Assembly (NCBI RefSeq): GCF_009834025.1
Contig: NZ_CP047156.1
Span: forward strand, 2,232,001 to 2,296,000
Direction of reading: 5' to 3'
DNA length: 64,000 nt
Source of the DNA: Epidermidibacterium keratini
GTDB taxonomy: Bacteria > Actinomycetota > Actinomycetes > Mycobacteriales > Antricoccaceae
Shown piece by piece: positions 1 through 64,000 of the stretch (within the stretch, counting starts at the first letter, position 1; the number at the start of each line of letters is the position of its first letter). The position numbers and the translations under genes were made by a program. Under the pieces are notes generated by a model, which did not search any database, was not told where the DNA came from, and was given only the letters and a program-made list of their open reading frames with translations.

Positions 1-1457
1 TGTTGCACGATGCCCACTTCGTAAACCAGATGGCTCACTTCAACCGTGAGCGCGTGCCCGAGCGCAACGTCCACGCCAAGGGCTCCGGGGCATTCGGTGA
101 GTTCGAGACCACCGAGGACGTCAGCAAGTACACCAAGGCTGCGCTCTTTCAGCCCGGGGTGAAGACTGAGATGCTCGCCCGCTTCTCCACGGTCGCCGGC
201 GAGCAGGGCTCCCCGGACACGTGGCGTGACCCCCGCGGCTTCGCGCTGAAGTTCTACACGACCGAGGGCAACTACGACCTTGTCGGCAACAACACGCCGA
301 TCTTCTTCGTGCGCGACACGATGAAGTTCCCGCACTTCATCCGCTCGCAGAAGCGCCGCGGCGGCAACGGCCTGCGCGACAACAACATGCAGTGGGACTT
401 CTGGTCGCTGAACCCCGAGTCGGCGCACCAGGTCACCTACCTCATGGGAGATCGCGGCATCCCGCGCTCCTACCGTCAGATGAACGGCTACGGCTCGCAC
501 ACCTACATGTGGACCAACGAGGCCGGCGAGAAGCACTGGGTCAAGTACCATTTCCACAGCAACCAGGGTGTCGCCGGGCTCACCGACGAGGAAGCCACCA
601 AGATCGCCGGCGAGGACGCCGATTTCCACCGGCGCGATCTGTATGACTCGATCGACAAGGGCGACTTCCCGAGCTGGACGCTGTCGGTGCAGCTCATGCC
701 GTACGACGACGCGAAGACCTACCGGATCAACCCGTTTGACCTCACCAAGATCTGGCCGCACTCGGACTACCCGCTGATCAAGGTCGGCACGATGACCTTG
801 AACCGCAACCCGGCCAACTTCTTCGCCGAGATCGAGCAGGCCGCGTTCGAGCCGAGCGCAACCGTGCCCGGCATCGGCTTCTCGCCGGACAAGATGCTGC
901 TGGGTCGCGTCTTCGCATACGGCGATACGCACCGCTACCGCATCGGTCCGAACTACCACCAGCTGCCGGTCAACCAGCCGAAGGCGGTCGAGAAGCACAA
1001 CACCTACACCCAGGACGGGCCGATGGCCTACCACCACCACGGTGACGAGCCGGTCTACGCACCGAACTCGTTTGGCCGCGGGTACGCCGATAACACCGGC
1101 CCCATGCCCGAAGGCTGGGAGACCGACGGTGACATGGTGCGTCAGGCCTACACGCTGCGTGAGGACGATGACGACTTCTCGCAGGCCGGCACGCTCGTGC
1201 GTGAGGTGTGGACCGACGAGATCCGCGAGAACTTCGTCAAGACGGTCGCCGGGCACTTGCTCGGCGGGGTAACCGGCGACGTACTCGAGCGCGCCTTCGC
1301 CTACTGGAAGGCCGTGGACGAGCAGACCGGCAAGAAGATCGAGGAGCTCGTGCGTTCCGGCGGGCCAAACGCCAACCCGGGCGGACAGCCGGAGGCTGCG
1401 GTCGAGAACGCCGAGGCCGGCACGGTCGCGGAGTCCGAAAGCACTGCATCCAAGTAG
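1..1457 (+). CDS. katA: Catalase (monofunctional heme type), 5' end cut by window
   Basis: Converts hydrogen peroxide to water and oxygen in the cytoplasm. The visible 484 residues contain the VHAKG segment with the catalytic His (about residue 24 of the fragment), the [10 protein letters not shown] segment with the distal Asn, and the heme-ligand region [17 protein letters not shown] with the proximal Tyr. Typical small-subunit catalases have about 480-550 residues and begin 20-50 residues before this point. The apparent TTG start at base 3 is therefore an internal Leu codon and the true start lies left of the window. The C-terminal tail, after about residue 445, is rich in Ala and Glu and probably disordered. 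No neighbour on this strand shares its operon. The family call is secure; the choice of paralogue name is not. Confidence 0.93.
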
Positions 1458-1468
1458 CCGATCCATCG

Positions 1469-1623
1469 GTGATCGAGCAGTGAGGGAGCGCTAGCGACTG
1501 AGCGGTTGCCGAGATCACTCGTGAGGTGGTCTCGACAACCGGCGCTCGCCTAGCGGCTCGCGCCTGCTCGACCACCGGGCCGGGGGCGCTCGCCTAGCGG
1601 CTCGCGCCTGCTCGACCACCGGG
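1469..1623. repeat. Dispersed hairpin repeat cluster, three copies
   Basis: The gap between catalase and P5C dehydrogenase holds three copies of an intergenic repeat met again near 16.2, 39.1, 39.8, 41.2 and 55.3 kb. A forward variant lies at about 1469-1517, a reverse copy at 1525-1579 and a partial reverse copy at 1586-1623. Read on the minus strand, the full copy is GGTGGTCGAGCAG, a GCGC stem, the loop GAGCCGCTAGGCGA, a GCGC stem, then CGGTTGTCGAGACCAC. It lies between convergent genes and could help end transcription from both sides, which is an inference. Confidence 0.8.
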
Positions 1624-1652
1624 GCGGGTGGTGCGGATCGCAGGTATATCGG

Positions 1653-3284
1653 CTAGTTTTCGATTTGGTGGGGGTAGGTCACCGAGCGCGGCGGGACGAA
1701 CGTCTGCTTGATCGCGCGCGGCGAGACCCACCGCGTCAGGTTAAACGGCGAGCCGGCCTTGTCGTTAGTTCCCGATGCCCGCGCGCCACCGAACGGCTGC
1801 TGGCCAACGACCGCGCCGGTCGGCTTGTCGTTGACGTAGAAGTTGCCGGCCGCGTTGCGCAGCGTCGTACTCGCCTGGGAGATCGCCGCGGCATCGCGCG
1901 CGATGATCGCGCCGGTCAGCGCATAGGCGCTCGTCGAGTCAATCAACCGCAGCACCTTCGCATAGTCGCGGTCGTCGTAGACGTAGACGCTCAGGATCGG
2001 CCCGAAGTACTCCTTGGTGAAGATCTCGTCGGTTGCGTCCTCGGAGGAGAGCACCGTCGGCTGCACGAAGTAGCCGGTGCGGTCGTCGTACTCTCCGCCG
2101 GCGAGTACGTCGACCGATGACGTGCGCTTGGCGCGGTCGATCGCCTGCTTGTGCTTCTTGAACGCCGCGGCATCGATGACGGCACCGGTGAAGTTCGCGA
2201 AGTCCAGCGGCGAGCCGACGTTGAGCCCCTCGGTCGTGTCGACGAGCTCGTCCTGGATCTTCTTCCACACCGACTTGGCGATGTAGGCGCGAGAGGCCGC
2301 CGAACACTTCTGCCCGGAGTACTCGAACGCCCCGCGCACAAGCGCCGTGACGGCGACCTGGTGGTCGGCCGAGGGGTGTACGACGACGAAGTCCTTGCCG
2401 CCGGTCTCACCGACGATCCGCGGATATGCCCGATATGACGGGAGATTCTTGCCGATCTCGCCCCACAGCTTCTGGAAGGTCGGGGTCGAGCCGGTGAAGT
2501 GGATGCCGGCAAGATGCTCCGAGCTCAACGCCGCCTTGGACACTTCCGGGCCCTGCCCGGGAAGCATGTTGATCACGCCGTCTGGCAGTCCCGCCTCGCG
2601 CAGCAACTCCATGGTCACCGAGGCGGCAAGCTGCTGGGTCATCGACGGCTTCCAGATCACCACGTTGCCCATCAGCGCCGGAGCGGTGGGCAAGTTTCCA
2701 GCGATAGCAGTGAAGTTGAATGGCGTGATCGCGTAGACGAATCCTTCGAGCGGGCGGAAGTCGACGGTGTTCCACACGCCCGGCGCGTTAGCTGGCGGTT
2801 GCTCCGCGGCGATCTCACGCCCGTAGCCGACGTTGAAGCGCCAGAAGTCGATCAGCTCGCACGCGGAGTCGATCTCGGCCTGGTAGCAGCTCTTGCCCTG
2901 TCCGAGCATCGTCGCGGCGTTGAGTCTCATGCGCCACGGGCCGGACAGCAGCTGCGCGGCGCGCAGGAAGACCGAGGCGCGTTCGTCGTAGGACATCGCC
3001 GCCCACTCGGGCGCCACCTTCATCGCCGCGTCGATCGCGTCGTTGGCGTCTTCGGCACTGGCCTGGGCGCTCGTGGCGAGGACCCGGCGGTGATCGTGCG
3101 GGGCGACGACATTGAACTCCGGCCCGCTGCCCATGCGCGCCTTGCCGCCGATCTGCGCCTTCAGCGGCTTGCCGTCTTCGAAACTCGCCAGCTCGGCCGC
3201 GAGCTCGGCTCGCTCTGGCGAACCTTGCGCGTAGTCGCGCACGGGCTCGTTGATCGGTGCCGGTGGAGTCGTGATCGCGTCCAT
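1653..3284 (-). CDS. pruA: L-glutamate gamma-semialdehyde (P5C) dehydrogenase
   Basis: Second step of proline catabolism: NAD-dependent oxidation of glutamate-5-semialdehyde, in equilibrium with pyrroline-5-carboxylate, to glutamate. At 543 residues it has the length of group I stand-alone P5C dehydrogenases. The aldehyde dehydrogenase fold is clear: ITPFNFTAIAGN in the cofactor region, FTGSTPTF, GETGGKD, and the catalytic Cys in YSGQKCSAASR near residue 322. The ATG start is preceded by AAAGG at suitable spacing. It lies 76 nt downstream of proline dehydrogenase on the same strand, so the two steps are probably cotranscribed, as in other Actinobacteria that lack the fused PutA. Confidence 0.95.
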   Translation of the reverse strand: MDAITTPPAPINEPVRDYAQGSPERAELAAELASFEDGKPLKAQIGGKARMGSGPEFNVVAPHDHRRVLATSAQASAEDANDAIDAAMKVAPEWAAMSYDERASVFLRAAQLLSGPWRMRLNAATMLGQGKSCYQAEIDSACELIDFWRFNVGYGREIAAEQPPANAPGVWNTVDFRPLEGFVYAITPFNFTAIAGNLPTAPALMGNVVIWKPSMTQQLAASVTMELLREAGLPDGVINMLPGQGPEVSKAALSSEHLAGIHFTGSTPTFQKLWGEIGKNLPSYRAYPRIVGETGGKDFVVVHPSADHQVAVTALVRGAFEYSGQKCSAASRAYIAKSVWKKIQDELVDTTEGLNVGSPLDFANFTGAVIDAAAFKKHKQAIDRAKRTSSVDVLAGGEYDDRTGYFVQPTVLSSEDATDEIFTKEYFGPILSVYVYDDRDYAKVLRLIDSTSAYALTGAIIARDAAAISQASTTLRNAAGNFYVNDKPTGAVVGQQPFGGARASGTNDKAGSPFNLTRWVSPRAIKQTFVPPRSVTYPHQIEN

Positions 3285-3360
3285 AAAACTGCCTTTCTCG
3301 CGTTCTCACACGGTACGCCGCACCGCAGGTGAGACGCCCGTTCGGTCCGCCGCAGCGACC

Positions 3361-4296
3361 TCAGCCAGGCACCAGCGACCGCAGGAAGAATGCCAGGTTA
3401 GCGGGCCGTTCGGCCAGTCGGCGGGTGAAGTAGCCGTACCAGTCGACGCCGTAGGGCACGTACGCGCGCACGCGGTAGCCGGCCGCGGCGAGGCGCTTCT
3501 GTTCGTCGCTGCGGATGCCGTAGAGCATCTGGAACTCGAACTCATCGGGAGTACGCCGATGCTCGTCGGCGAGGCGCAGCGCAAGCGAGATCAGTGCAGG
3601 GTCGTGGGTCGCGACCATCGGGTAGCCGTCGCCGGCAAACAACCGGCCCAGCCCGCGCGCATAGGCCCGGTCGACCTCGCGGCCGCCTGAGTACGCCACC
3701 GACTCCGGCTCGTCATAGGCCCCTTTGACCAACCGCACGCGCCCACCCGCGGCGGCCATCCGAGGCAGGTCCTCAGCAGTACGCCGCAGCATCGCCTGCA
3801 GCGCCACCCCGACACTCGGAGTGCCTTGGCGCATCGACTCGACGGTCTGCAGGGTCGCATCGACCGTGGTGTGGTCTTCCATGTCGACGCTGACGAGTAC
3901 GCCGTTGCGGCTGGCCTCGTCGGCGATCGCACCGGCCTGGGTGCGCGCGAGGGCGACCCCGGAGCGGCCGAGTCCCTGTCCGAGCGCGGACAGCTTGAGC
4001 GTCACCTCTGCGCCCTCGGCCAGCCCGGCGTCATCGAGCGCCTGGATGAGCTCGAGATTGGCCTGCTGACCGGCGAGCGCCTGGTACTCGGTCGTGACGT
4101 CTTCGCCGAGATGGTCGATTGCCGCGTGGATGCCGTCGGCGCGCAGCCGGCGTACGGCATCGACTGCATCGCTCACCCGCTCCCCGGCGACGAACCGCGA
4201 CACGACCTTGCGGCTCAGCGGCGTACTGAGCAACGCCTTCTTGATCTGCGGCTGGTCGGCGGCCCACAAGATCGGCCGGCGGAGGGCATACACCAT
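3361..4296 (-). CDS. putA: Proline dehydrogenase (monofunctional)
   Basis: FAD-dependent oxidation of proline to pyrroline-5-carboxylate, passing electrons to the quinone pool. The 311-residue length matches monofunctional actinobacterial ProDH. The TIM-barrel features are visible, including the RLVKGAY segment, EFQMLYGIR, and the C-terminal YGVDWYGYFTRRLAERP, whose Tyr and two Arg bind substrate in the family. Directly upstream of the P5C dehydrogenase. The ATG has no Shine-Dalgarno; a TACCCT hexamer ends 7 nt before it, so this is probably the leaderless first gene of the two-gene operon. The symbol follows common usage for the ProDH part and could equally be prodh or pruB. Confidence 0.94.
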   Translation of the reverse strand: MVYALRRPILWAADQPQIKKALLSTPLSRKVVSRFVAGERVSDAVDAVRRLRADGIHAAIDHLGEDVTTEYQALAGQQANLELIQALDDAGLAEGAEVTLKLSALGQGLGRSGVALARTQAGAIADEASRNGVLVSVDMEDHTTVDATLQTVESMRQGTPSVGVALQAMLRRTAEDLPRMAAAGGRVRLVKGAYDEPESVAYSGGREVDRAYARGLGRLFAGDGYPMVATHDPALISLALRLADEHRRTPDEFEFQMLYGIRSDEQKRLAAAGYRVRAYVPYGVDWYGYFTRRLAERPANLAFFLRSLVPG

Positions 4297-4303
4297 GCTC
4301 AGA

Positions 4304-4309
4304 AGGGTA
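4304..4309 (-). promoter_or_regulatory. -10 hexamer of leaderless proline catabolic promoter
   Basis: TACCCT on the minus strand, 7 nt before the ATG of proline dehydrogenase. The position predicts transcription starting at or next to the ATG. There is no purine-rich ribosome site between them. Confidence 0.6.
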
Positions 4310-4401
4310 ATGGCCGCCGGGCGCGGTATCGCACCCAGCGGCCATCAGGCGGCGCTGTGGGGGTGTCGGCGCCCCGGGGATCAGCGCCGACAGCGTCACG
4401 G

Positions 4402-5610
<1,209 letters not shown>

Positions 5611-5705
5611 GCTTCCTCCTGATCGGATGGCCGGATCGCTGCCGGGTGCTGCGGGATGTGCCCGGATGCCAGTGTCGCTTGGGTATCTCTCTACACGACC
5701 ACGAT

Positions 5706-5727
5706 CGACCGAGCAAGCGTTCGGTCG
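5706..5727. promoter_or_regulatory. Candidate TetR-type operator
   Basis: An inverted repeat with arms CGACCGA (5706-5712) and TCGGTCG (5721-5727) around an 8-nt centre, in the divergent region between the acyl-CoA dehydrogenase and the PIG-V-like gene. Size and base composition suit TetR-family operators that often control actinobacterial acyl-CoA genes. No TetR gene is in the window, so the regulator is unknown. Confidence 0.4.
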
Positions 5728-5775
5728 GTAGCGTGACGGGGGTCTCGCTGACCCCCTCCACATAGGGTGTACCCC

Positions 5776-6945
5776 GTGCCGACCGCCCCTCTCACCGCCG
5801 TACCCCTGCGGTCCTGGCGCATCGAGCTTCGCGCTCTCGCGGCGGTGGTTGCGGCGTACGCCGCCATCCGGACGTTCGGGCTGGTCGTCCTGCAGGGCGC
5901 GGCCGGCGCCGATGCCTACGACAAGCTGCGGGCCTGGGACGGCGCCTGGTTTATCCGGATCGCCACCGAGGGCTACCCAAGCGAGCTCGTGCTCATCACG
6001 GTGCGCGACGACTCCAGCGGTGGGCTGGCCTTCTTCCCGCTGTATCCGATGCTCATGCGCGCCCTGGCAAGCATCGGGCTCGAACCGATGGTCGCGGGTC
6101 TGGTGATTACGGTGATCGCGGGAATCGCCGCTGCGATAGGGATCTATGCCGTCGCGCGCGAGGTGCTCAGCCCGCGCGCGGCCTTCCTCGCCGTGCTGCT
6201 GTGGGCCGCGCTGCCCATGTCGATCGTGCTGTCGATGGTCTACTCCGAGGCGCTCTTTACCGCGCTCGCGGCCTGGGCGCTGTGGGCGAGTCTTCGAGAA
6301 CGCTGGCTGCTGGCCGGCGTACTCGGCTTCGCAGCGGGGCTGACCCGGTCGGTCGGCATCGCGGTCGGCATCGCCGTCACTGTGGCCGCGATCCTCGCGT
6401 GGCGTCGGGGTCGCCGAGGCTGGCGACCGGTCGCCGGCTCGGTGGTGGCGTTGGCCGGGGTGCCGACGTGGTGGGTGATCGTCGCGATCATCAGTGGGCG
6501 TGTCGACGGCTGGTTTGCCGTGCAGGACTTCTTCTGGGGCTCGAAGGTCGACTTCGGCGCCGACCTCGCCCGCGTCGGGTGGCAGATGCTGACCTTCAGC
6601 GGGCGCTACGACGACCTGACTCGGGTGGTCTACTCGACGGCCGTCGTGGCGATGATCGTGTGCGGCGCGCTCGCGGTCGATCTCGTGCGTCGCGCGCTCC
6701 GCGACTCGAGGTGGGCGCCCTTGGCGACGTACGCCGTGGTGGCCATCGGGCTGGCGATCGGCAGCGCCGGCTTCGTGCACTCCAAGGTGCGCTTTATCGT
6801 CCCGGTGTTCGTGCTCGTGTGTGCACTCGCCGGCGCGATGGGCCGCTGGTCGCTGTGGGCGCGGGTGGCCGGCGTACTCGTCATGGTCGTCGTCGGGGCG
6901 TGGTGGAGCACCCTCATGCTGACGCTGTGGCCGTACGCGATCTAG
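5776..6945 (+). CDS. PIG-V-like mannosyltransferase family membrane protein
   Basis: A 389-residue polytopic membrane protein with about eight to ten hydrophobic segments. The N-terminal extracytoplasmic segment after the first helix contains AWDGAWFIRIATEGYP, the Asp-rich signature of the PIG-V/GT-C glycosyltransferases that use polyprenyl-phosphate mannose. This is followed by FFPLYPMLMRAL, also typical. It probably transfers a mannose to a lipid or protein acceptor at the outer membrane face; the acceptor is unknown. The GTG at 5776 is preferred over the in-frame GTG at 5767 because a TAGGGT hexamer (5763-5768) lies 7 nt before it, a leaderless arrangement. Stands alone and divergent from the acyl-CoA dehydrogenase. 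Confidence 0.75.
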   Translation: MPTAPLTAVPLRSWRIELRALAAVVAAYAAIRTFGLVVLQGAAGADAYDKLRAWDGAWFIRIATEGYPSELVLITVRDDSSGGLAFFPLYPMLMRALASIGLEPMVAGLVITVIAGIAAAIGIYAVAREVLSPRAAFLAVLLWAALPMSIVLSMVYSEALFTALAAWALWASLRERWLLAGVLGFAAGLTRSVGIAVGIAVTVAAILAWRRGRRGWRPVAGSVVALAGVPTWWVIVAIISGRVDGWFAVQDFFWGSKVDFGADLARVGWQMLTFSGRYDDLTRVVYSTAVVAMIVCGALAVDLVRRALRDSRWAPLATYAVVAIGLAIGSAGFVHSKVRFIVPVFVLVCALAGAMGRWSLWARVAGVLVMVVVGAWWSTLMLTLWPYAI

Positions 6946-6987
6946 GTGCGGCGCCGGATTGCAGTTGCGTCGACTACAGTGCAGTCC

Positions 6988-7389
6988 ATGGCGCAACTGC
7001 GAATCAGTGAGGCGGCCGAGCTTCTCGGCGTCAGCAGCGACACCGTACGCCGCTGGGTCGAGTCCGGAAAGGTCAAGGGCGCGGGGTCGGGCCCGCTCGG
7101 GGTTGATGCCCGCGACCTGGCCAGATTCGCCGCCGACCAGGCCCACACACCCGACCCAGGACGCACCGGGCAGGCATCGGCCCGCAACCGTATGAAGGGC
7201 ATCGTCACCCGGGTCACCTCTGACCAGGTGATGTCGCAAGTCGAGATTCAGGCTGGTCCGTATCGCATCGTCTCGCTGCTGTCGACCGAGGCCGTCCGCG
7301 AGATGAAGCTCGAGGTCGGCTCGGTCGCGATCGCCAACGTCAAGGCCACGAACGTCGCGCTCGAGCTGCCGGACGGTAAACGCGCATGA
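6988..7389 (+). CDS. HTH-Mop (MerR-like HTH plus TOBE) molybdate-binding regulator
   Basis: A 133-residue two-domain protein. Residues 1-50 form an excisionase/MerR-type helix-turn-helix (LRISEAAELLGVSSDTVRRW). Residues 65-130 form a single Mop/TOBE domain (ARNRMKGIVTRV...VEIQAG...VGSVAIANVKATNVAL), which binds molybdate or tungstate. It is the first gene of the mod operon and overlaps modA by 4 nt (ATGA), so it probably senses molybdate and controls the transporter. This differs from classical ModE, which has a winged helix and two Mop domains. Leaderless start: TACAGT ends 7 nt before the ATG. Confidence 0.85.
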   Translation: MAQLRISEAAELLGVSSDTVRRWVESGKVKGAGSGPLGVDARDLARFAADQAHTPDPGRTGQASARNRMKGIVTRVTSDQVMSQVEIQAGPYRIVSLLSTEAVREMKLEVGSVAIANVKATNVALELPDGKRA

Positions 7390-8186
7390 GGGGGCTCAGG
7401 CTGCTGGGCGCGCTGAGCGCCGCCGTACTGCTCGTCGCCGGCTGCGGCTCGGACTCCGCGGACTCCTCGGGCGCGGCGGGCTCAGGCTCGGGTGACGCCA
7501 GCGCGGAGGCCGTCAGCGGCGAGCTGCAGGTGTTTGCCGCCGCCTCGCTCAAGGAGTCCTACGAGCAGCTGGCCTCCGACCTCAAGGAGGCCAACCCCGA
7601 CCTCGCCATCACCTTCCAGTACGGCGCCAGCGGACAGCTCGCGACCCAGATCGAGCAGGGCGCGCCGGCGGACGTCTTCTCCTCGGCCGACGAAGTGTCG
7701 ATGACCAAGCTCGCTGACGCCGGGCTCGTCGAAGAGCCGAAGGTGATCGCCAAGAACGTGCTGCAGATCGTGGTACCCGCAGGCAATCCCGCCACCATCG
7801 AGACCCTGGCCGACCTGCAGAACCCCGACCTGACGATCGTCACCTGCGCCGCCGCGGCGGCGTGCGGCAAGATCACCGCCAGCCTTGAGGAGCAGGTCGG
7901 CTATAAGGTCGCCAGCGACTCACAGGAGCCCGACGTCAAGTCGGTGCTGCAGAAGGTCTCGCTTGGCGAAGCCGACGCGGGGCTCGTCTACGTCACTGAC
8001 GTGAAGTCGGCCGGTGACAAGGTCGAGGGCATCGACATCCCCGAAGCCGCCGAGCTGTCCAACAGCTATCCGATTGCCGCCGTCAAGGGCGCCCCGAACG
8101 CCGAGGCCGCGACGGCGTTCATCGAGTACGTCGAAAGCGACGCGGGCCAGAAGATCCTGGCTGACCACGGCTTTCTCGCGCCGTAG
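7386..8186 (+). CDS. modA: Molybdate ABC transporter substrate-binding lipoprotein ModA
   Basis: Captures molybdate outside the membrane and delivers it to ModBC. The protein has 266 residues. The N-terminus is a lipoprotein signal with lipobox LVAGC (Cys about residue 20), followed by a Ser/Gly-rich linker. The mature part begins LQVFAAASLKESYEQL, where the Ser residues that coordinate oxyanion are expected, and continues with TFQYGASGQLATQIEQGAPADVF and VYVTDVKSAG, standard for ModA. Start ATG overlaps the stop of the HTH-Mop gene. modB follows after 8 nt. Confidence 0.95.
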   Translation: MRGLRLLGALSAAVLLVAGCGSDSADSSGAAGSGSGDASAEAVSGELQVFAAASLKESYEQLASDLKEANPDLAITFQYGASGQLATQIEQGAPADVFSSADEVSMTKLADAGLVEEPKVIAKNVLQIVVPAGNPATIETLADLQNPDLTIVTCAAAAACGKITASLEEQVGYKVASDSQEPDVKSVLQKVSLGEADAGLVYVTDVKSAGDKVEGIDIPEAAELSNSYPIAAVKGAPNAEAATAFIEYVESDAGQKILADHGFLAP

Positions 8187-8194
8187 GTGACTGC

Positions 8195-9067
8195 ATGACC
8201 GAGCCGCAGGCCCCGCCACAACCGACCGAGAGAGCATCCCCCGGCGGCGTGGTCAGGCGTGGGCGGGGCGGCGTACCCGCCACCGGGCGCGCACCGCTGC
8301 TGCTCGCGATCCCCGCCACGGTAGCGATCGTCTTCCTCGTGCTACCGCTGGCGGGGCTGCTCATCAAGGCGCCGTGGGGGCAGTTCTTCGACAAGCTCTC
8401 CTCGCCTGGGGTGTTTCAGGCGCTCGGGCTCTCGCTGCTGACCGCGACCGAGACGACCATCGTGTGCCTGGTGATCGGCGTACCGCTGGCCTGGCTGCTG
8501 GCCCGCACCGACCTCCCCGGGCGTCGAGTGCTGCGGGCGCTGGTGACCGTGCCGCTGATCCTCCCTCCGGTGGTGGGCGGCGTTGCGCTCTATAGCGCAC
8601 TGGGTCGGCAGGGGATCGTCGGCCGCTGGCTGTTTGAGTGGTGGGGCGTGACGATTCCCTACACCCACTTGGCCGTCGTACTCGCCCAGTCGTTTGTCGC
8701 GCTGCCCTTCCTCGTGCTCAGCGTCGACGGTGCGCTGCGGTCCTCGCACGCCCAGCTCGAGGAGGCGGCGGCCACCCTCGGCGCCGACAGGTGGACCGTC
8801 TTTCGCCGCATCACCCTGCCGCTCGTCGGCCCAGCCGTCGCGGCCGGCGCCGTGCTCAGCTGGGCGCGGGCGATGGGCGAGTTTGGCGCGACGATCACCT
8901 TCGCCGGCAGCCTGCCCGGGCGCACCGAGACGATGCCGGTGCGGGTCTACGTCGAGCTGATCGACGACTTCGAGGGCACCGTCGTGCTCAGCATCCTGCT
9001 GCTCGCCGTCGCGGTGCTGACCCTGGTCACGCTGCGTGACCGGTGGGTCGGAGGGCTCCGCGGGTGA
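8195..9067 (+). CDS. modB: Molybdate ABC transporter permease ModB
   Basis: Membrane-spanning component of the molybdate importer, 290 residues. About six hydrophobic helices follow an N-terminal cytoplasmic extension of about 30 residues rich in Pro, Gly and Arg. The cytoplasmic EAA loop that contacts the ATPase is visible as EEAAATLGADRWTVFRRITLPL, followed by MGEFGATITFAG, characteristic of ModB. The stop codon overlaps the GTG of modC (GTGA), indicating translational coupling. Confidence 0.95.
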   Translation: MTEPQAPPQPTERASPGGVVRRGRGGVPATGRAPLLLAIPATVAIVFLVLPLAGLLIKAPWGQFFDKLSSPGVFQALGLSLLTATETTIVCLVIGVPLAWLLARTDLPGRRVLRALVTVPLILPPVVGGVALYSALGRQGIVGRWLFEWWGVTIPYTHLAVVLAQSFVALPFLVLSVDGALRSSHAQLEEAAATLGADRWTVFRRITLPLVGPAVAAGAVLSWARAMGEFGATITFAGSLPGRTETMPVRVYVELIDDFEGTVVLSILLLAVAVLTLVTLRDRWVGGLRG

Positions 9068-10113
9068 GCTTCCTCGACGCCCACGTCGATGTCCCACGCC
9101 GTGACTTCGACGTCACCCTGGATCTGCTCGCCGAGCCCGGCGAGGTCATTGCGCTGCTCGGGCCCAACGGCAGTGGCAAGTCGACCACGCTCGGCGCGCT
9201 CGTGGGACTTATCGCCCCGCGGTCGGGCCATGTGCGCGTGGGTGGCGAGGTGCTGCACGACCTGGCCGAAGGCATCTGGCTGCCTCCCGACCAGCGCGGC
9301 GTGGGCATGGTCTTCCAGAACGGCCGGCTCTTTCCTCACCTGTCGGCCCTCGACAACGTCGCATTCGGCCCGCGCTCGCGTGGCGCGTCCAAGGGCGATG
9401 CCGAGACGACAGCGCGGGCCGCGCTCGCGCGTATCGGTGCGCTCGAGCTCGCGGCTGCCAAGCCGGGCGGGCTGTCGGGAGGGCAGGCTCAGCGGGTCGC
9501 GCTCGCCCGTGCCCTGGCCACAGATCCCGGGCTGCTGCTGCTCGACGAGCCGATGTCCGCGCTCGATGCGCGCTCGCGGATCGCCGTCCGCGCCGAGCTG
9601 CGCACTCACCTCGCCGACTTCGACGGCGTTGCCATCGTTGTCACCCACGACCTTTACGACGCGGCCGCGCTCGCCGACCGGATGCTCGTCATCGAGCACG
9701 GACGCGTCGTGCAGTCCGGTACGCCGTACGACGTCGCGTCGCGACCGGCTACCGACTACGTCGCCGATCTCGCCGGGGTCGTCGTACTTCCGGCCGAGTC
9801 TGACGGGCGCCTGCTGCGGCTGGCGCCGGGCTATGAGATCGCGCGCGAGCACGAGCCGGGCGAGGTGCAGGTCGTCGTACACCCCCGCGATGTGCGGCTG
9901 CGCGAGGACGACGATCCGGGACCGGGATGGCCAGCGACGGTCGACTCCATCGATCCGCAGGGCACCGTCACGCGCGTCGGGCTTGTCTGCCGTGACGGGC
10001 CACGAATAGTCTCAGAGGTCGACACGCTTGACGTGGGTCGGCGACGCCTAGCCCCCGGCGTGCCGGCGCGGGCGTGGGTGGACTCGACAAACTTGGTGGT
10101 GTATCGACGGTGA
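9064..10113 (+). CDS. modC: Molybdate ABC transporter ATP-binding protein ModC
   Basis: ATPase that powers molybdate import, 349 residues. It carries Walker A LLGPNGSGKST (about residue 38), the Q-loop region VGMVFQNGRLFPHLS, signature LSGGQAQRVALARAL, Walker B LLLLDEPMSALD and a switch His in VVTHD. A C-terminal TOBE region from about residue 285 may bind oxyanion. The GTG at 9064 overlaps the modB stop and is chosen over an upstream in-frame GTG inside modB. Its own stop overlaps the GTG of the next gene. Confidence 0.94.
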   Translation: MSFLDAHVDVPRRDFDVTLDLLAEPGEVIALLGPNGSGKSTTLGALVGLIAPRSGHVRVGGEVLHDLAEGIWLPPDQRGVGMVFQNGRLFPHLSALDNVAFGPRSRGASKGDAETTARAALARIGALELAAAKPGGLSGGQAQRVALARALATDPGLLLLDEPMSALDARSRIAVRAELRTHLADFDGVAIVVTHDLYDAAALADRMLVIEHGRVVQSGTPYDVASRPATDYVADLAGVVVLPAESDGRLLRLAPGYEIAREHEPGEVQVVVHPRDVRLREDDDPGPGWPATVDSIDPQGTVTRVGLVCRDGPRIVSEVDTLDVGRRRLAPGVPARAWVDSTNLVVYRR

Positions 10114-11162
10114 CGGTTGCGGGCCTGGTGCTAGCTGCGGGCGGCGGAAGCCGGATGGGGTTGGCGAAGGCGCTGGTCCGGCTTCCCAACGGGCAGTCAC
10201 TGCTGACGAATGCGGTGCGGATTCTGCACGAAGGCGGCATCACCGACATCGTCGTGGTGATCGGCGCGGTCGAGGCGCACGTGCGCAAGGCGCTGGAGTC
10301 GGCGCAGCAGAAATACCCGCGGATCTTCGACGGCGTGAACCTCACCATCGTGAGCAACCCGCGCTATGGCGAGGGCATGGGTACGTCGGTGCAGGCCGGG
10401 CTGGAGGCCGCTGCCGCGCTTGAGCCGGCGCCGGACGCGGTCGTCGTACAGCTCGCCGACACCCCCGACATCAGCCCCGATGCGATCGAGCGGATCGCCA
10501 AGGTGGCCGCACCCGAGGCGCTCGCGGTAGCGACGTACGACGGGCAGATCGGGCACCCGATGCTGCTCGGGCGTGAGCACTGGGCGGCGATCTCGAAGTC
10601 CGCGACGGGCGATAAGGGGGCGCGCGGCTACCTGATGAGCCGTGACGACGTGCAGACCGTCGTGTGCGACGGCCTCGGCGCGCCGACCGACCTCGACACC
10701 CCCGAGCAGCTCGAAGCACTCGGCGACCGCGCGAGCGTCGCGACCGACATCGTGCGGGCCGAGGTCACCGGCGATGACATCAGCGTCTCGATGCTGGAGC
10801 TGCTGGTGCGTGACCGACGAGCCGGGGCAGTCGCGACGTTCTCCGGCATCGTGCGCGACCACGACCACGGACGCATGGTGCAGCGGCTGAAATACATGGC
10901 CCATCCCAGCGCCGACGAGACGATCAAGCAGATCGCCGCCGAGGTCGCTGAAGCCTCCGGCGCCCGGGCGATCGCCGTACAGCACCGAGTCGGCGAGCTC
11001 GGCATCGGCGACATCGCGCTAGGCTGCGCGGTCGCCTCCGACCACCGTGCCGAGGCGTTCGAGGCGTGCTCGCTGCTGGTCGAGCGGGTCAAGTCCGAGC
11101 TGCCGGTCTGGAAGCAGCAGGTCTTCGACGACGGCACCGACGAGTGGGTCAACGCCCCGTAG
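10110..11162 (+). CDS. Fusion: MobA/MocA-like nucleotidyltransferase - MoaE
   Basis: A 350-residue fusion of two molybdenum cofactor steps. Residues 1-210 form an NTP-transferase domain: LVLAAGGGSRMGLAKAL is the nucleotide-binding motif, VVVQLADTPDI the metal Asp motif, and GQIGHPMLLGREHW resembles MocA/CoxI-type enzymes more than classical MobA. Residues about 225-350 form MoaE, the large subunit of molybdopterin synthase: AGAVATFSGIVRDHD, LKYMAHPSADE, VQHRVGELGIGD, and VKSELPVWKQQ with the active-site Lys. Translationally coupled to modC by GTGA. Its MoaD partner is the convergent gene just downstream. Domain calls are firm; whether the first domain adds GMP or CMP is open. Confidence 0.88.
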   Translation: MTVAGLVLAAGGGSRMGLAKALVRLPNGQSLLTNAVRILHEGGITDIVVVIGAVEAHVRKALESAQQKYPRIFDGVNLTIVSNPRYGEGMGTSVQAGLEAAAALEPAPDAVVVQLADTPDISPDAIERIAKVAAPEALAVATYDGQIGHPMLLGREHWAAISKSATGDKGARGYLMSRDDVQTVVCDGLGAPTDLDTPEQLEALGDRASVATDIVRAEVTGDDISVSMLELLVRDRRAGAVATFSGIVRDHDHGRMVQRLKYMAHPSADETIKQIAAEVAEASGARAIAVQHRVGELGIGDIALGCAVASDHRAEAFEACSLLVERVKSELPVWKQQVFDDGTDEWVNAP

Positions 11163-11182
11163 CCGGTCCCTTGATCGGTTGA

Positions 11183-11223
11183 CGCGTAGCGTTTGCGTCA
11201 CCAGGTGACCGAAACGCTACGCG
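11183..11223. terminator. Bidirectional hairpin between the mod and moa operons
   Basis: A 12-bp perfect stem (CGCGTAGCGTTT at 11183-11194, AAACGCTACGCG at 11212-11223) with an inner 5-bp stem GTCAC/GTGAC around CAG. It fills the 72-bp gap between convergent operons and is the expected place for two-way termination. There is no long T tract. Confidence 0.75.
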
Positions 11224-11234
11224 CTAAAGCCTGT

Positions 11235-11477
11235 CTAGCCGCCGGCGAACGGGGGGAGTACGTCGAGGCGCTGGCCGTCGATGAGTTCGGCGTCCCGTTC
11301 GTACGCCGCGACCCCGTCGAGCAAGAAGCTCGATGCGCCAAGGACTTTGGTCATCGTCTCGCCGTAGCGGCCGGACAGTACGTCGATCGCACCGCCGAGC
11401 GTGCCGGCATCGACCTGGTCTTCGTCGCGGCCAGCGGCGGCCTCCGCGGCTGCGAAAAGCCGCACCGTCACTGCCAC
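11235..11477 (-). CDS. moaD: Molybdopterin synthase small subunit MoaD
   Basis: An 80-residue ubiquitin-like sulfur carrier. The chain ends in PPFAGG, the C-terminal Gly-Gly that is thiocarboxylated and inserts into MoaE. The body begins VTVRLFAAAEAAAG, typical of MoaD beta-strand 1. It lies 3 nt downstream of moaA on the same strand and faces the MoaE-bearing fusion gene, so both halves of molybdopterin synthase come from this locus. Confidence 0.92.
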   Translation of the reverse strand: MAVTVRLFAAAEAAAGRDEDQVDAGTLGGAIDVLSGRYGETMTKVLGASSFLLDGVAAYERDAELIDGQRLDVLPPFAGG

Positions 11478-11480
11478 GGC

Positions 11481-12539
11481 CTAGCCGCCGATCGAGGACA
11501 TCGGGCGCACCGGCTGCAAGAAGCTCGGGTCGTCGATGCCGTGTCCGGGGCGCTTGCCAAACATCGCCGAACGCCACCGGTCGGCGAGTACGTCGTCGCT
11601 CGCACCATCGCGCAGCGCTCCGCGCAGGTCGGACTCCTCGCGGGCGAAAAGGCAGTTGCGGATTTGGCCGTCGGCGGTGAGCCGGGTTCGGTCGCAGTCG
11701 CCGCAGAACGGGCGGGTCACCGACCCGATAACGCCGACCTTCGCCGGCCCGCCGTTTACCAGCCACGTCTCGGCCGGGGCGGCGCCGCGGTGCGCCGGGT
11801 CTGGGGTGAGCTCGAAGTGCTCCTGCAGCGAATGCAGGATCTGCTCGGCGGTGATCATCGTGTGCCGGTCCCAGACATGCGCGCCGTCGATCGGCATCTG
11901 CTCGATGAACCGCAGTTCGTAGCCGTGATCGAGCGCCCACTGCAGCAGTGCCGGCGCCTCGTCCTCGTTGATGCCCTTCATGAGCACGGCGTTGACCTTC
12001 ACCGGAGTGAGGCCCGCGGCCGCCGCCGCCTCGATCCCGGCGATCGTGTCGTGCAGCCGGTCACGGCGGGTGAGCGATAAGAAGCGCTCCTCGCTCAGGG
12101 TGTCCAGCGAGACGTTGACCCGGTTCAGTCCCGCGTCGGCTAGCGCCTGCGCCGTACGCGCCAGGCCGAGAGCGTTGGTCGTCAGGCTGAGGTCCGGACG
12201 CGGCTCGAAGCGCGCGACCTGCGAGACGATGTCGACCAGCCCCGGCCGCAGGAGCGGCTCACCGCCGGTAAACCGGATCTCGCGGACGCCGAGCTTCTCG
12301 ATCGCGATCCGTGCCAGGCGCACGATCTCGTCATCGGTGAGCAGCTGCGGCTTGGGCAGCCACGGCAGGCCCTCGGCGGGCATGCAGTAGGTGCAGCGCA
12401 GGTTGCATTTGTCGGTCAGCGAGATTCGCAGGTCGGTCGCGATTCGCCCGAATCTGTCGACGAGCGCACCAGTACGCTGCGCCCGCTCTACCTCTGCGGG
12501 CGGCGCAAGGTGGGCTGCGTTCTGGCTTGGAGTAGTCAT
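11481..12539 (-). CDS. moaA: GTP 3',8-cyclase MoaA (radical SAM)
   Basis: First step of molybdenum cofactor synthesis, converting GTP to 3',8-cyclo-7,8-dihydroguanosine triphosphate. The protein has 352 residues. The N-terminal [4Fe-4S] motif is LTDKCNLRCTYCMP (CxxxCxxC, near residue 45), followed by IRFTGGEPLLR. The C-terminal cluster Cys residues are in RPFCGDCDRTRLTADGQIRNCLF, and the chain ends with PMSSIGG, whose last two Gly are needed in the family. TACAGT ends 8 nt before the ATG, so the transcript is leaderless or nearly so. First gene of moaA-moaD. Confidence 0.96.
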   Translation of the reverse strand: MTTPSQNAAHLAPPAEVERAQRTGALVDRFGRIATDLRISLTDKCNLRCTYCMPAEGLPWLPKPQLLTDDEIVRLARIAIEKLGVREIRFTGGEPLLRPGLVDIVSQVARFEPRPDLSLTTNALGLARTAQALADAGLNRVNVSLDTLSEERFLSLTRRDRLHDTIAGIEAAAAAGLTPVKVNAVLMKGINEDEAPALLQWALDHGYELRFIEQMPIDGAHVWDRHTMITAEQILHSLQEHFELTPDPAHRGAAPAETWLVNGGPAKVGVIGSVTRPFCGDCDRTRLTADGQIRNCLFAREESDLRGALRDGASDDVLADRWRSAMFGKRPGHGIDDPSFLQPVRPMSSIGG

Positions 12540-12764
12540 TTGCGCCCACTGTACGTCGTAGTTCGGCGGGCGTGGGCCCGGTCACCACAGTGCGAAATGG
12601 CCTCAGGTGTGGGTGTTTTGGAACTTTCGGCAGATTTGCCGACCACAGCCCGCATATGCGGCAGCGCCTACGGACATGCCGCGAGATTGCTCGCCGTACT
12701 GCGGCTTGCGGGGCGCGAGGTGATCTGCGGCCTAATCCATGGCACTGGCGTGCAGCGCTCGGCG

Positions 12765-12770
12765 TAAGAT
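12765..12770 (+). promoter_or_regulatory. Candidate -10 of the helD promoter in the 302-bp moaA-helD gap
   Basis: The gap 12540-12841 separates divergent moaA and helD. TAAGAT at 12765-12770 is the best -10 for helD and is part of the small palindrome AAGAT-GA-ATCTT (12766-12777), which could bind a regulator. I saw no gene in the gap and could not recognise a rifamycin-associated element of the type found before some helR genes. Confidence 0.35.
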
Positions 12771-12841
12771 GAATCTTCACGCGCGCGCCGCCTGTGCACC
12801 TGCGAAACGTCCGGGGAGTAGTCGTTCAGTTGTCCGAGGCA

Positions 12842-15007
12842 ATGACTTCCGAACACACCGAGTACGCCGATGTGCCCCAAGACGCTGAGGCGATCGAGAT
12901 CGCGCGCGAGCAGGAGCACGTCGACAAGGTCAACGCCCGGGTCGAGGTCCTGCTCAAGAACGCCGACGCGATCACCCAGGAAGGTCTCGCGCGCGGCCGA
13001 AGCGGGAGCTTCGGCGGACTCGTCGAACGCGACGCGTTCGTGCACGTCGCCGCCCGGCGCAAGCATCTGCTCAACCGCGAGCACGAGGGTCTGGTGTTCG
13101 GGCGGCTGGACTTCGACGACCAGTCCAAGCAGCACGTAGGCCGAATCGGCGTACTCGATGAGAACTACGTGCCGATGGTGATCGACTGGCGGGCTCCGGC
13201 CGCCGCACCGTTCTACCGCGCGACGGCCGCCGACCGGCAGGGCGTCGTACGCCGCCGCGTCATCCGCTCGCGACTGGACAAGGTCATCTCGGTCGAAGAC
13301 GACCTGCTCGACCCCGACGCCTCCCTCGACGGGATGAACGTGATCGGCGACGGAGCGCTCATCGCCTCGCTGACCCGCGCGCGAACCGGACAGATGCGCG
13401 ACATCGTGGCGACCATCCAGCAGCACCAGGACGAGGCGATCCGCGCTCCTTCGGACGGCGTCACCGTGATCAGCGGCGGGCCTGGCACCGGCAAGACCGT
13501 CGTCGCGCTGCATCGTGCGGCGTACCTGCTGTATCGCGACCGCAAGAAATACGAGAGCTCGGGCATCCTCGTCGTCGGGCCGTCACCGACCTTCATGCGC
13601 TATATCGAGCGGGTGCTGCCCTCGCTCGGTGAGGACTCTGCCGCGCTGCGCTCAATCGGCGAGATCGTGGACGGCTACTCGGCCACCCGGGTCGACTCGC
13701 CGGAGCTGGCGGCGGTCAAGGGCTCGACGCGGATCGCGCCGGTCGTCTCGCGCGCCGCGCGGTTTGCCGGTCCGGGCGCGCCGGAGGAGCTGCGGCTGTT
13801 CTACCGCGGCGAGGTGCTCACCGCATCGCGCTCGCAGCTACGCGCGATCCGTCGCTCGGTGCTGCGCGGCAACCGCAAGTACAACCGCTCGTCACGCGCG
13901 GCCCGCGATGCGCTCACAGACCTGCTCTACTCATCGGCGCCGGACTCAATCAAGGCCGAGCGCACGCTGGCGGAGTTTCGTGACGATCTCAACCAGCGCA
14001 ACGAGTTCACCGACTTCCTTGCCGCCTGGTGGCCGATGCGTGAGCCGCATGAGGTGCTCGCCTCGCTCGGCAACGCTGGGCATCTGCAGAGCGCGTCGTC
14101 CGGCGTACTCACCCGTGCGGAGGTCGCCGACCTAGCTCGCGACTGGGCATCGCACACAGCTGCCGATGGCTCGATGGAGCTGTCGCTGCAAGACATCGCG
14201 CTGATAGATGAGATCCGCGACGTACTCGGCGAGATCCCGCCGCCCCCGCCGGTGCGCGACGAGTTTGACCTGAGCAGCGTTCAGGAGCTGACGACCGCAG
14301 CCGACCGCGAGTACGCCGCCGCGGGGCCGCGCGTGCGCCCGGACAACTACACCGGCTATGGCCACGTGATCGTTGACGAGGCGCAGGATCTGTCGCCGAT
14401 GCAGTGGCGGATGCTCGGACGCCGCGGGCGGGTCGCGTCGTGGACTGTCGTCGGCGATATCGCGCAGACGTCGTGGGGCGACCCCGCAGAGACCCGCAGC
14501 GCGATGAACGAGTCGCTGGCTAAGACGCCGCGTCGGGACTTCCACCTGAGCACCAACTACCGCAGCCCGGCCGAGGTTTTCTCGCTCGCGGCCGACGTCG
14601 TGCGCACGGTGATGCCGGATGCCGACGTCCCTGATGCGGTGCGCTCGACCGGCCACGAGCCCGAGCACGTCGTGACCGACGATGTTGCGACGGAGACTGT
14701 GGCTGCGCTGCGACGTACCCTCTCCGAGGTCGAGGGCACGGTCGCGGTGATCGCGCCGTCTGCCCGGGTCGGGGAGGTGCGCTCGTGGGTCGGCACGATC
14801 GGCGGCGACCGCGTCCAGGTCGTCGACGAGCTCTCGGCCAAGGGCCTGGAGTACGACGGTGTCGTCGTGGTCGAGCCCGACGAGATTGCCGGCGGCACGG
14901 ACCGCGGGACGCGGTTGCTCTACGTCGTACTCACCCGCGCGACCCAGCGCCTGGTCACCGTCGGCCGCACCTCGGACTGGCTCCCCTCCCGCCGATCCGA
15001 GCGTTAA
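12842..15007 (+). CDS. helD: HelD/HelR-like RNA polymerase-associated helicase (UvrD superfamily)
   Basis: ATP-dependent factor of the HelD family, which pulls stalled or inhibited RNA polymerase off DNA. The 721-residue chain begins with a charged coiled-coil arm (about residues 15-55; EIAREQEHVDKVNARVEVLL). It then shows YVPMVIDWRAPAAAPFY, which is diagnostic of the family, Walker A GGPGTGKTVVALHRAAYLL near residue 212, VIVDEAQDLSPMQWRML near 508, TNYRSPAEV near 570 and LLYVVLTRATQRL near 692. Start ATG 12842 is a choice; a TTG at 12830 behind GGGGAG is possible. The last six codons (SRRSER) are built from the first unit of a 21-bp tandem repeat. Some actinobacterial relatives give rifamycin tolerance, but that role is not shown here. 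Confidence 0.88.
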   Translation: MTSEHTEYADVPQDAEAIEIAREQEHVDKVNARVEVLLKNADAITQEGLARGRSGSFGGLVERDAFVHVAARRKHLLNREHEGLVFGRLDFDDQSKQHVGRIGVLDENYVPMVIDWRAPAAAPFYRATAADRQGVVRRRVIRSRLDKVISVEDDLLDPDASLDGMNVIGDGALIASLTRARTGQMRDIVATIQQHQDEAIRAPSDGVTVISGGPGTGKTVVALHRAAYLLYRDRKKYESSGILVVGPSPTFMRYIERVLPSLGEDSAALRSIGEIVDGYSATRVDSPELAAVKGSTRIAPVVSRAARFAGPGAPEELRLFYRGEVLTASRSQLRAIRRSVLRGNRKYNRSSRAARDALTDLLYSSAPDSIKAERTLAEFRDDLNQRNEFTDFLAAWWPMREPHEVLASLGNAGHLQSASSGVLTRAEVADLARDWASHTAADGSMELSLQDIALIDEIRDVLGEIPPPPPVRDEFDLSSVQELTTAADREYAAAGPRVRPDNYTGYGHVIVDEAQDLSPMQWRMLGRRGRVASWTVVGDIAQTSWGDPAETRSAMNESLAKTPRRDFHLSTNYRSPAEVFSLAADVVRTVMPDADVPDAVRSTGHEPEHVVTDDVATETVAALRRTLSEVEGTVAVIAPSARVGEVRSWVGTIGGDRVQVVDELSAKGLEYDGVVVVEPDEIAGGTDRGTRLLYVVLTRATQRLVTVGRTSDWLPSRRSER

Positions 15008-15093
15008 TCCCGCCGATCCGAGAGATATTTCCGCCGATCCGAGAGAAGTTGCGCTCGATCCGAGAGAAATCGCGCTCGATCCGAAAGAAATCC
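14990..15093 (+). repeat. 21-bp-period tandem repeat, five units
   Basis: Units start at 14990, 15011, 15032, 15052 and 15073, with consensus CGCCGATCCGAGAGAAATCC. The first unit contains the helD stop codon (CGCCGATCCGAGCGTTAA). The array fills the gap up to the -10 of the next gene. Two units of the same repeat lie at 45135-45176. Confidence 0.85.
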
Positions 15094-15112
15094 TGTGGTT
15101 TAGGCTGGCGGC

Positions 15113-15694
15113 ATGGCGCCCCAACTGCAGCTTGCCCAGGATCCGAAGGCCGACGAGGTGCTCTCGAACGACCCGTTTGCGCTGCTCGTGGGCATGCTCC
15201 TCGACCAGCAGTACCCGATGGAGCACGCCTTCCGCGGACCATCGAAGATCCTCGATCGGTTTGGCACCCTCGATCCGGCGATGATCGCCGCGGCCGATCC
15301 TGAGACCTTCGCCGACCTGGCGGCGACTCCGCCGGCGATCCACCGCTACGGCCGTTCGATGGCCGGGCGAGTGCAGCAGCTCGCTCGCGTGATCGTCGAG
15401 GAGTACGACGGCAACGCGGCCGCGATCTGGGCGACCGCGTCCGGCATCGATGAGCTTCTTGAGCGCCTGCAGGCGCTGCCCGGTTACGGCGAGCAGAAGG
15501 CGCGAATCTTCGCAGCGCTGCTGGGCAAGCAGCTCGGCGTGCGCCCGCATGCGTGGCGCAAGAAGATCGGGCCGTACGCCGAGGACGGTTCACACCGCTC
15601 GGTCGCCGATGTCACCGACGAGGTGAGCCTGCAGAAGGTGCGCGACTTCAAGAAGGCGCAGAAGGCGCAGAAGAAGGCCGAGGCTGCGAAGTAG
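15113..15694 (+). CDS. HhH-GPD-type base excision DNA repair family protein
   Basis: A 193-residue protein of an actinobacterial HhH-GPD subfamily. The helix-hairpin-helix is visible as LQALPGYGEQKARIFAALLGKQ (about residues 117-138), preceded by FALLVGMLLDQQYPMEHAF, which aligns with the glycosylase N-terminal helix that contains the conserved Gln. The usual catalytic Asp after the HhH and the iron-sulfur Cys cluster of endonuclease III are not evident, so catalysis is uncertain. The C-terminus is Lys-rich (KKAQKAQKKAEAAK). TAGGCT (15101-15106) ends 6 nt before the ATG, so the mRNA is probably leaderless. trmL follows after 4 nt. Confidence 0.8.
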   Translation: MAPQLQLAQDPKADEVLSNDPFALLVGMLLDQQYPMEHAFRGPSKILDRFGTLDPAMIAAADPETFADLAATPPAIHRYGRSMAGRVQQLARVIVEEYDGNAAAIWATASGIDELLERLQALPGYGEQKARIFAALLGKQLGVRPHAWRKKIGPYAEDGSHRSVADVTDEVSLQKVRDFKKAQKAQKKAEAAK

Positions 15695-15698
15695 CCCG

Positions 15699-16163
15699 GT
15701 GTTTCACGTCGTCTTCTACCAGCCGCAGATTCCGCCCAACACTGGCAACGCGATCCGCCTTGTGGCGTGCACGGGCGCAACGCTGCACTTGATCGAGCCC
15801 CTCGGCTTCACCCTCGAGGACAAGCAGCTGCGCCGCGCGGGGTTGGACTATCACGACCTCGCGCAGGTCGCCGTGCACCCGAGCCTGGATGCCTGCCTGG
15901 ACCAGCTAACTGGATCGCGGGTGTTTGCCTTTACCCGGCACGCGAGTGCGTCGTACGCCGATATCGCCTATGCACCAGGCGATGTGTTGCTGTTTGGTCG
16001 CGAGGAAGACGGGCTCCCCGCTGCCGTGCTCGACCATCCGCGAGTGAGTGAGCAGGTGCGGTTTCCGATGATCGAGGGCCGACGCTCACTGAACCTGAGC
16101 AACTGCGCCGCGATCGCGACGTACGAGGCGTGGCGGCAAAACGGCTTCGGTGGACTCGAGTAG
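15699..16163 (+). CDS. trmL: tRNA (cytidine/uridine-34-2'-O)-methyltransferase TrmL
   Basis: SPOUT-class methyltransferase that 2'-O-methylates the wobble base of certain leucine tRNAs. The length of 154 residues is standard. Motifs include FYQPQIPPNTGNAIRLVA with the catalytic Arg and Asn region, LLFGREEDGLP in the knot, and IEGRRSLNLSNCAAIATYEAWRQ, the SAM-binding trefoil end. Starts with GTG at 15699, 4 nt after the HhH-GPD gene, and is likely cotranscribed with it. Confidence 0.93.
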   Translation: MFHVVFYQPQIPPNTGNAIRLVACTGATLHLIEPLGFTLEDKQLRRAGLDYHDLAQVAVHPSLDACLDQLTGSRVFAFTRHASASYADIAYAPGDVLLFGREEDGLPAAVLDHPRVSEQVRFPMIEGRRSLNLSNCAAIATYEAWRQNGFGGLE

Positions 16164-16180
16164 TCGGTCGGGCGGCGGAG

Positions 16181-16264
16181 GTGGTTTCGACGGACGCGGC
16201 TCGCCCTAGCGGGCTCGCCGCTGCTCAACCACCGAGGTTTGCGAGGCGGCTGCTCAACCACCGG
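16181..16264 (-). repeat. Dispersed hairpin repeat, one full and one partial copy
   Basis: Reverse-strand reading of 16181-16234 gives CGGTGGTTGAGCAG, stem CGGC, loop GAGCCCGCTAGGGCGA, stem GCCG, then CGTCCGTCGAAAC. A second, shortened copy occupies about 16235-16264. It lies between convergent trmL and the FAD dehydrogenase, like the copies after catalase. Confidence 0.8.
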
Positions 16265-16269
16265 GGGGA

Positions 16270-17922
16270 TTAGCCGAAGGCGGCGCCGCGGCCGGCTTGG
16301 CGACCGCTGAAGATGCAGCCGCCGAGGAACGTGCCCTCCAGCGAGCGGTAGCCGTGCATCCCGCCGCCTCCGAAACCGGCTACCTCGCCGGCGGCGTACA
16401 ACCCGCGAAAAACGCTGCCGTCAGGGCGAAGTACGCGTCCGGACAGGTCGGTTTGCAGTCCGCCGAGCGACTTGCGCGTCAGGGTGTGCAGGCGTACGCC
16501 GATCAGCGGCCCGGCAGCAGGGTCGGTGAACTTGTGCGGCGTGGCGACTCGGCCCAGCTTGTCGCCGCGGTAGTTGCGTGCGCCGCGCAGCGCGGTGACC
16601 TGGAGGTCCTTGGTGAAGTCGTTGTCCATCTCGCGGTCGCGCGCGAGCACCTCACGACGCATGTTGTCGACGTCGAGGGACTCGCCGCCCTCCAGCGCCT
16701 GCATCGCGGCAAGCAGCTCGTCAAGCGTGTCGGCGACGACGAAGTCCTCGCCGCGCTCCTTGAACGCCTCCACCGGCCCTGGCGCGCCGGGCAGGATTCG
16801 CTGCAGCACCAGCCGCACGTCCTTGCCGGTGAGGTCGGGGTTTTGCTCAGAGCCCGACAGCGCGAACTCCTTCTCGATGACTTTCTGGGTCAACACGAAC
16901 CAGGAGTAGTCGTAGCCGGTCTGACGTAGGTGGCGCAGCGTGCCGAGCGTGTCGAAACCGGGGAAGAGGGGCACCGGAAGCCGACGCCCGCCGCCGTCAA
17001 ACCAGAGCGAGGATGGGCCGGGCAGAATCCGGATACCGTGCGAAGGCCAGATCGGATCGAAGTTCTTCAATCCTTCGGTGTAGTGCCACATTCGGTCGGC
17101 GTTGACCAGCCGCGCGCCGTCCGCTGCAAGCTGTTCGCGCAACTGCCCATCGACATACGCCGGCACCCCGGTCACCATCCGTTGCGGCGGAGTGCCCAGG
17201 GACGCCGGCCAGTACTTGCGCACCAGCTCATGGTTGGCGCCGATGCCGCCGGAGGTGACGACGACATGGCGCGCCTCCACAGAGAAGTCATCGACCACGT
17301 CGCGGCTCGACGGTACGCCGCGCGCCGCGTCGTCAGGGGCGAGTACGTCGCCATGCACGCCCGTGGCCGCGTCACCTTCGGTCAGCAGCCCGGTGACCCG
17401 ATAGCGGAAGCGCAGCCGCACTTGCCCGCGCTCGACCGCCGCGCGCACCTTGCGCACGAACGGCTCGACGACACCCGGACCGGTGCCCCACGTGACGTGG
17501 AATCGAGGCACGGAGTTGCCGTGACCGACAGCGCCGTACCCGCCGCGCTCGGCCCACCCGACCATCGGAAACCAGCGCATCCCCAGCTCGTGCAGCCACT
17601 CGCGCTTCTCGCCTGCAGCGAACTCGACGTACGCCTCGGCCCACTTGCGCGCCCAGTCGTCTTCGGGCCGGTCGAAGCCCGCCGTACCCAGCCAATCCTG
17701 CTGAGCAAGCTCGACCGAGTCGGAGATGCCCATCCGCCGCTGCTCGGGAGTGTCGATGAGGAACAGCCCGCCGAACGACCAGAATGCCTGCCCACCAAGG
17801 TTGGCTTCGTTTTCCTGGTCGAGCAGGATGACGTCGCGTCCAGCGTCAATCAGCTCGCTGGCCGCGACAAGACCGGCTAACCCGGCACCCACGACGACAA
17901 CATCGGTGACCTCGGTGTTCAT
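16270..17922 (-). CDS. FAD-binding dehydrogenase (KstD/fumarate reductase flavoprotein-like)
   Basis: A 550-residue flavoprotein. The N-terminus VVVVGAGLAGLVAASELIDAG is a Rossmann FAD site with the acid DQENEAN downstream. The C-terminus GLYAAGEVAGFGGGGMHGYRSLEGTFLGGCIFSGRQAG is the FAD-closing segment found in the COG3573 group of predicted oxidoreductases related to 3-ketosteroid dehydrogenases. Reaction and substrate cannot be assigned. The frame stays open some 1,000 nt further upstream, but homology begins at the ATG at 17922, which has a GGGAC-type ribosome site. Divergent from the alpha/beta hydrolase. Confidence 0.85.
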   Translation of the reverse strand: MNTEVTDVVVVGAGLAGLVAASELIDAGRDVILLDQENEANLGGQAFWSFGGLFLIDTPEQRRMGISDSVELAQQDWLGTAGFDRPEDDWARKWAEAYVEFAAGEKREWLHELGMRWFPMVGWAERGGYGAVGHGNSVPRFHVTWGTGPGVVEPFVRKVRAAVERGQVRLRFRYRVTGLLTEGDAATGVHGDVLAPDDAARGVPSSRDVVDDFSVEARHVVVTSGGIGANHELVRKYWPASLGTPPQRMVTGVPAYVDGQLREQLAADGARLVNADRMWHYTEGLKNFDPIWPSHGIRILPGPSSLWFDGGGRRLPVPLFPGFDTLGTLRHLRQTGYDYSWFVLTQKVIEKEFALSGSEQNPDLTGKDVRLVLQRILPGAPGPVEAFKERGEDFVVADTLDELLAAMQALEGGESLDVDNMRREVLARDREMDNDFTKDLQVTALRGARNYRGDKLGRVATPHKFTDPAAGPLIGVRLHTLTRKSLGGLQTDLSGRVLRPDGSVFRGLYAAGEVAGFGGGGMHGYRSLEGTFLGGCIFSGRQAGRGAAFG

Positions 17923-18051
17923 GGAGCTCGTCCCTTCGCTGGAGGCGGTGCCAGCGATTCTGGCACGGTTCGCAGCGCGGTGCGCGCTTTGGCCGATACG
18001 CTCAACGACGTCGGAGTACGACGACCGACGGACGCAGGGGAGGAGAGGTTG

Positions 18052-18843
18052 ATGCTCGAATACCAACGCACCGGCGACGGCGCACCCGTGGTGGCGATCC
18101 ACGGGTTCCTCAGCTCGTGGGAGGTGTGGGACCGCATCGCGCCGCAGCTCGACCCGGAGTACGACGTCATCCAGGTCAACCTGCCCGGGCACGGCGGCGC
18201 CCCGATTCCCCCTGTCACGACGACGATCCGCGACATTTCGCGACATATCGTGGAGACGCTCGACGAGCTGGAGATCGACAAGGCGACGTTCATCGGGCAC
18301 TCGTGGGGTGGCTACGTCACCTGTGAGCTGATCGCCAGCCATCCCGAGCGGGTCGAAGCGGCCGCGATTGTCTACAGCAACCCCTACAGCGACACCGGTG
18401 ACAAGCGTGATGCGCGCGATGCGCTGATCGCAAGGTTTGAGTCCGAGCCGTTTGACGACGTCATCGCCGACGCGCTTCCGGCGTACGTCACGCCCGACGA
18501 CCCGCCCGAGCTGCTCGAGGGGATGGTTGAGCTCGCAAAGCAGTCCGACGCCGACGGTGCGATCTTCGCGCTTCGCAGCATTCGCGACCGGCTCGACCAC
18601 GTCCCTGAGATCATGGCCAACGAGGACATCCCGGTGTTGTTCATCGCCGGGACGCAGGACGAGTCGATGCCGGAGATCACCGTCGAGGCACCCAACGTCA
18701 CCACGGTCGAGACGGCGTCCGGGCACATGGGCGTGCAGACGATCCCCGATGAGGTTTCGCAGATATTGCTCGAATGGATGACCAAGAACCGCGAGGCGAA
18801 GTCGACCGAGGACGACAACGACGACGAGAGCGGCGATGCCTGA
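18052..18843 (+). CDS. Alpha/beta hydrolase
   Basis: A 263-residue alpha/beta-hydrolase fold protein. The oxyanion segment VVAIHGFLSSWEVWD is at the N-terminus, the nucleophile elbow is GHSWGGY (Ser near residue 86), a likely acid lies in FIAGTQDESMP, and the catalytic His is in TASGHMGVQ near residue 225. The C-terminus is an acidic, probably disordered tail. ATG 18052 follows a long GGGGAGGAGAGG run. The last 8 nt overlap the glycosylase gene, so the two are coupled. Substrate unknown. Confidence 0.85.
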   Translation: MLEYQRTGDGAPVVAIHGFLSSWEVWDRIAPQLDPEYDVIQVNLPGHGGAPIPPVTTTIRDISRHIVETLDELEIDKATFIGHSWGGYVTCELIASHPERVEAAAIVYSNPYSDTGDKRDARDALIARFESEPFDDVIADALPAYVTPDDPPELLEGMVELAKQSDADGAIFALRSIRDRLDHVPEIMANEDIPVLFIAGTQDESMPEITVEAPNVTTVETASGHMGVQTIPDEVSQILLEWMTKNREAKSTEDDNDDESGDA

Positions 18844-19690
18844 GCTTCCGGAGGTCGAGGCCCTCGCGCACCACCTCCGCGAGTACGCCGTCGGACGGGT
18901 GATCGCGCGGTTAGACGTCGCCGCGATCTCCGCGATCAAGACCTTCGACCCGCCATTCACCGCGCTTCAGGGGCTGAGCGTGACCGGCGCTGATCGGCAC
19001 GGCAAGTTCCTGGACGTTGACGTTGACGGGCTGCACCTCGTCATCCACTTGGCGCGTGCAGGGTGGTTGCGCTGGAGTGACGAACTGCCGAAGGCGCCGC
19101 CGAAACCGGGCCGTGGACCGCTCGCCCTGCGGGTGCACCTGGACGACGGCAGCGGGTTCGACCTGACCGAGGCCGGCACCAAGAAGGGCCTCGCGGTGTA
19201 CGTCGTCCGCGATCCGCGCGACGTCCCGGGGATCGCGCGGCTCGGCCCCGACGCGCTGAGCCTGGACCGTGACGCGCTGGCTGGCGTACTCGCCGATCAA
19301 GGTGGCAGGCTCAAGAACACGTTGACTGACCAGCGGGTGATCGCCGGCATCGGCAACGCCTACTCCGACGAGATCCTGCACTACGCCAAGCTGTCACCGT
19401 TCAAGACGGCAAACAAGCTCACCGACGACGAGCTGGACCGCCTGGCTGAGGCGATGAACGTGATCCTGACCGATGCGGTCGGTCGTTCGGTGGGTCAGAA
19501 GGCGGCGACCTTGAAGGCGGAGAAGCGCTCTGGGATGCGTGTGCATGCCAGGACCGGGATGCCGTGCCCGGTGTGCGGCGACACGATCGCCGAGGTGTCG
19601 TTTGCCGACAAAAGCTTTCAGTACTGCCCGACCTGCCAGACGGGGGGTAAGAGGCTCAGCGACCGTCGGATGGACCGGCTGCTGAAGTAG
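18836..19690 (+). CDS. Fpg/Nei family DNA glycosylase/AP lyase
   Basis: Base-excision repair enzyme that removes oxidised bases and nicks the abasic site. The mature N-terminus PELPEVE supplies the catalytic Pro and Glu. The H2TH region appears as LTDQRVIAGIGNAYSDEILHYAKLSP, and the C-terminal zinc finger is CPVCGD...YCPTCQ (about residues 242-264). Length 284 is normal. Overlaps the upstream hydrolase by 8 nt. Its TAG stop abuts, without a gap, the stop of the convergent HxlR gene (TAGCTA). Substrate preference between the MutM and Nei types is not decided here. Confidence 0.9.
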   Translation: MPELPEVEALAHHLREYAVGRVIARLDVAAISAIKTFDPPFTALQGLSVTGADRHGKFLDVDVDGLHLVIHLARAGWLRWSDELPKAPPKPGRGPLALRVHLDDGSGFDLTEAGTKKGLAVYVVRDPRDVPGIARLGPDALSLDRDALAGVLADQGGRLKNTLTDQRVIAGIGNAYSDEILHYAKLSPFKTANKLTDDELDRLAEAMNVILTDAVGRSVGQKAATLKAEKRSGMRVHARTGMPCPVCGDTIAEVSFADKSFQYCPTCQTGGKRLSDRRMDRLLK

Positions 19691-20335
19691 CTATGCGCTG
19701 AGTGCGAAGGTGCGCTCGAACTTCTCAATAGCCTCAGGCGATCCGTCGTACTCGGCACCGAGCGGCTCATCCCGGCCGCGGACGGCGGCCAAGTGCGGCG
19801 CGTCGGTGCGGACGGCGAGGTCCGGCTCGCCAGCGGGTTCGGTCAGCGTCGAGCGGTGGCCATCGACGACGATGTCGATCTGCGAGCCATCGGGCACTGA
19901 CAGACGCACCCGCATGCGCGGAGAGCCGGGGCGAATCCACGACATCAGGAACGCTTGGGCGGTGCGCTGGGCATCCATCGCCGCCGGCTCGGTCGCATCC
20001 GGATGCGCGAAGTCGAGATAGTCGGCGCCGAACCGGGCGTACGCCGCCAGCACCGGCGTTGCGGCGCGGCCCCGGTCGGTGAGCTCGTAGCCGGCATGGT
20101 CGTCCGGCGTACTAATCAACCCTTGCTCGTGCATGCGGCGCAGCCGATCGCTCAGCAGGTTGGGCGCGAGACCAGGAAGGGCGCGCCGTAGGTCGGTGAA
20201 GCGACGTTCGCCAAAGACGAGCTCGCGCACGATGAGCAGCACCCAGCGGTCACCCAGAATGTCCATGCCGGCGGCCACCGGGCAGAACTGTCGGTATGAG
20301 CGTGCCGGTTGGGGCGCCGGTGTCGATGAGGCCAT
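19691..20335 (-). CDS. HxlR-family regulator with C-terminal sterol-carrier-like domain
   Basis: A 214-residue transcription regulator. Residues 15-105 form an HxlR winged helix: the conserved Cys in YRQFCPVAAGMDILGDRWVLLIVRELVFGERRFTDLRRALPGLAPNLLSDRLRRM is the hallmark, and it can sense oxidants or electrophiles in the family. Residues 125-214 resemble the SCP2-like domain often attached to actinobacterial HxlR proteins and may bind a hydrophobic ligand. ATG 20335 is preceded by AAAGGAGGAGG. It is divergent from the rhodanese gene, its most likely linked target. Confidence 0.85.
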   Translation of the reverse strand: MASSTPAPQPARSYRQFCPVAAGMDILGDRWVLLIVRELVFGERRFTDLRRALPGLAPNLLSDRLRRMHEQGLISTPDDHAGYELTDRGRAATPVLAAYARFGADYLDFAHPDATEPAAMDAQRTAQAFLMSWIRPGSPRMRVRLSVPDGSQIDIVVDGHRSTLTEPAGEPDLAVRTDAPHLAAVRGRDEPLGAEYDGSPEAIEKFERTFALSA

Positions 20336-20439
20336 CTGACCTCCTCCTTTCCCCCTCACACCATTCTCACCTATCTCCACCAAACGGCGGCGATAGGCTA
20401 AGCGCAACTATCCAGAACGCGAGAACAGATTGGACCGGA

Positions 20440-20766
20440 ATGAGCGAGATTCCCGAGACGACCGTCGACCAGCTGCCCACCGACGCGGTCATCCTCGACG
20501 TGCGCGAAGACGATGAGTGGGAAGCCGGGCACGCTAAAGGGGCCACCCACATCCCGGTCGCCGAGGTTCCGCAGCGACTGGGCGAGGTCCCCGAGGCCGA
20601 CACTCTCTATGTCGTATGCCGTGGTGGCGGCCGCTCGTCGCGCGTGACCGCATGGCTCAACGACAACGGATTCCAGGCCGTGAACGTCGCGGGAGGCATG
20701 CAGTCCTGGAAGGCTGCCGGCAAGCCGATGCACGCCGAAAACGGCAAGGAGCCCGAGGTCATCTGA
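20440..20766 (+). CDS. Rhodanese-like sulfurtransferase domain protein
   Basis: Single rhodanese domain of 108 residues. DAVILDVREDDEWEAGHAKGA is the CH2A-type motif, and the active-site loop VVCRGGGRSSRV carries the persulfide Cys near residue 65. Probably a cytoplasmic sulfur carrier or thiosulfate sulfurtransferase. Divergent from the HxlR regulator, whose conserved Cys suggests a shared thiol or oxidative-stress context (inference). A TAGGCT hexamer at 20394-20399 could serve as -10, giving a short leader. Confidence 0.88.
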   Translation: MSEIPETTVDQLPTDAVILDVREDDEWEAGHAKGATHIPVAEVPQRLGEVPEADTLYVVCRGGGRSSRVTAWLNDNGFQAVNVAGGMQSWKAAGKPMHAENGKEPEVI

Positions 20767-20801
20767 CGCCTACCGGTGGTCGAGCAGCGCGGTCGTGCAG
20801 C

Positions 20802-22424
<1,623 letters not shown>

Positions 22425-22475
22425 GGCGGCTCGCTTTCGTCGTCCAGTGCGCTGGCGTGGCTGCCAGGCGGGCGG

Positions 22476-22871
22476 TTACGAGATGCTGCGGCGTCGGCGG
22501 ACCAGCACGGCTACGGCACGCCAACCAACCAGCAGTAGTGCCAAGACTATAGCCGCGACAATGACGAAGGACACAGCAGTTCCGGACCCGCTGAGCTGAC
22601 GCAGGATCATCCCGACAACGAGCGTGCTCGCCCAGACGAGTATGCCGTCCGGCAGCGTGCGCGGAGCTCGCCGGCGTACGGCGTACGCGATGAGCCACCC
22701 GACCGCGGCGCCGACCAAAAACGGCCACGCGGTCTGCAGTACGCCGCCCGCGCTCAGGCCCTCGGAGTGGCTGGATCGGCCGGTTGCGGCAAACACCAGG
22801 ATGACGACGGCGTCGATTGCGGCGATCAGGATGGCAGGCACGCCCGCCAAGATACCCGCCTCGATGCTCAC
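22476..22871 (-). CDS. DUF3054-family membrane protein
   Basis: A 131-residue membrane protein with four predicted helices. The pattern AAIDAVVILVFAATGRSSHSEGL followed by WPFLVGAAVGWLIAYAVRR and GILVWASTLVVGMILRQLSGSGTAVSFVIVA fits DUF3054, common in Actinobacteria and halophilic archaea, function unknown. The frame is open upstream to 22982, but that would overlap the next gene; the GTG at 22871 places the start just before helix 1. Lies between the acyl-CoA ligase and two small charged-protein genes on the same strand. Confidence 0.75.
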   Translation of the reverse strand: MSIEAGILAGVPAILIAAIDAVVILVFAATGRSSHSEGLSAGGVLQTAWPFLVGAAVGWLIAYAVRRRAPRTLPDGILVWASTLVVGMILRQLSGSGTAVSFVIVAAIVLALLLVGWRAVAVLVRRRRSIS

Positions 22872-22908
22872 CTCGGCCCCCAAACGCCAGCGATCGGGCC
22901 GGTGGCGG

Positions 22909-23106
22909 TTAGCTGATGCCTTGCTCTTTCTCCCGTTCGGCGACGATGTCGGGGTCGGCCTGCTCGATGTCGTAGCCGACATCGTCCTTCGCGTCGCGGT
23001 CGGTCGCGCGCTGCTCCGCGGCGGCCTGCTGCGGCGTCTCCGAGAGCTCGGCGACCTCCTTCTCGATCTCGTCGTCGCGCCGGTCGTGCTGGGAGTTCTC
23101 GCTCAT
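22909..23106 (-). CDS. Small acidic hydrophilic protein
   Basis: A 65-residue protein, almost entirely charged or polar, without Cys or a membrane segment. Repeated Glu, Asp, Gln and Arg (for example EIEKEVAELSETPQQAAAEQRATDRDAKDD) predict helix or disorder. I do not recognise the family. It starts 2 nt after the stop of another tiny charged gene (23109-23213), so the two form a pair, with the DUF3054 gene perhaps as third member. Composition alone does not give a function. Confidence 0.6.
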   Translation of the reverse strand: MSENSQHDRRDDEIEKEVAELSETPQQAAAEQRATDRDAKDDVGYDIEQADPDIVAEREKEQGIS

Positions 23107-23108
23107 CG

Positions 23109-23213
23109 CTACTTCAGCCTCTCCTGCTCTTCGCGCTCGAGCCGCTCACGTTCTTCTTGGCGATGCTTCTCTTCTTCTTCGATCTGCTGCTCGCGCTCGT
23201 TCTTGTCCGACAT
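23109..23213 (-). CDS. Very small charged helical protein (34 residues)
   Basis: A 34-residue reading frame starting at ATG 23213 behind a strong GGGAGGG ribosome site. Composition is extreme: about half Glu, with Arg, Lys and Gln, from MSDKNEREQQIEEEEKH to the end, predicting one continuous charged helix. It ends 2 nt before the 65-residue gene. The good ribosome site and tight coupling argue that it is translated, despite a size that automated annotation often drops. Confidence 0.5.
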   Translation of the reverse strand: MSDKNEREQQIEEEEKHRQEERERLEREEQERLK

Positions 23214-23346
23214 GCATCCCTCCCGGGTGCTCGATCGATCGTGAACCCCAATTCTTTGCCCATGCGGCATCACTCGTAAAGGGCAGTGGAGTCTCGACTG
23301 CCCGAAGGCGTGTAGTTTTGCCGGGGTCGAAACCGACGGAGGATCT

Positions 23347-24243
23347 GTGAGCAAGAAGTCTCAGCGGCGCAAGAAGAACGCCGAGCGGCACGCCGCGCAA
23401 GGCGCGCCAACTCGCGAGCGGGTCAAGCGCGAAGACCGCCCAATCGTGCCGCGCCCATTTGACGGCGTCCCCAGCGAGACCGACTGGATCGCTCTACGCG
23501 AGCTGGTGCCCTCAGCGACCGCGCCGCTGCACCTGCGCGATCACAGCGACCGCACGGTGACCCTCGCGACCGTGCTTCCGATGGCCGTGCCGGCGATGGT
23601 CCGCGAAGGCGGCGAGATCTTCGTCGCGGCGCAGACGACCGTCCCCTCGAACGACCCGGGCCGCGACATCGCACACGCCATCCTCCGTGCGCTGGAAGCT
23701 GACGAAGGCGAGCTGCTGCCGATCGAGACGGCTCCCGTGGACGGCCCGACCCTCGCCGACATCCTCACCGATGACCCGCTCGAGGTCACGGTGCACGACG
23801 ACTTCGCCTTCTGGGTCGAGGATGCCGAGTCGCAGCCGGCCGATGTGCGGGCTTCGCTCGAGCGCGCCAACGAGACCGTGTTTCCCACCAAGCGGCTGAG
23901 CTCGGTCGAGGCGGCGTACTGGTGTGCACCCGGTCCTAAAGCTCACGTGCGCTGGCCCATGTCCTACGACGAAGACCAGCTGCTCGACGCGCTCGCCCGG
24001 CTATCGGCTGCAGGCGAGCTCAACCTCGGTCCGGACACCCGATTCGCCGGGCAGTTCCGGGCGCACGGGCTGCTGGTGCCGGTGTGGGACGTCTCGATCG
24101 ACGCCCACCCCGACGAGTTCGAGGAGCCGGTCGCGGCGATGCAGCGCAAGATCGAAGACGTGCTGGCGGCCGATGAGCCGCTGGACGAGGCTGGTCGCCG
24201 CGCCCGAGCCGGCATCATCGGCCGCCAGGTCACACTGCGCTAG
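23347..24243 (+). CDS. DUF5926-family protein
   Basis: A 298-residue soluble protein conserved in Actinobacteria, function unknown. The N-terminus is highly basic (MSKKSQRRKKNAERHAAQ), resembling a nucleic-acid-binding tail. The rest is acidic with no catalytic motif that I recognise; it includes RPFDGVPSETDWIALRELVPSATAPL and TKRLSSVEAAYWCAPGPKAHVRW. The GTG start has GGAGGA 5 nt before it. Its stop abuts the stop of the convergent DUF885 gene (TAGCTA). Confidence 0.82.
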   Translation: MSKKSQRRKKNAERHAAQGAPTRERVKREDRPIVPRPFDGVPSETDWIALRELVPSATAPLHLRDHSDRTVTLATVLPMAVPAMVREGGEIFVAAQTTVPSNDPGRDIAHAILRALEADEGELLPIETAPVDGPTLADILTDDPLEVTVHDDFAFWVEDAESQPADVRASLERANETVFPTKRLSSVEAAYWCAPGPKAHVRWPMSYDEDQLLDALARLSAAGELNLGPDTRFAGQFRAHGLLVPVWDVSIDAHPDEFEEPVAAMQRKIEDVLAADEPLDEAGRRARAGIIGRQVTLR

Positions 24244-25938
24244 CTACAGCTCGTCGAGTACGGCGGCGCGCAGCGTGTCGAGCCCGACCGAGCCGATGTC
24301 CAGTGCGCGGCGGTGGAAGTCCTTGAGATCGAAACTCTCACCCTCGCGGCGCTTGCTCTCATCGCGCAGCTCGAGCCAGAGGCGCTCGCCGATCTTGTAT
24401 GACGGAGCCTGACCCGGCCAGCCCAAGTATCGATCAAGTTCGAACTTCAGGAAGCCGTCGTTCATGTTGACGTGGTTCTTCAGGAACGTCCATGCCTTGT
24501 CGTAGGTCCACTCGCCTCCGCCGACCTCTTCGGGGGCCTCGAAGCCGCAGTGGAAGCCGATGTCGAGTACGACGCGCGCTGCGCGCATCGACTGGCCATC
24601 GAGTAGACCCATCCGGTTGCCCGGATCGTCCATATATCCCAGATCTGCCATCAGCCACTCGGCATACAGCGCCCATCCCTCGCCGTGTCCGGAGACCCAG
24701 CAGAGCATCCGGCGCCACTTGTTGAGCAGCTCACTGCGCACGGTGGTCTGCCCGACCTGCAGGTGATGGCCCGGCACACCCTCGTGATAGACGGTGGTCA
24801 GCTCGCGCCACGTCCCGAAGTCGGTCACGCCCTTGGGCACCGACCACCACATGCGGCCGGGACGGGTGAAGTCCTCCGACGGGCCGGTGTAGTAGATGCC
24901 GCCGCTAGTCGTGGGCGCGATCATGCACTCGATCGTGGTGATCTGCTCGGGAATGTCGAAGTGCGTGCCGTTGAACTCGGCGATGACCTCGTCGGCCTTG
25001 CCCTGCATCCACTTCTGCAGCGCGTCGGTGCCTTCCAGGCGGTACGCCGGATCTTCGTCGAGCGCCGCGATCGCCTCCTGGACGCTCGCGCCGGGCTTAA
25101 TCTGTTCGGCCGTCTGCTGCATCATCTCGGTGATGCGGGCGAGCTCCTCCTGGCCCCATTGATAGGTCGCCTCGAGGTCGATCTTCGAGCCGAGGAAGAC
25201 CTGCGACTCCAGTGCATAGATCTCGCGGCCGACTGCGTCGGCTTCGGGAGCCTGCTCCAGGAAGTCGGTGCGCAGCCGCTCGGCGGCCTTCGAGTACGCC
25301 GCCGACGCCGCCTCGATGCCCTTCTTCAGATCCTCGGTGGTCGCGTCGTCGGCAGCGTCGGCGCGGCCGGCCAGTCCGCCGAAGAAGCCGTCGTCTGCGG
25401 TGTACTGCTCGCACTCGTCGATGCACGCCTGGACCTGGCGTCGCGCTGCCCGATGGCCTTCGTCGGCGGCGTACTGCAGCGACTCGAAGTAGGCCTCGAG
25501 CGCAGCCGGGACGGCCTGCAGGCGCCGGGCGATGACGGCCCAGTCGGCCGATGTCTCGGTCGGCATGAGGTCATAGACCTGCCGGATGACCTGGATCGGG
25601 GAGTGGATGTTGTTGAGCTCCTGGTGCACCAGTCCGGCCTCGAAGCGCTGCACGTCCAACCCGAGCCGCTCCCGCATCGCATGCAGCGTCACCTTGTCGA
25701 CATCATCGGCCGGCTGCAGGCCATCGAGCTTCGCCAGCGTGTCGACGTTGAGCTGGTGGCGCCGCGCCAAACCGGCGGGGGAGAGGTCGTCGTAGCTGTC
25801 GTGCTCTCCGGGTGCGCCAAGGAACGTCGCCTCGATAGGGCTCAGCTCGATGACGGCATCGAAGTAGTCGTTGGCGACCTGGTCGATCGCGCTGTCGGGA
25901 CGGGTGGGGGCCTGGGTGTTGGCAGTGGTGTCAGTCAC
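24244..25938 (-). CDS. DUF885 zinc metallopeptidase-like protein
   Basis: A 564-residue DUF885 family member, predicted to be an all-helical zincin peptidase with an unusual metal site. The signature is VYHEGVPGHHLQVGQ, in which the HExxH-like Glu and His residues lie, followed by EGWALYAEWLMADLGY. No signal peptide, so probably cytoplasmic. The GTG start has no Shine-Dalgarno; TATGTT (25945-25950) ends 6 nt before it, a leaderless arrangement. Arginine deiminase lies upstream on the same strand with 37 nt between them. Substrate unknown; relatives act on peptides. Confidence 0.85.
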   Translation of the reverse strand: MTDTTANTQAPTRPDSAIDQVANDYFDAVIELSPIEATFLGAPGEHDSYDDLSPAGLARRHQLNVDTLAKLDGLQPADDVDKVTLHAMRERLGLDVQRFEAGLVHQELNNIHSPIQVIRQVYDLMPTETSADWAVIARRLQAVPAALEAYFESLQYAADEGHRAARRQVQACIDECEQYTADDGFFGGLAGRADAADDATTEDLKKGIEAASAAYSKAAERLRTDFLEQAPEADAVGREIYALESQVFLGSKIDLEATYQWGQEELARITEMMQQTAEQIKPGASVQEAIAALDEDPAYRLEGTDALQKWMQGKADEVIAEFNGTHFDIPEQITTIECMIAPTTSGGIYYTGPSEDFTRPGRMWWSVPKGVTDFGTWRELTTVYHEGVPGHHLQVGQTTVRSELLNKWRRMLCWVSGHGEGWALYAEWLMADLGYMDDPGNRMGLLDGQSMRAARVVLDIGFHCGFEAPEEVGGGEWTYDKAWTFLKNHVNMNDGFLKFELDRYLGWPGQAPSYKIGERLWLELRDESKRREGESFDLKDFHRRALDIGSVGLDTLRAAVLDEL

Positions 25939-25975
25939 CCGATCAACATAGCCGCCGCGGGCGCGCCGCTCGCGC

Positions 25976-27187
25976 CTAGAGAGGATCGCGGACGACGGGG
26001 CAGCTCATGCACCGCGGCCCGCCGCGCCCCGAGCCCAGCTCCGAACCGGCAATCTCGATGACGTCGATGCCAGCGGCGTCCAGCGCGGAGTTGGTGACGT
26101 GGTTGCGCTCGTAGGCGACGGCCACCTGCGGAGCCAGGCAGAGCGTGTTGTTGCCGTCATCCCACTGCTCGCGCTCGGCGCTGATCGGGTCGAGGTCGGT
26201 CTCGATCACCCGGATCCGCTCGACGCCCATCGCGTCGGCGGCCGCCCGCAAGAACGGCGTCGGGCCGGTGACCTGCAGCGCCGCGTCAGGGCCGTCCGGG
26301 GCCGTGAGCGCATAGGCAATCATCGATCCAGCGATATTGGGATAGATGATCATCGCGTCGCGGTCGACCATCGTGCAGACCGTGTCGAGGTGCATCTGCG
26401 CGCGGTCCTGGGCGATGGGTACGACGAGCACGGTCTCGGCGAGTCCGCGCGAGAATGCCTGGCGGGCAAGGCGTTCTGCCCCGGCCGGCGTCGTACGCTC
26501 GCCCACTCCGACGGCGATGGTGCCGGGAGCAAGCAGCAGTACGTCGCCGCCCTCGAGCGGCTCGAACCCCGGCGTGAAGAACTCCTCGGCGCCGGCAAAC
26601 CGCGGGTGGTAGGTGTAGATCGCCGCGGTCAGCGACGACTCGCGCCGCCGGGCGGTCATCGCCAGCGACGTGACCGCGACCTGCGGTCCGATCCACACCG
26701 AGGAGTCGCGGGTGAAGAGGGTGTTGGGCAGCGGGGCCACCACGAAGTCGTGCTCGTCCATCAGCGACCAGGAGATGCCGCGGCCTTGCGGGAGCTCGAG
26801 CTTGGAGACCCCACCGATGAGCGCGGCGGTCAGCTCGGCCGGCGAGAGCGACTCGAGGTAGGAGCCGACCATGTCGCCGAGGTCGTCGCCGAGTCGGGGG
26901 TCGGCGAGTACGGCGCCGATCGCGTCGCCGCGCGCGTCGGCGATGTCCATCGTCTCGCTCAGCAGGTCCGATAGCAGCAGCACCTCGACGTCGCGCTCGC
27001 GCAGTGTTGCGGCAAACGCGTCGTGCTCCTCCTGCGCGCGGGCCACCCATGGCACGCCGTCGAAGAGCAGCTCGTCGTTGTTGCGCGGGGTCAATCGTGC
27101 CAGCTCGGGGCCCGGACGATGCAAGATCACGGTCCGCAGTCGCGCGACCTCACTGTCGGCGTACGGCGTGAGCACGGGTGCGGTCAT
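25976..27187 (-). CDS. arcA: Arginine deiminase
   Basis: Hydrolyses arginine to citrulline and ammonia. Length 403 is typical. Family motifs are [40 protein letters not shown] with a catalytic Asp, LEGGDVLLL, and the C-terminal [20 protein letters not shown], where the Cys of RCMSCP is the nucleophile. No ornithine transcarbamylase or carbamate kinase is adjacent, so this solitary gene may serve ammonia production or arginine turnover rather than full fermentation (inference). Leaderless: TACGCT (27194-27199) ends 6 nt before the ATG. Confidence 0.95.
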
Positions 27188-27392
27188 GCGCTCAGCGTAG
27201 TGGTCACGCTGGGAAAACTCGTGATCGAACGTCGGCAGTGGCGGTGAGTACGCCGTGAGGTCGGGCTGGTCGATGTGGTCACATTTGGCCGAGCCTGCCT
27301 GTTGCTTGCAGAAGTTAGCGGTAGAGTTAGCGGATCAGCCGTACTTCCCGAGCATTCGCTCGCGGCCGACATCGAAAGGGGCTCGTCGATCC

Positions 27393-28919
27393 GTGTCTGT
27401 GCACTGGCCTTCGCTGAGCGCCGAGCGCCGCATCCGTGACCTGGACGCGCTGGCCTCCGGCGAGCGGGTCGACCTGCTCGTGGTCGGCGGCGGCATCACC
27501 GGCGCCGGAATCGCGCTGGATGCCGCCAGCCGCGGGCTGTCGGTCGCGCTCGTCGAACGCGACGACCTCGCCTCCGGCACGAGCGCCTACAGCAGCCGCG
27601 TCGTCCACGGCGGCACGCGCTATCTCGCCACTCGCGGCCTCGGGCTCGCGGTCGAGTCGGCGACCGAGCGCGCGCACCTGATGAAGCGGATCGCGCCGCA
27701 TCTCGTGCGCACCTTCCCGATGCTGTTGCCGGAGTACGCCGACACTTCGCGGCGCACTAAGGCGCTGTCGCGGCTCGGCCTCTTTGCCGGTGACCTCGTG
27801 CGACTGGGCACCGGAACCGGCCGGCAGACCCTGCCCGGCACCCGCAAGGTCTCCAACGCCGAAGCCAGTGCGCTTTTTCCCGCGATCCAGCGCGATGGGT
27901 TGGGCGGCGGGCTGCTGTCCTTCGATGCCCAGCTTGAGGATGACGCCCGCCTCGTCATCACTGTCGCGCGCACCGCGGCGGCGTACGGCGCCAAGATCCT
28001 TCCGCGGGTGCGGGCGCTTCGCGTCGATGGCGACGGCGCCGATGTCGTGTGCGAGCTCACCGGCGACCGGATGCGAGTGACCGCAGGCGCGGTCGTCAAC
28101 GCGACCGGGGCGTGGGCCGGCGAGCTCGAGCCGTCAATCCGCCTCGGCACCCGGCGTGGCACGCACCTGCTCGTGCGCTCCGACGCGCTCGGCGACCCCC
28201 GCTGCGCGCTGGCGGTGTCGGTCGACGGCGACCCGTCGCACGTGGTCTTTGCGATCCCGCAAAGCGACGGACTCACGCTCATCGGCACGACCGACGTCGA
28301 TGCCCAGTCACCCAACGACGGTGCCCCCTCGCTCGAGGAGGCCAACTTCCTGCTCGATGCGCTGAACCCCGCGCTCGGCACCGCGATCGGGTGTGACGAC
28401 ATCGTCGGCCGCTTTGCCGGCGTGCGCCCCGTGCTGCCCGAGGACGAGGACTCTGACCTGTCGCGCCGAGAGGCGATGGTCGTCTCCGAGAGCGGGGTCA
28501 TCACGATCGTCGGCGGCAAGCTGACGACCTACCGCAAGATGGCCCAGGATGTGGTCGACAAGGTGGTCGGCTCGCGGATGCTCTGGGCGGGTGAGTGCCT
28601 GACCGCGACTTTGCCGCTGGTCGGCGCGGCGGCGCCGGAGCGGCTCGCCGCAATGTCCGAGCCGGTGCGCCTGGTCCGGCGCTACGGCGCGGAGGCGCCC
28701 CGGATCGCCGACCTGATCACCGAGCGTCCCGAGCTTGGCGAGCGCGTCGTACCCGAGCTGCCGACCATTCGTGCGGAGCTCGCCTTCGCGATGCAGCACG
28801 AGCTGGCTATCACCGCAGGCGACCTGGTCGATCGGCGTACTCGCATCGGACTCACCCGCTACCGCGACCAGGCGCTCGAGGTCGCGGCGCGCATCGTCGA
28901 CATGCACCACGCGCGCTAA
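27393..28919 (+). CDS. glpD: Aerobic glycerol-3-phosphate dehydrogenase
   Basis: FAD-dependent oxidation of glycerol-3-phosphate to dihydroxyacetone phosphate, feeding electrons to quinone at the membrane. The protein has 508 residues. The Rossmann site VVGGGITGAGIALDAASRG is followed by VERDDLASGTSAYSSRVVHGGTRYL, diagnostic of GlpD, then TDVDAQSPNDGAPSLEEANFLLDALN and GGKLTTYRKMAQD. The GTG at 27393 follows AAAGGGG and gives the normal N-terminus; the longer open frame upstream lacks homology. Two short genes follow closely. Confidence 0.93.
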   Translation: MSVHWPSLSAERRIRDLDALASGERVDLLVVGGGITGAGIALDAASRGLSVALVERDDLASGTSAYSSRVVHGGTRYLATRGLGLAVESATERAHLMKRIAPHLVRTFPMLLPEYADTSRRTKALSRLGLFAGDLVRLGTGTGRQTLPGTRKVSNAEASALFPAIQRDGLGGGLLSFDAQLEDDARLVITVARTAAAYGAKILPRVRALRVDGDGADVVCELTGDRMRVTAGAVVNATGAWAGELEPSIRLGTRRGTHLLVRSDALGDPRCALAVSVDGDPSHVVFAIPQSDGLTLIGTTDVDAQSPNDGAPSLEEANFLLDALNPALGTAIGCDDIVGRFAGVRPVLPEDEDSDLSRREAMVVSESGVITIVGGKLTTYRKMAQDVVDKVVGSRMLWAGECLTATLPLVGAAAPERLAAMSEPVRLVRRYGAEAPRIADLITERPELGERVVPELPTIRAELAFAMQHELAITAGDLVDRRTRIGLTRYRDQALEVAARIVDMHHAR

Positions 28920-28967
28920 GCCGGTAGCGTTTTGGCAGTTCCGCCTGACGCGAAGGGAGAGTCTGCG

Positions 28968-29123
28968 ATGTCGACACCGGAAATCAACGACGCCGATCTC
29001 GATCCGCATGACGTGGAAACGGAGCGACCCCCGCAGAGCGATGACGAGCGCGAGGTCGACCTCACCGACGAGACTCGTGACGAAGAGATCCTGCCCGACG
29101 ACCCGCGGCCCGAAGACGGCTGA
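28968..29123 (+). CDS. Small acidic protein (51 residues)
   Basis: ATG 28968 is preceded by GAAGGGA at good spacing and opens a 51-residue, strongly acidic reading frame (MSTPEINDADLDPHDVETE to DDPRPEDG) with many Asp and Glu, no Cys and no hydrophobic segment. Not recognised. It lies 48 nt after glpD and 12 nt before the kinase gene, so it is probably part of a short operon. Predicted disordered. Confidence 0.55.
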   Translation: MSTPEINDADLDPHDVETERPPQSDDEREVDLTDETRDEEILPDDPRPEDG

Positions 29124-29135
29124 GTACGGCGCCGC

Positions 29136-30068
29136 ATGATTGCGGCGTCTGACATTCCCTCCGGGCTGCGCGATCAGGCCTACCTCGGCCCGGACTGGGC
29201 GCAGTGGCTTGAGCGGCTGCCACGGATTGCCAGCGACGTACTCGATGCCTGGGATCTGCGTCGCGACGGCGACCAGGCGTGGCACGGGTGTGTCTCGTTG
29301 GTGCTGCCGGTGGTGACGGCAGACGGTATGCCGGCCGTGCTGAAGGTCGCCTTCGACGGTGACGACGAGAGCCAGCACGAGGCGCTTGCCCTGCAGCACT
29401 GGGGCGGTGATGGAGCGGTCCGGCTGCTGCGAGCTGACCCGCGACGGCGGGCACTGCTGCTGGAGCGAGCGCAACGCCGCGACCTACGTTCTGTCGAGCC
29501 GGTAGCGGCCTGCCGGGTGGTCGCCGGGCTCTACTCACGGCTACACATTCCAGCTATGCCGCAGCTTGTGACGGTTACCTCGTACGTCGATCGCTGGCTC
29601 ACCGCGCTCGCGACCCTGCCGCGGGATGCCCCGATCCCGCGGCGGCTCGTCGAGCAGGCACTCACCCTGGGACGGGCATTGGTCGGCGACCCGGCAAGCA
29701 CCGGCGTACTTGTCCATGGCGACCTGCACTACGAAAACGTGCTTGCCGCGGACCGCGAACCGTGGCTGGTGATCGACCCGAAGGCGATGTCCGGCGACCC
29801 GCACTACGAGCCGGCGCCGATGCTCTGGAACCGCCTGGACGATGTCGCGCCGAGCGAGCGACGGACGGCGACCCGCGACCGGTTCTTCACCCTCGTCGAT
29901 GAGGGCAGCCTAGACGAGGACCGCGCCCGCGACTGGGTGATCGTGCGGATGGTGCTCAACGCGCACTGGATGATCGAGGACGCCGAGCGCATGAACCGAC
30001 CGCTGAGCGCCAAGGAGCGCGCCTGGATGACGACGTGCATCACCGTCGCCAAAGCCGTCCAGGGCTGA
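29136..30068 (+). CDS. Aminoglycoside/hydroxyurea phosphotransferase-like kinase (APH6 type)
   Basis: A 310-residue small-molecule kinase with protein-kinase-like fold. It resembles streptomycin 6-phosphotransferases: YLGPDWAQWLERLPRIASDVLDAWDL at the start, PAVLKVAF with the ATP Lys, the catalytic loop VLVHGDLHYENVL (Asp near residue 194), and WLVIDPKAMSGDPHYEPAPML with the metal-binding Asp. Chromosomal copies are widespread in soil actinobacteria, and many have unknown natural substrates, so a resistance role should not be assumed. Convergent with the MFS transporter, stops 1 nt apart. Confidence 0.85.
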   Translation: MIAASDIPSGLRDQAYLGPDWAQWLERLPRIASDVLDAWDLRRDGDQAWHGCVSLVLPVVTADGMPAVLKVAFDGDDESQHEALALQHWGGDGAVRLLRADPRRRALLLERAQRRDLRSVEPVAACRVVAGLYSRLHIPAMPQLVTVTSYVDRWLTALATLPRDAPIPRRLVEQALTLGRALVGDPASTGVLVHGDLHYENVLAADREPWLVIDPKAMSGDPHYEPAPMLWNRLDDVAPSERRTATRDRFFTLVDEGSLDEDRARDWVIVRMVLNAHWMIEDAERMNRPLSAKERAWMTTCITVAKAVQG

Positions 30069-30069
30069 G

Positions 30070-31329
30070 CTAGACCGACGAGCGGTCGCGAGCGGCGAGC
30101 TCGTCTTCGATGGACCAGTGCCGGATTCCGACAAGCGCACACGCCTGCTGGATCACGCAGAGCCCGAGCACGAAGATGATGACTCCGCTCCAGTTGGTTG
30201 ACGAGCCGTGGATCGTGCCGAGCGCAAACAGCGCCGTCCCGGCGTACACGTAGCCGATGCACTGCATGAACGTCGACAGCGAGAGCACGCCTTCGTGGGT
30301 CTTGGCGCGCAGGTTGACCAGATACATTCCGATCGGGAAGAACGCCTGCCCGATACCGATCAGGATCGACCAGAGCACCGTCGCCGACGTCGGCGCGATC
30401 AGCAGGCCGAGGTACCCGCCGGCGTACGCCGCAGTCAGCACCCACGTCACGGTCGCCGGTTTGCGGAGCCGACCGATCATCGCCGGCGCAAAGAGCGTCG
30501 CGACGGTGGCGGCCAGGCTCACCACACCGACCTGCGCGGACGCCGCCTGCGCGCTTAGGCCCGTGTCGTGCAGCAGGGTCGTGAGCCACCCGAAGACGAT
30601 GTAGGCCTGCAGCGACTGGGTGCCAAACAAGATGGCGAGCAGCCACGCCTTCGGGACGCGGGCAAGCTCAGCCAGGCGGATGCGTCGCGCCGGTGGAGGC
30701 GCCTCGATGTCGTCGACAGGCTGGGTAGGCGAGGCCGCGCCGAACGGGTTGGAGCGGATCGCCGGCAGCCACGGAAGCACCGCGAGCAGCGACACGATCG
30801 CCCACATGCCCAAGCCCAGCCGGTAGTCGGCGCCGAAGGCCGACTGGATGGGCAAGGTGACAAACGAGGTGAACGCCGCAAACAGCGTCATGATCGCGGT
30901 GTACGCCGTCGTCATGGCGGCCATCCGCTCGGGGAACAGCTTGCGGATGAGGCTCGGCATCACCACGTTTGCCAGGGCGATCGCGGCGAGGGCGACGGTG
31001 GATCCGGCGAGCACCCACACCTGACCGGGCAGGATCGCTCGGCCGAGCTGGCCGATCGTGAGGACGACGGCCGACAGCAGGGCGGTGCGTTCGAGCCCGA
31101 TGCGACGCGCGAGCGACGGGCCGGCCAGCCCCATGACGCCAAAGCAGAACGGTGGGAGGGCGGTGAGCAGTCCCGCTGCGGCGCCGGACATCCCGAGCGA
31201 TGCCCGCATCTCCGGCAGGGTCGCTCCGACCGCGTTGACGGCGACGCGAAGATTCGCCGCGAGGATCAGCACCGCGACGGCGGCGATCCACAGCGGCAGG
31301 GCAGTACGCCGGATTGATTGAACGCTCAC
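30070..31329 (-). CDS. MFS transporter, CynX/NimT-like
   Basis: A 419-residue, 12-helix major facilitator. The first loop LRVAVNAVGATLPEMRASLGMSGAAAGLLTALPPFCFG and MGLAGPSLARRIGLERT resemble the cyanate/nitroimidazole transporter family. Substrate unknown. Start codon is uncertain between GTG 31329 and TTG 31332; no ribosome site is evident. Divergent from the malic enzyme across 92 bp. Confidence 0.85.
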   Translation of the reverse strand: MSVQSIRRTALPLWIAAVAVLILAANLRVAVNAVGATLPEMRASLGMSGAAAGLLTALPPFCFGVMGLAGPSLARRIGLERTALLSAVVLTIGQLGRAILPGQVWVLAGSTVALAAIALANVVMPSLIRKLFPERMAAMTTAYTAIMTLFAAFTSFVTLPIQSAFGADYRLGLGMWAIVSLLAVLPWLPAIRSNPFGAASPTQPVDDIEAPPPARRIRLAELARVPKAWLLAILFGTQSLQAYIVFGWLTTLLHDTGLSAQAASAQVGVVSLAATVATLFAPAMIGRLRKPATVTWVLTAAYAGGYLGLLIAPTSATVLWSILIGIGQAFFPIGMYLVNLRAKTHEGVLSLSTFMQCIGYVYAGTALFALGTIHGSSTNWSGVIIFVLGLCVIQQACALVGIRHWSIEDELAARDRSSV

Positions 31330-31421
31330 CAACCAATACTGCGCTCGTGGTGGCCGTCACGGTGGGGCTGGGGGTGGCTGAGCGCGCCGGCGGAAGGTGG
31401 GGGCGTGACAGGATGGACGGC

Positions 31422-32837
31422 ATGTCGAAGGCCAATGCCAACCAGGCCCGCAGCAAGGCGACGACCGGCTCGTATTCGATCACGGTCCGGCTGCACACGG
31501 GCACCGACCCCGCGGTTATCGGGCAGCTCGCCACGGCGGTGTCCGAAGCCGGTGGCATCACGACCGCCCTCGACATCGTCGAGTCCCGGCACGACCGACT
31601 CGTCGTCGACCTCACCTGCTCGGCGGTCGACGGGGAGCACGCTGAGCAGCTCGTCGACGCGCTCAAGGAAGTCTCCGGCGTCAGTGTGCACAAGGTCTCC
31701 GACCGCACGTTCCTGCTGCACATCGGCGGCAAGATCGGGGTCGAGCCGACCGTCCCGCTGCGCACCCGCGACGATCTGTCGATGGCCTACACGCCAGGCG
31801 TCGGTCGGGTTAGTCTCGCGCTCGCCGAGCACCCAGAAGACGTCTCGCGGCTGACCATCAAGGGGAACTCGGTCGCGGTCGTGACCGACGGCTCGGCCGT
31901 GCTCGGTCTCGGCAACATCGGCCCTGGTGCCGCTTTGCCTGTGATGGAGGGAAAAGCGGCGCTCTTCAAGCGGTTTGCCGACATCGACGCCTGGCCGATC
32001 TGCCTCGACACCCACGACACCGACGAGATCGTGCGGGCCGTCGAGCTGATCGCACCTGGGTTCGGCGGGATCAACCTCGAAGACATCGCCGCTCCGCAAT
32101 GCTTCGAGATCGAGGCTCGGCTGCGCGAAAGCCTAGATATACCGGTGTTCCACGATGACCAGCACGGTACGGCGATCGTCGTACTCGCCGCGCTCACCAA
32201 TGCTCTGCGGTGCGTGGGTAAGGAGCTGCCGGATGCGCGGGTCGTCGTCGCCGGCGCCGGCGCGGCCGGTTCCGCGATCGTCTCGTTGCTGCTGGCCGCA
32301 GGCGCTCACGACATCATCGTGTGGGACAAGGAAGGGCTGCTGAGCGGTGACGACACTGACCTCCCGCCAGCGAAACTTTCCTTGGCGCAGAAGACGAACC
32401 CGCGCAAGCTGACCGGCACTCTGCGCGATGGTCTGCAAGACGCCGACGTCTTCATCGGGGTGAGCGCAGGCGGCGTACTCGACCCGGAGTGGATCGAGGA
32501 GATGGCGAAGCAGCAGATCGTCTTTGCACTCGCCAACCCCGACCCGGAGGTTGACATCGCGGAGGCATCCCGGCGCGCGGCGGTTGTGGCGTCCGGGCGC
32601 AGCGACTATCCCAACCAGATCAACAACGTGCTTGCGTTCCCGGGGGTCTTTCGTGGGCTGTTGGATGCACGAGCGAAGCACGTGACCGTTGAGATGCTGC
32701 TGCGGGCGGCATATGCCATCGCAGGGGTGGTCACCGACGAGCAGCTGAACCCGAACTACATCATCCCGAGCGTGTTTGACTCGGGCGTCGCGACCGCCGT
32801 GGCGACCGCGATTGCTGGACCGGAGGAGAAGAAGTAG
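31422..32837 (+). CDS. NAD(P)-dependent malic enzyme with N-terminal ACT domain
   Basis: Oxidative decarboxylation of malate to pyruvate. The protein has 471 residues. Residues about 18-90 form an ACT regulatory domain (YSITVRLHTGTDPAVIGQLATAVSEAGG). The catalytic part shows MAYTPGVGRVSLA with the catalytic Tyr, IKGNSVAVVTDGSAVLGLGNIGP, FGGINLEDIAAPQCFEIE with metal-binding acids, VFHDDQHGTAIVVLAAL, and VVVAGAGAAGSAIVSLLLAAGA for cofactor. ATG 31422 is chosen because AGGA lies 8 nt before it; ATG 31413 is an alternative. The stop overlaps the GTG of the following membrane-protein gene. Confidence 0.93.
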   Translation: MSKANANQARSKATTGSYSITVRLHTGTDPAVIGQLATAVSEAGGITTALDIVESRHDRLVVDLTCSAVDGEHAEQLVDALKEVSGVSVHKVSDRTFLLHIGGKIGVEPTVPLRTRDDLSMAYTPGVGRVSLALAEHPEDVSRLTIKGNSVAVVTDGSAVLGLGNIGPGAALPVMEGKAALFKRFADIDAWPICLDTHDTDEIVRAVELIAPGFGGINLEDIAAPQCFEIEARLRESLDIPVFHDDQHGTAIVVLAALTNALRCVGKELPDARVVVAGAGAAGSAIVSLLLAAGAHDIIVWDKEGLLSGDDTDLPPAKLSLAQKTNPRKLTGTLRDGLQDADVFIGVSAGGVLDPEWIEEMAKQQIVFALANPDPEVDIAEASRRAAVVASGRSDYPNQINNVLAFPGVFRGLLDARAKHVTVEMLLRAAYAIAGVVTDEQLNPNYIIPSVFDSGVATAVATAIAGPEEKK

Positions 32838-33331
32838 TGCGACCGGCGATGAACTCGTCTGCCCGGGGAGTCCTTGTCCTGTTTGGGTTCGGAGCCTTCC
32901 TGCTGCTGACCGGCATGGGCTTCGTGCTCACTGACCGCGGGAACGTCACGACCATCCTTGGATGGATCCTGGCTGTCCTTGGTGTCGTGCTGCTCGCGAT
33001 GGCGATCATCGCCTATGTTGAGATCTCGCGGTGGAACAAGCAACGGCGTGCTGGCTGGCAGCCCCTCGAGACGCGAGTCGCGATCGACGTGGCAAGCGGC
33101 GAGCAGAAGAAGACGCTGCTCGACACGGTCGACGGCCAGTGGCGTATCGCTCTGATCGGCTATCCGCTCGAGCTGCGGGACCGCGTTGAACAAGACGGAC
33201 GCATCGAGTACATCGGGCAGATCCGGCACAAGAAACCGCTCGTGGTGCGTCCGGTGGGCGCTGAATCCGCCGAATATCTGGGATATGCACGTTCACGCGA
33301 TGCTCTCGGAGAGCGCCCGGGGGCGGCATGA
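32837..33331 (+). CDS. Small membrane protein with two TM helices (paralogue A)
   Basis: A 164-residue protein with two hydrophobic helices near residues 10-30 and 38-60, then a polar domain of about 100 residues predicted rich in beta-strand (LLDTVDGQWRIALIGYPLELRDRVEQDGRIEYIGQIRHKK). I do not recognise a family. GTG 32837 sits 8 nt after GGAGGAG and overlaps the malic enzyme stop. It overlaps the next gene by 4 nt, and that gene has the same architecture, so the two are probably an old tandem duplication. Confidence 0.65.
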   Translation: MRPAMNSSARGVLVLFGFGAFLLLTGMGFVLTDRGNVTTILGWILAVLGVVLLAMAIIAYVEISRWNKQRRAGWQPLETRVAIDVASGEQKKTLLDTVDGQWRIALIGYPLELRDRVEQDGRIEYIGQIRHKKPLVVRPVGAESAEYLGYARSRDALGERPGAA

Positions 33332-33807
33332 GCGGTCCTGCTGCCGATGACCGGCGTACTCGCGAGCACGAGAAGGCGAAGGACCGCGCGTTTACGATCG
33401 CGATCGTGCTCGGTGTGGCCCTCATCGTCGCCGGTGCGGTCATCACACTGCAGGGTGGACTCTGGATCCTGCTCGGCGTCCTACTCTTCATGATCGGTGG
33501 ATCGTTCGCCTTTGCCAGCATCATTGGCTTCTACTACCGCCGCTCGGCCCGGCGCGCGCTCGCAGCGCACCCCTGGCGTGAGGTGGGTGTCGGCGTACTC
33601 GTCGAACCGGCGGGACGTAAAGGACGCAGCCTGCTTGAGGTGCGTGGACACCGCAACCAGATCACCGCGACCGGGTTGGACAGCGACGTGCTGCACAAGA
33701 TCAAGCGGGTCGGGCGGCTGGAGTACGCCGGTGACTTGGACTCTGGCGGCATGATCTTCGTGCGGTTGCCTGATGCTGAAGAGATCTACATCGCGACGGT
33801 GCGCTAA
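33328..33807 (+). CDS. Small membrane protein with two TM helices (paralogue B)
   Basis: A 159-residue protein: a charged N-terminus (residues 1-20), two helices (about 22-42 and 45-68), then a soluble domain with RRSARRALAAHPWREVGVGVLVEP and LHKIKRVGRLEYAGDLDSGG. The last part parallels the RIEYIGQIRH segment of the preceding protein. Starts with an ATGA overlap. Function unknown; translational coupling suggests the two proteins act together in the membrane. Confidence 0.65.
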   Translation: MSGPAADDRRTREHEKAKDRAFTIAIVLGVALIVAGAVITLQGGLWILLGVLLFMIGGSFAFASIIGFYYRRSARRALAAHPWREVGVGVLVEPAGRKGRSLLEVRGHRNQITATGLDSDVLHKIKRVGRLEYAGDLDSGGMIFVRLPDAEEIYIATVR

Positions 33808-33828
33808 GCAGGCGGAGGGATAGGGCTG

Positions 33829-34884
33829 ATGAGTCAGGACAAGCTTCGGGTCGTGATCGGCGTACCGATGGGCGAGGATCTGCGCCAGCAGGTCGCCGAG
33901 GTCGATCCGCGCATCGATGTCATCTACGACGAGACGTTGTTTCCGTGGCCGCGGTATGTCGGAGACCACCATGGGACGCCCGCCGGCGAACGCAGCGATT
34001 CAGAGCGAGATCGCTTCTACGACTACGTTTCTTCCGGCGACGCGCTGTATGGCATCCCCGAGCTGCGTCCGAGTGGGCTCCGACGGGCCATTGAGCAGGG
34101 ACCACAGCTGCGCTGGGTTCAGGCGACCCAGGCGGGCGCCGGCGCGTTCGTGGTGGCTGCCAAGCTCGATGCTGGGCAAGGCGATCGGGTCACGATCACC
34201 ACGGCGGCGGGCGTGCACGCGATCCCACTGGCGGAGTTCGCGATCTTCGGAATGCTCGCGGGCTCTCAGGAGCTCGCCCGGCTGCAGCGACAGCAGCGCG
34301 CGCACGAGTGGGTTGCCGAGCGCAAGCCGAAGGTCCGCCTCGATGGCGCGACGTGCCTGATTATCGGGATGGGTGAGATCGGCAAGGCGATCGCGTCACG
34401 GGCCGAGGCCATGGGGATGCGGGTGCTGGGGATCAAGCGGCGCCCCGAGCAGATGGAGAACGTCGAGCGGGTGGGCAGTCTCGACGAGCTGAGCTCGATG
34501 GTCGCCGAGGCTGACCACGTCGTCATCACGCTGCCCGGCACCGAGCAGACGCAGCACCTTGTCGACGCCGAGCTGATCGCGGCGATGAAAGAAGGCGTCA
34601 CGATCGTCAACGTGGGTCGCGGTTCGGTTATCGACGAGGCTGCGCTCGTGGATGCCTTGCGCAGTGGGCATGTTGCGTCGGCGGCGCTGGATGTCTTTGA
34701 GCGCGAGCCGCTGCCGGCCGATAGCCCGCTGTGGGACCTCGAGCAGGTGATCGTCAGTCCGCATGATGCGGCGCTCGATGTTGATGAGGAGCGGCGGTGT
34801 GTCGAGCTGTTTGCCGACAACCTTCGCCGTTACCTGGACGGTGACGACCTGCGCAACGTGGTCGACGTCGCATCGGGCTACTAA
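33829..34884 (+). CDS. D-2-hydroxyacid dehydrogenase (NAD-binding)
   Basis: A 351-residue member of the D-isomer-specific 2-hydroxyacid dehydrogenases. QATQAGAGAFVVAAKL and ITTAAGVHAIPLAEFAIFGMLA belong to the substrate domain. CLIIGMGEIGKAIASRAEAMGM is the NAD(P) Rossmann motif, INVGRGSVIDEAAL carries the catalytic Arg region (VNVGRGS), and PLPADSPLWDLEQVIVSPHDAA carries Glu and the catalytic His. The actual acid is unknown. A GGCGGAGGG ribosome site precedes the ATG. pheA follows after 24 nt but has its own promoter. Confidence 0.88.
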   Translation: MSQDKLRVVIGVPMGEDLRQQVAEVDPRIDVIYDETLFPWPRYVGDHHGTPAGERSDSERDRFYDYVSSGDALYGIPELRPSGLRRAIEQGPQLRWVQATQAGAGAFVVAAKLDAGQGDRVTITTAAGVHAIPLAEFAIFGMLAGSQELARLQRQQRAHEWVAERKPKVRLDGATCLIIGMGEIGKAIASRAEAMGMRVLGIKRRPEQMENVERVGSLDELSSMVAEADHVVITLPGTEQTQHLVDAELIAAMKEGVTIVNVGRGSVIDEAALVDALRSGHVASAALDVFEREPLPADSPLWDLEQVIVSPHDAALDVDEERRCVELFADNLRRYLDGDDLRNVVDVASGY

Positions 34885-34908
34885 GCCGCACCGCGATAGG
34901 CTCACGAC

Positions 34909-35835
34909 GTGCCGGACCGCTACGCCTACCTCGGGCCACCGGGGACCTTCACGCAGCAGGCCCTTCTGTCGACGGTCGGCGCGGACACTGAACTTGTGCC
35001 GATGCCCGGCGTACCCGCGGTGTGTGCGGCCGTGCGAGACGGCTCGGTCGAGTTTGGCCTGGTGCCGTTGGAAAACTCGGTCGAAGGTCCGATCCCCACC
35101 ACGACCGATGAGCTCGTCGTCGGTCAGGACTTGCAGATCGTGCGTGAGGTGTTCCTCGATGTCACGTTCGTGCTTGCCGCGCGCCGCGGCGTCGCGCTGG
35201 GCGAGGTGCGGACCGTCGCGACCCACCCGCATGCGGAGGCGCAGGTGCGGGGCTGGCTGGCTGCCAACCTGCCGGAAGCGCGCTATACCGCGCTGACCTC
35301 GACCGCCGAAGCTGCCTCACGCGTCGCCGACGGCGAGTACGACGCCGCTGTGTGCGCGTCCATCGCGGCACGTAACAACGATCTCGACGTGCTGGCTGAA
35401 CGCATCGAGGACAGCGCAGGTGCGGTGACGCGGTTCGCCGTACTCGCCAGGCCGGGTAGTCCGCCGCCAGCAACCGGCAACGACCGGACGAGCTTCGTCG
35501 TGCACATACGCCAAGAGCAGCCTGGGGCGCTGAGCGGCGTGCTCACCGAGCTTGCCTCGCGCTCGATCAACCTGACCCGCATCGAGTCGCGGCCGTGGCG
35601 TGAGCGGATCGGGGAGTACCACTTCATCCTCGAGTGCGAGGGGCACATCGCCGATCCGCGAGTGGGGGAGGCGCTTGCCGCGCTGCATCGGATCTGCGCA
35701 GACGTGCTGTTTCTTGGTTCGTATCCGCGCGCTGACCGTGCCAACGAGGCACTGCCGGCGTACGCCACCGACGAGGTCTTTGACGAAGCAAGCCAATGGT
35801 TGGCGCAGATGCGAGGCGGAGAGAGCACCGAGTGA
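34909..35835 (+). CDS. pheA: Prephenate dehydratase
   Basis: Converts prephenate to phenylpyruvate in phenylalanine synthesis. The protein has 308 residues. The N-terminal PDT domain (1-180) shows YAYLGPPGTFTQQALL, VPLENSVEGPIPTTTDEL, and AGAVTRFAVLA in place of the usual TRF motif. A C-terminal ACT domain (about 195-280; ESRPWRERIGEYHFILECEGH) gives feedback control by phenylalanine in the family. GTG start with TAGGCT (34897-34902) 6 nt upstream: leaderless. The stop overlaps the GTG of the phosphatase gene. tyrA, the parallel branch to tyrosine, is at 62.5-63.5 kb. Confidence 0.95.
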   Translation: MPDRYAYLGPPGTFTQQALLSTVGADTELVPMPGVPAVCAAVRDGSVEFGLVPLENSVEGPIPTTTDELVVGQDLQIVREVFLDVTFVLAARRGVALGEVRTVATHPHAEAQVRGWLAANLPEARYTALTSTAEAASRVADGEYDAAVCASIAARNNDLDVLAERIEDSAGAVTRFAVLARPGSPPPATGNDRTSFVVHIRQEQPGALSGVLTELASRSINLTRIESRPWRERIGEYHFILECEGHIADPRVGEALAALHRICADVLFLGSYPRADRANEALPAYATDEVFDEASQWLAQMRGGESTE

Positions 35836-36485
35836 AGCTGTATCTGGCAAGGCATGCCGAGAGCCTGGCGAACGTCGAGCATGTGATCGCGAGCGGGATT
35901 CCGGGGCCGGCGCTTTCGGAGCTGGGTCGGCAGCAGGCCGAGTCGCTAGCCGATCGTTTGGAGAATGCCGATATAGCTGCGATCTACCACAGTCGGATGC
36001 TGCGCACGCAGCAAACGGCGGCACCGCTTTCCGAACGGCTCGGTTTGGAGATGGTCGAGCTCGACGGGCTGCACGAGGTGCAGCTGGGTGATCTGGCCGA
36101 GCGCAGCGACACGGAGGCTTACGACCTTCTCGACAAGATCGCCGAGGAGTGGAACCTCGATGAGCGGCTCGAGATCGCCCGCCCTGGCGGAGAAACCGGA
36201 GCCGACGTCGTACGCCGGATGACGGGGCACTTTGACGAGATCCGGCAGCGGCATACTGGCAAGGACGCCGCCGTCCTCGCGGTGGCTCACGGTCTCTGCT
36301 TGCGCACGTCGGCGCAGCGGTGGGCGGATGGGGTGAGCATGGAGTTCGCGTTTCGCAACTTGCTGCCCAACGCCTCGGTGATCGAGATCGACGTACCCGA
36401 CGATCCGGCCGAGCGACCGGTAATCCGCGACTGGGCCGGCCTCGATCCCACGACCGCCCCCAAAGACGAAGGCGGCGTCCTCTAG
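35832..36485 (+). CDS. Histidine phosphatase superfamily protein (phosphoglycerate mutase-like)
   Basis: A 217-residue branch-1 histidine phosphatase. LYLARHAESLANVEH carries the phosphorylated His and its Arg at the extreme N-terminus, YHSRMLRTQQTAAPL the second Arg, LDGLHEVQLGDLAER the acid, and VLAVAHGLCLRT the second His. Substrate not assignable. Translationally coupled to pheA by a GTGA overlap, a layout that recurs in Actinobacteria, though no link to phenylalanine synthesis is established. Confidence 0.88.
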   Translation: MKLYLARHAESLANVEHVIASGIPGPALSELGRQQAESLADRLENADIAAIYHSRMLRTQQTAAPLSERLGLEMVELDGLHEVQLGDLAERSDTEAYDLLDKIAEEWNLDERLEIARPGGETGADVVRRMTGHFDEIRQRHTGKDAAVLAVAHGLCLRTSAQRWADGVSMEFAFRNLLPNASVIEIDVPDDPAERPVIRDWAGLDPTTAPKDEGGVL

Positions 36486-36513
36486 AAAACGCGGCGGGTT
36501 TATCGACCGACGC

Positions 36514-37365
36514 TCACTCGCCGAGACCCGCGAGGTCGTTGCGGACGTCGGTGGCGGTCGCGAGATCGCGCCCGTGGCCCTCAAGCACCTCGACCATCTC
36601 GCGGACAAGCTCGGCGTTTCCAGCGGTGGCGCCGAGCGGGAAGTCCTCTAGCCCCACCCGGATGTGCGCGCCGTGCTCGAGCGCGACAGGCACGAGCGGC
36701 CGTACGTCGATGCCGAGTCCGCTCAGCATTCGTGGCGCGTCGGGGACGAGCTCGTCGAGCAGCGCGGCGTACGCCGTGAAGCCGCCGTCGGTCGGCGGCA
36801 TCCCGAAGGCAAACGTCGTGGAAAACATCAGTCGGTAGATCGGCGTCGGCGTACCCGGGTTTCGTGACTGGTGGGCGATCCCGGCACGCACAAACCCGGG
36901 CTCGTAGATGGCAAACGCGGGGTGGAAGCCGTACGTCGTAGCCAGCTCAAATCCTCGCGCGATGGACTGCGGCGAGTTCTCGTAGACCGCCCGCAGACCG
37001 TCGTCGGCCTCATCAAGCGGATCGAGGTTGACGGTGCCCGGATCGAGGACGGCCCACTCAAGCAGCCCGTCGCGCGCGAGCTGTTCGATGACGGCGTACC
37101 GGTCGTCGCCTTCGGCGATCGTCGGATAGACGATGGCATCGACCTCGCTGCGGATGCCCTCGATGATCGCCCGGTAGGTGTCGGCCGAATCGACTCGTCG
37201 ACCGTCGCCGTCGTACGCATGCACGTGCACGATGCCGGCTCCTTCGCGCACGCAGGCGATCCCGTCAGCGATGACCTCGTCGACGGTGATCGGCGAACGC
37301 GGCTGCAGCCGCCGCCCCCAGTTGCCGTTGAGCGCAACTTCGAGCCACACCTTCGGGTTTGTCAT
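36514..37365 (-). CDS. BKACE-family enzyme (3-keto-5-aminohexanoate cleavage-like)
   Basis: A 283-residue TIM-barrel protein of the beta-keto acid cleavage enzyme family, which condenses a beta-keto acid with acetyl-CoA to give acetoacetate and a new CoA ester, using zinc. LEVALNGNWGRR opens the barrel, IVHVHAYDGDGRR holds zinc His residues, and LSGLGIDVRPLVPVALEHGAHIRVGLEDFPLG is the conserved C-terminal metal and anion segment. ATG 37365 follows GGGAGGGG. Substrate of this member is unknown. Divergent from lldD. Confidence 0.88.
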   Translation of the reverse strand: MTNPKVWLEVALNGNWGRRLQPRSPITVDEVIADGIACVREGAGIVHVHAYDGDGRRVDSADTYRAIIEGIRSEVDAIVYPTIAEGDDRYAVIEQLARDGLLEWAVLDPGTVNLDPLDEADDGLRAVYENSPQSIARGFELATTYGFHPAFAIYEPGFVRAGIAHQSRNPGTPTPIYRLMFSTTFAFGMPPTDGGFTAYAALLDELVPDAPRMLSGLGIDVRPLVPVALEHGAHIRVGLEDFPLGATAGNAELVREMVEVLEGHGRDLATATDVRNDLAGLGE

Positions 37366-37449
37366 GGGCCCCTCCCGTCCGCAGGATCTGTTGACCATAG
37401 ATCGATCGCGACAACAGCTCCACCGCATGATGTGTCGTAGGGTCGGAGA

Positions 37450-38688
37450 ATGTCCCAGCCGTATGAACCGATGCCGAAGATCACCCGTCAGGTGCCCAAG
37501 CTCAGCGAGCTCAAACCGCTGCTTGGCTTCCAGGGTCCGACGCTGAAGCCCGCGGCACGCCGGCTATCGCGAGCGTTCACCATCGCTGACCTGCGCAAGA
37601 TCGCGAAGCGCCGCACGCCGCGGTCGGTCTTCGACTACACCGATGGCGCGGCGGAGGATGAGTCGTCGTTGGCCCGCTCGCGCGACCTCTTCACGCAGGT
37701 CGAGTTCGAGGCCAACGTGCTTCGCGATATCTCGAAGGTCAACCTCGAGACCACTATCCTCGGCGGCCCGTCGAGCCTCCCGATCGCGCTCGCCCCCACC
37801 GGCTTCACCCGGATGATGCACTACCAGGGCGAGACCGCGGTCGCGCACGAAGCCAACAACGCGCGCATCCCGTATTCGCTGTCGACGATGGGTACGACGT
37901 CCATCGAGGAGGTCGCGAAGCTGACCCCCGACACGCAGCGCTACTTCCAGCTCTATGTGTGGAATGACCGCGAGGCGAGTACGGCGCTCATCGAGCGGGC
38001 TCGCGACGCCGGATATCAGGCGCTGATCCTCACTGTCGACACTGCCGTCGCCGGCAACCGCCGCCGCGACGTACGCAACGGACTGACGATCCCGCCGAAG
38101 CTCACCCCGTCGACCTTCGCTGACATGGCGATGCACCCGTCGTGGTGGGCAAACTTGCTCACGACCGCGCCGCTGGAGTTCGCCTCTCTGACGAACTGGG
38201 AGGGGACGGTCGCGGAGATGATCAACAAGATGTTCGACCCGACGGTCTCCTTCGAGGACGTCGCGTGGTTGCGGTCGATCTGGCCGGGAAAGCTTGTGGT
38301 CAAAGGGATTCAGTCGCTTGAGGACTCACAGCGAGCCCTCGATGTCGGCGCCGATGCGCTGCTGCTTTCGAACCATGGCGGCCGGCAGCTCGGTCGCGCT
38401 CGACCGCCGCTGAGGTTGCTCCCGGAGGCACGCCGCAAGCTTGGCGACGACGTCGAGATCTTCATCGACGGCGGAATCATGGGCGGCGAAGACGTTATTG
38501 CCTGCCTCGCCCTCGGTGCCGATGCGGCGTTCATCGGCCGCGCGTATCTCTATGGCCTGATGGCTGGGGGTTATCTCGGCGTACGCCGCGCGATTGACAT
38601 CCTGCGCACGGAGATGCGCCGCACCATGCAGCTGCTCGGCGTTTCTGATGTGAAGGACCTCGGGCCGCAGCACGTGCACCTGACGTAG
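37450..38688 (+). CDS. lldD: FMN-dependent L-lactate dehydrogenase, LldD2-like
   Basis: Oxidises L-lactate or a related alpha-hydroxy acid to the 2-oxo acid with FMN, quinone-linked in bacteria. The 412 residues closely follow mycobacterial LldD2 as I remember it: RAFTIADLRKIAKRRTPRSVFDYTDGAAEDE with the active-site Tyr, IALAPTGFTRMMHYQGE, LILTVDTAVAGNRRRDVRNG, KLVVKGIQS with the FMN Lys, LLSNHGGRQLG with the catalytic His and Arg, and FIGRAYLYGLMAGG. The motif usually reads GGRQLD; here it is GGRQLGRA, a small deviation. Leaderless start: TAGGGT (37438-37443) 6 nt before ATG. Confidence 0.92.
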   Translation: MSQPYEPMPKITRQVPKLSELKPLLGFQGPTLKPAARRLSRAFTIADLRKIAKRRTPRSVFDYTDGAAEDESSLARSRDLFTQVEFEANVLRDISKVNLETTILGGPSSLPIALAPTGFTRMMHYQGETAVAHEANNARIPYSLSTMGTTSIEEVAKLTPDTQRYFQLYVWNDREASTALIERARDAGYQALILTVDTAVAGNRRRDVRNGLTIPPKLTPSTFADMAMHPSWWANLLTTAPLEFASLTNWEGTVAEMINKMFDPTVSFEDVAWLRSIWPGKLVVKGIQSLEDSQRALDVGADALLLSNHGGRQLGRARPPLRLLPEARRKLGDDVEIFIDGGIMGGEDVIACLALGADAAFIGRAYLYGLMAGGYLGVRRAIDILRTEMRRTMQLLGVSDVKDLGPQHVHLT

Positions 38689-38726
38689 GCCCTGGGCCCG
38701 CCCGGGTGATGACGTACCGTAGTCGG

Positions 38727-39053
38727 GTGGCAAACAAGGATTCTGGCCTGCCGATCATGATGTTGCATGACCGCCTGCTGGTGAAGTTAAACAGCGAGGA
38801 CGGCGACCGCAAGTCATCCGGCGGCATCCTGATCCCGGCGACCGCGAAGGTCGCTCGGCGGCTGCGCTGGGGCGAAGTGCTCGGCGCTGGTCCCTCCGTG
38901 CGCAACGTGAAGGTCGGCGATCAGGTGCTGTTTGGCGAAGACGACGACGCCGAGGTCGAGATCAACGCCGAGAGCTACACGATCATGCGCGAGCGCGACG
39001 TACACGCCGTTGCCGCCGAGCGCGTCGAAGTCTCCACCGGCCTCTACCTCTAA
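38727..39053 (+). CDS. GroES-family co-chaperonin-like protein (divergent)
   Basis: A 108-residue Cpn10-fold protein. PIMMLHDRLLVKLNSEDGDRKSSGGILIPATA holds the mobile-loop region, and RLRWGEVLGAGPSVRNVKVGDQVLF and YTIMRERDVHAV follow the co-chaperonin pattern. It differs from housekeeping GroES in its loop and in having no groEL beside it. The GTG at 38727 is preferred to ATG 38706 because TACCGT (38715-38720) ends 6 nt before it, another leaderless layout. Whether it caps a chaperonin or has another role is open. Confidence 0.8.
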   Translation: MANKDSGLPIMMLHDRLLVKLNSEDGDRKSSGGILIPATAKVARRLRWGEVLGAGPSVRNVKVGDQVLFGEDDDAEVEINAESYTIMRERDVHAVAAERVEVSTGLYL

Positions 39054-39090
39054 GTTTCGCCGCTCGACCAAGCCGATCTCCAGCCCATTT

Positions 39091-39222
39091 TCGGTGGTTG
39101 AGCAGCCGCAAGCCCCTTGGGGCGAGCGGCGTCCGTCGAAACCAATTCCGCCGGCGAGATCGCGCCCATTCTCGGTGGTTGAGCAGTGAGGAGCGCTAGC
39201 GACGAACGTCCGTCGAAACCAC
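39091..39222 (+). repeat. Dispersed hairpin repeat, two copies, left border of HNH gene
   Basis: Copy 1 (39091-39144) reads TCGGTGGTTGAGCAG, stem CCGC, loop AAGCCCCTTGGGGCGA, stem GCGG, then CGTCCGTCGAAACCA. Copy 2 (39172-39222) is the short-stem variant also found at 1469. They lie between the GroES-like gene and the 3' end of the DUF222/HNH gene. Confidence 0.8.
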
Positions 39223-39239
39223 CCCCGCCGGTCGGGATC

Positions 39240-41060
39240 CTAGCTATGGCTGAGGATTTCGGTGATGCCGCCGGGTCGGGTGATGATTTCCAGGCCGAGG
39301 TCTGGGTTGGTCCAGATGAGGATGGCTTCGCCGTCGCGCATCTCGACTTGCCAGGCGGTGTGGTGGCGTACGCGGTGGTGTTCTCGGCATAGGCAGGCGA
39401 GTACGTCGTCGGCGGTGTGCCCGCCCGACCCGTCGGGGTGGTGTTCGCGGGTGTGGTCGAGGTCGGCTTCTCCGCGCGGTCCGATGGCGGGCCGGGTGCA
39501 GTAGGGGAACCGGCATACTTTGTCGCGTAGCTGCACGCGCCGGCGCATGCGCGCGGTCGGGTTCTTGATCACTGGCCCGAGATCGAGTGGCAGGTTGGTC
39601 AGGTCGTCGGTGACGAGCCGCTGCAGGTCCGGCTCGCCCGCGAGCAGGAACAGCAGCACCTGGTAGGGCACGTATCCCAGCCCGTCGATCCACGCCCGTT
39701 CCTCACGGTCATACTCCGACGCGTCTTCACCATCGACGTCGTGCTCGCCGTTTCCGGTGGTCGGGCTGACGGGTTTTTCGGTGGTCGAGCAGGTGCGAGC
39801 CCCTCCGGGCGAGCACCGGTTGTCGAGACCACTCGCGCCTTCGGGTGGCGCGTGGGCTCCGGTGGCGCCGGGCATGATCCCGGCCCGTAGGCATAGCAGG
39901 GTTGTGAGCGGCACGGTCACGGTCAGCAGCGGCTTCGGTGGCGCGGGGGTGCTCATGCCGAGGGTGCTCAGCAGCATGATGATCGCTTCCCAGGCCTGCT
40001 GGGCTTGCCCGAACTGCTCGGGGTCGATCATCGGATACCCCGTCTGTGGGTCGGTGAGCACGGGGGTGAGGCCGAGCTGGTCGGCGGCGGCGGGTGCGAG
40101 GGCGGCGGGTCCGAACAGCATGGCTTGCAGTACGTCGGCGCGGGCCTGCTCCGGCGTGCGCGGGTCGTCCTTGCCGGCGTGCTTGGCGTAGATGTGCAGC
40201 GCGTTCTCGATGGCGGTGACGACGGCTGCGGGGAGGTTGGCGTTCATCCACCGCATCCCGAACAAGTCGCACTCAGTGAACTCGACGCGCCGCGCTGCCA
40301 TGCCCTGCTCGTGGTCGGCCTCGGGCTCGGGCGTGTGGGTGGTGTGGGTTTGTTTCCACCGCGACAGTCGGCGCCGCAGCACGTCGGTGGTGACGGGTTC
40401 TTTCGTGCGGAACAGCGCCGCGTCCGCGCGGGCGAGGTCGTCTTCGTCGAGGCTCTGCGCGGCGCGCGCGATCATCGCGAGCTGGTACTGCGACCAGTTG
40501 CCTTCCTGGGCGCGGTCGAGTGCGTGGGGCATGCACCGCACCATCCGCAGCGACTTCGCCAGCATGCCGTGCGCCACCCGCGCATCCACCCGGCAGGCGG
40601 CGCTGATCGCGGCGGCGGTGATCTGGCTGCGGGTCACCCACGAATCCGAGTTATCCCCGTCATCTCGGTCGGCGTGGCGGCGGTACCCGCCTGGCGTGGC
40701 GTCGTCGGGTAGCTGCTGACCCGCGCTCGAGTGGGCTTCGACGATCGCGCGGGCCTCCACCGCAGCCACGGTGCCACTGACGCGTTGGCACATCTCCACC
40801 ACCTTCACCGCCTGCCCATGCCGCGAGGACAACCCATCAACGTCGTCGGCGTACTCGAGGATCTGCGCGGCGAGTGACCGCAACCGCGCTGCGGCTGCGC
40901 TCCGACTCAGCGGCTGTTCGGCCACGCGGCACTCCTGGTCGCTGTCCGCGAGTGGAGCAGACTCGCTGGGCTCACTTTCGTTGTGTGGCAGGGATTCTTC
41001 TCGCAGCATCGACATCAGGTCTTCGACCTGAACGTCGTCGCGCAGCCCCCGCCTTCGCAT
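39240..41060 (-). CDS. DUF222 - HNH endonuclease domain protein (13E12-repeat family)
   Basis: A 606-residue protein with an N-terminal, helix-rich DUF222 region (about residues 30-330) and a C-terminal HNH nuclease domain (about 520-580: RDKVCRFPYCTRPAIGPRGEADLDHTREHHPDG and CREHHRVRHH). The family is multicopy in Actinobacteria and related to the mycobacterial 13E12 repeat; its role is unsettled. A 54-bp copy of the dispersed repeat (39779-39832) lies in frame inside the gene and encodes part of the linker between the domains. ATG 41060 is chosen since TAGCGT (41067-41072) ends 6 nt before it. Repeats border both ends. Confidence 0.87.
   Translation of the reverse strand: MRRRGLRDDVQVEDLMSMLREESLPHNESEPSESAPLADSDQECRVAEQPLSRSAAAARLRSLAAQILEYADDVDGLSSRHGQAVKVVEMCQRVSGTVAAVEARAIVEAHSSAGQQLPDDATPGGYRRHADRDDGDNSDSWVTRSQITAAAISAACRVDARVAHGMLAKSLRMVRCMPHALDRAQEGNWSQYQLAMIARAAQSLDEDDLARADAALFRTKEPVTTDVLRRRLSRWKQTHTTHTPEPEADHEQGMAARRVEFTECDLFGMRWMNANLPAAVVTAIENALHIYAKHAGKDDPRTPEQARADVLQAMLFGPAALAPAAADQLGLTPVLTDPQTGYPMIDPEQFGQAQQAWEAIIMLLSTLGMSTPAPPKPLLTVTVPLTTLLCLRAGIMPGATGAHAPPEGASGLDNRCSPGGARTCSTTEKPVSPTTGNGEHDVDGEDASEYDREERAWIDGLGYVPYQVLLFLLAGEPDLQRLVTDDLTNLPLDLGPVIKNPTARMRRRVQLRDKVCRFPYCTRPAIGPRGEADLDHTREHHPDGSGGHTADDVLACLCREHHRVRHHTAWQVEMRDGEAILIWTNPDLGLEIITRPGGITEILSHS
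39779..39832 (+). repeat. Dispersed hairpin repeat inside the HNH gene, in frame
   Basis: Exact layout of the family: CGGTGGTCGAGCAG, stem GTGC, loop GAGCCCCTCCGGGCGA, stem GCAC, CGGTTGTCGAGACCAC. It is 54 bp, 18 codons, and keeps the minus-strand frame open; the protein reads GLDNRCSPGGARTCSTTE there. Confidence 0.85.
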
Positions 41061-41193
41061 ACCCACACGCTACAACTAGGCCCAGACACGGCCTCCCGAA
41101 AACGACCCCATAACGGCCGTTTTCGCACATATAGCACGCGTGTTTACCACATCGTTACGAACCGATGCGACCAGCACGGCTCAAGTTCCCTTA

Positions 41194-41500
41194 CATGCTT
41201 GCGAAGTGGTCTCGAGGTCTCGAGGTCTCGACAACCGGCCTCGTACCTCGGCCTGCTCGACCCACCGCAACCGCTGAGTCGCTAGCGCTCCTTCGCTGCT
41301 CGACCACCGACGGTGGCGCCGCCCGTTGACTCAGGATCCCCTGCATGCTTGCGAAGTGGTTTCGAGGTCTCGAGGTCTCGACAACCGGCCTCGTACCTCG
41401 GCCTGCTCGACCCATCGCAACCGGCTCGTTCCTCGGCCTGCTCGACCCACCGCAACCGGCCTCGTTCCTCGGCCTGCTCGACCACCGAGAGGGCCGCGAT
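41194..41500 (-). repeat. Repeat-rich block with an 80-bp direct duplication
   Basis: 41194-41273 and 41344-41423 are 80-bp direct repeats differing at two positions. Each contains a reverse copy of the dispersed element with stem GGCC and loop GAGGTACGA, and a triplicated CTCGAGGT run. Further shortened copies follow to about 41500. No gene is supported between the HNH start (41060) and the proVWX terminator; the leftmost part also has an inverted repeat CGAAAACG/CGTTTTCG (41097-41125). Confidence 0.8.
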
Positions 41501-41540
41501 CGAACACCGAGAGGGCCGATGCTGCGGGCCTAGGAAACGA

Positions 41541-41578
41541 CGAACGGGGCGTGGGTCTGATGACCCACGCCCCGTTCG
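41541..41578 (-). terminator. Terminator of the proVWX operon
   Basis: Perfect 16-bp stem (41541-41556 with 41563-41578) and a 6-nt loop, 12 nt after the proX stop. On the minus strand it is followed by TCGTTTCC, a modest U-rich tail. Very stable, so it also insulates the operon from the repeat block. Confidence 0.85.
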
Positions 41579-41590
41579 CTGAGGTGATGC

Positions 41591-42586
41591 TTAGCCGAGC
41601 TCTCCGTTGCGGAGCTGGTCGGCGAACTCCGGGTTCTCCGAGAGCCACTGCGCAACCGCGGCGTCGTTGTCGCTGCCGGCGAAGTTGTCCTCGCCGAACA
41701 TCACGTTTTCCAGCGAGGCCAGGGTCTCATCGTCGAGGATGAGGTTCTTGACCAGCTGAGCGACCTTCGGGTTGTCGTCCGAGTAGCCCTTCGTGGCGAA
41801 GGAGTAGATGAACTCCTTGCCGCCCATGGCGTTCTTCGGGTCTTCGAGGTCGCGCATCGGGAACGCGGCGTACGCCCAGTGCGGACGCCACAGCGTCACG
41901 GCGACGTTGGTGCCCTGCTGCTGCGACGACTTGATCGCTGCCAGCATCGCCGGCGTCGAGGAGATCGTGAAGTTCAGGTTCTCCAGGCCGTAATCCGGGA
42001 TCGCCTTCTCCTGCGTCTGCTTGGTCAGACCGGCGCCGGCCTCGATGCCCACGAGCGTGTTGTTGTACTGATCGCCCATGGTCGCGAGGTCTTCGATGGT
42101 CTGCGCGGGCGAGTCCTCGTTGACCGCGATGGTCAGCTTGGCGTTGTCGTACCAGCAGCCGAGGCTCTCCAGGTCGTCGCCGTACTCGTCGAGGTAGTCG
42201 GCGTGCGTCAGCGGAAGCCAGCCATCGGTGAGGATGTCGACATCGCCCTTAGCGACGGCGGTGTAGCCGGGACCGGCATCGAAGGACTGGATGTCGACGG
42301 TGTAGCCGTCCTGCTCGAGCACGGCCTTCAGCAGATGGGCGGTCGCGTAGGACTCATCCCAGCCGTTGAACGCACCGATGGTGACTTCCTTGTCAGCGTC
42401 CTCACCTTCGACATCAGCTACCGGCTGGACGCCTTCGCTCATGTCGCAGTCAGCCCACTTGCTGTCTTCGCTGCTGCCGCCGGAGCCGCTGTCGGACTCA
42501 CTGGACGTGTTGGACGCGCCGCAACCGGCGAGCACCAACGCTGCGGCGGTGAATACCGCTGCGAGCGACCTCTTCTTGGTAAACAT
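41591..42586 (-). CDS. proX: Glycine betaine/proline-type ABC transporter substrate-binding lipoprotein
   Basis: Binds a quaternary ammonium osmolyte outside the membrane, 331 residues. Lipoprotein signal AAALVLAGCGASNTSS (Cys about residue 23) and a Ser-rich linker. The mature domain shows VTIGAFNGWDESYATAHLLKAVLEQDGYTV, DGWLPLTHADYLDEYG and NVAVTLWRPHWAYAAF, which supply the Trp/aromatic cage residues of the OpuAC fold. ATG 42586 follows GAGAGGAG. Third gene of proV-proW-proX; strong terminator just downstream. Confidence 0.93.
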   Translation of the reverse strand: MFTKKRSLAAVFTAAALVLAGCGASNTSSESDSGSGGSSEDSKWADCDMSEGVQPVADVEGEDADKEVTIGAFNGWDESYATAHLLKAVLEQDGYTVDIQSFDAGPGYTAVAKGDVDILTDGWLPLTHADYLDEYGDDLESLGCWYDNAKLTIAVNEDSPAQTIEDLATMGDQYNNTLVGIEAGAGLTKQTQEKAIPDYGLENLNFTISSTPAMLAAIKSSQQQGTNVAVTLWRPHWAYAAFPMRDLEDPKNAMGGKEFIYSFATKGYSDDNPKVAQLVKNLILDDETLASLENVMFGEDNFAGSDNDAAVAQWLSENPEFADQLRNGELG

Positions 42587-42639
42587 CGAACTCCTCTCGA
42601 TGGGCGCCGGTGCGCCCTGCGAAACTACTTCCCTTGCGA

Positions 42640-43500
42640 TTAACCGTGTTTGACCATTTCCAGGGCTGATGACCTGGTGCCGATCGCGTTGCTCACGCGG
42701 TCGAGGAAGATCGCGATGATCACGACCGCGAGACCGGCTTCCATGCCCAACGACACGTTGAGCTGGCTGATCGAGGCGATGACCTGTCCACCGAGGCCGC
42801 CGGAGCCAGCCATGCCAGCCAGCACGACCATCGACAGCGACAGCATGATGACCTGGTTGACGCCGGCCATGATCGTCGGCAGAGCCAGCGGAAGCTGGAT
42901 CTGGCGCAGGATCTTGCCGGGGCTGGAGCCAAACGCGTAGCCGGCCTCGACAACCTCCGGGTCGACCTGGCGGATCGCCAGCTCGGTGAGGCGTACGCCG
43001 GGTGGCAGCGCGAAGATGACCGTCGCGATCGCACCGGGGGTGACGCCGACGCTGAAGATGGTGATCGCCGGCACGAGGTAGACCAGGGCCGGCATCGTCT
43101 GCATCAGATCGAGAATCGGCTTCAGGACCCGCGATACACCGTCCGAGCGAGCGGCGAGGATGCCGAGCGGGATCGCAATGATGAGCGCGATGAGCACGGC
43201 CACGATCACCAAAGAAATCGTGCTCATTGCGTTGTTCCACTGGTTGAACGCGCGGATCAGATAGAAGCCGAGCGCCGTGAAGAGCGCAAACCTCCAGCCG
43301 CGGATCCAAAATGCGAGCGCCGCGAAGATCAGGATGATCACGTAGTACGGCGGCGTACTCAGCACCCAATACAGGCCGTCATAGATGCCGGTGAGCACCA
43401 GCTTGATGAAGTCGAACAGCCAGCCCAAGTTGGAGGTGAGCCAGTCGATTCCGTCTTCGATCCAGTCGCCGAGCGGAATGCGAGGGTTAAGCAAGTCCAT
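42640..43500 (-). CDS. proW: Glycine betaine/proline-type ABC transporter permease
   Basis: A 286-residue permease. An N-terminal amphipathic or short hydrophobic region is followed by about six TM helices with the BPD permease signature EAGYAFGSSPGKILRQIQLPLALPTIMAGVNQVIMLSLSMVVLAGMAG. PILDLMQTMPALVYLVP and GIPLGIL-like IAIPLGILAARSDG are typical of ProW/OpuAB. ATG 43500 with GGAGAGG upstream; it lies inside the 3' end of proV (14-nt overlap), so translation is coupled. Confidence 0.93.
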   Translation of the reverse strand: MDLLNPRIPLGDWIEDGIDWLTSNLGWLFDFIKLVLTGIYDGLYWVLSTPPYYVIILIFAALAFWIRGWRFALFTALGFYLIRAFNQWNNAMSTISLVIVAVLIALIIAIPLGILAARSDGVSRVLKPILDLMQTMPALVYLVPAITIFSVGVTPGAIATVIFALPPGVRLTELAIRQVDPEVVEAGYAFGSSPGKILRQIQLPLALPTIMAGVNQVIMLSLSMVVLAGMAGSGGLGGQVIASISQLNVSLGMEAGLAVVIIAIFLDRVSNAIGTRSSALEMVKHG

Positions 43501-44806
43501 CGTTGCGCTCCTCTCCACCGGCGCCAGCAGTGACGGTGTCGACGGGAATTGAGCCCGTCGTCAGCGGTCCCTGCGTGCTTGTGAACGGCGTACCGTCGTC
43601 GTTGACCGCGTCAACATCTGAAGATTTGTCAGTCATAGAGGCGATCGAGGCCAGCAGCGCGATGCGCGGGATGACGCCGAGCAGCCGGTTCTTGTCGTCG
43701 ACAACCGCCAGCGGGATCGGCGATCCGGCCGACGGCGCGAAAAGGTCGACCAGCGGCGCGTCGGGCGCGACCGTCTGCAGAGCTTCCTGTCGCAGGTACG
43801 GCGCGAGATCGGTGTCGCCCTTGCGCGTGGCCGCGACCATGTCGTCGTCGCTGACGTAGCCGAGCAGCGTGCGATCGCGCGCGACGACAAGCGCGCCGGC
43901 GTTGAGCACCTTGCGCATCTGCTCGAGCGCCGTACGCGGCCCCGCCGACGACGAGACGATGCTGACCGGCTTCTCCATCACCGAGCGCGCGGTGAGCACG
44001 CGGGTGCGGTCCACGTCCTGGACGAACTGCGCGACATAGTCGTTGGCCGGGTCGGTGAGGATCTCCTCCGCCGTACCCACCTGCACGATGCGACCGTCAC
44101 GCATCACCGCTATGCGGTCGCCGATGTACATCGCCTCGTTGAGGTCGTGGGTGATGAAGACGATCGTCTTGCCCAGGTTGTTTTGCAGCTCGATGAGCTG
44201 GTCTTGCATCTCGCGGCGGATGAGCGGATCGAGCGCCGAGAACGCCTCATCCATCAGCAGGATGTCGGTCTCGGCCGCGAGTGCGCGCGCCAGACCGACG
44301 CGCTGCTGCATGCCGCCGGAGAGCTGGCTGGGGTAGCGGTCGCCCCAGCCGTCCAGCCCGACGACGCTCAACCAGTGGTCGGCCGAGGCCAGCCGCTGAT
44401 CACGCGGCACGCCCTTGACTTCCAGCGCGTACGCCGCGTTGTCGCGCACCGTGCGGTGCGGCATCAACGCGAAGTGCTGGAACACCATCGAGACGTTTTG
44501 CTGGCGAATCTCGCGCAGCTTGGCATCGGAGGCGTTGGTGATGTCGGTGCCCTCGACCGTGACGGTGCCGTCGGTCGGCTTCCACAGCCCGTTGAGCATG
44601 CGGATGAGCGTCGACTTACCGGAGCCGGACAGGCCCATGACGACGAAGATCTCGCCGTCCTCAACGTCGAAGCTCGCATCGATCACGGCCGGAGTGCCGA
44701 GCTTGCGCACATCCTCCGCGCTCGCTCCATCCTTAAGCCGGGCAAGTGCTTCGGATTCCCGCCGGCCGAAGATCTTGTAAACGTGGTCAACGCTTACCTT
44801 CGCCAC
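43487..44806 (-). CDS. proV: Glycine betaine/proline-type ABC transporter ATPase with CBS pair
   Basis: ATPase of the osmolyte importer, 439 residues. SVDHVYKIFGRR and ARLKDGASAEDVRKLGTPAVIDASF form the ProV-specific N-terminus. Walker A is GLSGSGKSTLIRMLNGL, signature LSGGMQQRVGLARALA, Walker B ILLMDEAFSALDPLIR. From about residue 285 a tandem CBS module follows (VVARDRTLLGYVSDDDM and PIPLAVVDDKNRLLGVIPR), which in OpuA senses ionic strength or c-di-AMP. The tail is polar and Thr/Gly-rich. First gene of the operon; its 370-bp upstream gap holds the putative promoter and an operator-like palindrome. Confidence 0.94.
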   Translation of the reverse strand: MAKVSVDHVYKIFGRRESEALARLKDGASAEDVRKLGTPAVIDASFDVEDGEIFVVMGLSGSGKSTLIRMLNGLWKPTDGTVTVEGTDITNASDAKLREIRQQNVSMVFQHFALMPHRTVRDNAAYALEVKGVPRDQRLASADHWLSVVGLDGWGDRYPSQLSGGMQQRVGLARALAAETDILLMDEAFSALDPLIRREMQDQLIELQNNLGKTIVFITHDLNEAMYIGDRIAVMRDGRIVQVGTAEEILTDPANDYVAQFVQDVDRTRVLTARSVMEKPVSIVSSSAGPRTALEQMRKVLNAGALVVARDRTLLGYVSDDDMVAATRKGDTDLAPYLRQEALQTVAPDAPLVDLFAPSAGSPIPLAVVDDKNRLLGVIPRIALLASIASMTDKSSDVDAVNDDGTPFTSTQGPLTTGSIPVDTVTAGAGGEERNDGLA

Positions 44807-45023
44807 AAACGAACCCTTCGTGTCTTGTGCACGCTGCGGACGACTGGCGCCACGCCAGGTCTACGCCGTGCTCACGGTCAGTCGACGGCCTATGGGGGCT
44901 ACGTGTCATCGCCGGATTGCGGCGATGCGGCGTACGCCGGACCTGAGGCCTGGCGCGCCATGACGTGCGGCTCGTGTCGACTGCGGCCACGCGTTTCGCG
45001 GCCACAGAACATCGAAACACGCG

Positions 45024-45044
45024 GGCTATACGGTCGGTATAACC
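45024..45044. promoter_or_regulatory. Operator-like palindrome upstream of proVWX
   Basis: GGCTATAC (45024-45031), 5-nt spacer, GTATAACC (45037-45044): 8-bp arms with one mismatch, AT-rich against the background, about 220 bp before proV. It may be a regulator site or contain -10 like hexamers (TATACC, TATAGC on the minus strand). The rest of 44807-45134 shows no gene that I can support. Confidence 0.35.
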
Positions 45045-45134
45045 AGTTGCGTTTCGTTACGCGAACTACACCTGGGCGATGGTGTGGGTCACGTGACCTA
45101 TTTCAAGGTTGTCCAGTTCGCGCGGCCGGCGACC

Positions 45135-45176
45135 GGATTAACGCTCGGATCGGCGAAAATAACGCTCAGATCGGCG
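45135..45176 (-). repeat. 21-bp-period tandem repeat, two units
   Basis: On the minus strand, CGCCGATCTGAGCGTTATTTT and CGCCGATCCGAGCGTTAATCC, each 21 bp, beginning 1 nt after the metallopeptidase stop codon. Same consensus and period as the five-unit array at the 3' end of helD. Confidence 0.85.
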
Positions 45177-45177
45177 G

Positions 45178-45537
45178 TTAGGCCCAGCCGAGCTCGTGCA
45201 GCCGATCGTCGCTGATCCCGAAGTGGTGGGCAATCTCGTGGACGACGGTGATGAGGACCTCCTCGCGGATGTCGTCCTCGGTCTCGCTGATGTCCAGGAT
45301 CGCCTCGCGGTAGATCCAGATGGTGTCCGGCAGTGCTCCGGCGTACCCGTCGTCGCGGCTGGTGAGGGCGATCCCGTCATACAGCCCGAGCAGCGAGGGC
45401 TCCTCAGGGTTGCGGTCTTCGATCTGGACGACGACGTTGTCCATGCGCGAGGTCAGCTCGACCGGGATCGCGTCAAGTGCGTCGCTAACGAGCCGCTCGA
45501 ACTTGCGGCGCTTGATCTGCAGCCGCTCGCCGGACAC
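45178..45537 (-). CDS. Metallopeptidase family protein (zincin, DUF1025-like)
   Basis: A 119-residue minimal zincin. The metal site is VVHEIAHHFGISDDRLHELGW (HExxH plus a downstream Glu) near the C-terminus, preceded by DTIWIYREAILD. No signal peptide. The family is widespread in Actinobacteria with no settled substrate. GTG 45537 lies 2 nt after the stop of the GMP reductase gene, so it is cotranscribed with it. The 21-bp repeat begins right after its stop. Confidence 0.85.
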   Translation of the reverse strand: MSGERLQIKRRKFERLVSDALDAIPVELTSRMDNVVVQIEDRNPEEPSLLGLYDGIALTSRDDGYAGALPDTIWIYREAILDISETEDDIREEVLITVVHEIAHHFGISDDRLHELGWA

Positions 45538-45539
45538 GG

Positions 45540-47003
<1,464 letters not shown>

Positions 47004-47005
47004 TC

Positions 47006-47072
47006 AGGATACGCGTGCGCGCGCCAGGCCGCCCCGCGCGCCGACCGGCGGCATGATCAGCGCCGGTAACCT
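47006..47072. promoter_or_regulatory. Divergent leaderless promoters guaB1 / serS
   Basis: TATCCT on the minus strand (47006-47011) is 8 nt before the guaB1 GTG and TAACCT on the plus strand (47067-47072) is 7 nt before the serS GTG. Both promoters fit in 82 bp, so their upstream regions share about 55 bp. Confidence 0.6.
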
Positions 47073-47079
47073 TCTTGTC

Positions 47080-48348
47080 GTGATCGACCTTCGTTATGTC
47101 CGCGACCACCTCGATGAGGTGCGCGCCAGCCAGCAAGCCCGTGGCATTGACCCGCAGACCGCCGACGACCTCGCCGCCGCTGATGCGTCGCGGCGCTCTG
47201 CCGTCGCGGCGTTCGAGTCGCTGCGCGCCGAGCAGAAGCAGGTCGGCCAGCAGGTCAAGAAGGCGAGTGCCGAGGAGCGTCCGGCGATCCTGGAGCGGGC
47301 CAAGTCGCTCGCTGCGGACGTCAAGAGCGCCGAGGCCGCCGCCGATGCCGCCGATGGCGCGCTGCGCGAGGCGCAGGGCTTGGTGCACAACCTCATCATC
47401 GACGGTGTTCCGGCCGGCGGCGAAGACGACTTCGTGACGCTCGAAACGGTGGGTACGCCGCCCGAGCTCGACTTCGAGCCCAAGGACCACGACGAGCTGG
47501 GGTCCGCGCTCGGCGTCTTTGACATCCCCCGCGGTGCGAAGGTCTCTGGCGCCCGCTTCTACTTCCTGACTGGGATCGGCGCTCAGCTCGAGTTCGCGCT
47601 GATCAACTTCGCCATGTCCAAGGCGATCCCTAACGGCTTCACCCCGATCGTCGCGCCGGCGCTGGTGCGCCCCGAGGCGATGGAGGGCACCGGCTTCCTC
47701 GGCGCGCACGCCGACGAGGTCTACCACCTGGAAAACGACGACCTTTATCTGGTGGGTACGTCGGAGGTGCCGCTCGCTGGATTCCACTCCGGCGAGATCG
47801 TCGACCTGGCAGACGGTCCGCTTCGCTATGCCGGTTTTTCCTCGTGCTTCCGCCGCGAGGCCGGTTCCTACGGCAAGGACACCAAGGGCATCTTTCGGGT
47901 GCACTGGTTCGACAAGGTCGAGATGTTCGTCTACTGCAAGCCCGAGGACGCCGAGGCTGAGCACCAGCGGCTGCTGGACTGGGAGCGGGAGTTCCTGACG
48001 GCGCTCGAGCTGCCGTTCCGGATTATCGACGTCGCCGCAGGTGATCTTGGCTCCTCGGCGGCCCGTAAGTACGACTGCGAGGTCTGGTTTCCCTCGCAGC
48101 AGCGCTACCGCGAGCTCACCTCGACGTCGAACTGTACGACCTACCAGGCGCGGCGGCTCGGTATCCGATACCGCGACGCCGACGGCAAGCCGCAGGTGGC
48201 GGCGACGCTCAACGGCACGCTGTGCGCGATCACCCGCACCATCGCCGCGCTGCTCGACGTACACCAGCAAGCAGACGGCTCCGTGCGGATTCCCCAAGCG
48301 CTGCAGCCGTTCCTCGGTGGGCTCGAGACCATCGAACCGCGGCGATGA
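47080..48348 (+). CDS. serS: Seryl-tRNA synthetase
   Basis: Class II aminoacyl-tRNA synthetase charging all serine tRNAs; two such tRNA genes lie at 55.0 and 57.8 kb. The protein has 422 residues. Residues 1-100 form the tRNA-binding coiled coil ([22 protein letters not shown] onward). Catalytic motifs are [45 protein letters not shown] (motif 2) and [20 protein letters not shown] (motif 3). The open frame extends upstream, but GTG 47080 yields the canonical N-terminus and has a leaderless -10. Stop overlaps the following HAD gene (ATGA). Confidence 0.97.
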
Positions 48349-49256
48349 CTGATCTCGCCGCGTACAAGCTCGCAGCCCGCTCGCCGAAGTGGGTGCCGAA
48401 GCTGGTCGCCACCGACCTCGACGGCACCTACATCTGCCTGGAGCATGGACTGTCCGATGCCAATCGCGCGGCGCGAGTTTTCCTTGAGACGCAAGGGATT
48501 CCCGTCGTACCCGTGACGGGGCGTGGGCCGAGGTTGCTGGACCTGACGCGTCGCGAGATCGGTGAAGGCGGGCTGCTCATCATGGGTCAGGGCGGGGTCG
48601 TGTACGACGGCCGCACCCTGCTGCATCGCGAGTTCATGTCGCGCGATCACGCCGAGCACATCCTGCGCCTGATCCACTCCAGGATCGGGACCGTGCGTCT
48701 CGGCGCTGAGGATGGTGCTGACTTCGAGGCACCGCTAAGACTCGAGCACGGCTTCACCTGGCCCTACGGCATGGACGAGTCGGTGCACGTCGAGTCCGAC
48801 GACATCCTCGGCTCGGAGGTGCTCAAGTTCTTTGTGCAGTCCGACGAGGTCCCGGTCGACGAACTGGCCGCGCGGATTCGCGAGTTCATCGGGCCCGATG
48901 ACGCATACGTCACGCACTCAGGCATCGGCTTCGTCGAGATCTCCCCGCCGAACGTGAGCAAAGCCGCTGGGGTGCAGTACATCTGCGACCGGTTTGGGAT
49001 CGAACACGACGCCGTACTGGCCTTCGGCGACATGCCCAACGACCTACCGATGTTTGCCTCGAGCGGTCGCGCCGTCGCGATGGGCGACGCGCATCCGCTC
49101 GTCGCCGAGGCCGCAGACGACACCGCATCCGATGCGTGCGACCTCGGCTTCGCCCGCTACATCGCGGGGCTGTTTCCGGAGTTCGCAGACCAGCTGCCCG
49201 CGCTCGCCGCACGTCCCGAGACGGAGGAGGCCGGGCATTGCCGACCCCCAAGATGA
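48345..49256 (+). CDS. HAD-superfamily hydrolase, Cof/IIB type (first of tandem pair)
   Basis: A 303-residue haloacid-dehalogenase phosphatase of the Cof-like IIB type. Motif [12 protein letters not shown], motif [13 protein letters not shown], Lys motif [13 protein letters not shown] and motif [17 protein letters not shown]. An extra N-terminal stretch of about 18 residues precedes motif I. Translationally coupled to serS. Probably a sugar-phosphate or nucleotide phosphatase; substrate unknown. The gene ends inside the next, related gene. Confidence 0.88.
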
Positions 49257-50047
49257 TCATCAGCGACATCGACGGCACGATCGCCAACCGAGGTGTCGTC
49301 TCGGATCGCACCTGGGCCGCGATCCAGGCCGTGCAAGATGCTGGCATCCGGTTTGCGGTGGCCACTGGGCGGACGGCCGGGCTGCTCAAGCCGGTCGAGG
49401 ATCGTGGCTACGCCGGAATCGCGATCTGCGACAACGGCGCTCTGACCTACGACGTGGGCAATGACCAGGTGCTGGCATGCGAGCTGCTCGAGGGAAAGGT
49501 GGTCGGCGACTTCACCAGCCAGGTCAGTGCGGCGTACCCGGACATCTTCCTTGGCATCAGCCGGATCACCCCCGACCCGCGGGCGATGTTTGCCGAGCCG
49601 CGGCAGCTTGAGAGGCACGACTTTGGCCTGCGGCCATTGGAGATTCACGAGTTCGGTCGCTTTCCAGCGGCGAAAATCTGGGCCTTCTGCCCTGATGCGC
49701 GCAGCAGTGAGATCGCGGCGAAGCTCGCGCCGATCGCCGACGGTCGCCTGGAGATCGCGTGGTCTTCCGAGGGCAGTGGGCTCGTCGAGATGACCGCCGT
49801 TGGGGTCACGAAGGCGAGCGCGTGTGAAGCTCTGGTCCGGCGCTGGGGGATCGAGGCCTCCGATGTCGTCGCGATGGGCGACATGACCAACGACCTGGAG
49901 ATGCTCGAGTGGGCCGGAACGGCCATCGTGCCGGAAAACGGCAATGACGCGGCCAAGTCGCACGCCGACGAGATCGTCGGGCACATCGAGGACGACGGCA
50001 CCGCCGCCTACCTCGAGTCACTGTTATCGCTTCGGGGCCACCGCTAG
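49238..50047 (+). CDS. HAD-superfamily hydrolase, Cof/IIB type (second of tandem pair)
   Basis: A 269-residue HAD-IIB phosphatase. Motif [14 protein letters not shown], motif II FAVATGRTAGLL, Lys in GVTKASACEALVRR, motif IV VVAMGDMTNDLEMLE. The TTG at 49238 is favoured because GGAGG lies about 10 nt before it; ATG 49253 would be 23 nt away. Overlaps the previous HAD gene by 19 nt. Related in domain order to its neighbour but only distantly in sequence. Its TAG stop overlaps the stop of the convergent DUF1707 gene through CTAG. Confidence 0.87.
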   Translation: MPTPKMIISDIDGTIANRGVVSDRTWAAIQAVQDAGIRFAVATGRTAGLLKPVEDRGYAGIAICDNGALTYDVGNDQVLACELLEGKVVGDFTSQVSAAYPDIFLGISRITPDPRAMFAEPRQLERHDFGLRPLEIHEFGRFPAAKIWAFCPDARSSEIAAKLAPIADGRLEIAWSSEGSGLVEMTAVGVTKASACEALVRRWGIEASDVVAMGDMTNDLEMLEWAGTAIVPENGNDAAKSHADEIVGHIEDDGTAAYLESLLSLRGHR

Positions 50048-50652
50048 TCGCGGTCGAGCTTCTTGCGGAGGCGGGCGAGCCAGTGCTCAGTGGAGCTCTC
50101 GCTGACCACACGCGAGTCGCCGAACAGCAAGTAGTGCCGCACGACCACTCGCGGCGTACCCGGACGCGGGTCACCGCGGACGTCCGTGCGGTGGTCACCG
50201 AAGACGGTGATGCCCTCGTTGGTCACCTCGACGCCGTCCGGAACGATGACCCGAGAGTCGCCGAATATCCCGAAGAAGGTGATCTCGACATCCCCGGGCT
50301 CGAGCCGAGCAGCGCGCAGGTCGAGTACGGCGTTGCCGAACACGCTGTACACGACCGTCTCCGAGCCGACTCGCCATGAGCCCGCGCGTCGTACGTCGCC
50401 GAACAGGGCCAGCAGCGTCCTGGACTGAACCTGCGTGTCGGTCGGGGCCGTGGCGCCGGCGGGGATGCCCGCGTGAGCGCTGTCGATCTCGCTGTCGCTG
50501 GTGGCGGCCGCTACCGCGTCAGCGCGGTCGCAGTACTCCGCAAAAGACAGTCGGCCGTCGCCAACGGCCCGCAACAGGTCTCGGATGACCTCATCGCGGT
50601 GTGCGACGAGCCGCGTCCGGGGATCGTCGTTTTCCCACCCCGCGAGCGACAT
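50044..50652 (-). CDS. DUF1707 (SHOCT-like) - LiaF-like C-terminal domain protein
   Basis: A 202-residue protein. Residues about 12-65 form a DUF1707 helical module (VAHRDEVIRDLLRAVGDGRLSFAEYCDRADAVAAATSDSEIDS), a common actinobacterial N-terminal cap. Residues 80-190 form beta-strand repeats with the GD or G-F-G-D-S pattern seen in LiaF/DUF2154 proteins (LLALFGDVRRAG, YSVFGNAVLDL, FFGIFGDSRVIVP, ITVFGDHRTDV, LLFGDSRVV). No TM segment is evident. It starts 3 nt after the stop of the bpa gene, which suggests cotranscription. The link to cell-envelope stress is by family analogy only. Confidence 0.78.
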   Translation of the reverse strand: MSLAGWENDDPRTRLVAHRDEVIRDLLRAVGDGRLSFAEYCDRADAVAAATSDSEIDSAHAGIPAGATAPTDTQVQSRTLLALFGDVRRAGSWRVGSETVVYSVFGNAVLDLRAARLEPGDVEITFFGIFGDSRVIVPDGVEVTNEGITVFGDHRTDVRGDPRPGTPRVVVRHYLLFGDSRVVSESSTEHWLARLRKKLDRD

Positions 50653-50655
50653 GCC

Positions 50656-51282
50656 CTAGAGGTACTGGCCCGTGGCCGTGTCGTCGGGCCCCGGCATCCC
50701 TGGGCGTCCGCCGGGAGCGCCCGGCTGGCCCGGCATTCCAGGGCGGGCACCTGGAGGCAGCGCGACCGGCGTACCGCGCATCTGCTCGAGCGCGACCCGC
50801 GAGGCCATCTGCTGGGCAAACAGGGCGGTCTGAATCCCGTGGAAGAGACCCTCCAGCCAGCCGACCAGCTGCGCCTGGGCGATGCGCAGCTCGCTCTCAC
50901 TGGGCACCGAGTCCTCGGTGAACGGCAGTGACAGCCGCTCCAGCTCGTCCTGCAGCTCCGGCGCGAGCCCGTCTTCGAGCTCGACGATGGACTGGCGGTA
51001 GACCTCCTTGAGCCGCGTCCGCGAGGCCTCATCGAGCGGGGCGTTGCGCACTTCCTCAAGCAGCTGCTTGATCATCGTGCCGATGCGCATCACCTTCGCG
51101 GGCTGCTCCACCATGTCGGTGACGCCCTTGCGCTCGTCATCGCCCTGCTCCTGCGACTCGGGCACCTCGACCTGACCGATCGGCTGACCATCCGGACCGA
51201 CGACGACGACGCGTCGGGTCTGCGGTTCGCCGGACTCGGGCGCGGTCGACTTGTCCTGCGGCTGCTGGGATTCTTCGCTCAT
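50656..51282 (-). CDS. bpa: Bacterial proteasome activator Bpa/PafE-like
   Basis: ATP-independent ring activator that opens the 20S proteasome gate for unfolded substrates. The protein has 208 residues. A disordered polar N-terminus leads into the helical core (VMRIGTMIKQLLEEVRNAPLDEASRTRLKEVYRQSIVELEDGLAPELQDELERL and AQLVGWLEGLFHGIQTALFAQQMASR). A Gly/Pro/Met-rich linker follows, and the chain ends in GQYL, the HbYX-type anchor used by mycobacterial PafE. ATG 51282 is preferred; an in-frame start at 51306 is possible. The proteasome core genes are outside the window. Confidence 0.92.
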   Translation of the reverse strand: MSEESQQPQDKSTAPESGEPQTRRVVVVGPDGQPIGQVEVPESQEQGDDERKGVTDMVEQPAKVMRIGTMIKQLLEEVRNAPLDEASRTRLKEVYRQSIVELEDGLAPELQDELERLSLPFTEDSVPSESELRIAQAQLVGWLEGLFHGIQTALFAQQMASRVALEQMRGTPVALPPGARPGMPGQPGAPGGRPGMPGPDDTATGQYL

Positions 51283-51340
51283 ATCGTCACTGCCTCGTCT
51301 CGTCATACGGGTCGTTCGCGGAAACTTGCAAGGTCATGCT

Positions 51341-52336
51341 CTAGATCGTGAGAACGATCTTTCCGATGTGCTCGGAGGACTCCATCCGTTCATGCGCGCC
51401 TTTGGCGTCGGCCATCGGCATGGTGGAGTCGATGACGGGCGCGAGACGGCCGGTGTCAAACAGCGGCCAGATGTCGTCGCGGACGCCGCGCACGACGTCG
51501 GCCTTGCCGCCGCGTCCCTCGATCGCGCGGCCACGCAGGCTCGCGGCGCCCACGAGGGCTCGCTTGCCGAGTAGCTTGCCGATCTGCAGCTCGCCGGTGT
51601 TTCCGCCTTGCATGCCGATGATGACGATCCGGCCGTCGTCGGCAAGGGCGTCGATATTGCGATCGAGGTACTTTGCGCCGACGACATCAAGGATCACGTC
51701 CGCGCCGCGGTCGTCGGTGATCTCCTTGACCCGCTCGACGAAGTCCTCGTCGCGGTAGTTGATCGCCGCCTCAGCGCCCAGCTCCAGGCAGAACTCGGCC
51801 TTGCGTGCGTTGCCGACGGTCACGATGACGGGGTTGTCCTTAGCCTTCGCCATCTGGATCGCCATCGTGCCGATGCCCGACGATCCGCCGTGCACCAGCA
51901 GCGTCTCGCCGACCTGCAGGCGACCGATCGAGTACGGCGCATAGAGGTTCGACCAGACCGTGCAGGCCACCTCGACGATCGCCGCCGCTTCGACCAGGTC
52001 CATGCCTTCGGGGACCGGCAGCACCAGCGCCTCGGGGACCACGACCGTCTCGGCGTAGCCGCCTCCGGCCAGCAGAGCGCAGACGCGATCGCCCACCTGG
52101 TAGTCGGTGACCTCGTCACCCACCGCGCTCACCGTGCCGCTGCACTCCAGGCCGATGATGTTGCTGGCTCCCGCCGGTGGCGGGTAAAAACCGCGTCGCT
52201 GCATGATGTCGGCGCGGTTGACCCCCGCGGCGGCGACTTTGATGACGACCTCGCGCGGCCCGTAGTCGGGGTCGGCGACCTCATCCCATTTAAGGACTTC
52301 CGGTCCGCCGGACTCGGTGGTGACGATTGCCTTCAT
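51341..52336 (-). CDS. NAD(P)H quinone oxidoreductase (PIG3/zinc-independent MDR family)
   Basis: A 331-residue medium-chain reductase. MKAIVTTESGGPEVLKWDEV and VNRADIMQRRGFYPPPAGASNIIGLECSGTV match the PIG3-type quinone reductases, with LVHGGSSGIGTMAIQMAKA as the NADPH site. Structural zinc Cys residues are absent, as expected for the subgroup. ATG 52336 replaces a start three codons upstream because TAGGGT (52344-52349) ends 7 nt before it (leaderless). Likely reduces quinones or reactive enones. Confidence 0.9.
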   Translation of the reverse strand: MKAIVTTESGGPEVLKWDEVADPDYGPREVVIKVAAAGVNRADIMQRRGFYPPPAGASNIIGLECSGTVSAVGDEVTDYQVGDRVCALLAGGGYAETVVVPEALVLPVPEGMDLVEAAAIVEVACTVWSNLYAPYSIGRLQVGETLLVHGGSSGIGTMAIQMAKAKDNPVIVTVGNARKAEFCLELGAEAAINYRDEDFVERVKEITDDRGADVILDVVGAKYLDRNIDALADDGRIVIIGMQGGNTGELQIGKLLGKRALVGAASLRGRAIEGRGGKADVVRGVRDDIWPLFDTGRLAPVIDSTMPMADAKGAHERMESSEHIGKIVLTI

Positions 52337-52378
52337 AGGGGTCACCCTAACGGTGCTGGGCGCCTCCGCGCTCTTTAG

Positions 52379-53947
52379 TCAGCGACCCTCGAGCGCGCGA
52401 AGGTCCTTGCGCAGGATCTTGCCCGATGCCGACTTTGGCACAGCCTCGACGAACTGCACCTGGCGCACCTTCTTGTGCGGGGCGACATGCTCGGCGACGA
52501 ACGCCATGACATCGTCCTCGGTCAGCGACCCGCCGTCGCGGCGTACGACGAACGCCTTGGGGATCTCGCCGCCCTCGGTGTCCGGTACGCCGATGACCGC
52601 CGAGTCGGTGATGTCGGGGTTCGTCAGCAGCAACGCCTCAAGCTCAGCGGGAGCCACCTGGTAGCCCTTGTACTTGATGAGCTCCTTGAGCCGGTCGACG
52701 ATCGTGTAGACACCCTCATCGGTCACTTCGGCGATGTCGCCGGTGCGCAGCCAACCGTCCTCGACGATCGTCTCGGCCGTGGCCTTGTCGTTGCCGAGGT
52801 AGCCGACCATCACGTTGGGACCGCGCACCCACAGCTCGCCGGGCTCACCGGGTCCGACGTCATTGCCGGAGTCAGGGTCGACGAGGCGGCACTCGACGTT
52901 CGGTACGGCGTACCCCACCGACCCGGCCGGTGTCTGCGCGACCTTGGCGTCGGGAACGGCGTGACTGACCGGGGAGAGCTCGGTCATGCCGAAGCCCTGG
53001 CGGACGGGTACGCCGATGCGCTGCTCGACGGCCAGCGCGAGCTTCTCATCGAGCGGGGCGGCGCCGGAGGTGATGCTGCGCAGCGAGCTGAGGTCGTAGT
53101 TGTCGACGATCGGGTGCTTGGCCAGCGCGACGAGGATCGGCGGCGCGACGTACAGCCGGGTCACCTTGTGCTCGGCGATCGCGCCGAGGAAGCCCTCGAG
53201 GTCGAATCGCGGCATCGTGACTAGGCGGGCGCCGCGGGCGAGGGCGAGGTTCATCAGGACGGTCAGGCCGTAGATGTGGAAGAACGGCAAGACGGCGAGT
53301 ACGACGGCGTTTTCGTCGAACTCGTCCATGATCGCCTCGCACTGGGCGACGTTGGAGACCAGGTTGCGATGGCTGAGCATGACGCCCTTGGGCAGCCCCG
53401 TCGTACCCGACGAGTAGGGCAACGTCGCGAGGTCGGTCGCTGGATCGACCGCAACCTGCGGCGCCGGCGCCTCACTGCCGAGGATGGTGCGCAGATCGGC
53501 GTACCCCTCGGCGCCGTCGATCACGACGATTCGGTCGACCGGCTGCTGCGCAACCGCCTCTTTAATGCGGTCCAGGAACGGCGAGATCGTGAAGATCGTG
53601 CGGGCGCCGGAGTCGGCGAGCTGGTGGGCGATCTCTTCGCCGGTGTAGAGCGCGTTGGCGGTGGTCGAGATCGCGCCGGCGAGCGCGATGCCGTGGAACA
53701 TCACCGGGTACCAGATCAGGTTGGGCGCGAAGATCATCACGCGGTCGCCCTTGCCGACACCCTCAGCGGCCAGCCATGCGGCGACGCGTTCGGCGTACGC
53801 CGCAGTCTGGGCGAAGGTCAGCGAGTCACCCGTTGTCGCATCCACCAGCGCGGTCCGTTCGCCGAGATCGCCGGCGTGGCGAAGCGCCAGCTGCGGCACG
53901 GTGACATCGGGGATCTGCAGATCGGGGAGGGTGCTGGGGTAGGACAT
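52379..53947 (-). CDS. Acyl-CoA ligase, 4-coumarate-CoA ligase-like
   Basis: ANL-superfamily enzyme of 522 residues. LPYSSGTTGLPKGVMLSHRN is the phosphate loop, GFGMTELSPVSH the adenine motif, WLRTGDIAEVTDEGVYTIVDRLKELIKYKGYQVAPAELEALL the hinge and A8 region (strongly 4CL-like), and PKSASGKILRKDLR the C-terminal catalytic Lys. Acid substrate is unknown, probably an aryl or fatty acid. AAAGGCAG precedes the ATG. Divergent from the lipoprotein pair across 279 bp. The short gap to the quinone oxidoreductase holds that gene's own promoter. Confidence 0.9.
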   Translation of the reverse strand: MSYPSTLPDLQIPDVTVPQLALRHAGDLGERTALVDATTGDSLTFAQTAAYAERVAAWLAAEGVGKGDRVMIFAPNLIWYPVMFHGIALAGAISTTANALYTGEEIAHQLADSGARTIFTISPFLDRIKEAVAQQPVDRIVVIDGAEGYADLRTILGSEAPAPQVAVDPATDLATLPYSSGTTGLPKGVMLSHRNLVSNVAQCEAIMDEFDENAVVLAVLPFFHIYGLTVLMNLALARGARLVTMPRFDLEGFLGAIAEHKVTRLYVAPPILVALAKHPIVDNYDLSSLRSITSGAAPLDEKLALAVEQRIGVPVRQGFGMTELSPVSHAVPDAKVAQTPAGSVGYAVPNVECRLVDPDSGNDVGPGEPGELWVRGPNVMVGYLGNDKATAETIVEDGWLRTGDIAEVTDEGVYTIVDRLKELIKYKGYQVAPAELEALLLTNPDITDSAVIGVPDTEGGEIPKAFVVRRDGGSLTEDDVMAFVAEHVAPHKKVRQVQFVEAVPKSASGKILRKDLRALEGR

Positions 53948-54064
53948 GAAATGGCTGCCTTTACCGGTCGGCGACGATTGCGCCCATCGTAAGTCCTGCT
54001 TGTGTGCGCTTTTGTCGGGGTCGCCGAGCGTCGAAAACGCGGGACGTCACATTACGATTCGCTC

Positions 54065-54226
54065 ACGCGAGCCCCGCGCACGAGTTCGGCCATTAGCCTC
54101 GGGGGTGGCTCCGCAAGTGAGGTTTTGGTGAATCCGGGGAACCGGGGGTAACTCGCCGAAGTCCAACCGCGGTCCTGTCGTGAGGCGGCCAACTGGTCGC
54201 CTAAGCCCCTCAAAAGGAAGATTTAG
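54065..54226 (+). ncRNA. Candidate structured 5' leader (possible riboswitch) of the lipoprotein genes
   Basis: TACGAT at 54053-54058 is a plausible -10, which would give a leader of about 160 nt before the ATG at 54227, unusually long in a region where most leaders are absent. It holds GGTGAATCCGGGGAACCGG and GGGTAACTCGCC (about 54148-54180), reminiscent of the GGGGAACC core of actinobacterial ydaO-type c-di-AMP riboswitches, although the order of conserved blocks does not match well. GC-rich self-complementary blocks (GGCGGCC/GGTCGCC) lie near the 3' end. The riboswitch class is a guess. Confidence 0.35.
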
Positions 54227-54532
54227 ATGAAGAAGTTTGCCTCCGCGGCGCTCGTCATTGCCCCCATGATGCTGCTTTCCGGCTGCAGCAAGCCGTCGCA
54301 GGATGAGATCCACGCCAAGCTCGTCGAAGACGCGTCGGCCTTGCAGCTCTCCGGGGACGACGCGACTGCTTTTGCCGACTGTGCAGCCCCGAAGCTGCAC
54401 GAGGAGCTCTCGCGCTCGAGCCTGAACACCTACCTCGAAGACGGCATGGAGGCTGAGGTCGCCCAGGACGATGCCGACAAGAGCAACAAGATCCTGGAGG
54501 ACTGCTACAACGAGGTCGCTCCGGCCGCGTAG
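54227..54532 (+). CDS. Small lipoprotein A of a tandem pair
   Basis: A 101-residue secreted lipoprotein. The signal MKKFASAALVIAPMMLLSGC carries the lipobox LSGC (Cys 20). The mature part is acidic and helical: SKPSQDEIHAKLVEDA, ATAFADCAAPKLHEELSRSSLNTYLEDG and KILEDCYNEV, with two Cys that could form a disulfide. No family recognised. AAAAGGAAG precedes the ATG. It follows the long putative leader and is paralogous to the next gene. Confidence 0.75.
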   Translation: MKKFASAALVIAPMMLLSGCSKPSQDEIHAKLVEDASALQLSGDDATAFADCAAPKLHEELSRSSLNTYLEDGMEAEVAQDDADKSNKILEDCYNEVAPAA

Positions 54533-54566
54533 CCGTCGTCCTCTCCTCCAAGCTAAAGAAGGCCCC

Positions 54567-54872
54567 ATGAAGAAGTTTGCCGCTGCGGCGCTCGTCGTCG
54601 CGCCGATGATGTTGCTCGCTGGCTGCAGCAAGCCGTCGCAGGACGAGCTTCATAAGAGCCTGGTCGACGACGCCGAGGCTCAGGGCGCGCCGCCGGAGGT
54701 GGCCACGGCCTTCGCCGACTGCGCCGCACCGAAGCTCTATGAGGAGCTTTCGGCCTCCAGCCTCAACACGATTGTTGAGAACGGGCTTGGTCCCGACACG
54801 AAGGTGTCCGAGGATGACAAGAAGGCGGGCGACAAGATCGTCGCCGACTGCGTCACCGAGGCCGGCGGCTAA
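54567..54872 (+). CDS. Small lipoprotein B of a tandem pair
   Basis: Paralogue of the preceding gene, also 101 residues. Signal and lipobox MKKFAAAALVVAPMMLLAGC, then SKPSQDELHKSLVDDAEAQ, TAFADCAAPKLYEELSASSLNTIVENG and KIVADCVTEAGG with the two Cys in the same positions. At DNA level the start region and the segment after the lipobox are nearly identical, so the duplication is recent or under gene conversion. Lies 34 nt after copy A and before a strong terminator, so one transcript carries both. Confidence 0.78.
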   Translation: MKKFAAAALVVAPMMLLAGCSKPSQDELHKSLVDDAEAQGAPPEVATAFADCAAPKLYEELSASSLNTIVENGLGPDTKVSEDDKKAGDKIVADCVTEAGG

Positions 54873-54889
54873 ACCGTCGTACGTCGTGT

Positions 54890-54925
54890 GAGAAGCCTGG
54901 GTGCCGAGGGGCGCCCAGGCTTCTC
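54890..54925 (+). terminator. Terminator of the lipoprotein operon
   Basis: 16-bp stem (GAGAAGCCTGGGTGCC with GGCGCCCAGGCTTCTC, one G-T pair) and a GAGG loop, followed by GCGTTCT. It begins 17 nt after the stop of lipoprotein B and separates the operon from tRNA-Ser. Confidence 0.85.
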
Positions 54926-54960
54926 GCGTTCTGGGGCGGATGAGAGACTGTCCGGCGCAA

Positions 54961-55045
54961 GGAGGATTCGCATAGCGGCCGAGTGCACGCGCCTTGAAAG
55001 CGCGCAGGGGGAGACCCCTCGTGGGTTCAAATCCCACATCCTCCA
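54961..55045 (+). tRNA. tRNA-Ser(UGA)
   Basis: Acceptor GGAGGAT/ATCCTCC, D stem GCA/TGC, anticodon stem CGCGC/GCGCG with loop CTTGAAA (anticodon TGA), long class II variable arm GGGG-GAGA-CCCC, and T arm GTGGG-TTCAAAT-CCCAC. The discriminator position reads A rather than the G usual for serine tRNAs, and CCA is not encoded. Its 3'-end sequence is repeated in the array that follows. Confidence 0.92.
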
Positions 55046-55046
55046 C

Positions 55047-55094
55047 AAATGAGCCCAGGGGTGCGAGCGCCAGCGAGTGCCCCTGGGCTCATTT
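55047..55094 (+). terminator. Hairpin directly after tRNA-Ser(UGA)
   Basis: Perfect 15-bp stem (55047-55061 with 55080-55094) starting 2 nt after the mature tRNA end. The 18-nt loop contains GAGCGCCAGCGA, the GAG...CGA core of the dispersed repeat family. Ends CATTTA. Probably the tRNA terminator or processing element. Confidence 0.75.
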
Positions 55095-55104
55095 ATGCAG
55101 CACG

Positions 55105-55163
55105 GCGGGATTTGAGGAGGAGCCGCGAGGTACGAGCGGCGACGGAGTCCCACATCCTCCACA
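55105..55163 (+). repeat. 59-bp tRNA-end-bearing repeat, unit 1
   Basis: Identical to 55226-55284 except one base. Order: GGGATTTGA (reverse complement of the tRNA T-arm 3' side), GGAGGA, hairpin GCCGC-GAGGTACGA-GCGGC (55122-55140), GACGGA, then TCCCACATCCTCCACA, a direct copy of the tRNA-Ser 3' end. Confidence 0.85.
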
Positions 55164-55215
55164 AATGCGGATGGGTCGGGTGGCGAGGTACGAGCCACTT
55201 GGCCCATCCGCATTT
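55163..55215 (+). repeat. Second hairpin of the array
   Basis: Perfect 13-bp stem (55163-55175 with 55203-55215) whose loop contains an inner hairpin GTGGC-GAGGTACGA-GCCAC (55180-55198). The inner stem differs from those of the flanking units by compensatory changes while the 9-nt loop is unchanged. Confidence 0.8.
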
Positions 55216-55225
55216 ATCGGGAAGA

Positions 55226-55284
55226 GCGGGATTTGAGGAGGAGCCGCGAGGCACGAGCGGCGACGGAGTCCCACATCCTCCACA
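55226..55284 (+). repeat. 59-bp tRNA-end-bearing repeat, unit 2
   Basis: Second copy of the unit, with loop GAGGCACGA (one T to C change). It again ends in TCCCACATCCTCCACA, followed by TTTATG as after the hairpins. No gene is supported in 55046-55402; the open frames here are made of repeat sequence. Confidence 0.85.
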
Positions 55285-55313
55285 TTTATGTAGCGCCGGG
55301 GTAAGCCTCCCGC

Positions 55314-55363
55314 GGTGATCGAGCAGGCGGTCGCCGCCAAGGCGATCGCCGGTTGTCGAGATC
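55314..55363 (+). repeat. Dispersed hairpin repeat, divergent copy
   Basis: GGTGATCGAGCAG, a longer hairpin GCGGTCGCC/GGCGATCGC with one wobble, then GGTTGTCGAGATCC. Lies at the 3' end of the DUF1648 gene. Confidence 0.65.
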
Positions 55364-55402
55364 CCGCACCAATTCCGCAAACTACAGCCGTGCTCACGTC
55401 GA

Positions 55403-56398
55403 CTATTGCGTGAGTTGGCCGCCGGTGTGCGGTTTTGGTTCTGGTCGCGGGGTTGTCCGAGCGATTTCAGCGTTGAGCACGGCCGCTGGGGTGCGCGGGT
55501 CGTCGAGGGTGATCACGAAGTCTCGCCCGGTACGCCGCACCGCCAGCGCTGGCCCGGAGCGAGTCACGATCGCGGTCGCGCCGGGGGTGAAACGCAGTCC
55601 CCAGCCGCCGTAGTCCATCGGGCGTACGTCGATGACCTCCGCCGTCTCGATGTCCTCGATCGGCACTCGACCGCGAGGAAATCCGAGCGCTGAGCGCCAC
55701 CGGAGCCCGCGCGAGTCGACCTGAACCACGAACGTCATGCAGGCGAGCGCGATGGCGACTGCTAGCACGACAACGCCGCTCAAGACCCACGCAAGGGCTC
55801 CGTCGGCAACAAGCGCGACGAAAACCACGGCGCCGACGAGGATGACGCTGAGTGCGATCTGCAGAGCGGGGTGGAACTCGGCTCGACCGAACCACGCCGC
55901 CCGCTGGCCCTCCGGCAGGTCCAGCGCAGGCACGACCTCGGGATCGACCGGCTGGGCCCGAGGAAGGAAGGCGCCGACGACGAAGCCGGCCAGCACCCCG
56001 GCCGCGATCGGCACGAACACCCCAAGCCACCCGAGCCGTGCGTCGGCGGGATCGGTCAGATCCGCGTTGACGAGCACGAGCGCGCCGCCCAGCACCGCCA
56101 TGCTCACCGCAAGGCCCACGCAGACGCCGGATACGGCTGGCGCGACGCGCCCCTCCCACCATCGCGACGCCGCGGCGATCACGATGAGCAGAAGCGGCAT
56201 CGCGGCGGCCGCGATGCCGCTGACTATCAGCGCCACTGGCGTCGTCATGAATCCGTCGGCGCGTCCGCCCAGATTGAAGTGAGTCGCCATGCGTGAAGGG
56301 AGCCGGTCGGCATACACCGCGGCAAACACGACGTAGCTGATGGTCGCGATAACCGCGGCTCCGATCGTGGCCGCAAGGTGTCGCTGCTTGATGGTCAT
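55403..56398 (-). CDS. DUF1648-domain membrane protein
   Basis: A 331-residue membrane protein. The N-terminal DUF1648 region has the hallmark between its first helices, DRLPSRMATHFNLGGRADGFMTT. About six TM helices follow, then a cytoplasmic beta-rich domain from about residue 225 (VQVDSRGLRWRSALGFPRGRVPIEDIETAEV) resembling the PH-like tails of related proteins. Overlaps the GntR gene by ATGA, a layout that recurs for YtrA-type regulators with their membrane partners. Possibly part of cell-wall antibiotic or envelope stress response, by analogy. Confidence 0.82.
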   Translation of the reverse strand: MTIKQRHLAATIGAAVIATISYVVFAAVYADRLPSRMATHFNLGGRADGFMTTPVALIVSGIAAAAMPLLLIVIAAASRWWEGRVAPAVSGVCVGLAVSMAVLGGALVLVNADLTDPADARLGWLGVFVPIAAGVLAGFVVGAFLPRAQPVDPEVVPALDLPEGQRAAWFGRAEFHPALQIALSVILVGAVVFVALVADGALAWVLSGVVVLAVAIALACMTFVVQVDSRGLRWRSALGFPRGRVPIEDIETAEVIDVRPMDYGGWGLRFTPGATAIVTRSGPALAVRRTGRDFVITLDDPRTPAAVLNAEIARTTPRPEPKPHTGGQLTQ

Positions 56399-56748
56399 TG
56401 GGCGAACCTTTCGTCGATCTGGGCATGAAGTGTGCGAGCGTCGATCCCGTGTTTGCGGGCGAGGGCGACGAGGTCGGCGACAGCGTCGTTGACTTCCGGC
56501 GGCGGAGGGTTATTGGCGAGTACGACGGCGCCGCGGCCGCGGCGCAGCTCGATCAACCCCTCGTCGCGCAGCGCGTTGTAGGCCCGCAGCACCGTGTGCA
56601 TGTTGACCTGCAGTGACTCGGCAAGGTCGCGTGCCGCGGGCAGCCGCTCACCCGCTGTGACCTCGCCGTTCGCGACCGCGCGGCGGGCTGCTGAGGCGAT
56701 CTGCTCATGCAGCGCTACGTCGCTAGTCGGGTCGATAGTGATCAGCAC
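56395..56748 (-). CDS. GntR-family regulator, YtrA subfamily
   Basis: A 117-residue regulator. The winged helix is VALHEQIASAARRAVANGEVTAGERLPAARDLAESLQVNMHTVLRAYNALRDEGLIELRRGRGAVV, followed by the short dimerising helix of the YtrA type (no large effector domain). GTG 56748 is fixed by TATGCT (56755-56760) 6 nt upstream, so a leaderless and probably autoregulated transcript. The AT-rich stretch 56760-56785 with TTGTT/AACAA arms is a candidate operator. Cotranscribed with the DUF1648 gene. Confidence 0.88.
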   Translation of the reverse strand: MLITIDPTSDVALHEQIASAARRAVANGEVTAGERLPAARDLAESLQVNMHTVLRAYNALRDEGLIELRRGRGAVVLANNPPPPEVNDAVADLVALARKHGIDARTLHAQIDERFAQ

Positions 56749-56951
56749 AAGCCGAGCATATTGTTTGAATTGTTCTATAACAAGAGGTTTCGCGGGAATT
56801 TGGTCGCGAGGGGCGCGGTTCGGGAGAATTTGGCCCCGAGGTCTCGACAGCCGCTCAGGCCCCTGCTCGACCTGCGAGGGGCGAGGTTCGTGGGGGATTG
56901 GGTTGTGCGGCTCGCGGTTCGGCCGTCGAGGGATCAGGCACACTAAAGCGC

Positions 56952-57737
56952 GTGACCTCGACGAGTACGCCGGACCGAGCTCAAGATCCCGCTTCGACGC
57001 CGCAGGAGCGCACGGCGTACCGCAGGGAGATCTGGATCGTCCTTGGCCTCTCGCTGGGGCAGTCGGCCATCTACTCGATCGTCAGCATCGTCGCCAAGCT
57101 GACGGCGCAGGAACGGCTTGCCGACCAGACGACCACCATCAACGGAGCGCAGTCCGAGCGGCCGCTGCTCGACCTCGTCTACCAGCTGCTCGGCATCGGG
57201 TTCGCTCTCGTGCCGGTGGCGCTCGCGCTCTACCTGCTGACGCGCGACCCCGGCTCGCCGGTACGCCGCCTCGGTCTCGCCGTCCCAAACGCGCGTACGG
57301 CGCTGAGCGACCTCGGGTGGGGAGCGGCGCTCGCGGCGCTGATCGGCATACCCGGTCTCGGCTTCTACTTCCTCGCTCGGGCAATAGGCATCAACACCAC
57401 CGTGGCCGCGAGCGGGCTCGAAGGCTACTGGTGGACCATCCCGGTGCTCATCCTGGCGGCGATCCAGAACGCCGTGCTCGAGCAGATCGTGGTCGTCGGA
57501 TTCTTGATGACCCGGCTCCGCCAGCTCGGTTGGGGGATGTGGCCGACGATCATCACCAGCGCCGTACTCCGCGGCACCTACCACCTCTACCAGGGCTTCG
57601 GCGGGTTCATCGGCAACATCGTCATGGGAATCGTCTTCGCCTACTGGTTTGAGAAGAAGCGGCGGCTGATGCCGCTGATCGTCGCCCACTCGCTGCTCGA
57701 CATCAGTGCGTTCGTGGGCTACCAGCTGTTCTTCTGA
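56952..57737 (+). CDS. CPBP-family intramembrane protease-like protein
   Basis: A 261-residue membrane protein of the CPBP (CAAX protease/bacteriocin-processing) family, with about seven or eight TM helices. The first motif, normally EExxxR or in this subgroup LEEVIVVG, reads NAVLEQIVVVGFLMTRLRQLG, so the second Glu is replaced by Gln. Motif 2 is TYHLYQGFGGFIGNIVMG and motif 3 PLIVAHSLLDISAF, both with their His residues. Loss of one motif-1 Glu may weaken metal binding. GTG 56952 starts a polar N-terminal tail; start choice is moderate. Confidence 0.8.
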   Translation: MTSTSTPDRAQDPASTPQERTAYRREIWIVLGLSLGQSAIYSIVSIVAKLTAQERLADQTTTINGAQSERPLLDLVYQLLGIGFALVPVALALYLLTRDPGSPVRRLGLAVPNARTALSDLGWGAALAALIGIPGLGFYFLARAIGINTTVAASGLEGYWWTIPVLILAAIQNAVLEQIVVVGFLMTRLRQLGWGMWPTIITSAVLRGTYHLYQGFGGFIGNIVMGIVFAYWFEKKRRLMPLIVAHSLLDISAFVGYQLFF

Positions 57738-57808
57738 ACTCGCGTGCACCCGGCAAACGCGGCCATGTAACCTGTTATGTCGCAGGCGTCCGGATCGGAT
57801 GCCGGCGT

Positions 57809-57898
57809 GGAGGATTCGCCTAGTCCGGTCTATGGCGCCGCACTGCTAATGCGGTTGGGGTTTATCGCCCCTCCCGGGTTCAAATCCCGGATCCTCCG
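57809..57898 (+). tRNA. tRNA-Ser(GCU)
   Basis: Acceptor GGAGGAT/ATCCTCC with discriminator G, anticodon stem CCGCA/TGCGG and loop CTGCTAA (anticodon GCT), long variable arm GGGGTTTATCGCCCC, T arm CCGGG-TTCAAAT-CCCGG. CCA not encoded. Acceptor is identical to the other serine tRNA apart from the discriminator. Confidence 0.95.
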
Positions 57899-57936
57899 CT
57901 GGTAGTATTTCTACCTTGTGCGGCACAGTCGCACTG

Positions 57937-58010
<74 letters not shown>

Positions 58011-58076
58011 CACATTAATCGTTGGAGTTGACCGGCAGCATCCGGTTTGCGTCCCTGTTATCATTGGTGTATCAGG

Positions 58077-58113
58077 ATCGGCCCGCTCGCTTCACGGCTC
58101 GGGCCGATTTTCC
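58077..58113 (+). terminator. Terminator after tRNA-Arg
   Basis: ATCGGCCCG (58077-58085) pairs with CGGGCCGAT (58100-58108) and is followed by TTTTCC. A classic factor-independent terminator for the tRNA pair. It lies inside the first 30 codons of an open frame that runs into the Abi remnant, which argues that this part is not coding. Confidence 0.8.
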
Positions 58114-58137
58114 TTTCGGGGGCGCCAGTGAAGCCCA

Positions 58138-58633
58138 TTTCCGCGAGAAGTACGACGACCGGATGCCGATCTGGGCACTCACGGAACTGCTCGAACTCGG
58201 TCAACTTTCACGCCTGTACAGCGGATTACGGAACGATCTTGCCACCGAGATTGCGACGGCGTTCGGCGTGCCCACCAAGCGGTTGATGGCGAGCTGGATA
58301 GCGACTGTCAACTACGTCAGAAACATCGCCGCGCATCACGCGAGGCTCTTTAACCGGAAACTGGTGATATCACCCAAACGCCCAAAACCCGGGCAAGTCC
58401 CCTTGCTTGACCACCTTGGCCAGCTCGGGGCCCCGAAGCAATTCGGATCGTATAACGCGCTGGCAGTAATGGCCTACTTGCTCAAGACGGCCGCCCCGAC
58501 CGCGAACTGGCCGGATCGCGTCGCTAGCCACCTTCGTCAGTTTCCGAGGAACACAGCTCTAGACGTGGGGTCGATGGGCGTGGCCGAAGGCTGGCTCGAC
58601 GAACCACTGTGGCGACCCCGAGTCAGCAAGTAA
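58138..58633 (+). pseudogene. 5'-truncated Abi-family (HEPN) abortive infection gene
   Basis: About 165 residues that match the C-terminal half of Abi_2/AbiD/F-like proteins: HFREKYDDRMPIWALTELLELGQLSRLYSGL, then the HEPN RNase signature VRNIAAHHARLFNRKL (RNxxxxH) and the conserved YNALAVMAYLLK. Full proteins have about 300 residues; the N-terminal half, with the family's opening motifs, is missing. The frame is open from TTG 58022, but 58022-58137 holds the tRNA terminator and no homology. ATG 58163 could still start a short product that keeps the HEPN motif. Base composition is less GC-rich than the neighbours, consistent with transferred DNA beside tRNA-Arg. Confidence 0.75.
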
Positions 58634-58646
58634 TGACCGCATAGCG

Positions 58647-59540
58647 CTACGTGGGGCCGGGCAGGTCCATGTTGTCGATCAGCCGAATCCCATCAACGCG
58701 TGCAGCGATCAACGCCAGTGCTGGTCCGGGCGTCGAGCCCGACAGGTGGATCGGGCGAAGCGTCCGCGGGTCGACGATCTTCAGATAGTCCAGTTCGACG
58801 AGGTCGTCTTCGCGGATCATCGCCTCAACTTCCGGGATATTCAACGGCTTTCCAGCCGCCGCACGCTCACGCAGTACGCCGAGAGCCCGTGACAGGGCGA
58901 GCGCGGCAGTCGCCGCGCGTTCAGTCAGCAGCTGGTTGCGGCTCGACATCGCAAGACCCTCGGGCGTCCGCACAATCGGGACCGGGTTGATCTCGACACC
59001 GAAGTCGAGGTCGTGCGCGAGCCGCCTGATGATCGCGAGCTGCTGCGCGTCCTTCTGCCCGAAGTAGGCGTTGAAGCGGCACGGGTACGGCGGCGTGCTG
59101 AGCTGGAACAGCTTGGCGACCACCGTCACCACTCCGTCGAAATGGCCGGGCCGGGACGCGCCCTCCAGCCGGCGGCCCATCTCACCAGCCGACACCGTGA
59201 CCATCGGCGTACCCCCGGGATACATCTCCTCCGTCGCCGGGGCGAAGACGACATCGACGCCGCCCGCCTCCAGGATCGCGAGGTCGGCGTCGAGATCGCG
59301 GGGATAGCGGGCAAAGTCGACCGGATCGTCAAACTGCAGCGGGTTGACGAACACCGACGCGACGACGAGGTCGTTGGCCGCGCGGGCCGCCTGCACGAGC
59401 TCGCCGTGACCACCGTGCAGCGCCCCCATCGTCGGCACCAGCCCGAGCGAGGCATCGCCACGCTCGATCAGCGGGGCGACCCGCTCGCGGATCACGGAAC
59501 GGAGGTCATCGCGGGTACGCACTACCTGAGGTGAGCTCAT
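58647..59540 (-). CDS. panC: Pantothenate synthetase
   Basis: ATP-dependent joining of pantoate and beta-alanine to pantothenate, the last step of vitamin B5 synthesis. The protein has 297 residues. [21 protein letters not shown] holds the HxGH-type ATP motif, [24 protein letters not shown] the substrate region, [18 protein letters not shown] and [15 protein letters not shown] the ligand loops, and [10 protein letters not shown] the KMSKS-like loop. The frame is open upstream, but ATG 59540 gives the family N-terminus and TAGACT (59548-59553) ends 7 nt before it (leaderless). Divergent from the aldolase gene with 39 bp between starts. Confidence 0.95.
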
Positions 59541-59579
59541 GACCCAGAGTCTAGGGAGACGCCGTGATAGAGAGTTCAT

Positions 59580-60599
59580 ATGCCAACCTCGATCGATCCC
59601 GCCTCGTCTGCTCTCGCCGACCTGACGACTCCGGCGCTGGTAGTAGACGGCACCCTGCTGCAGGCCAACATCGACGCTATGGCAGCGGTTCTGCCCGGCC
59701 CGCGGCTGCGACCGCATGTCAAGGCACACAAGACCACCGAGCTCGCCCGGCGCCAGTACGCCGCCGGGCACCACGGATTCACCTGCGCGACGATCCGCGA
59801 GGTGGAGGGCATGGCGGCGGCGGGTCTCGGCGCCGACCTGCTGCTGGCTAACGAGATCGTCGATGCCACCCGGATCGGCGCAGTGGTCGAGCGCGGTGCC
59901 CGCGTGACACTCGCTGTCGACTCGCCCGAGACGATTGAGGCAGCGGCCAGCGGCGGCGTACGTGAGGTCGTCATCGACGTCAACGTCGGACTTCCCCGCT
60001 GTGGCTGCGATGTCGCCGATGCCGGCGTACTCGCCGACCACGCGCGGTCGCTCGGCTTGAGCGTGCGCGGCGTGATGGGCTACGAGGGGCACCTGATGAT
60101 GGTGACGCCGTACGCCGAGAAGCAGCGGCGGGTCGAGAAGGCGATGCGCACGCTGCTGCAGGCGCACGAGGCAGTGGGTGGTGAGCTCGTCACCGCCGGC
60201 GGAACCGGCACCTACCAGGCAAACGCGTGGGCAAACGAGATCCAGGCCGGCTCCTACGTGCTGATGGACACGCAGTACGCCGGACTCGATACGCCTTTCG
60301 TGCAAGCGTTCTGGGTGCTGGGCACGGTGATCTCAGCCCACCCGACGCACGCCGTAGCCGACGTCGGGCTGAAGGCTCTCGGCATGGACCACGGCAACCC
60401 GCGGGTGGAAGGCGCGGAGGTCCAGTTCGTCTCCGACGAGCACATCACCTTCAGGCCAAGCGATCCCGTGCGCGTCGGAGACCGCGTGCTCGTCACCCCA
60501 GCGCACATCGACCCGACAATCGCGATGCACGAGCGCATGCACGTCGTGCGGGCCGATGGCGGGCGAGAGGTGTGGCCGGTCGACCTACGCGGTTGGTGA
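59580..60599 (+). CDS. D-threonine aldolase/DSD1-like PLP enzyme (alanine racemase fold)
   Basis: A 339-residue fold-type III PLP enzyme. [20 protein letters not shown] and [14 protein letters not shown] carry the Schiff-base Lys (near residue 48). [26 protein letters not shown] and VTAGGTGTY contact the cofactor phosphate. The C-terminal [16 protein letters not shown] holds the His and Asp that bind the divalent metal; His-x-Asp fits D-threonine aldolase, while D-serine dehydratases have His-x-Cys. Likely degrades D-beta-hydroxy amino acids. Its 3' end overlaps the convergent aquaporin gene by 15 bp. Confidence 0.87.
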
Positions 60600-61445
60600 C
60601 GAACCGCGGGCTGGGGGAGGAGTGTCGTGCCCCGGGGTGGTCGGGTCCGAATCAACGCCGACAAACCGCTCGGGCGAGCGATCCAGCGGATCCTCGTCTC
60701 CGCGGCCGTCGACGTTAAGGCCGCCCTCGCCCTCGATCTCGTCCTGACCGAACACGATGTTGTAGACCAGCGCGCCCACGACACCACCGATAAGGGGCGC
60801 CACGATAAACACCCACAGCTGGGCCATCGCCTCGCCGCCGCTGAAGACGGCCGACCCGAGGCTGCGCGCCGGGTTGACCGACGTGCCGCTGATCGGGATG
60901 CCGATCAGGTGGATGACGCCAAGAGCGCCGCCGATTGCGGTACCGGCCAACGCGGCCGTGCCGATGCGGTCCGTGGCGGCGAGTACGACGAACACCAGGA
61001 TGAAGGTGAGCGCGACCTCGGCCGCGAAAACCGAGCCGAAGCTGAACCCGGTCGGGCTGTTGGCGCCGAAGCCGTTGGAGCCGACGCCATCGACCGCCCG
61101 GTCGTAGGTCGGGTTTCCGGATGCGATGCCGAGCACGATGGCGGCGCCGGCAATCGCACCGAGGCACTGCGCGATCACGTAGAAGATCGCATCCTTCAGG
61201 GCGATCTTGCCGGTGATGACCAGCCCGGCGGTGACCGCCGGGTTGACGTGGCAGCCGGAGATCGGGCCGATCGCGTAGACCAGGAACAGCAGCGTGACAC
61301 CGAACGCGGCCGCGATGCCGACATTTCCGATGTAGGGCCCGGCGAGTACGGCGGCACCGACGCCACCGAGCACGAGCACCAGAGTGCCGATGAACTCGGC
61401 GACGTAGCTACGCCACGCGCTCGTGGACCGGTCTGCCTCAGCCAT
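60585..61445 (-). CDS. Aquaporin (MIP family), AqpZ-like
   Basis: A 286-residue channel with six TM helices. Both NPA boxes are present: GCHVNPAVTAGLV (first half) and GTSVNPARSLGSAVF (second half), the latter with the selectivity Arg. The Thr-Ser and small residues around the second box fit a water-type (AqpZ) rather than glycerol channel. The C-terminal 45 residues are polar and acidic, longer than in AqpZ, with the end overlapping the aldolase gene on the other strand. Ribosome site GAGAGGCG before the ATG. Could assist osmotic balance together with proVWX. Confidence 0.93.
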   Translation of the reverse strand: MAEADRSTSAWRSYVAEFIGTLVLVLGGVGAAVLAGPYIGNVGIAAAFGVTLLFLVYAIGPISGCHVNPAVTAGLVITGKIALKDAIFYVIAQCLGAIAGAAIVLGIASGNPTYDRAVDGVGSNGFGANSPTGFSFGSVFAAEVALTFILVFVVLAATDRIGTAALAGTAIGGALGVIHLIGIPISGTSVNPARSLGSAVFSGGEAMAQLWVFIVAPLIGGVVGALVYNIVFGQDEIEGEGGLNVDGRGDEDPLDRSPERFVGVDSDPTTPGHDTPPPARGSSPTA

Positions 61446-61491
61446 TCGAATCGCCTCTCACTTGAGTAAGGAACCTAGGTATATGCGCGAT

Positions 61492-62484
61492 CTAGATGTT
61501 GCCGGAGAAGGTGTCACACTGCGCCATGTCGCCGGTGTCGATACCAGTCTTGAACCAGTTGTAGCGCTGCTCAGACGTACCGTGCGTGAACGACTCGGGG
61601 TTGACCGGCCCGCCGGACTGGCTCTGGATGTTGTCGTCGCCGATTGCCTGCGCCGCTTCCAGGCCCGACTGGATGTCTTCGTCGGTGATCTCGGTGATGA
61701 TCTGGACGCCACTGGAGTCCGTCGTACCCGTCGCGTTGTTGGCCCACACGCCGGCGAGGCAGTCGGCCATCAGCTCGATGCGCACGGCGCCGCTCTCCGG
61801 GCCCTGCTGTCCCATCGACTGACCCTGCTCCAAGATTCCAAGAATGTTTTGGATGTGGTGGCCGTATTCATGTGCAACGACGTAGGCCTGCACGAACGGC
61901 ACGTCCTGCGCCCCAAGCTGGGTGAGCATCGTGTCGAAGAACGACATGTCGATGTAGACGGTCTCGTCGGCGGGGCAGTAGAACGGACCAACTGCCGAGC
62001 TCGCTTGCCCGCACCCGGTGTTGGTGCCCTGCGTGTAGAGCTGGGTGACCGCTGGACGGTACTCGATCGACTGCGGCGTGTTTTCTGGCAGGTAACCCGA
62101 CCAGAACGCCTGGGCGCTGTTGACCACCAGCGCGAGCCGGCAGTCGTCGCGCTCGACAGCGTTGGGATCGGTCGCGCACGAGGCAATGTTGTCACCGGAG
62201 TCGCCAGCGTCGACGTTGGAGGTGTCGATGCCGCCGCTACCCTGCGAGCTACCGCCGCCGTCACCCGAGCCTCCCAGGTTGACGAACTGCAGGACCAGGA
62301 AGATGACGAGGCCGACGATGCCGAGGCAGCCCATATTGCCGCCGGCGCCCCGAGGCAACGGGATCGGCATGCCGCCGCCGCGCCCGCCAAAGCCGCCGCC
62401 GAATCCGCCACCGCCGCCACCACGCGACCCGCGGACGTCTCGGATCTGCGAGGTGTCAATCTTGGCGTCTCTGTTGAACTCCAT
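61492..62484 (-). CDS. YpfJ-like neutral zinc metallopeptidase, membrane anchored
   Basis: A 330-residue member of the zinc_peptidase (YpfJ) family. The N-terminal cytoplasmic part is Gly/Arg-rich (residues 18-50: RGSRGGGGGGFGGG and more), then one TM helix (about 52-70), a Ser/Gly linker with Asp, and an extracytoplasmic catalytic domain with AYVVAHEYGHHIQNILG (HExxH) near residue 205 and MADCLAGVWANN with the third ligand region. Four Cys in the outer domain could form disulfides. Function of the family is unsettled. A GAGGCGG ribosome site precedes the ATG. Confidence 0.88.
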   Translation of the reverse strand: MEFNRDAKIDTSQIRDVRGSRGGGGGGFGGGFGGRGGGMPIPLPRGAGGNMGCLGIVGLVIFLVLQFVNLGGSGDGGGSSQGSGGIDTSNVDAGDSGDNIASCATDPNAVERDDCRLALVVNSAQAFWSGYLPENTPQSIEYRPAVTQLYTQGTNTGCGQASSAVGPFYCPADETVYIDMSFFDTMLTQLGAQDVPFVQAYVVAHEYGHHIQNILGILEQGQSMGQQGPESGAVRIELMADCLAGVWANNATGTTDSSGVQIITEITDEDIQSGLEAAQAIGDDNIQSQSGGPVNPESFTHGTSEQRYNWFKTGIDTGDMAQCDTFSGNI

Positions 62485-62525
62485 GCCGCCTCACTCGTTC
62501 GGTAGGGCTCGCCGGCCGAGCCTCG

Positions 62526-63509
62526 CTAGAAGACTAGTGCAGTGAGCACATCGGATTCATCGGAAACCGGTCCCGAAATCAGGTAGCCGCCTCGAGCGCC
62601 GATCCCGATGAGCCGTTCGCGAGCATCCGGCTCGCGCAGGTCGACGTGCGTCGTACGCCGATATGCCTCGCGCGCGGCCTCCCACTCGGTGCGGTGCTGG
62701 TGTCCGCGTTCGGTCAAGGTGCGCGACTCGCTGCCCTTGAGCGCGACCGCGGCCTGCTCGAGCTGATCGAGAAACGACTCCAGCGCCTCGACCACCATGG
62801 CCCGGTTACCGAGCAACATCGCATCGACCAGCTCCGGGCGCGTCGCCGCAACCCGCGTGGCGTCGCGGAAGGAGCCCGCCGCCAGCGCTGCCGGCAGGCT
62901 CTGCGGAGCGACGTTGCTGGCCAGCAGCTCGGCGAGCACGTGGGGCAGATGGCTGATCCACGCCACTGAATGGTCATGCCATTCGCTGTCGGCCGGCACA
63001 ACCTTGCCGCCGGAGTCGAGTGCTAGCGCGGCGACCTGGCGCCAGCGCTGCAGGTCGGTGCCGCCATCGAGGGTGACCACCCAGGTCGCGTCGTCGAGCA
63101 GCTCGGCGTACGCCGCGGCGAACCCGGACTCGGCGGTGCCGGCCATCGGATGGGCTCCGACGTAACGGTGCGCGGCGCCGGCGTCTCGTGCCGCCTGCAG
63201 CAGTGGTGACTTGGTTGAGACCACATCGGTGATCGTGACCGAGTCCGGTGTCGTGGCGGCAATCTTTGGGAGGAGCTCGAGCGCGGCGGGCAGCGGAGTG
63301 GCGAGTACGACCACCGCGTCGCTGGGCAGTTTGCTCAGCATCGTGTCGAGGTCGGCGTACGCCGTGATGCCGGCGTCGGTCGCGTCGCGAACTGTCTGGG
63401 GGTCGCGCGCGTGGCCACGAACGTCGTAACCGCGCTCGTTCAAGCGCAGAGCGAGCGAGCCCCCAATGAGGCCGAGGCCGACTATGGCGACGCTCGGGCG
63501 AGAAGGCAT
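62526..63509 (-). CDS. tyrA: Prephenate dehydrogenase
   Basis: NAD-dependent oxidative decarboxylation of prephenate to 4-hydroxyphenylpyruvate for tyrosine. The protein has 327 residues. VAIVGLGLIGGSLALRLNERGYDV is the cofactor site, VGAHPMAGTAESGFAAA the substrate loop with conserved His, and SVAWISHLPHVLAELLA the catalytic helix. Complements pheA at 34.9 kb. Leaderless: TACCCT (63516-63521) ends 6 nt before the ATG and overlaps the stop of the upstream gene. Confidence 0.94.
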   Translation of the reverse strand: MPSRPSVAIVGLGLIGGSLALRLNERGYDVRGHARDPQTVRDATDAGITAYADLDTMLSKLPSDAVVVLATPLPAALELLPKIAATTPDSVTITDVVSTKSPLLQAARDAGAAHRYVGAHPMAGTAESGFAAAYAELLDDATWVVTLDGGTDLQRWRQVAALALDSGGKVVPADSEWHDHSVAWISHLPHVLAELLASNVAPQSLPAALAAGSFRDATRVAATRPELVDAMLLGNRAMVVEALESFLDQLEQAAVALKGSESRTLTERGHQHRTEWEAAREAYRRTTHVDLREPDARERLIGIGARGGYLISGPVSDESDVLTALVF

Positions 63510-63513
63510 GCGC

Positions 63514-64000
63514 TCAGGGTAGCGGCCGAGGCGGGTGGTCCACCGGTGGCCGGCCGGGCGGGTGCTGCGTCACGTTGGGTGGTGGGGATTGGTAGCCCGG
63601 CAGGGGAGGTCCCCAGGTGGACGGGATCCCGCCCGGGCTTGGCTGGGTGCGGGCGACGTGCTGGAGGTGCCCGATGAGCGCGCCGAGACCACCGAGCGCG
63701 CCGATGACGAGCGATCCGATCACCACCGGTAGCGGGTCGCTGCGGCCAACCGACGCGAGCAGCCCGCACGCGGCCAGACCGCAGACGAGCACGATCACCG
63801 CTCCGACGACCCGGTCCCAGATCGCCACCACCGCTCCGATCGCGGCACCGGCGAGAAAACCAAGCGCGATAAGCAACTGCGGTGGTGTCGGTTCGTCGTA
63901 CATCGCCCACCACCCGGCCAGCAAGAACGTGTAGCCACCGACCGGCAGCAGACCTAACAGCGTGAGCCCGCCGGTCGCGATCAGCGCGTTGGACGGCAAC
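63514..64000 (-). CDS. Hypothetical membrane protein with Pro-rich tail, 5' end at window edge
   Basis: About 161 visible residues: four hydrophobic helices (roughly 8-30, 40-60, 65-85 and 92-112), followed by a Pro/Gly-rich cytoplasmic tail ending PPGRPPVDHPPRPLP. No family recognised. A TTG at 63999 could be the start, but the frame may continue beyond the window, so the start is undetermined. Ends 4 nt before the tyrA ATG. Confidence 0.6.
   Translation of the reverse strand, partial: LPSNALIATGGLTLLGLLPVGGYTFLLAGWWAMYDEPTPPQLLIALGFLAGAAIGAVVAIWDRVVGAVIVLVCGLAACGLLASVGRSDPLPVVIGSLVIGALGGLGALIGHLQHVARTQPSPGGIPSTWGPPLPGYQSPPPNVTQHPPGRPPVDHPPRPLP

Follow-up and report, generated by a model that had tools for sequence, protein, structure and literature searches.

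Tandem hairpin units behind tRNA-Ser(UGA) of Epidermidibacterium keratini: a possible family of tRNA-anchored repeats with arms matched to the host tRNA gene

The tRNA-Ser(UGA) gene of Epidermidibacterium keratini is followed by a tandem array of hairpin units, and our best explanation, to which we give about an even chance, is that this array belongs to a tRNA-anchored, tandemly amplifying hairpin-repeat family in which the host tRNA gene serves as template for the arms. We regard as established the anatomy of the units, their linkage to tRNA and tmRNA genes and their orientation at the loci examined, the match between arms and adjacent tRNA, the compensatory changes in the stems, and a difference in copy number at one locus. 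Arms specific to the host gene are an unusual property for a short palindromic or tandem repeat. The initial annotation of this DNA had offered three readings: capture of a tRNA end by a repeat element, repeated integration that left traces, and an RNA linked to the tRNA. The first of these is favoured, since the captured ends fit the neighbouring tRNA and since neither same-armed units away from tRNAs nor an isolated accident was seen; the other two come out weakened.

The window, that is, the whole stretch of 64,000 nucleotides analysed, comes from a genome of 4.02 Mb (G000 below; G and L numbers are genome and locus labels). The array contains the following features.

54961 to 55046, + strand: tRNA-Ser(UGA), host gene of the array (ARAGORN; Rfam RF00005)
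55032 to 55047, + strand: tRNA nucleotide 60 to the 3' end plus the next base, TCCCACATCCTCCACA, the stretch that recurs as a direct copy
55047 to 55094, + strand: hairpin A1, terminator-like, AAATG...CATTT, -38.6 kcal/mol as RNA, no T-run
55107 to 55115, + strand: 5' arm of unit 1, GGGATTTGA, reverse complement of the tRNA T-loop/T-stem 3' strand
55116 to 55145, + strand: hairpin core of unit 1, GGAGGA-GCCGC-GAGGTACGA-GCGGC-GACGG
55148 to 55163, + strand: 3' arm of unit 1, direct copy of the tRNA 3' end
55163 to 55215, + strand: hairpin A2, terminator-like, stem unlike that of A1, loop GAGGTACGA, -39.9 kcal/mol as RNA (55164 to 55215 folded)
55228 to 55236, + strand: 5' arm of unit 2, GGGATTTGA
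55237 to 55266, + strand: hairpin core of unit 2, one base changed, GAGGCACGA
55269 to 55284, + strand: 3' arm of unit 2, distal copy of the tRNA 3' end and last element of the array

Within the window, TCCCACATCCTCCACA is found at 55032, 55148 and 55269. The initial annotation had described a stretch of the tRNA 3' end recurring at the ends of two 59-bp units one base apart, and its coordinates and letters agree with ours: the units (55105 to 55163 and 55226 to 55284) differ only by a T or C in GAGGYACGA. It had also read the start of each unit as the reverse complement of the T-arm 3' side, and GGGATTTGA, beginning at 55107 and 55228, is indeed the exact reverse complement of TCAAATCCC in tRNA-Ser(UGA). 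The two long hairpins are present as described, with unrelated stems and common AAATG...CATTT ends, but the lengths of 15 and 13 bp given for them were too low, about 20 (A1) and about 21 (A2) pairs being predicted. The inner loop GAGGYACGA occurs in both units, but its tip GAGGNACGA is not specific to array units, as it also caps hairpin A2 (55163 to 55215) and dispersed hairpins elsewhere in the genome. Between the 3'-end copies of the window there are hairpins only, and neither recombinase nor cargo.

Five proteins encoded around the array were compared with Pfam. Four had a match (DUF1648, a GntR-type regulator, a CAAX-protease-like and an Abi_2-like protein), and the fifth, the second small lipoprotein-like protein (54567 to 54872), had none. 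The latter is encoded by one of two tandem paralogous small lipoprotein-like genes (54227 to 54532 and 54567 to 54872, + strand; MKKF...GCSKPSQDE) placed immediately upstream of tRNA-Ser(UGA). The Abi_2-like protein (58022 to 58633, + strand), which matches the C-terminal part of the profile (114 to 184 of 184), lies directly 3' of tRNA-Arg(ACG). A long antisense ORF across tRNA-Ser(UGA) (54255 to 55046, - strand; MEDVGFEPTRGLPL...) is probably a spurious frame.

In general, a unit follows one order: tRNA nucleotide 60 or 61 to the 3' end, a terminator-like hairpin, the reverse complement of tRNA nucleotides 56 to 63, and a conserved hairpin core, after which comes the next 3'-end copy. The core has a long form, GGAGGA-stem-GAGGNACGA-stem-GACGG, and a short form, GGAGGAGCGNAGCGACGG. 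We found 40 distinct units behind tRNA and tmRNA genes of 15 kinds in at least eight actinobacterial families; they were drawn from 197 distinct pattern matches in the examined loci, and some of them are orthologues or tandem partners. First units begin 21 to 76 nt behind the tRNA, and second units 103 to 190 nt behind it.

In five genomes of the family, the long-core pattern gave seven matches in two genomes, against none for the reversed control, and all seven adjoin a tRNA or tmRNA gene (G000: two at Ser(UGA), one at Gly(CCC); G003: tmRNA, Ser(CGA), Ser(UGA) and Sec). A variant core with a matching arm is found behind Ser(GCU) in G002. Among 397 genomes of the order, 12 matched the long-core pattern, in 20 rows, the reversed control giving 2. 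Thirteen of these 20 rows (12 sites, one being double-counted) lie behind tRNA or tmRNA genes called by ARAGORN, two more at contig edges (L083, L091) lie behind tRNA or tmRNA sequence recognised by eye, and the remaining five are away from tRNAs. Named genomes yielded at least 119 stretches; among the matches listed, 9 of 119 are behind tRNAs, namely in Intrasporangium flavum (Gln, two units), Nostocoides (Ser), Pseudactinotalea suaedae (Gly), Kineosporia (Ala), two Phycicoccus (Ser and Leu), Pedococcus cremeus (Ala), Occultella glacieicola (Pro) and a Pseudonocardiales MAG (Ser(CGA); apparently identical with the contig found in G078). The other 110 are taken as chance. With units in several families and named genera, a single assembly or strain accident, a concern raised in the initial annotation, is ruled out.

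The short core is less discriminating. Among 394 genomes of the class it gave 82 rows in 68 genomes, and class matches of the short or minimal core are largely chance, as the reversed control also matches many genomes. Fifty-two of the 82 rows were read (30 loci, and 20 regions picked for GNA-like loops or repeated matches, a biased choice). When one viral match is added, 16 of 53 lie behind tRNAs (Leu(UAG), Thr(CGU), four Ser isoacceptors, Ala(GGC), Arg(UCU), and Sec of G000), and another three are in tRNA-Thr fragments.

A census of two genomes found a core at 3 of the 48 tRNA and tmRNA genes of G000 (Ser(UGA), Gly(CCC), Sec) and at 5 of the 47 of G003 (Ser(UGA), Ser(CGA), Ser(GGA), Sec, tmRNA), and brought out mini-hairpin cores such as GGAGGAGCGCAGCGACGG at Ser(GGA) of G003. 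At Pro(CGG) of G000 (L269), a hairpin with a GAGGAACGA tip stands immediately 3' of the tRNA, and a possible decayed unit, with CGACGG and a 14/17 copy of the tRNA end and without the GGAGGA half, is found 95 nt behind the gene; this candidate was left out of the unit counts.

Orientation is uniform among the linked units. When both strands were checked, a tRNA was found upstream on the same strand within 400 nt for 40 of the 197 distinct matches, and downstream for one, on a Dehalococcoidia contig, which is taken as chance; none had a tRNA nearby on the opposite strand, and 156 had no tRNA within 400 nt. Of the 157 unlinked matches, five (L083, L091, L365, L366, L372) are situated on tRNA fragments or at the edges of contigs. 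The others are taken as chance, with a weak control: open frames of at least 200 codons are found at 141 of the 157 unlinked matches and also at 23 of the 40 linked ones, and therefore separate the two poorly. Among the 197 matches, no unit was recognised as genuine away from tRNAs or tRNA fragments, including any with the same arms as sought in the initial annotation. The long-form core is present in one viral contig, with no tRNA within 400 nt upstream, and the 19-base minimal core in six, with no tRNA on the loci examined, so that the latter is not specific by itself; by eye, four of the six (L401 to L404) contain it inside one other palindromic context. TCCCACATCCTCCACA was found in 13 stretches of viral contigs. 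A phage origin of the array was rejected, as no phage record matched the tRNA together with the array.

Both arms agree with the host gene. The 40 units were collapsed to 21 distinct tRNA/arm combinations, and partners were shuffled 2000 times. Out of 8 positions, 7.38 agree between the 3' arm and the acceptor strand of its own tRNA (4.77 with shuffled partners), and 7.38 between the 5' arm and nucleotides 56 to 63 of its own tRNA (6.2 with shuffled partners), none of the 2000 shuffles being as good in either case. The four bases derived from the T-loop are present in 37 of the 40 units, spanning five T-loop variants, and are missing in Pseudactinotalea Gly, Occultella Pro and one Leu(UAG) unit. 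Thus the captured end fits the adjacent tRNA for many tRNA kinds, which is what the initial annotation had suggested checking, with a few decayed exceptions: L359 (a core with no recognisable copy, 8/16), L364 (8/16) and Ser(CGA) of G003 (10/16), and, for the 5' arm, both Leu(UAG) units of L357 (5/8) and Occultella Pro (4/8). The 5' arm mostly stops after nucleotide 63 or 64. In a few units the reverse complement clearly extends further (Occultella Pro, Intrasporangium Gln and, by eye, Pseudactinotalea Gly), but a longer inverted arm, complementary to nucleotides 64 to 76, was not significant in an overall test (135 of 2000 shuffles as good).

The compensatory stems noted in the array hold more widely: in 15 distinct stems, 87.1% of positions are paired, against 62.8% when partners are re-dealt (0 of 2000 as good). 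Folding tRNA-Ser(UGA) with the first unit gives z = -6.7, a figure to which hairpin A1 and the tRNA itself contribute. Four bare sequences folded as DNA did no better than shuffles (z from -1.2 to +0.8); energies therefore do not prove the short hairpin, and its structural support is the compensatory stems.

Arrays also change length. At one orthologous Ser(GCU)-Arg(ACG) locus within a genus, G426 has no unit, G443 and G399 have one each and G486 has two, in a comparison of mostly incomplete genomes (completeness 60 to 100) where a fifth genome, G459, contributes the Arg side only; the Ser(GCU) flank of G426 differs from that of its relatives. At tRNA-Thr(CGU) of G706, a 76-bp unit is present in 2.2 copies with 98% matches. 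Around tRNA-Ala(CGC) of family f2, the downstream flanks differ between nearly all genomes.

The question arises as to how a unit comes to lie behind a tRNA gene. At Ser(CGA), G426 has a core and a copy, and G486 has the same hairpin as its relatives without a core, which argues that the hairpin is native and that the core was added behind it; the far flank of G486 is rearranged relative to G426, and G443 has a core but lacks the copy, its contig having an inverted end that is perhaps an assembly fault. The tmRNA of G003 points the opposite way: a hairpin in the style that directly follows tmRNA in G004 is found after the distal copy, as if the unit had entered the gene end. Hairpins of that style are also dispersed as a repeat. 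As a general rule, then, insertion of 3' end, hairpin and core into the tRNA is not upheld. A second dispersed hairpin family, TCTGCGG...GCACGCTAAT...CCGCAGA, was seen in G002 to G004 (for example L069, 610 to 690) behind tmRNA, tRNA and many other places.

In the explanation that we favour, the arms would be written from the host tRNA gene rather than carried in. The writing step may be fold-back (quasi-palindrome) template switching at the self-complementary T-arm, and such copying could also keep the arms matched while the tRNA changes. The copies of the tRNA end, being direct repeats, would let the tandem grow or shrink through recombination or slippage between them, and the core itself may spread between tRNA genes by some further route. 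Quasi-palindrome template switching is well known as a source of inverted copies, and it can turn imperfect palindromes into matching ones. By itself it supplies no conserved core, and since the core is conserved between families, some recognition or mobility is needed. The tandem units (67 to 121 bp) resemble minisatellites (VNTR) in being near-identical and variable in number between orthologous loci, but differ from them in that part of a functional gene, its end, belongs to the unit and that one core is shared by unrelated genes and distant families. A repeat that remakes tRNA 3' ends as arms of its own, in many actinobacterial families and behind 15 or more kinds of tRNA and tmRNA genes, would represent either a new propagation mode of short repeats or a so far overlooked factor in island integration or in the biology of tRNA 3' ends. 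The explanation predicts that arms track the tRNA, that copy number varies between strains, and that newly occupied tRNAs receive copies with locally made arms.

A bolder proposal, which we hold only tentatively and think rather unlikely, is that the core is mobile or self-propagating, that it uses tRNA genes as landing and template sites, on arrival makes its own arms by copying the host T-arm in inverted and the 3' end in direct orientation, and amplifies in tandem, possibly with a tRNA-primed or tRNA-templated copying step. If so, it would be a genetic element making its ends from a host gene. The literature searched, mostly outside subscription journals, showed no description of such tRNA-anchored repeats, which is weak evidence. 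Two known guide systems were set aside: the polarity of the arms does not fit the bridge RNA logic of IS110-type elements, and there is no guide before the first hairpin as in IS200/IS605.

The 3' ends of tRNA genes are main docking sites for bacterial mobile DNA, and together with tRNA-Sec and tmRNA they are classic integration sites. Each unit could be a miniature integrative element, or the remnant of a large one, which a tyrosine recombinase placed at the end of the tRNA gene; the copies would then be attL and attR, and the tandem would have arisen by accretion at one site. We consider this rather unlikely. A direct repeat of the tRNA 3' end is indeed common to att duplications and to the units, and phages, ICEs and islands likewise leave a partial 3'-end copy away from the intact tRNA; the hairpin beyond the distal copy at the tmRNA of G003 is also in keeping with integration. 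However, att repeats include the crossover region in the anticodon loop or T-loop, whereas the block copied here begins at nucleotide 60 or 61, without the T-loop overlap region, except in the tRNA-Thr fragments L365, L366 and L372. Moreover, the copies are about 15 to 21 nt long, about 70 to 120 bp apart, cargo-free between, and linked with a conserved hairpin and with a copy of the T-arm in inverted orientation, unlike att sites, and integration leaves the reverse-complement arm unexplained. One core at 15 tRNA and tmRNA kinds, each with its own arm, is unlike a single integrase, and no integrase is present among the five scanned proteins around the array. At Ser(CGA), the hairpin within the putative insert is also found at the core-less locus of G486.

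The tRNA-Thr(CGU) fragments count in favour of integration. In G614, G560 and G651, a 3' half of tRNA-Thr that begins at the anticodon contains the core in place of the T-loop. In G651 an intact tRNA-Thr precedes the fragment by about 1.1 kb, and a Phd/ParE gene pair lies in the interval; G614 and G560 show no intact tRNA on the stretch examined. The fragments (L396, 1 to 1360, with Phd/ParE and intact tRNA-Thr; L395, 2800 to 3500; L394, 4300 to 4500) may connect to islands. A candidate integrase fragment in L395 has no Pfam match. PMC9897764 covers tRNA fragments from islands and CRISPR, including a 21.4-kb island at tRNA-Gln that is flanked by a 44-bp repeat.

Alternatively, a read-through RNA carrying the anti-T-loop arm and a second tRNA 3' end might alternate between two folds that resemble a tRNA, or might influence 3' maturation. 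The 40 linked units all share the strand of their tRNA, stems are compensatory, and in the window the acceptor 5' strand is predicted to fold 5.4 kcal/mol better on the distal copy (-106.6) than on its native partner (-101.2), but a predicted energy difference does not show that such a switch is used. We find such an RNA unlikely and favour a DNA-level repeat, since the core is placed beyond very stable hairpins in the window and, by eye, in most other loci. An intrinsic terminator combines a GC stem with a T-run; A1 and A2 have strong stems but no T-run call, and a terminator scan of the sense strand made no call at A1, A2 or the cores. In addition, unit number varies between close relatives, down to none, the core is found at just 3 of 48 and 5 of 47 tRNA and tmRNA genes in G000 and G003, and an Rfam scan of the whole window at gathering thresholds returned three tRNAs and nothing else.

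That the units are ordinary REP/BIME-type palindromes, placed behind tRNA genes by chance, is very improbable: the tip shared with dispersed hairpins and the minimal core of the six tRNA-less viral contigs (four with their other palindromic context) are in its favour, but in the family all seven long cores are at tRNA or tmRNA genes, and the arms follow the local tRNA, a property not known from REPs. REP, BIME and REPIN sequences are likewise short, GC-rich, imperfect, non-coding palindromes with common hairpin tips. They are dispersed extragenically, whereas in the five family genomes the long core is found only at tRNA or tmRNA genes, its arms specific to the adjacent tRNA, and the tip alone is dispersed. 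GCGAGGYACGAGC has 17 exact occurrences in the 4.02-Mb genome, against none for the reversed pattern, and four of the 17 belong to tRNA-linked units or their hairpins; with up to two mismatches there are 15 in the window against 14.7 in shuffles, no excess. The dispersed hairpins of G000, GGTGGTCGAGCAGG...GCGAGGYACGAGC...CCGGTTGTCGAGACC (for example L006 to L008, L013, L014 and L017), have the loop of the tRNA-linked units, and CGAG facing CGAG across their stem could presumably form tandem G-A pairs.
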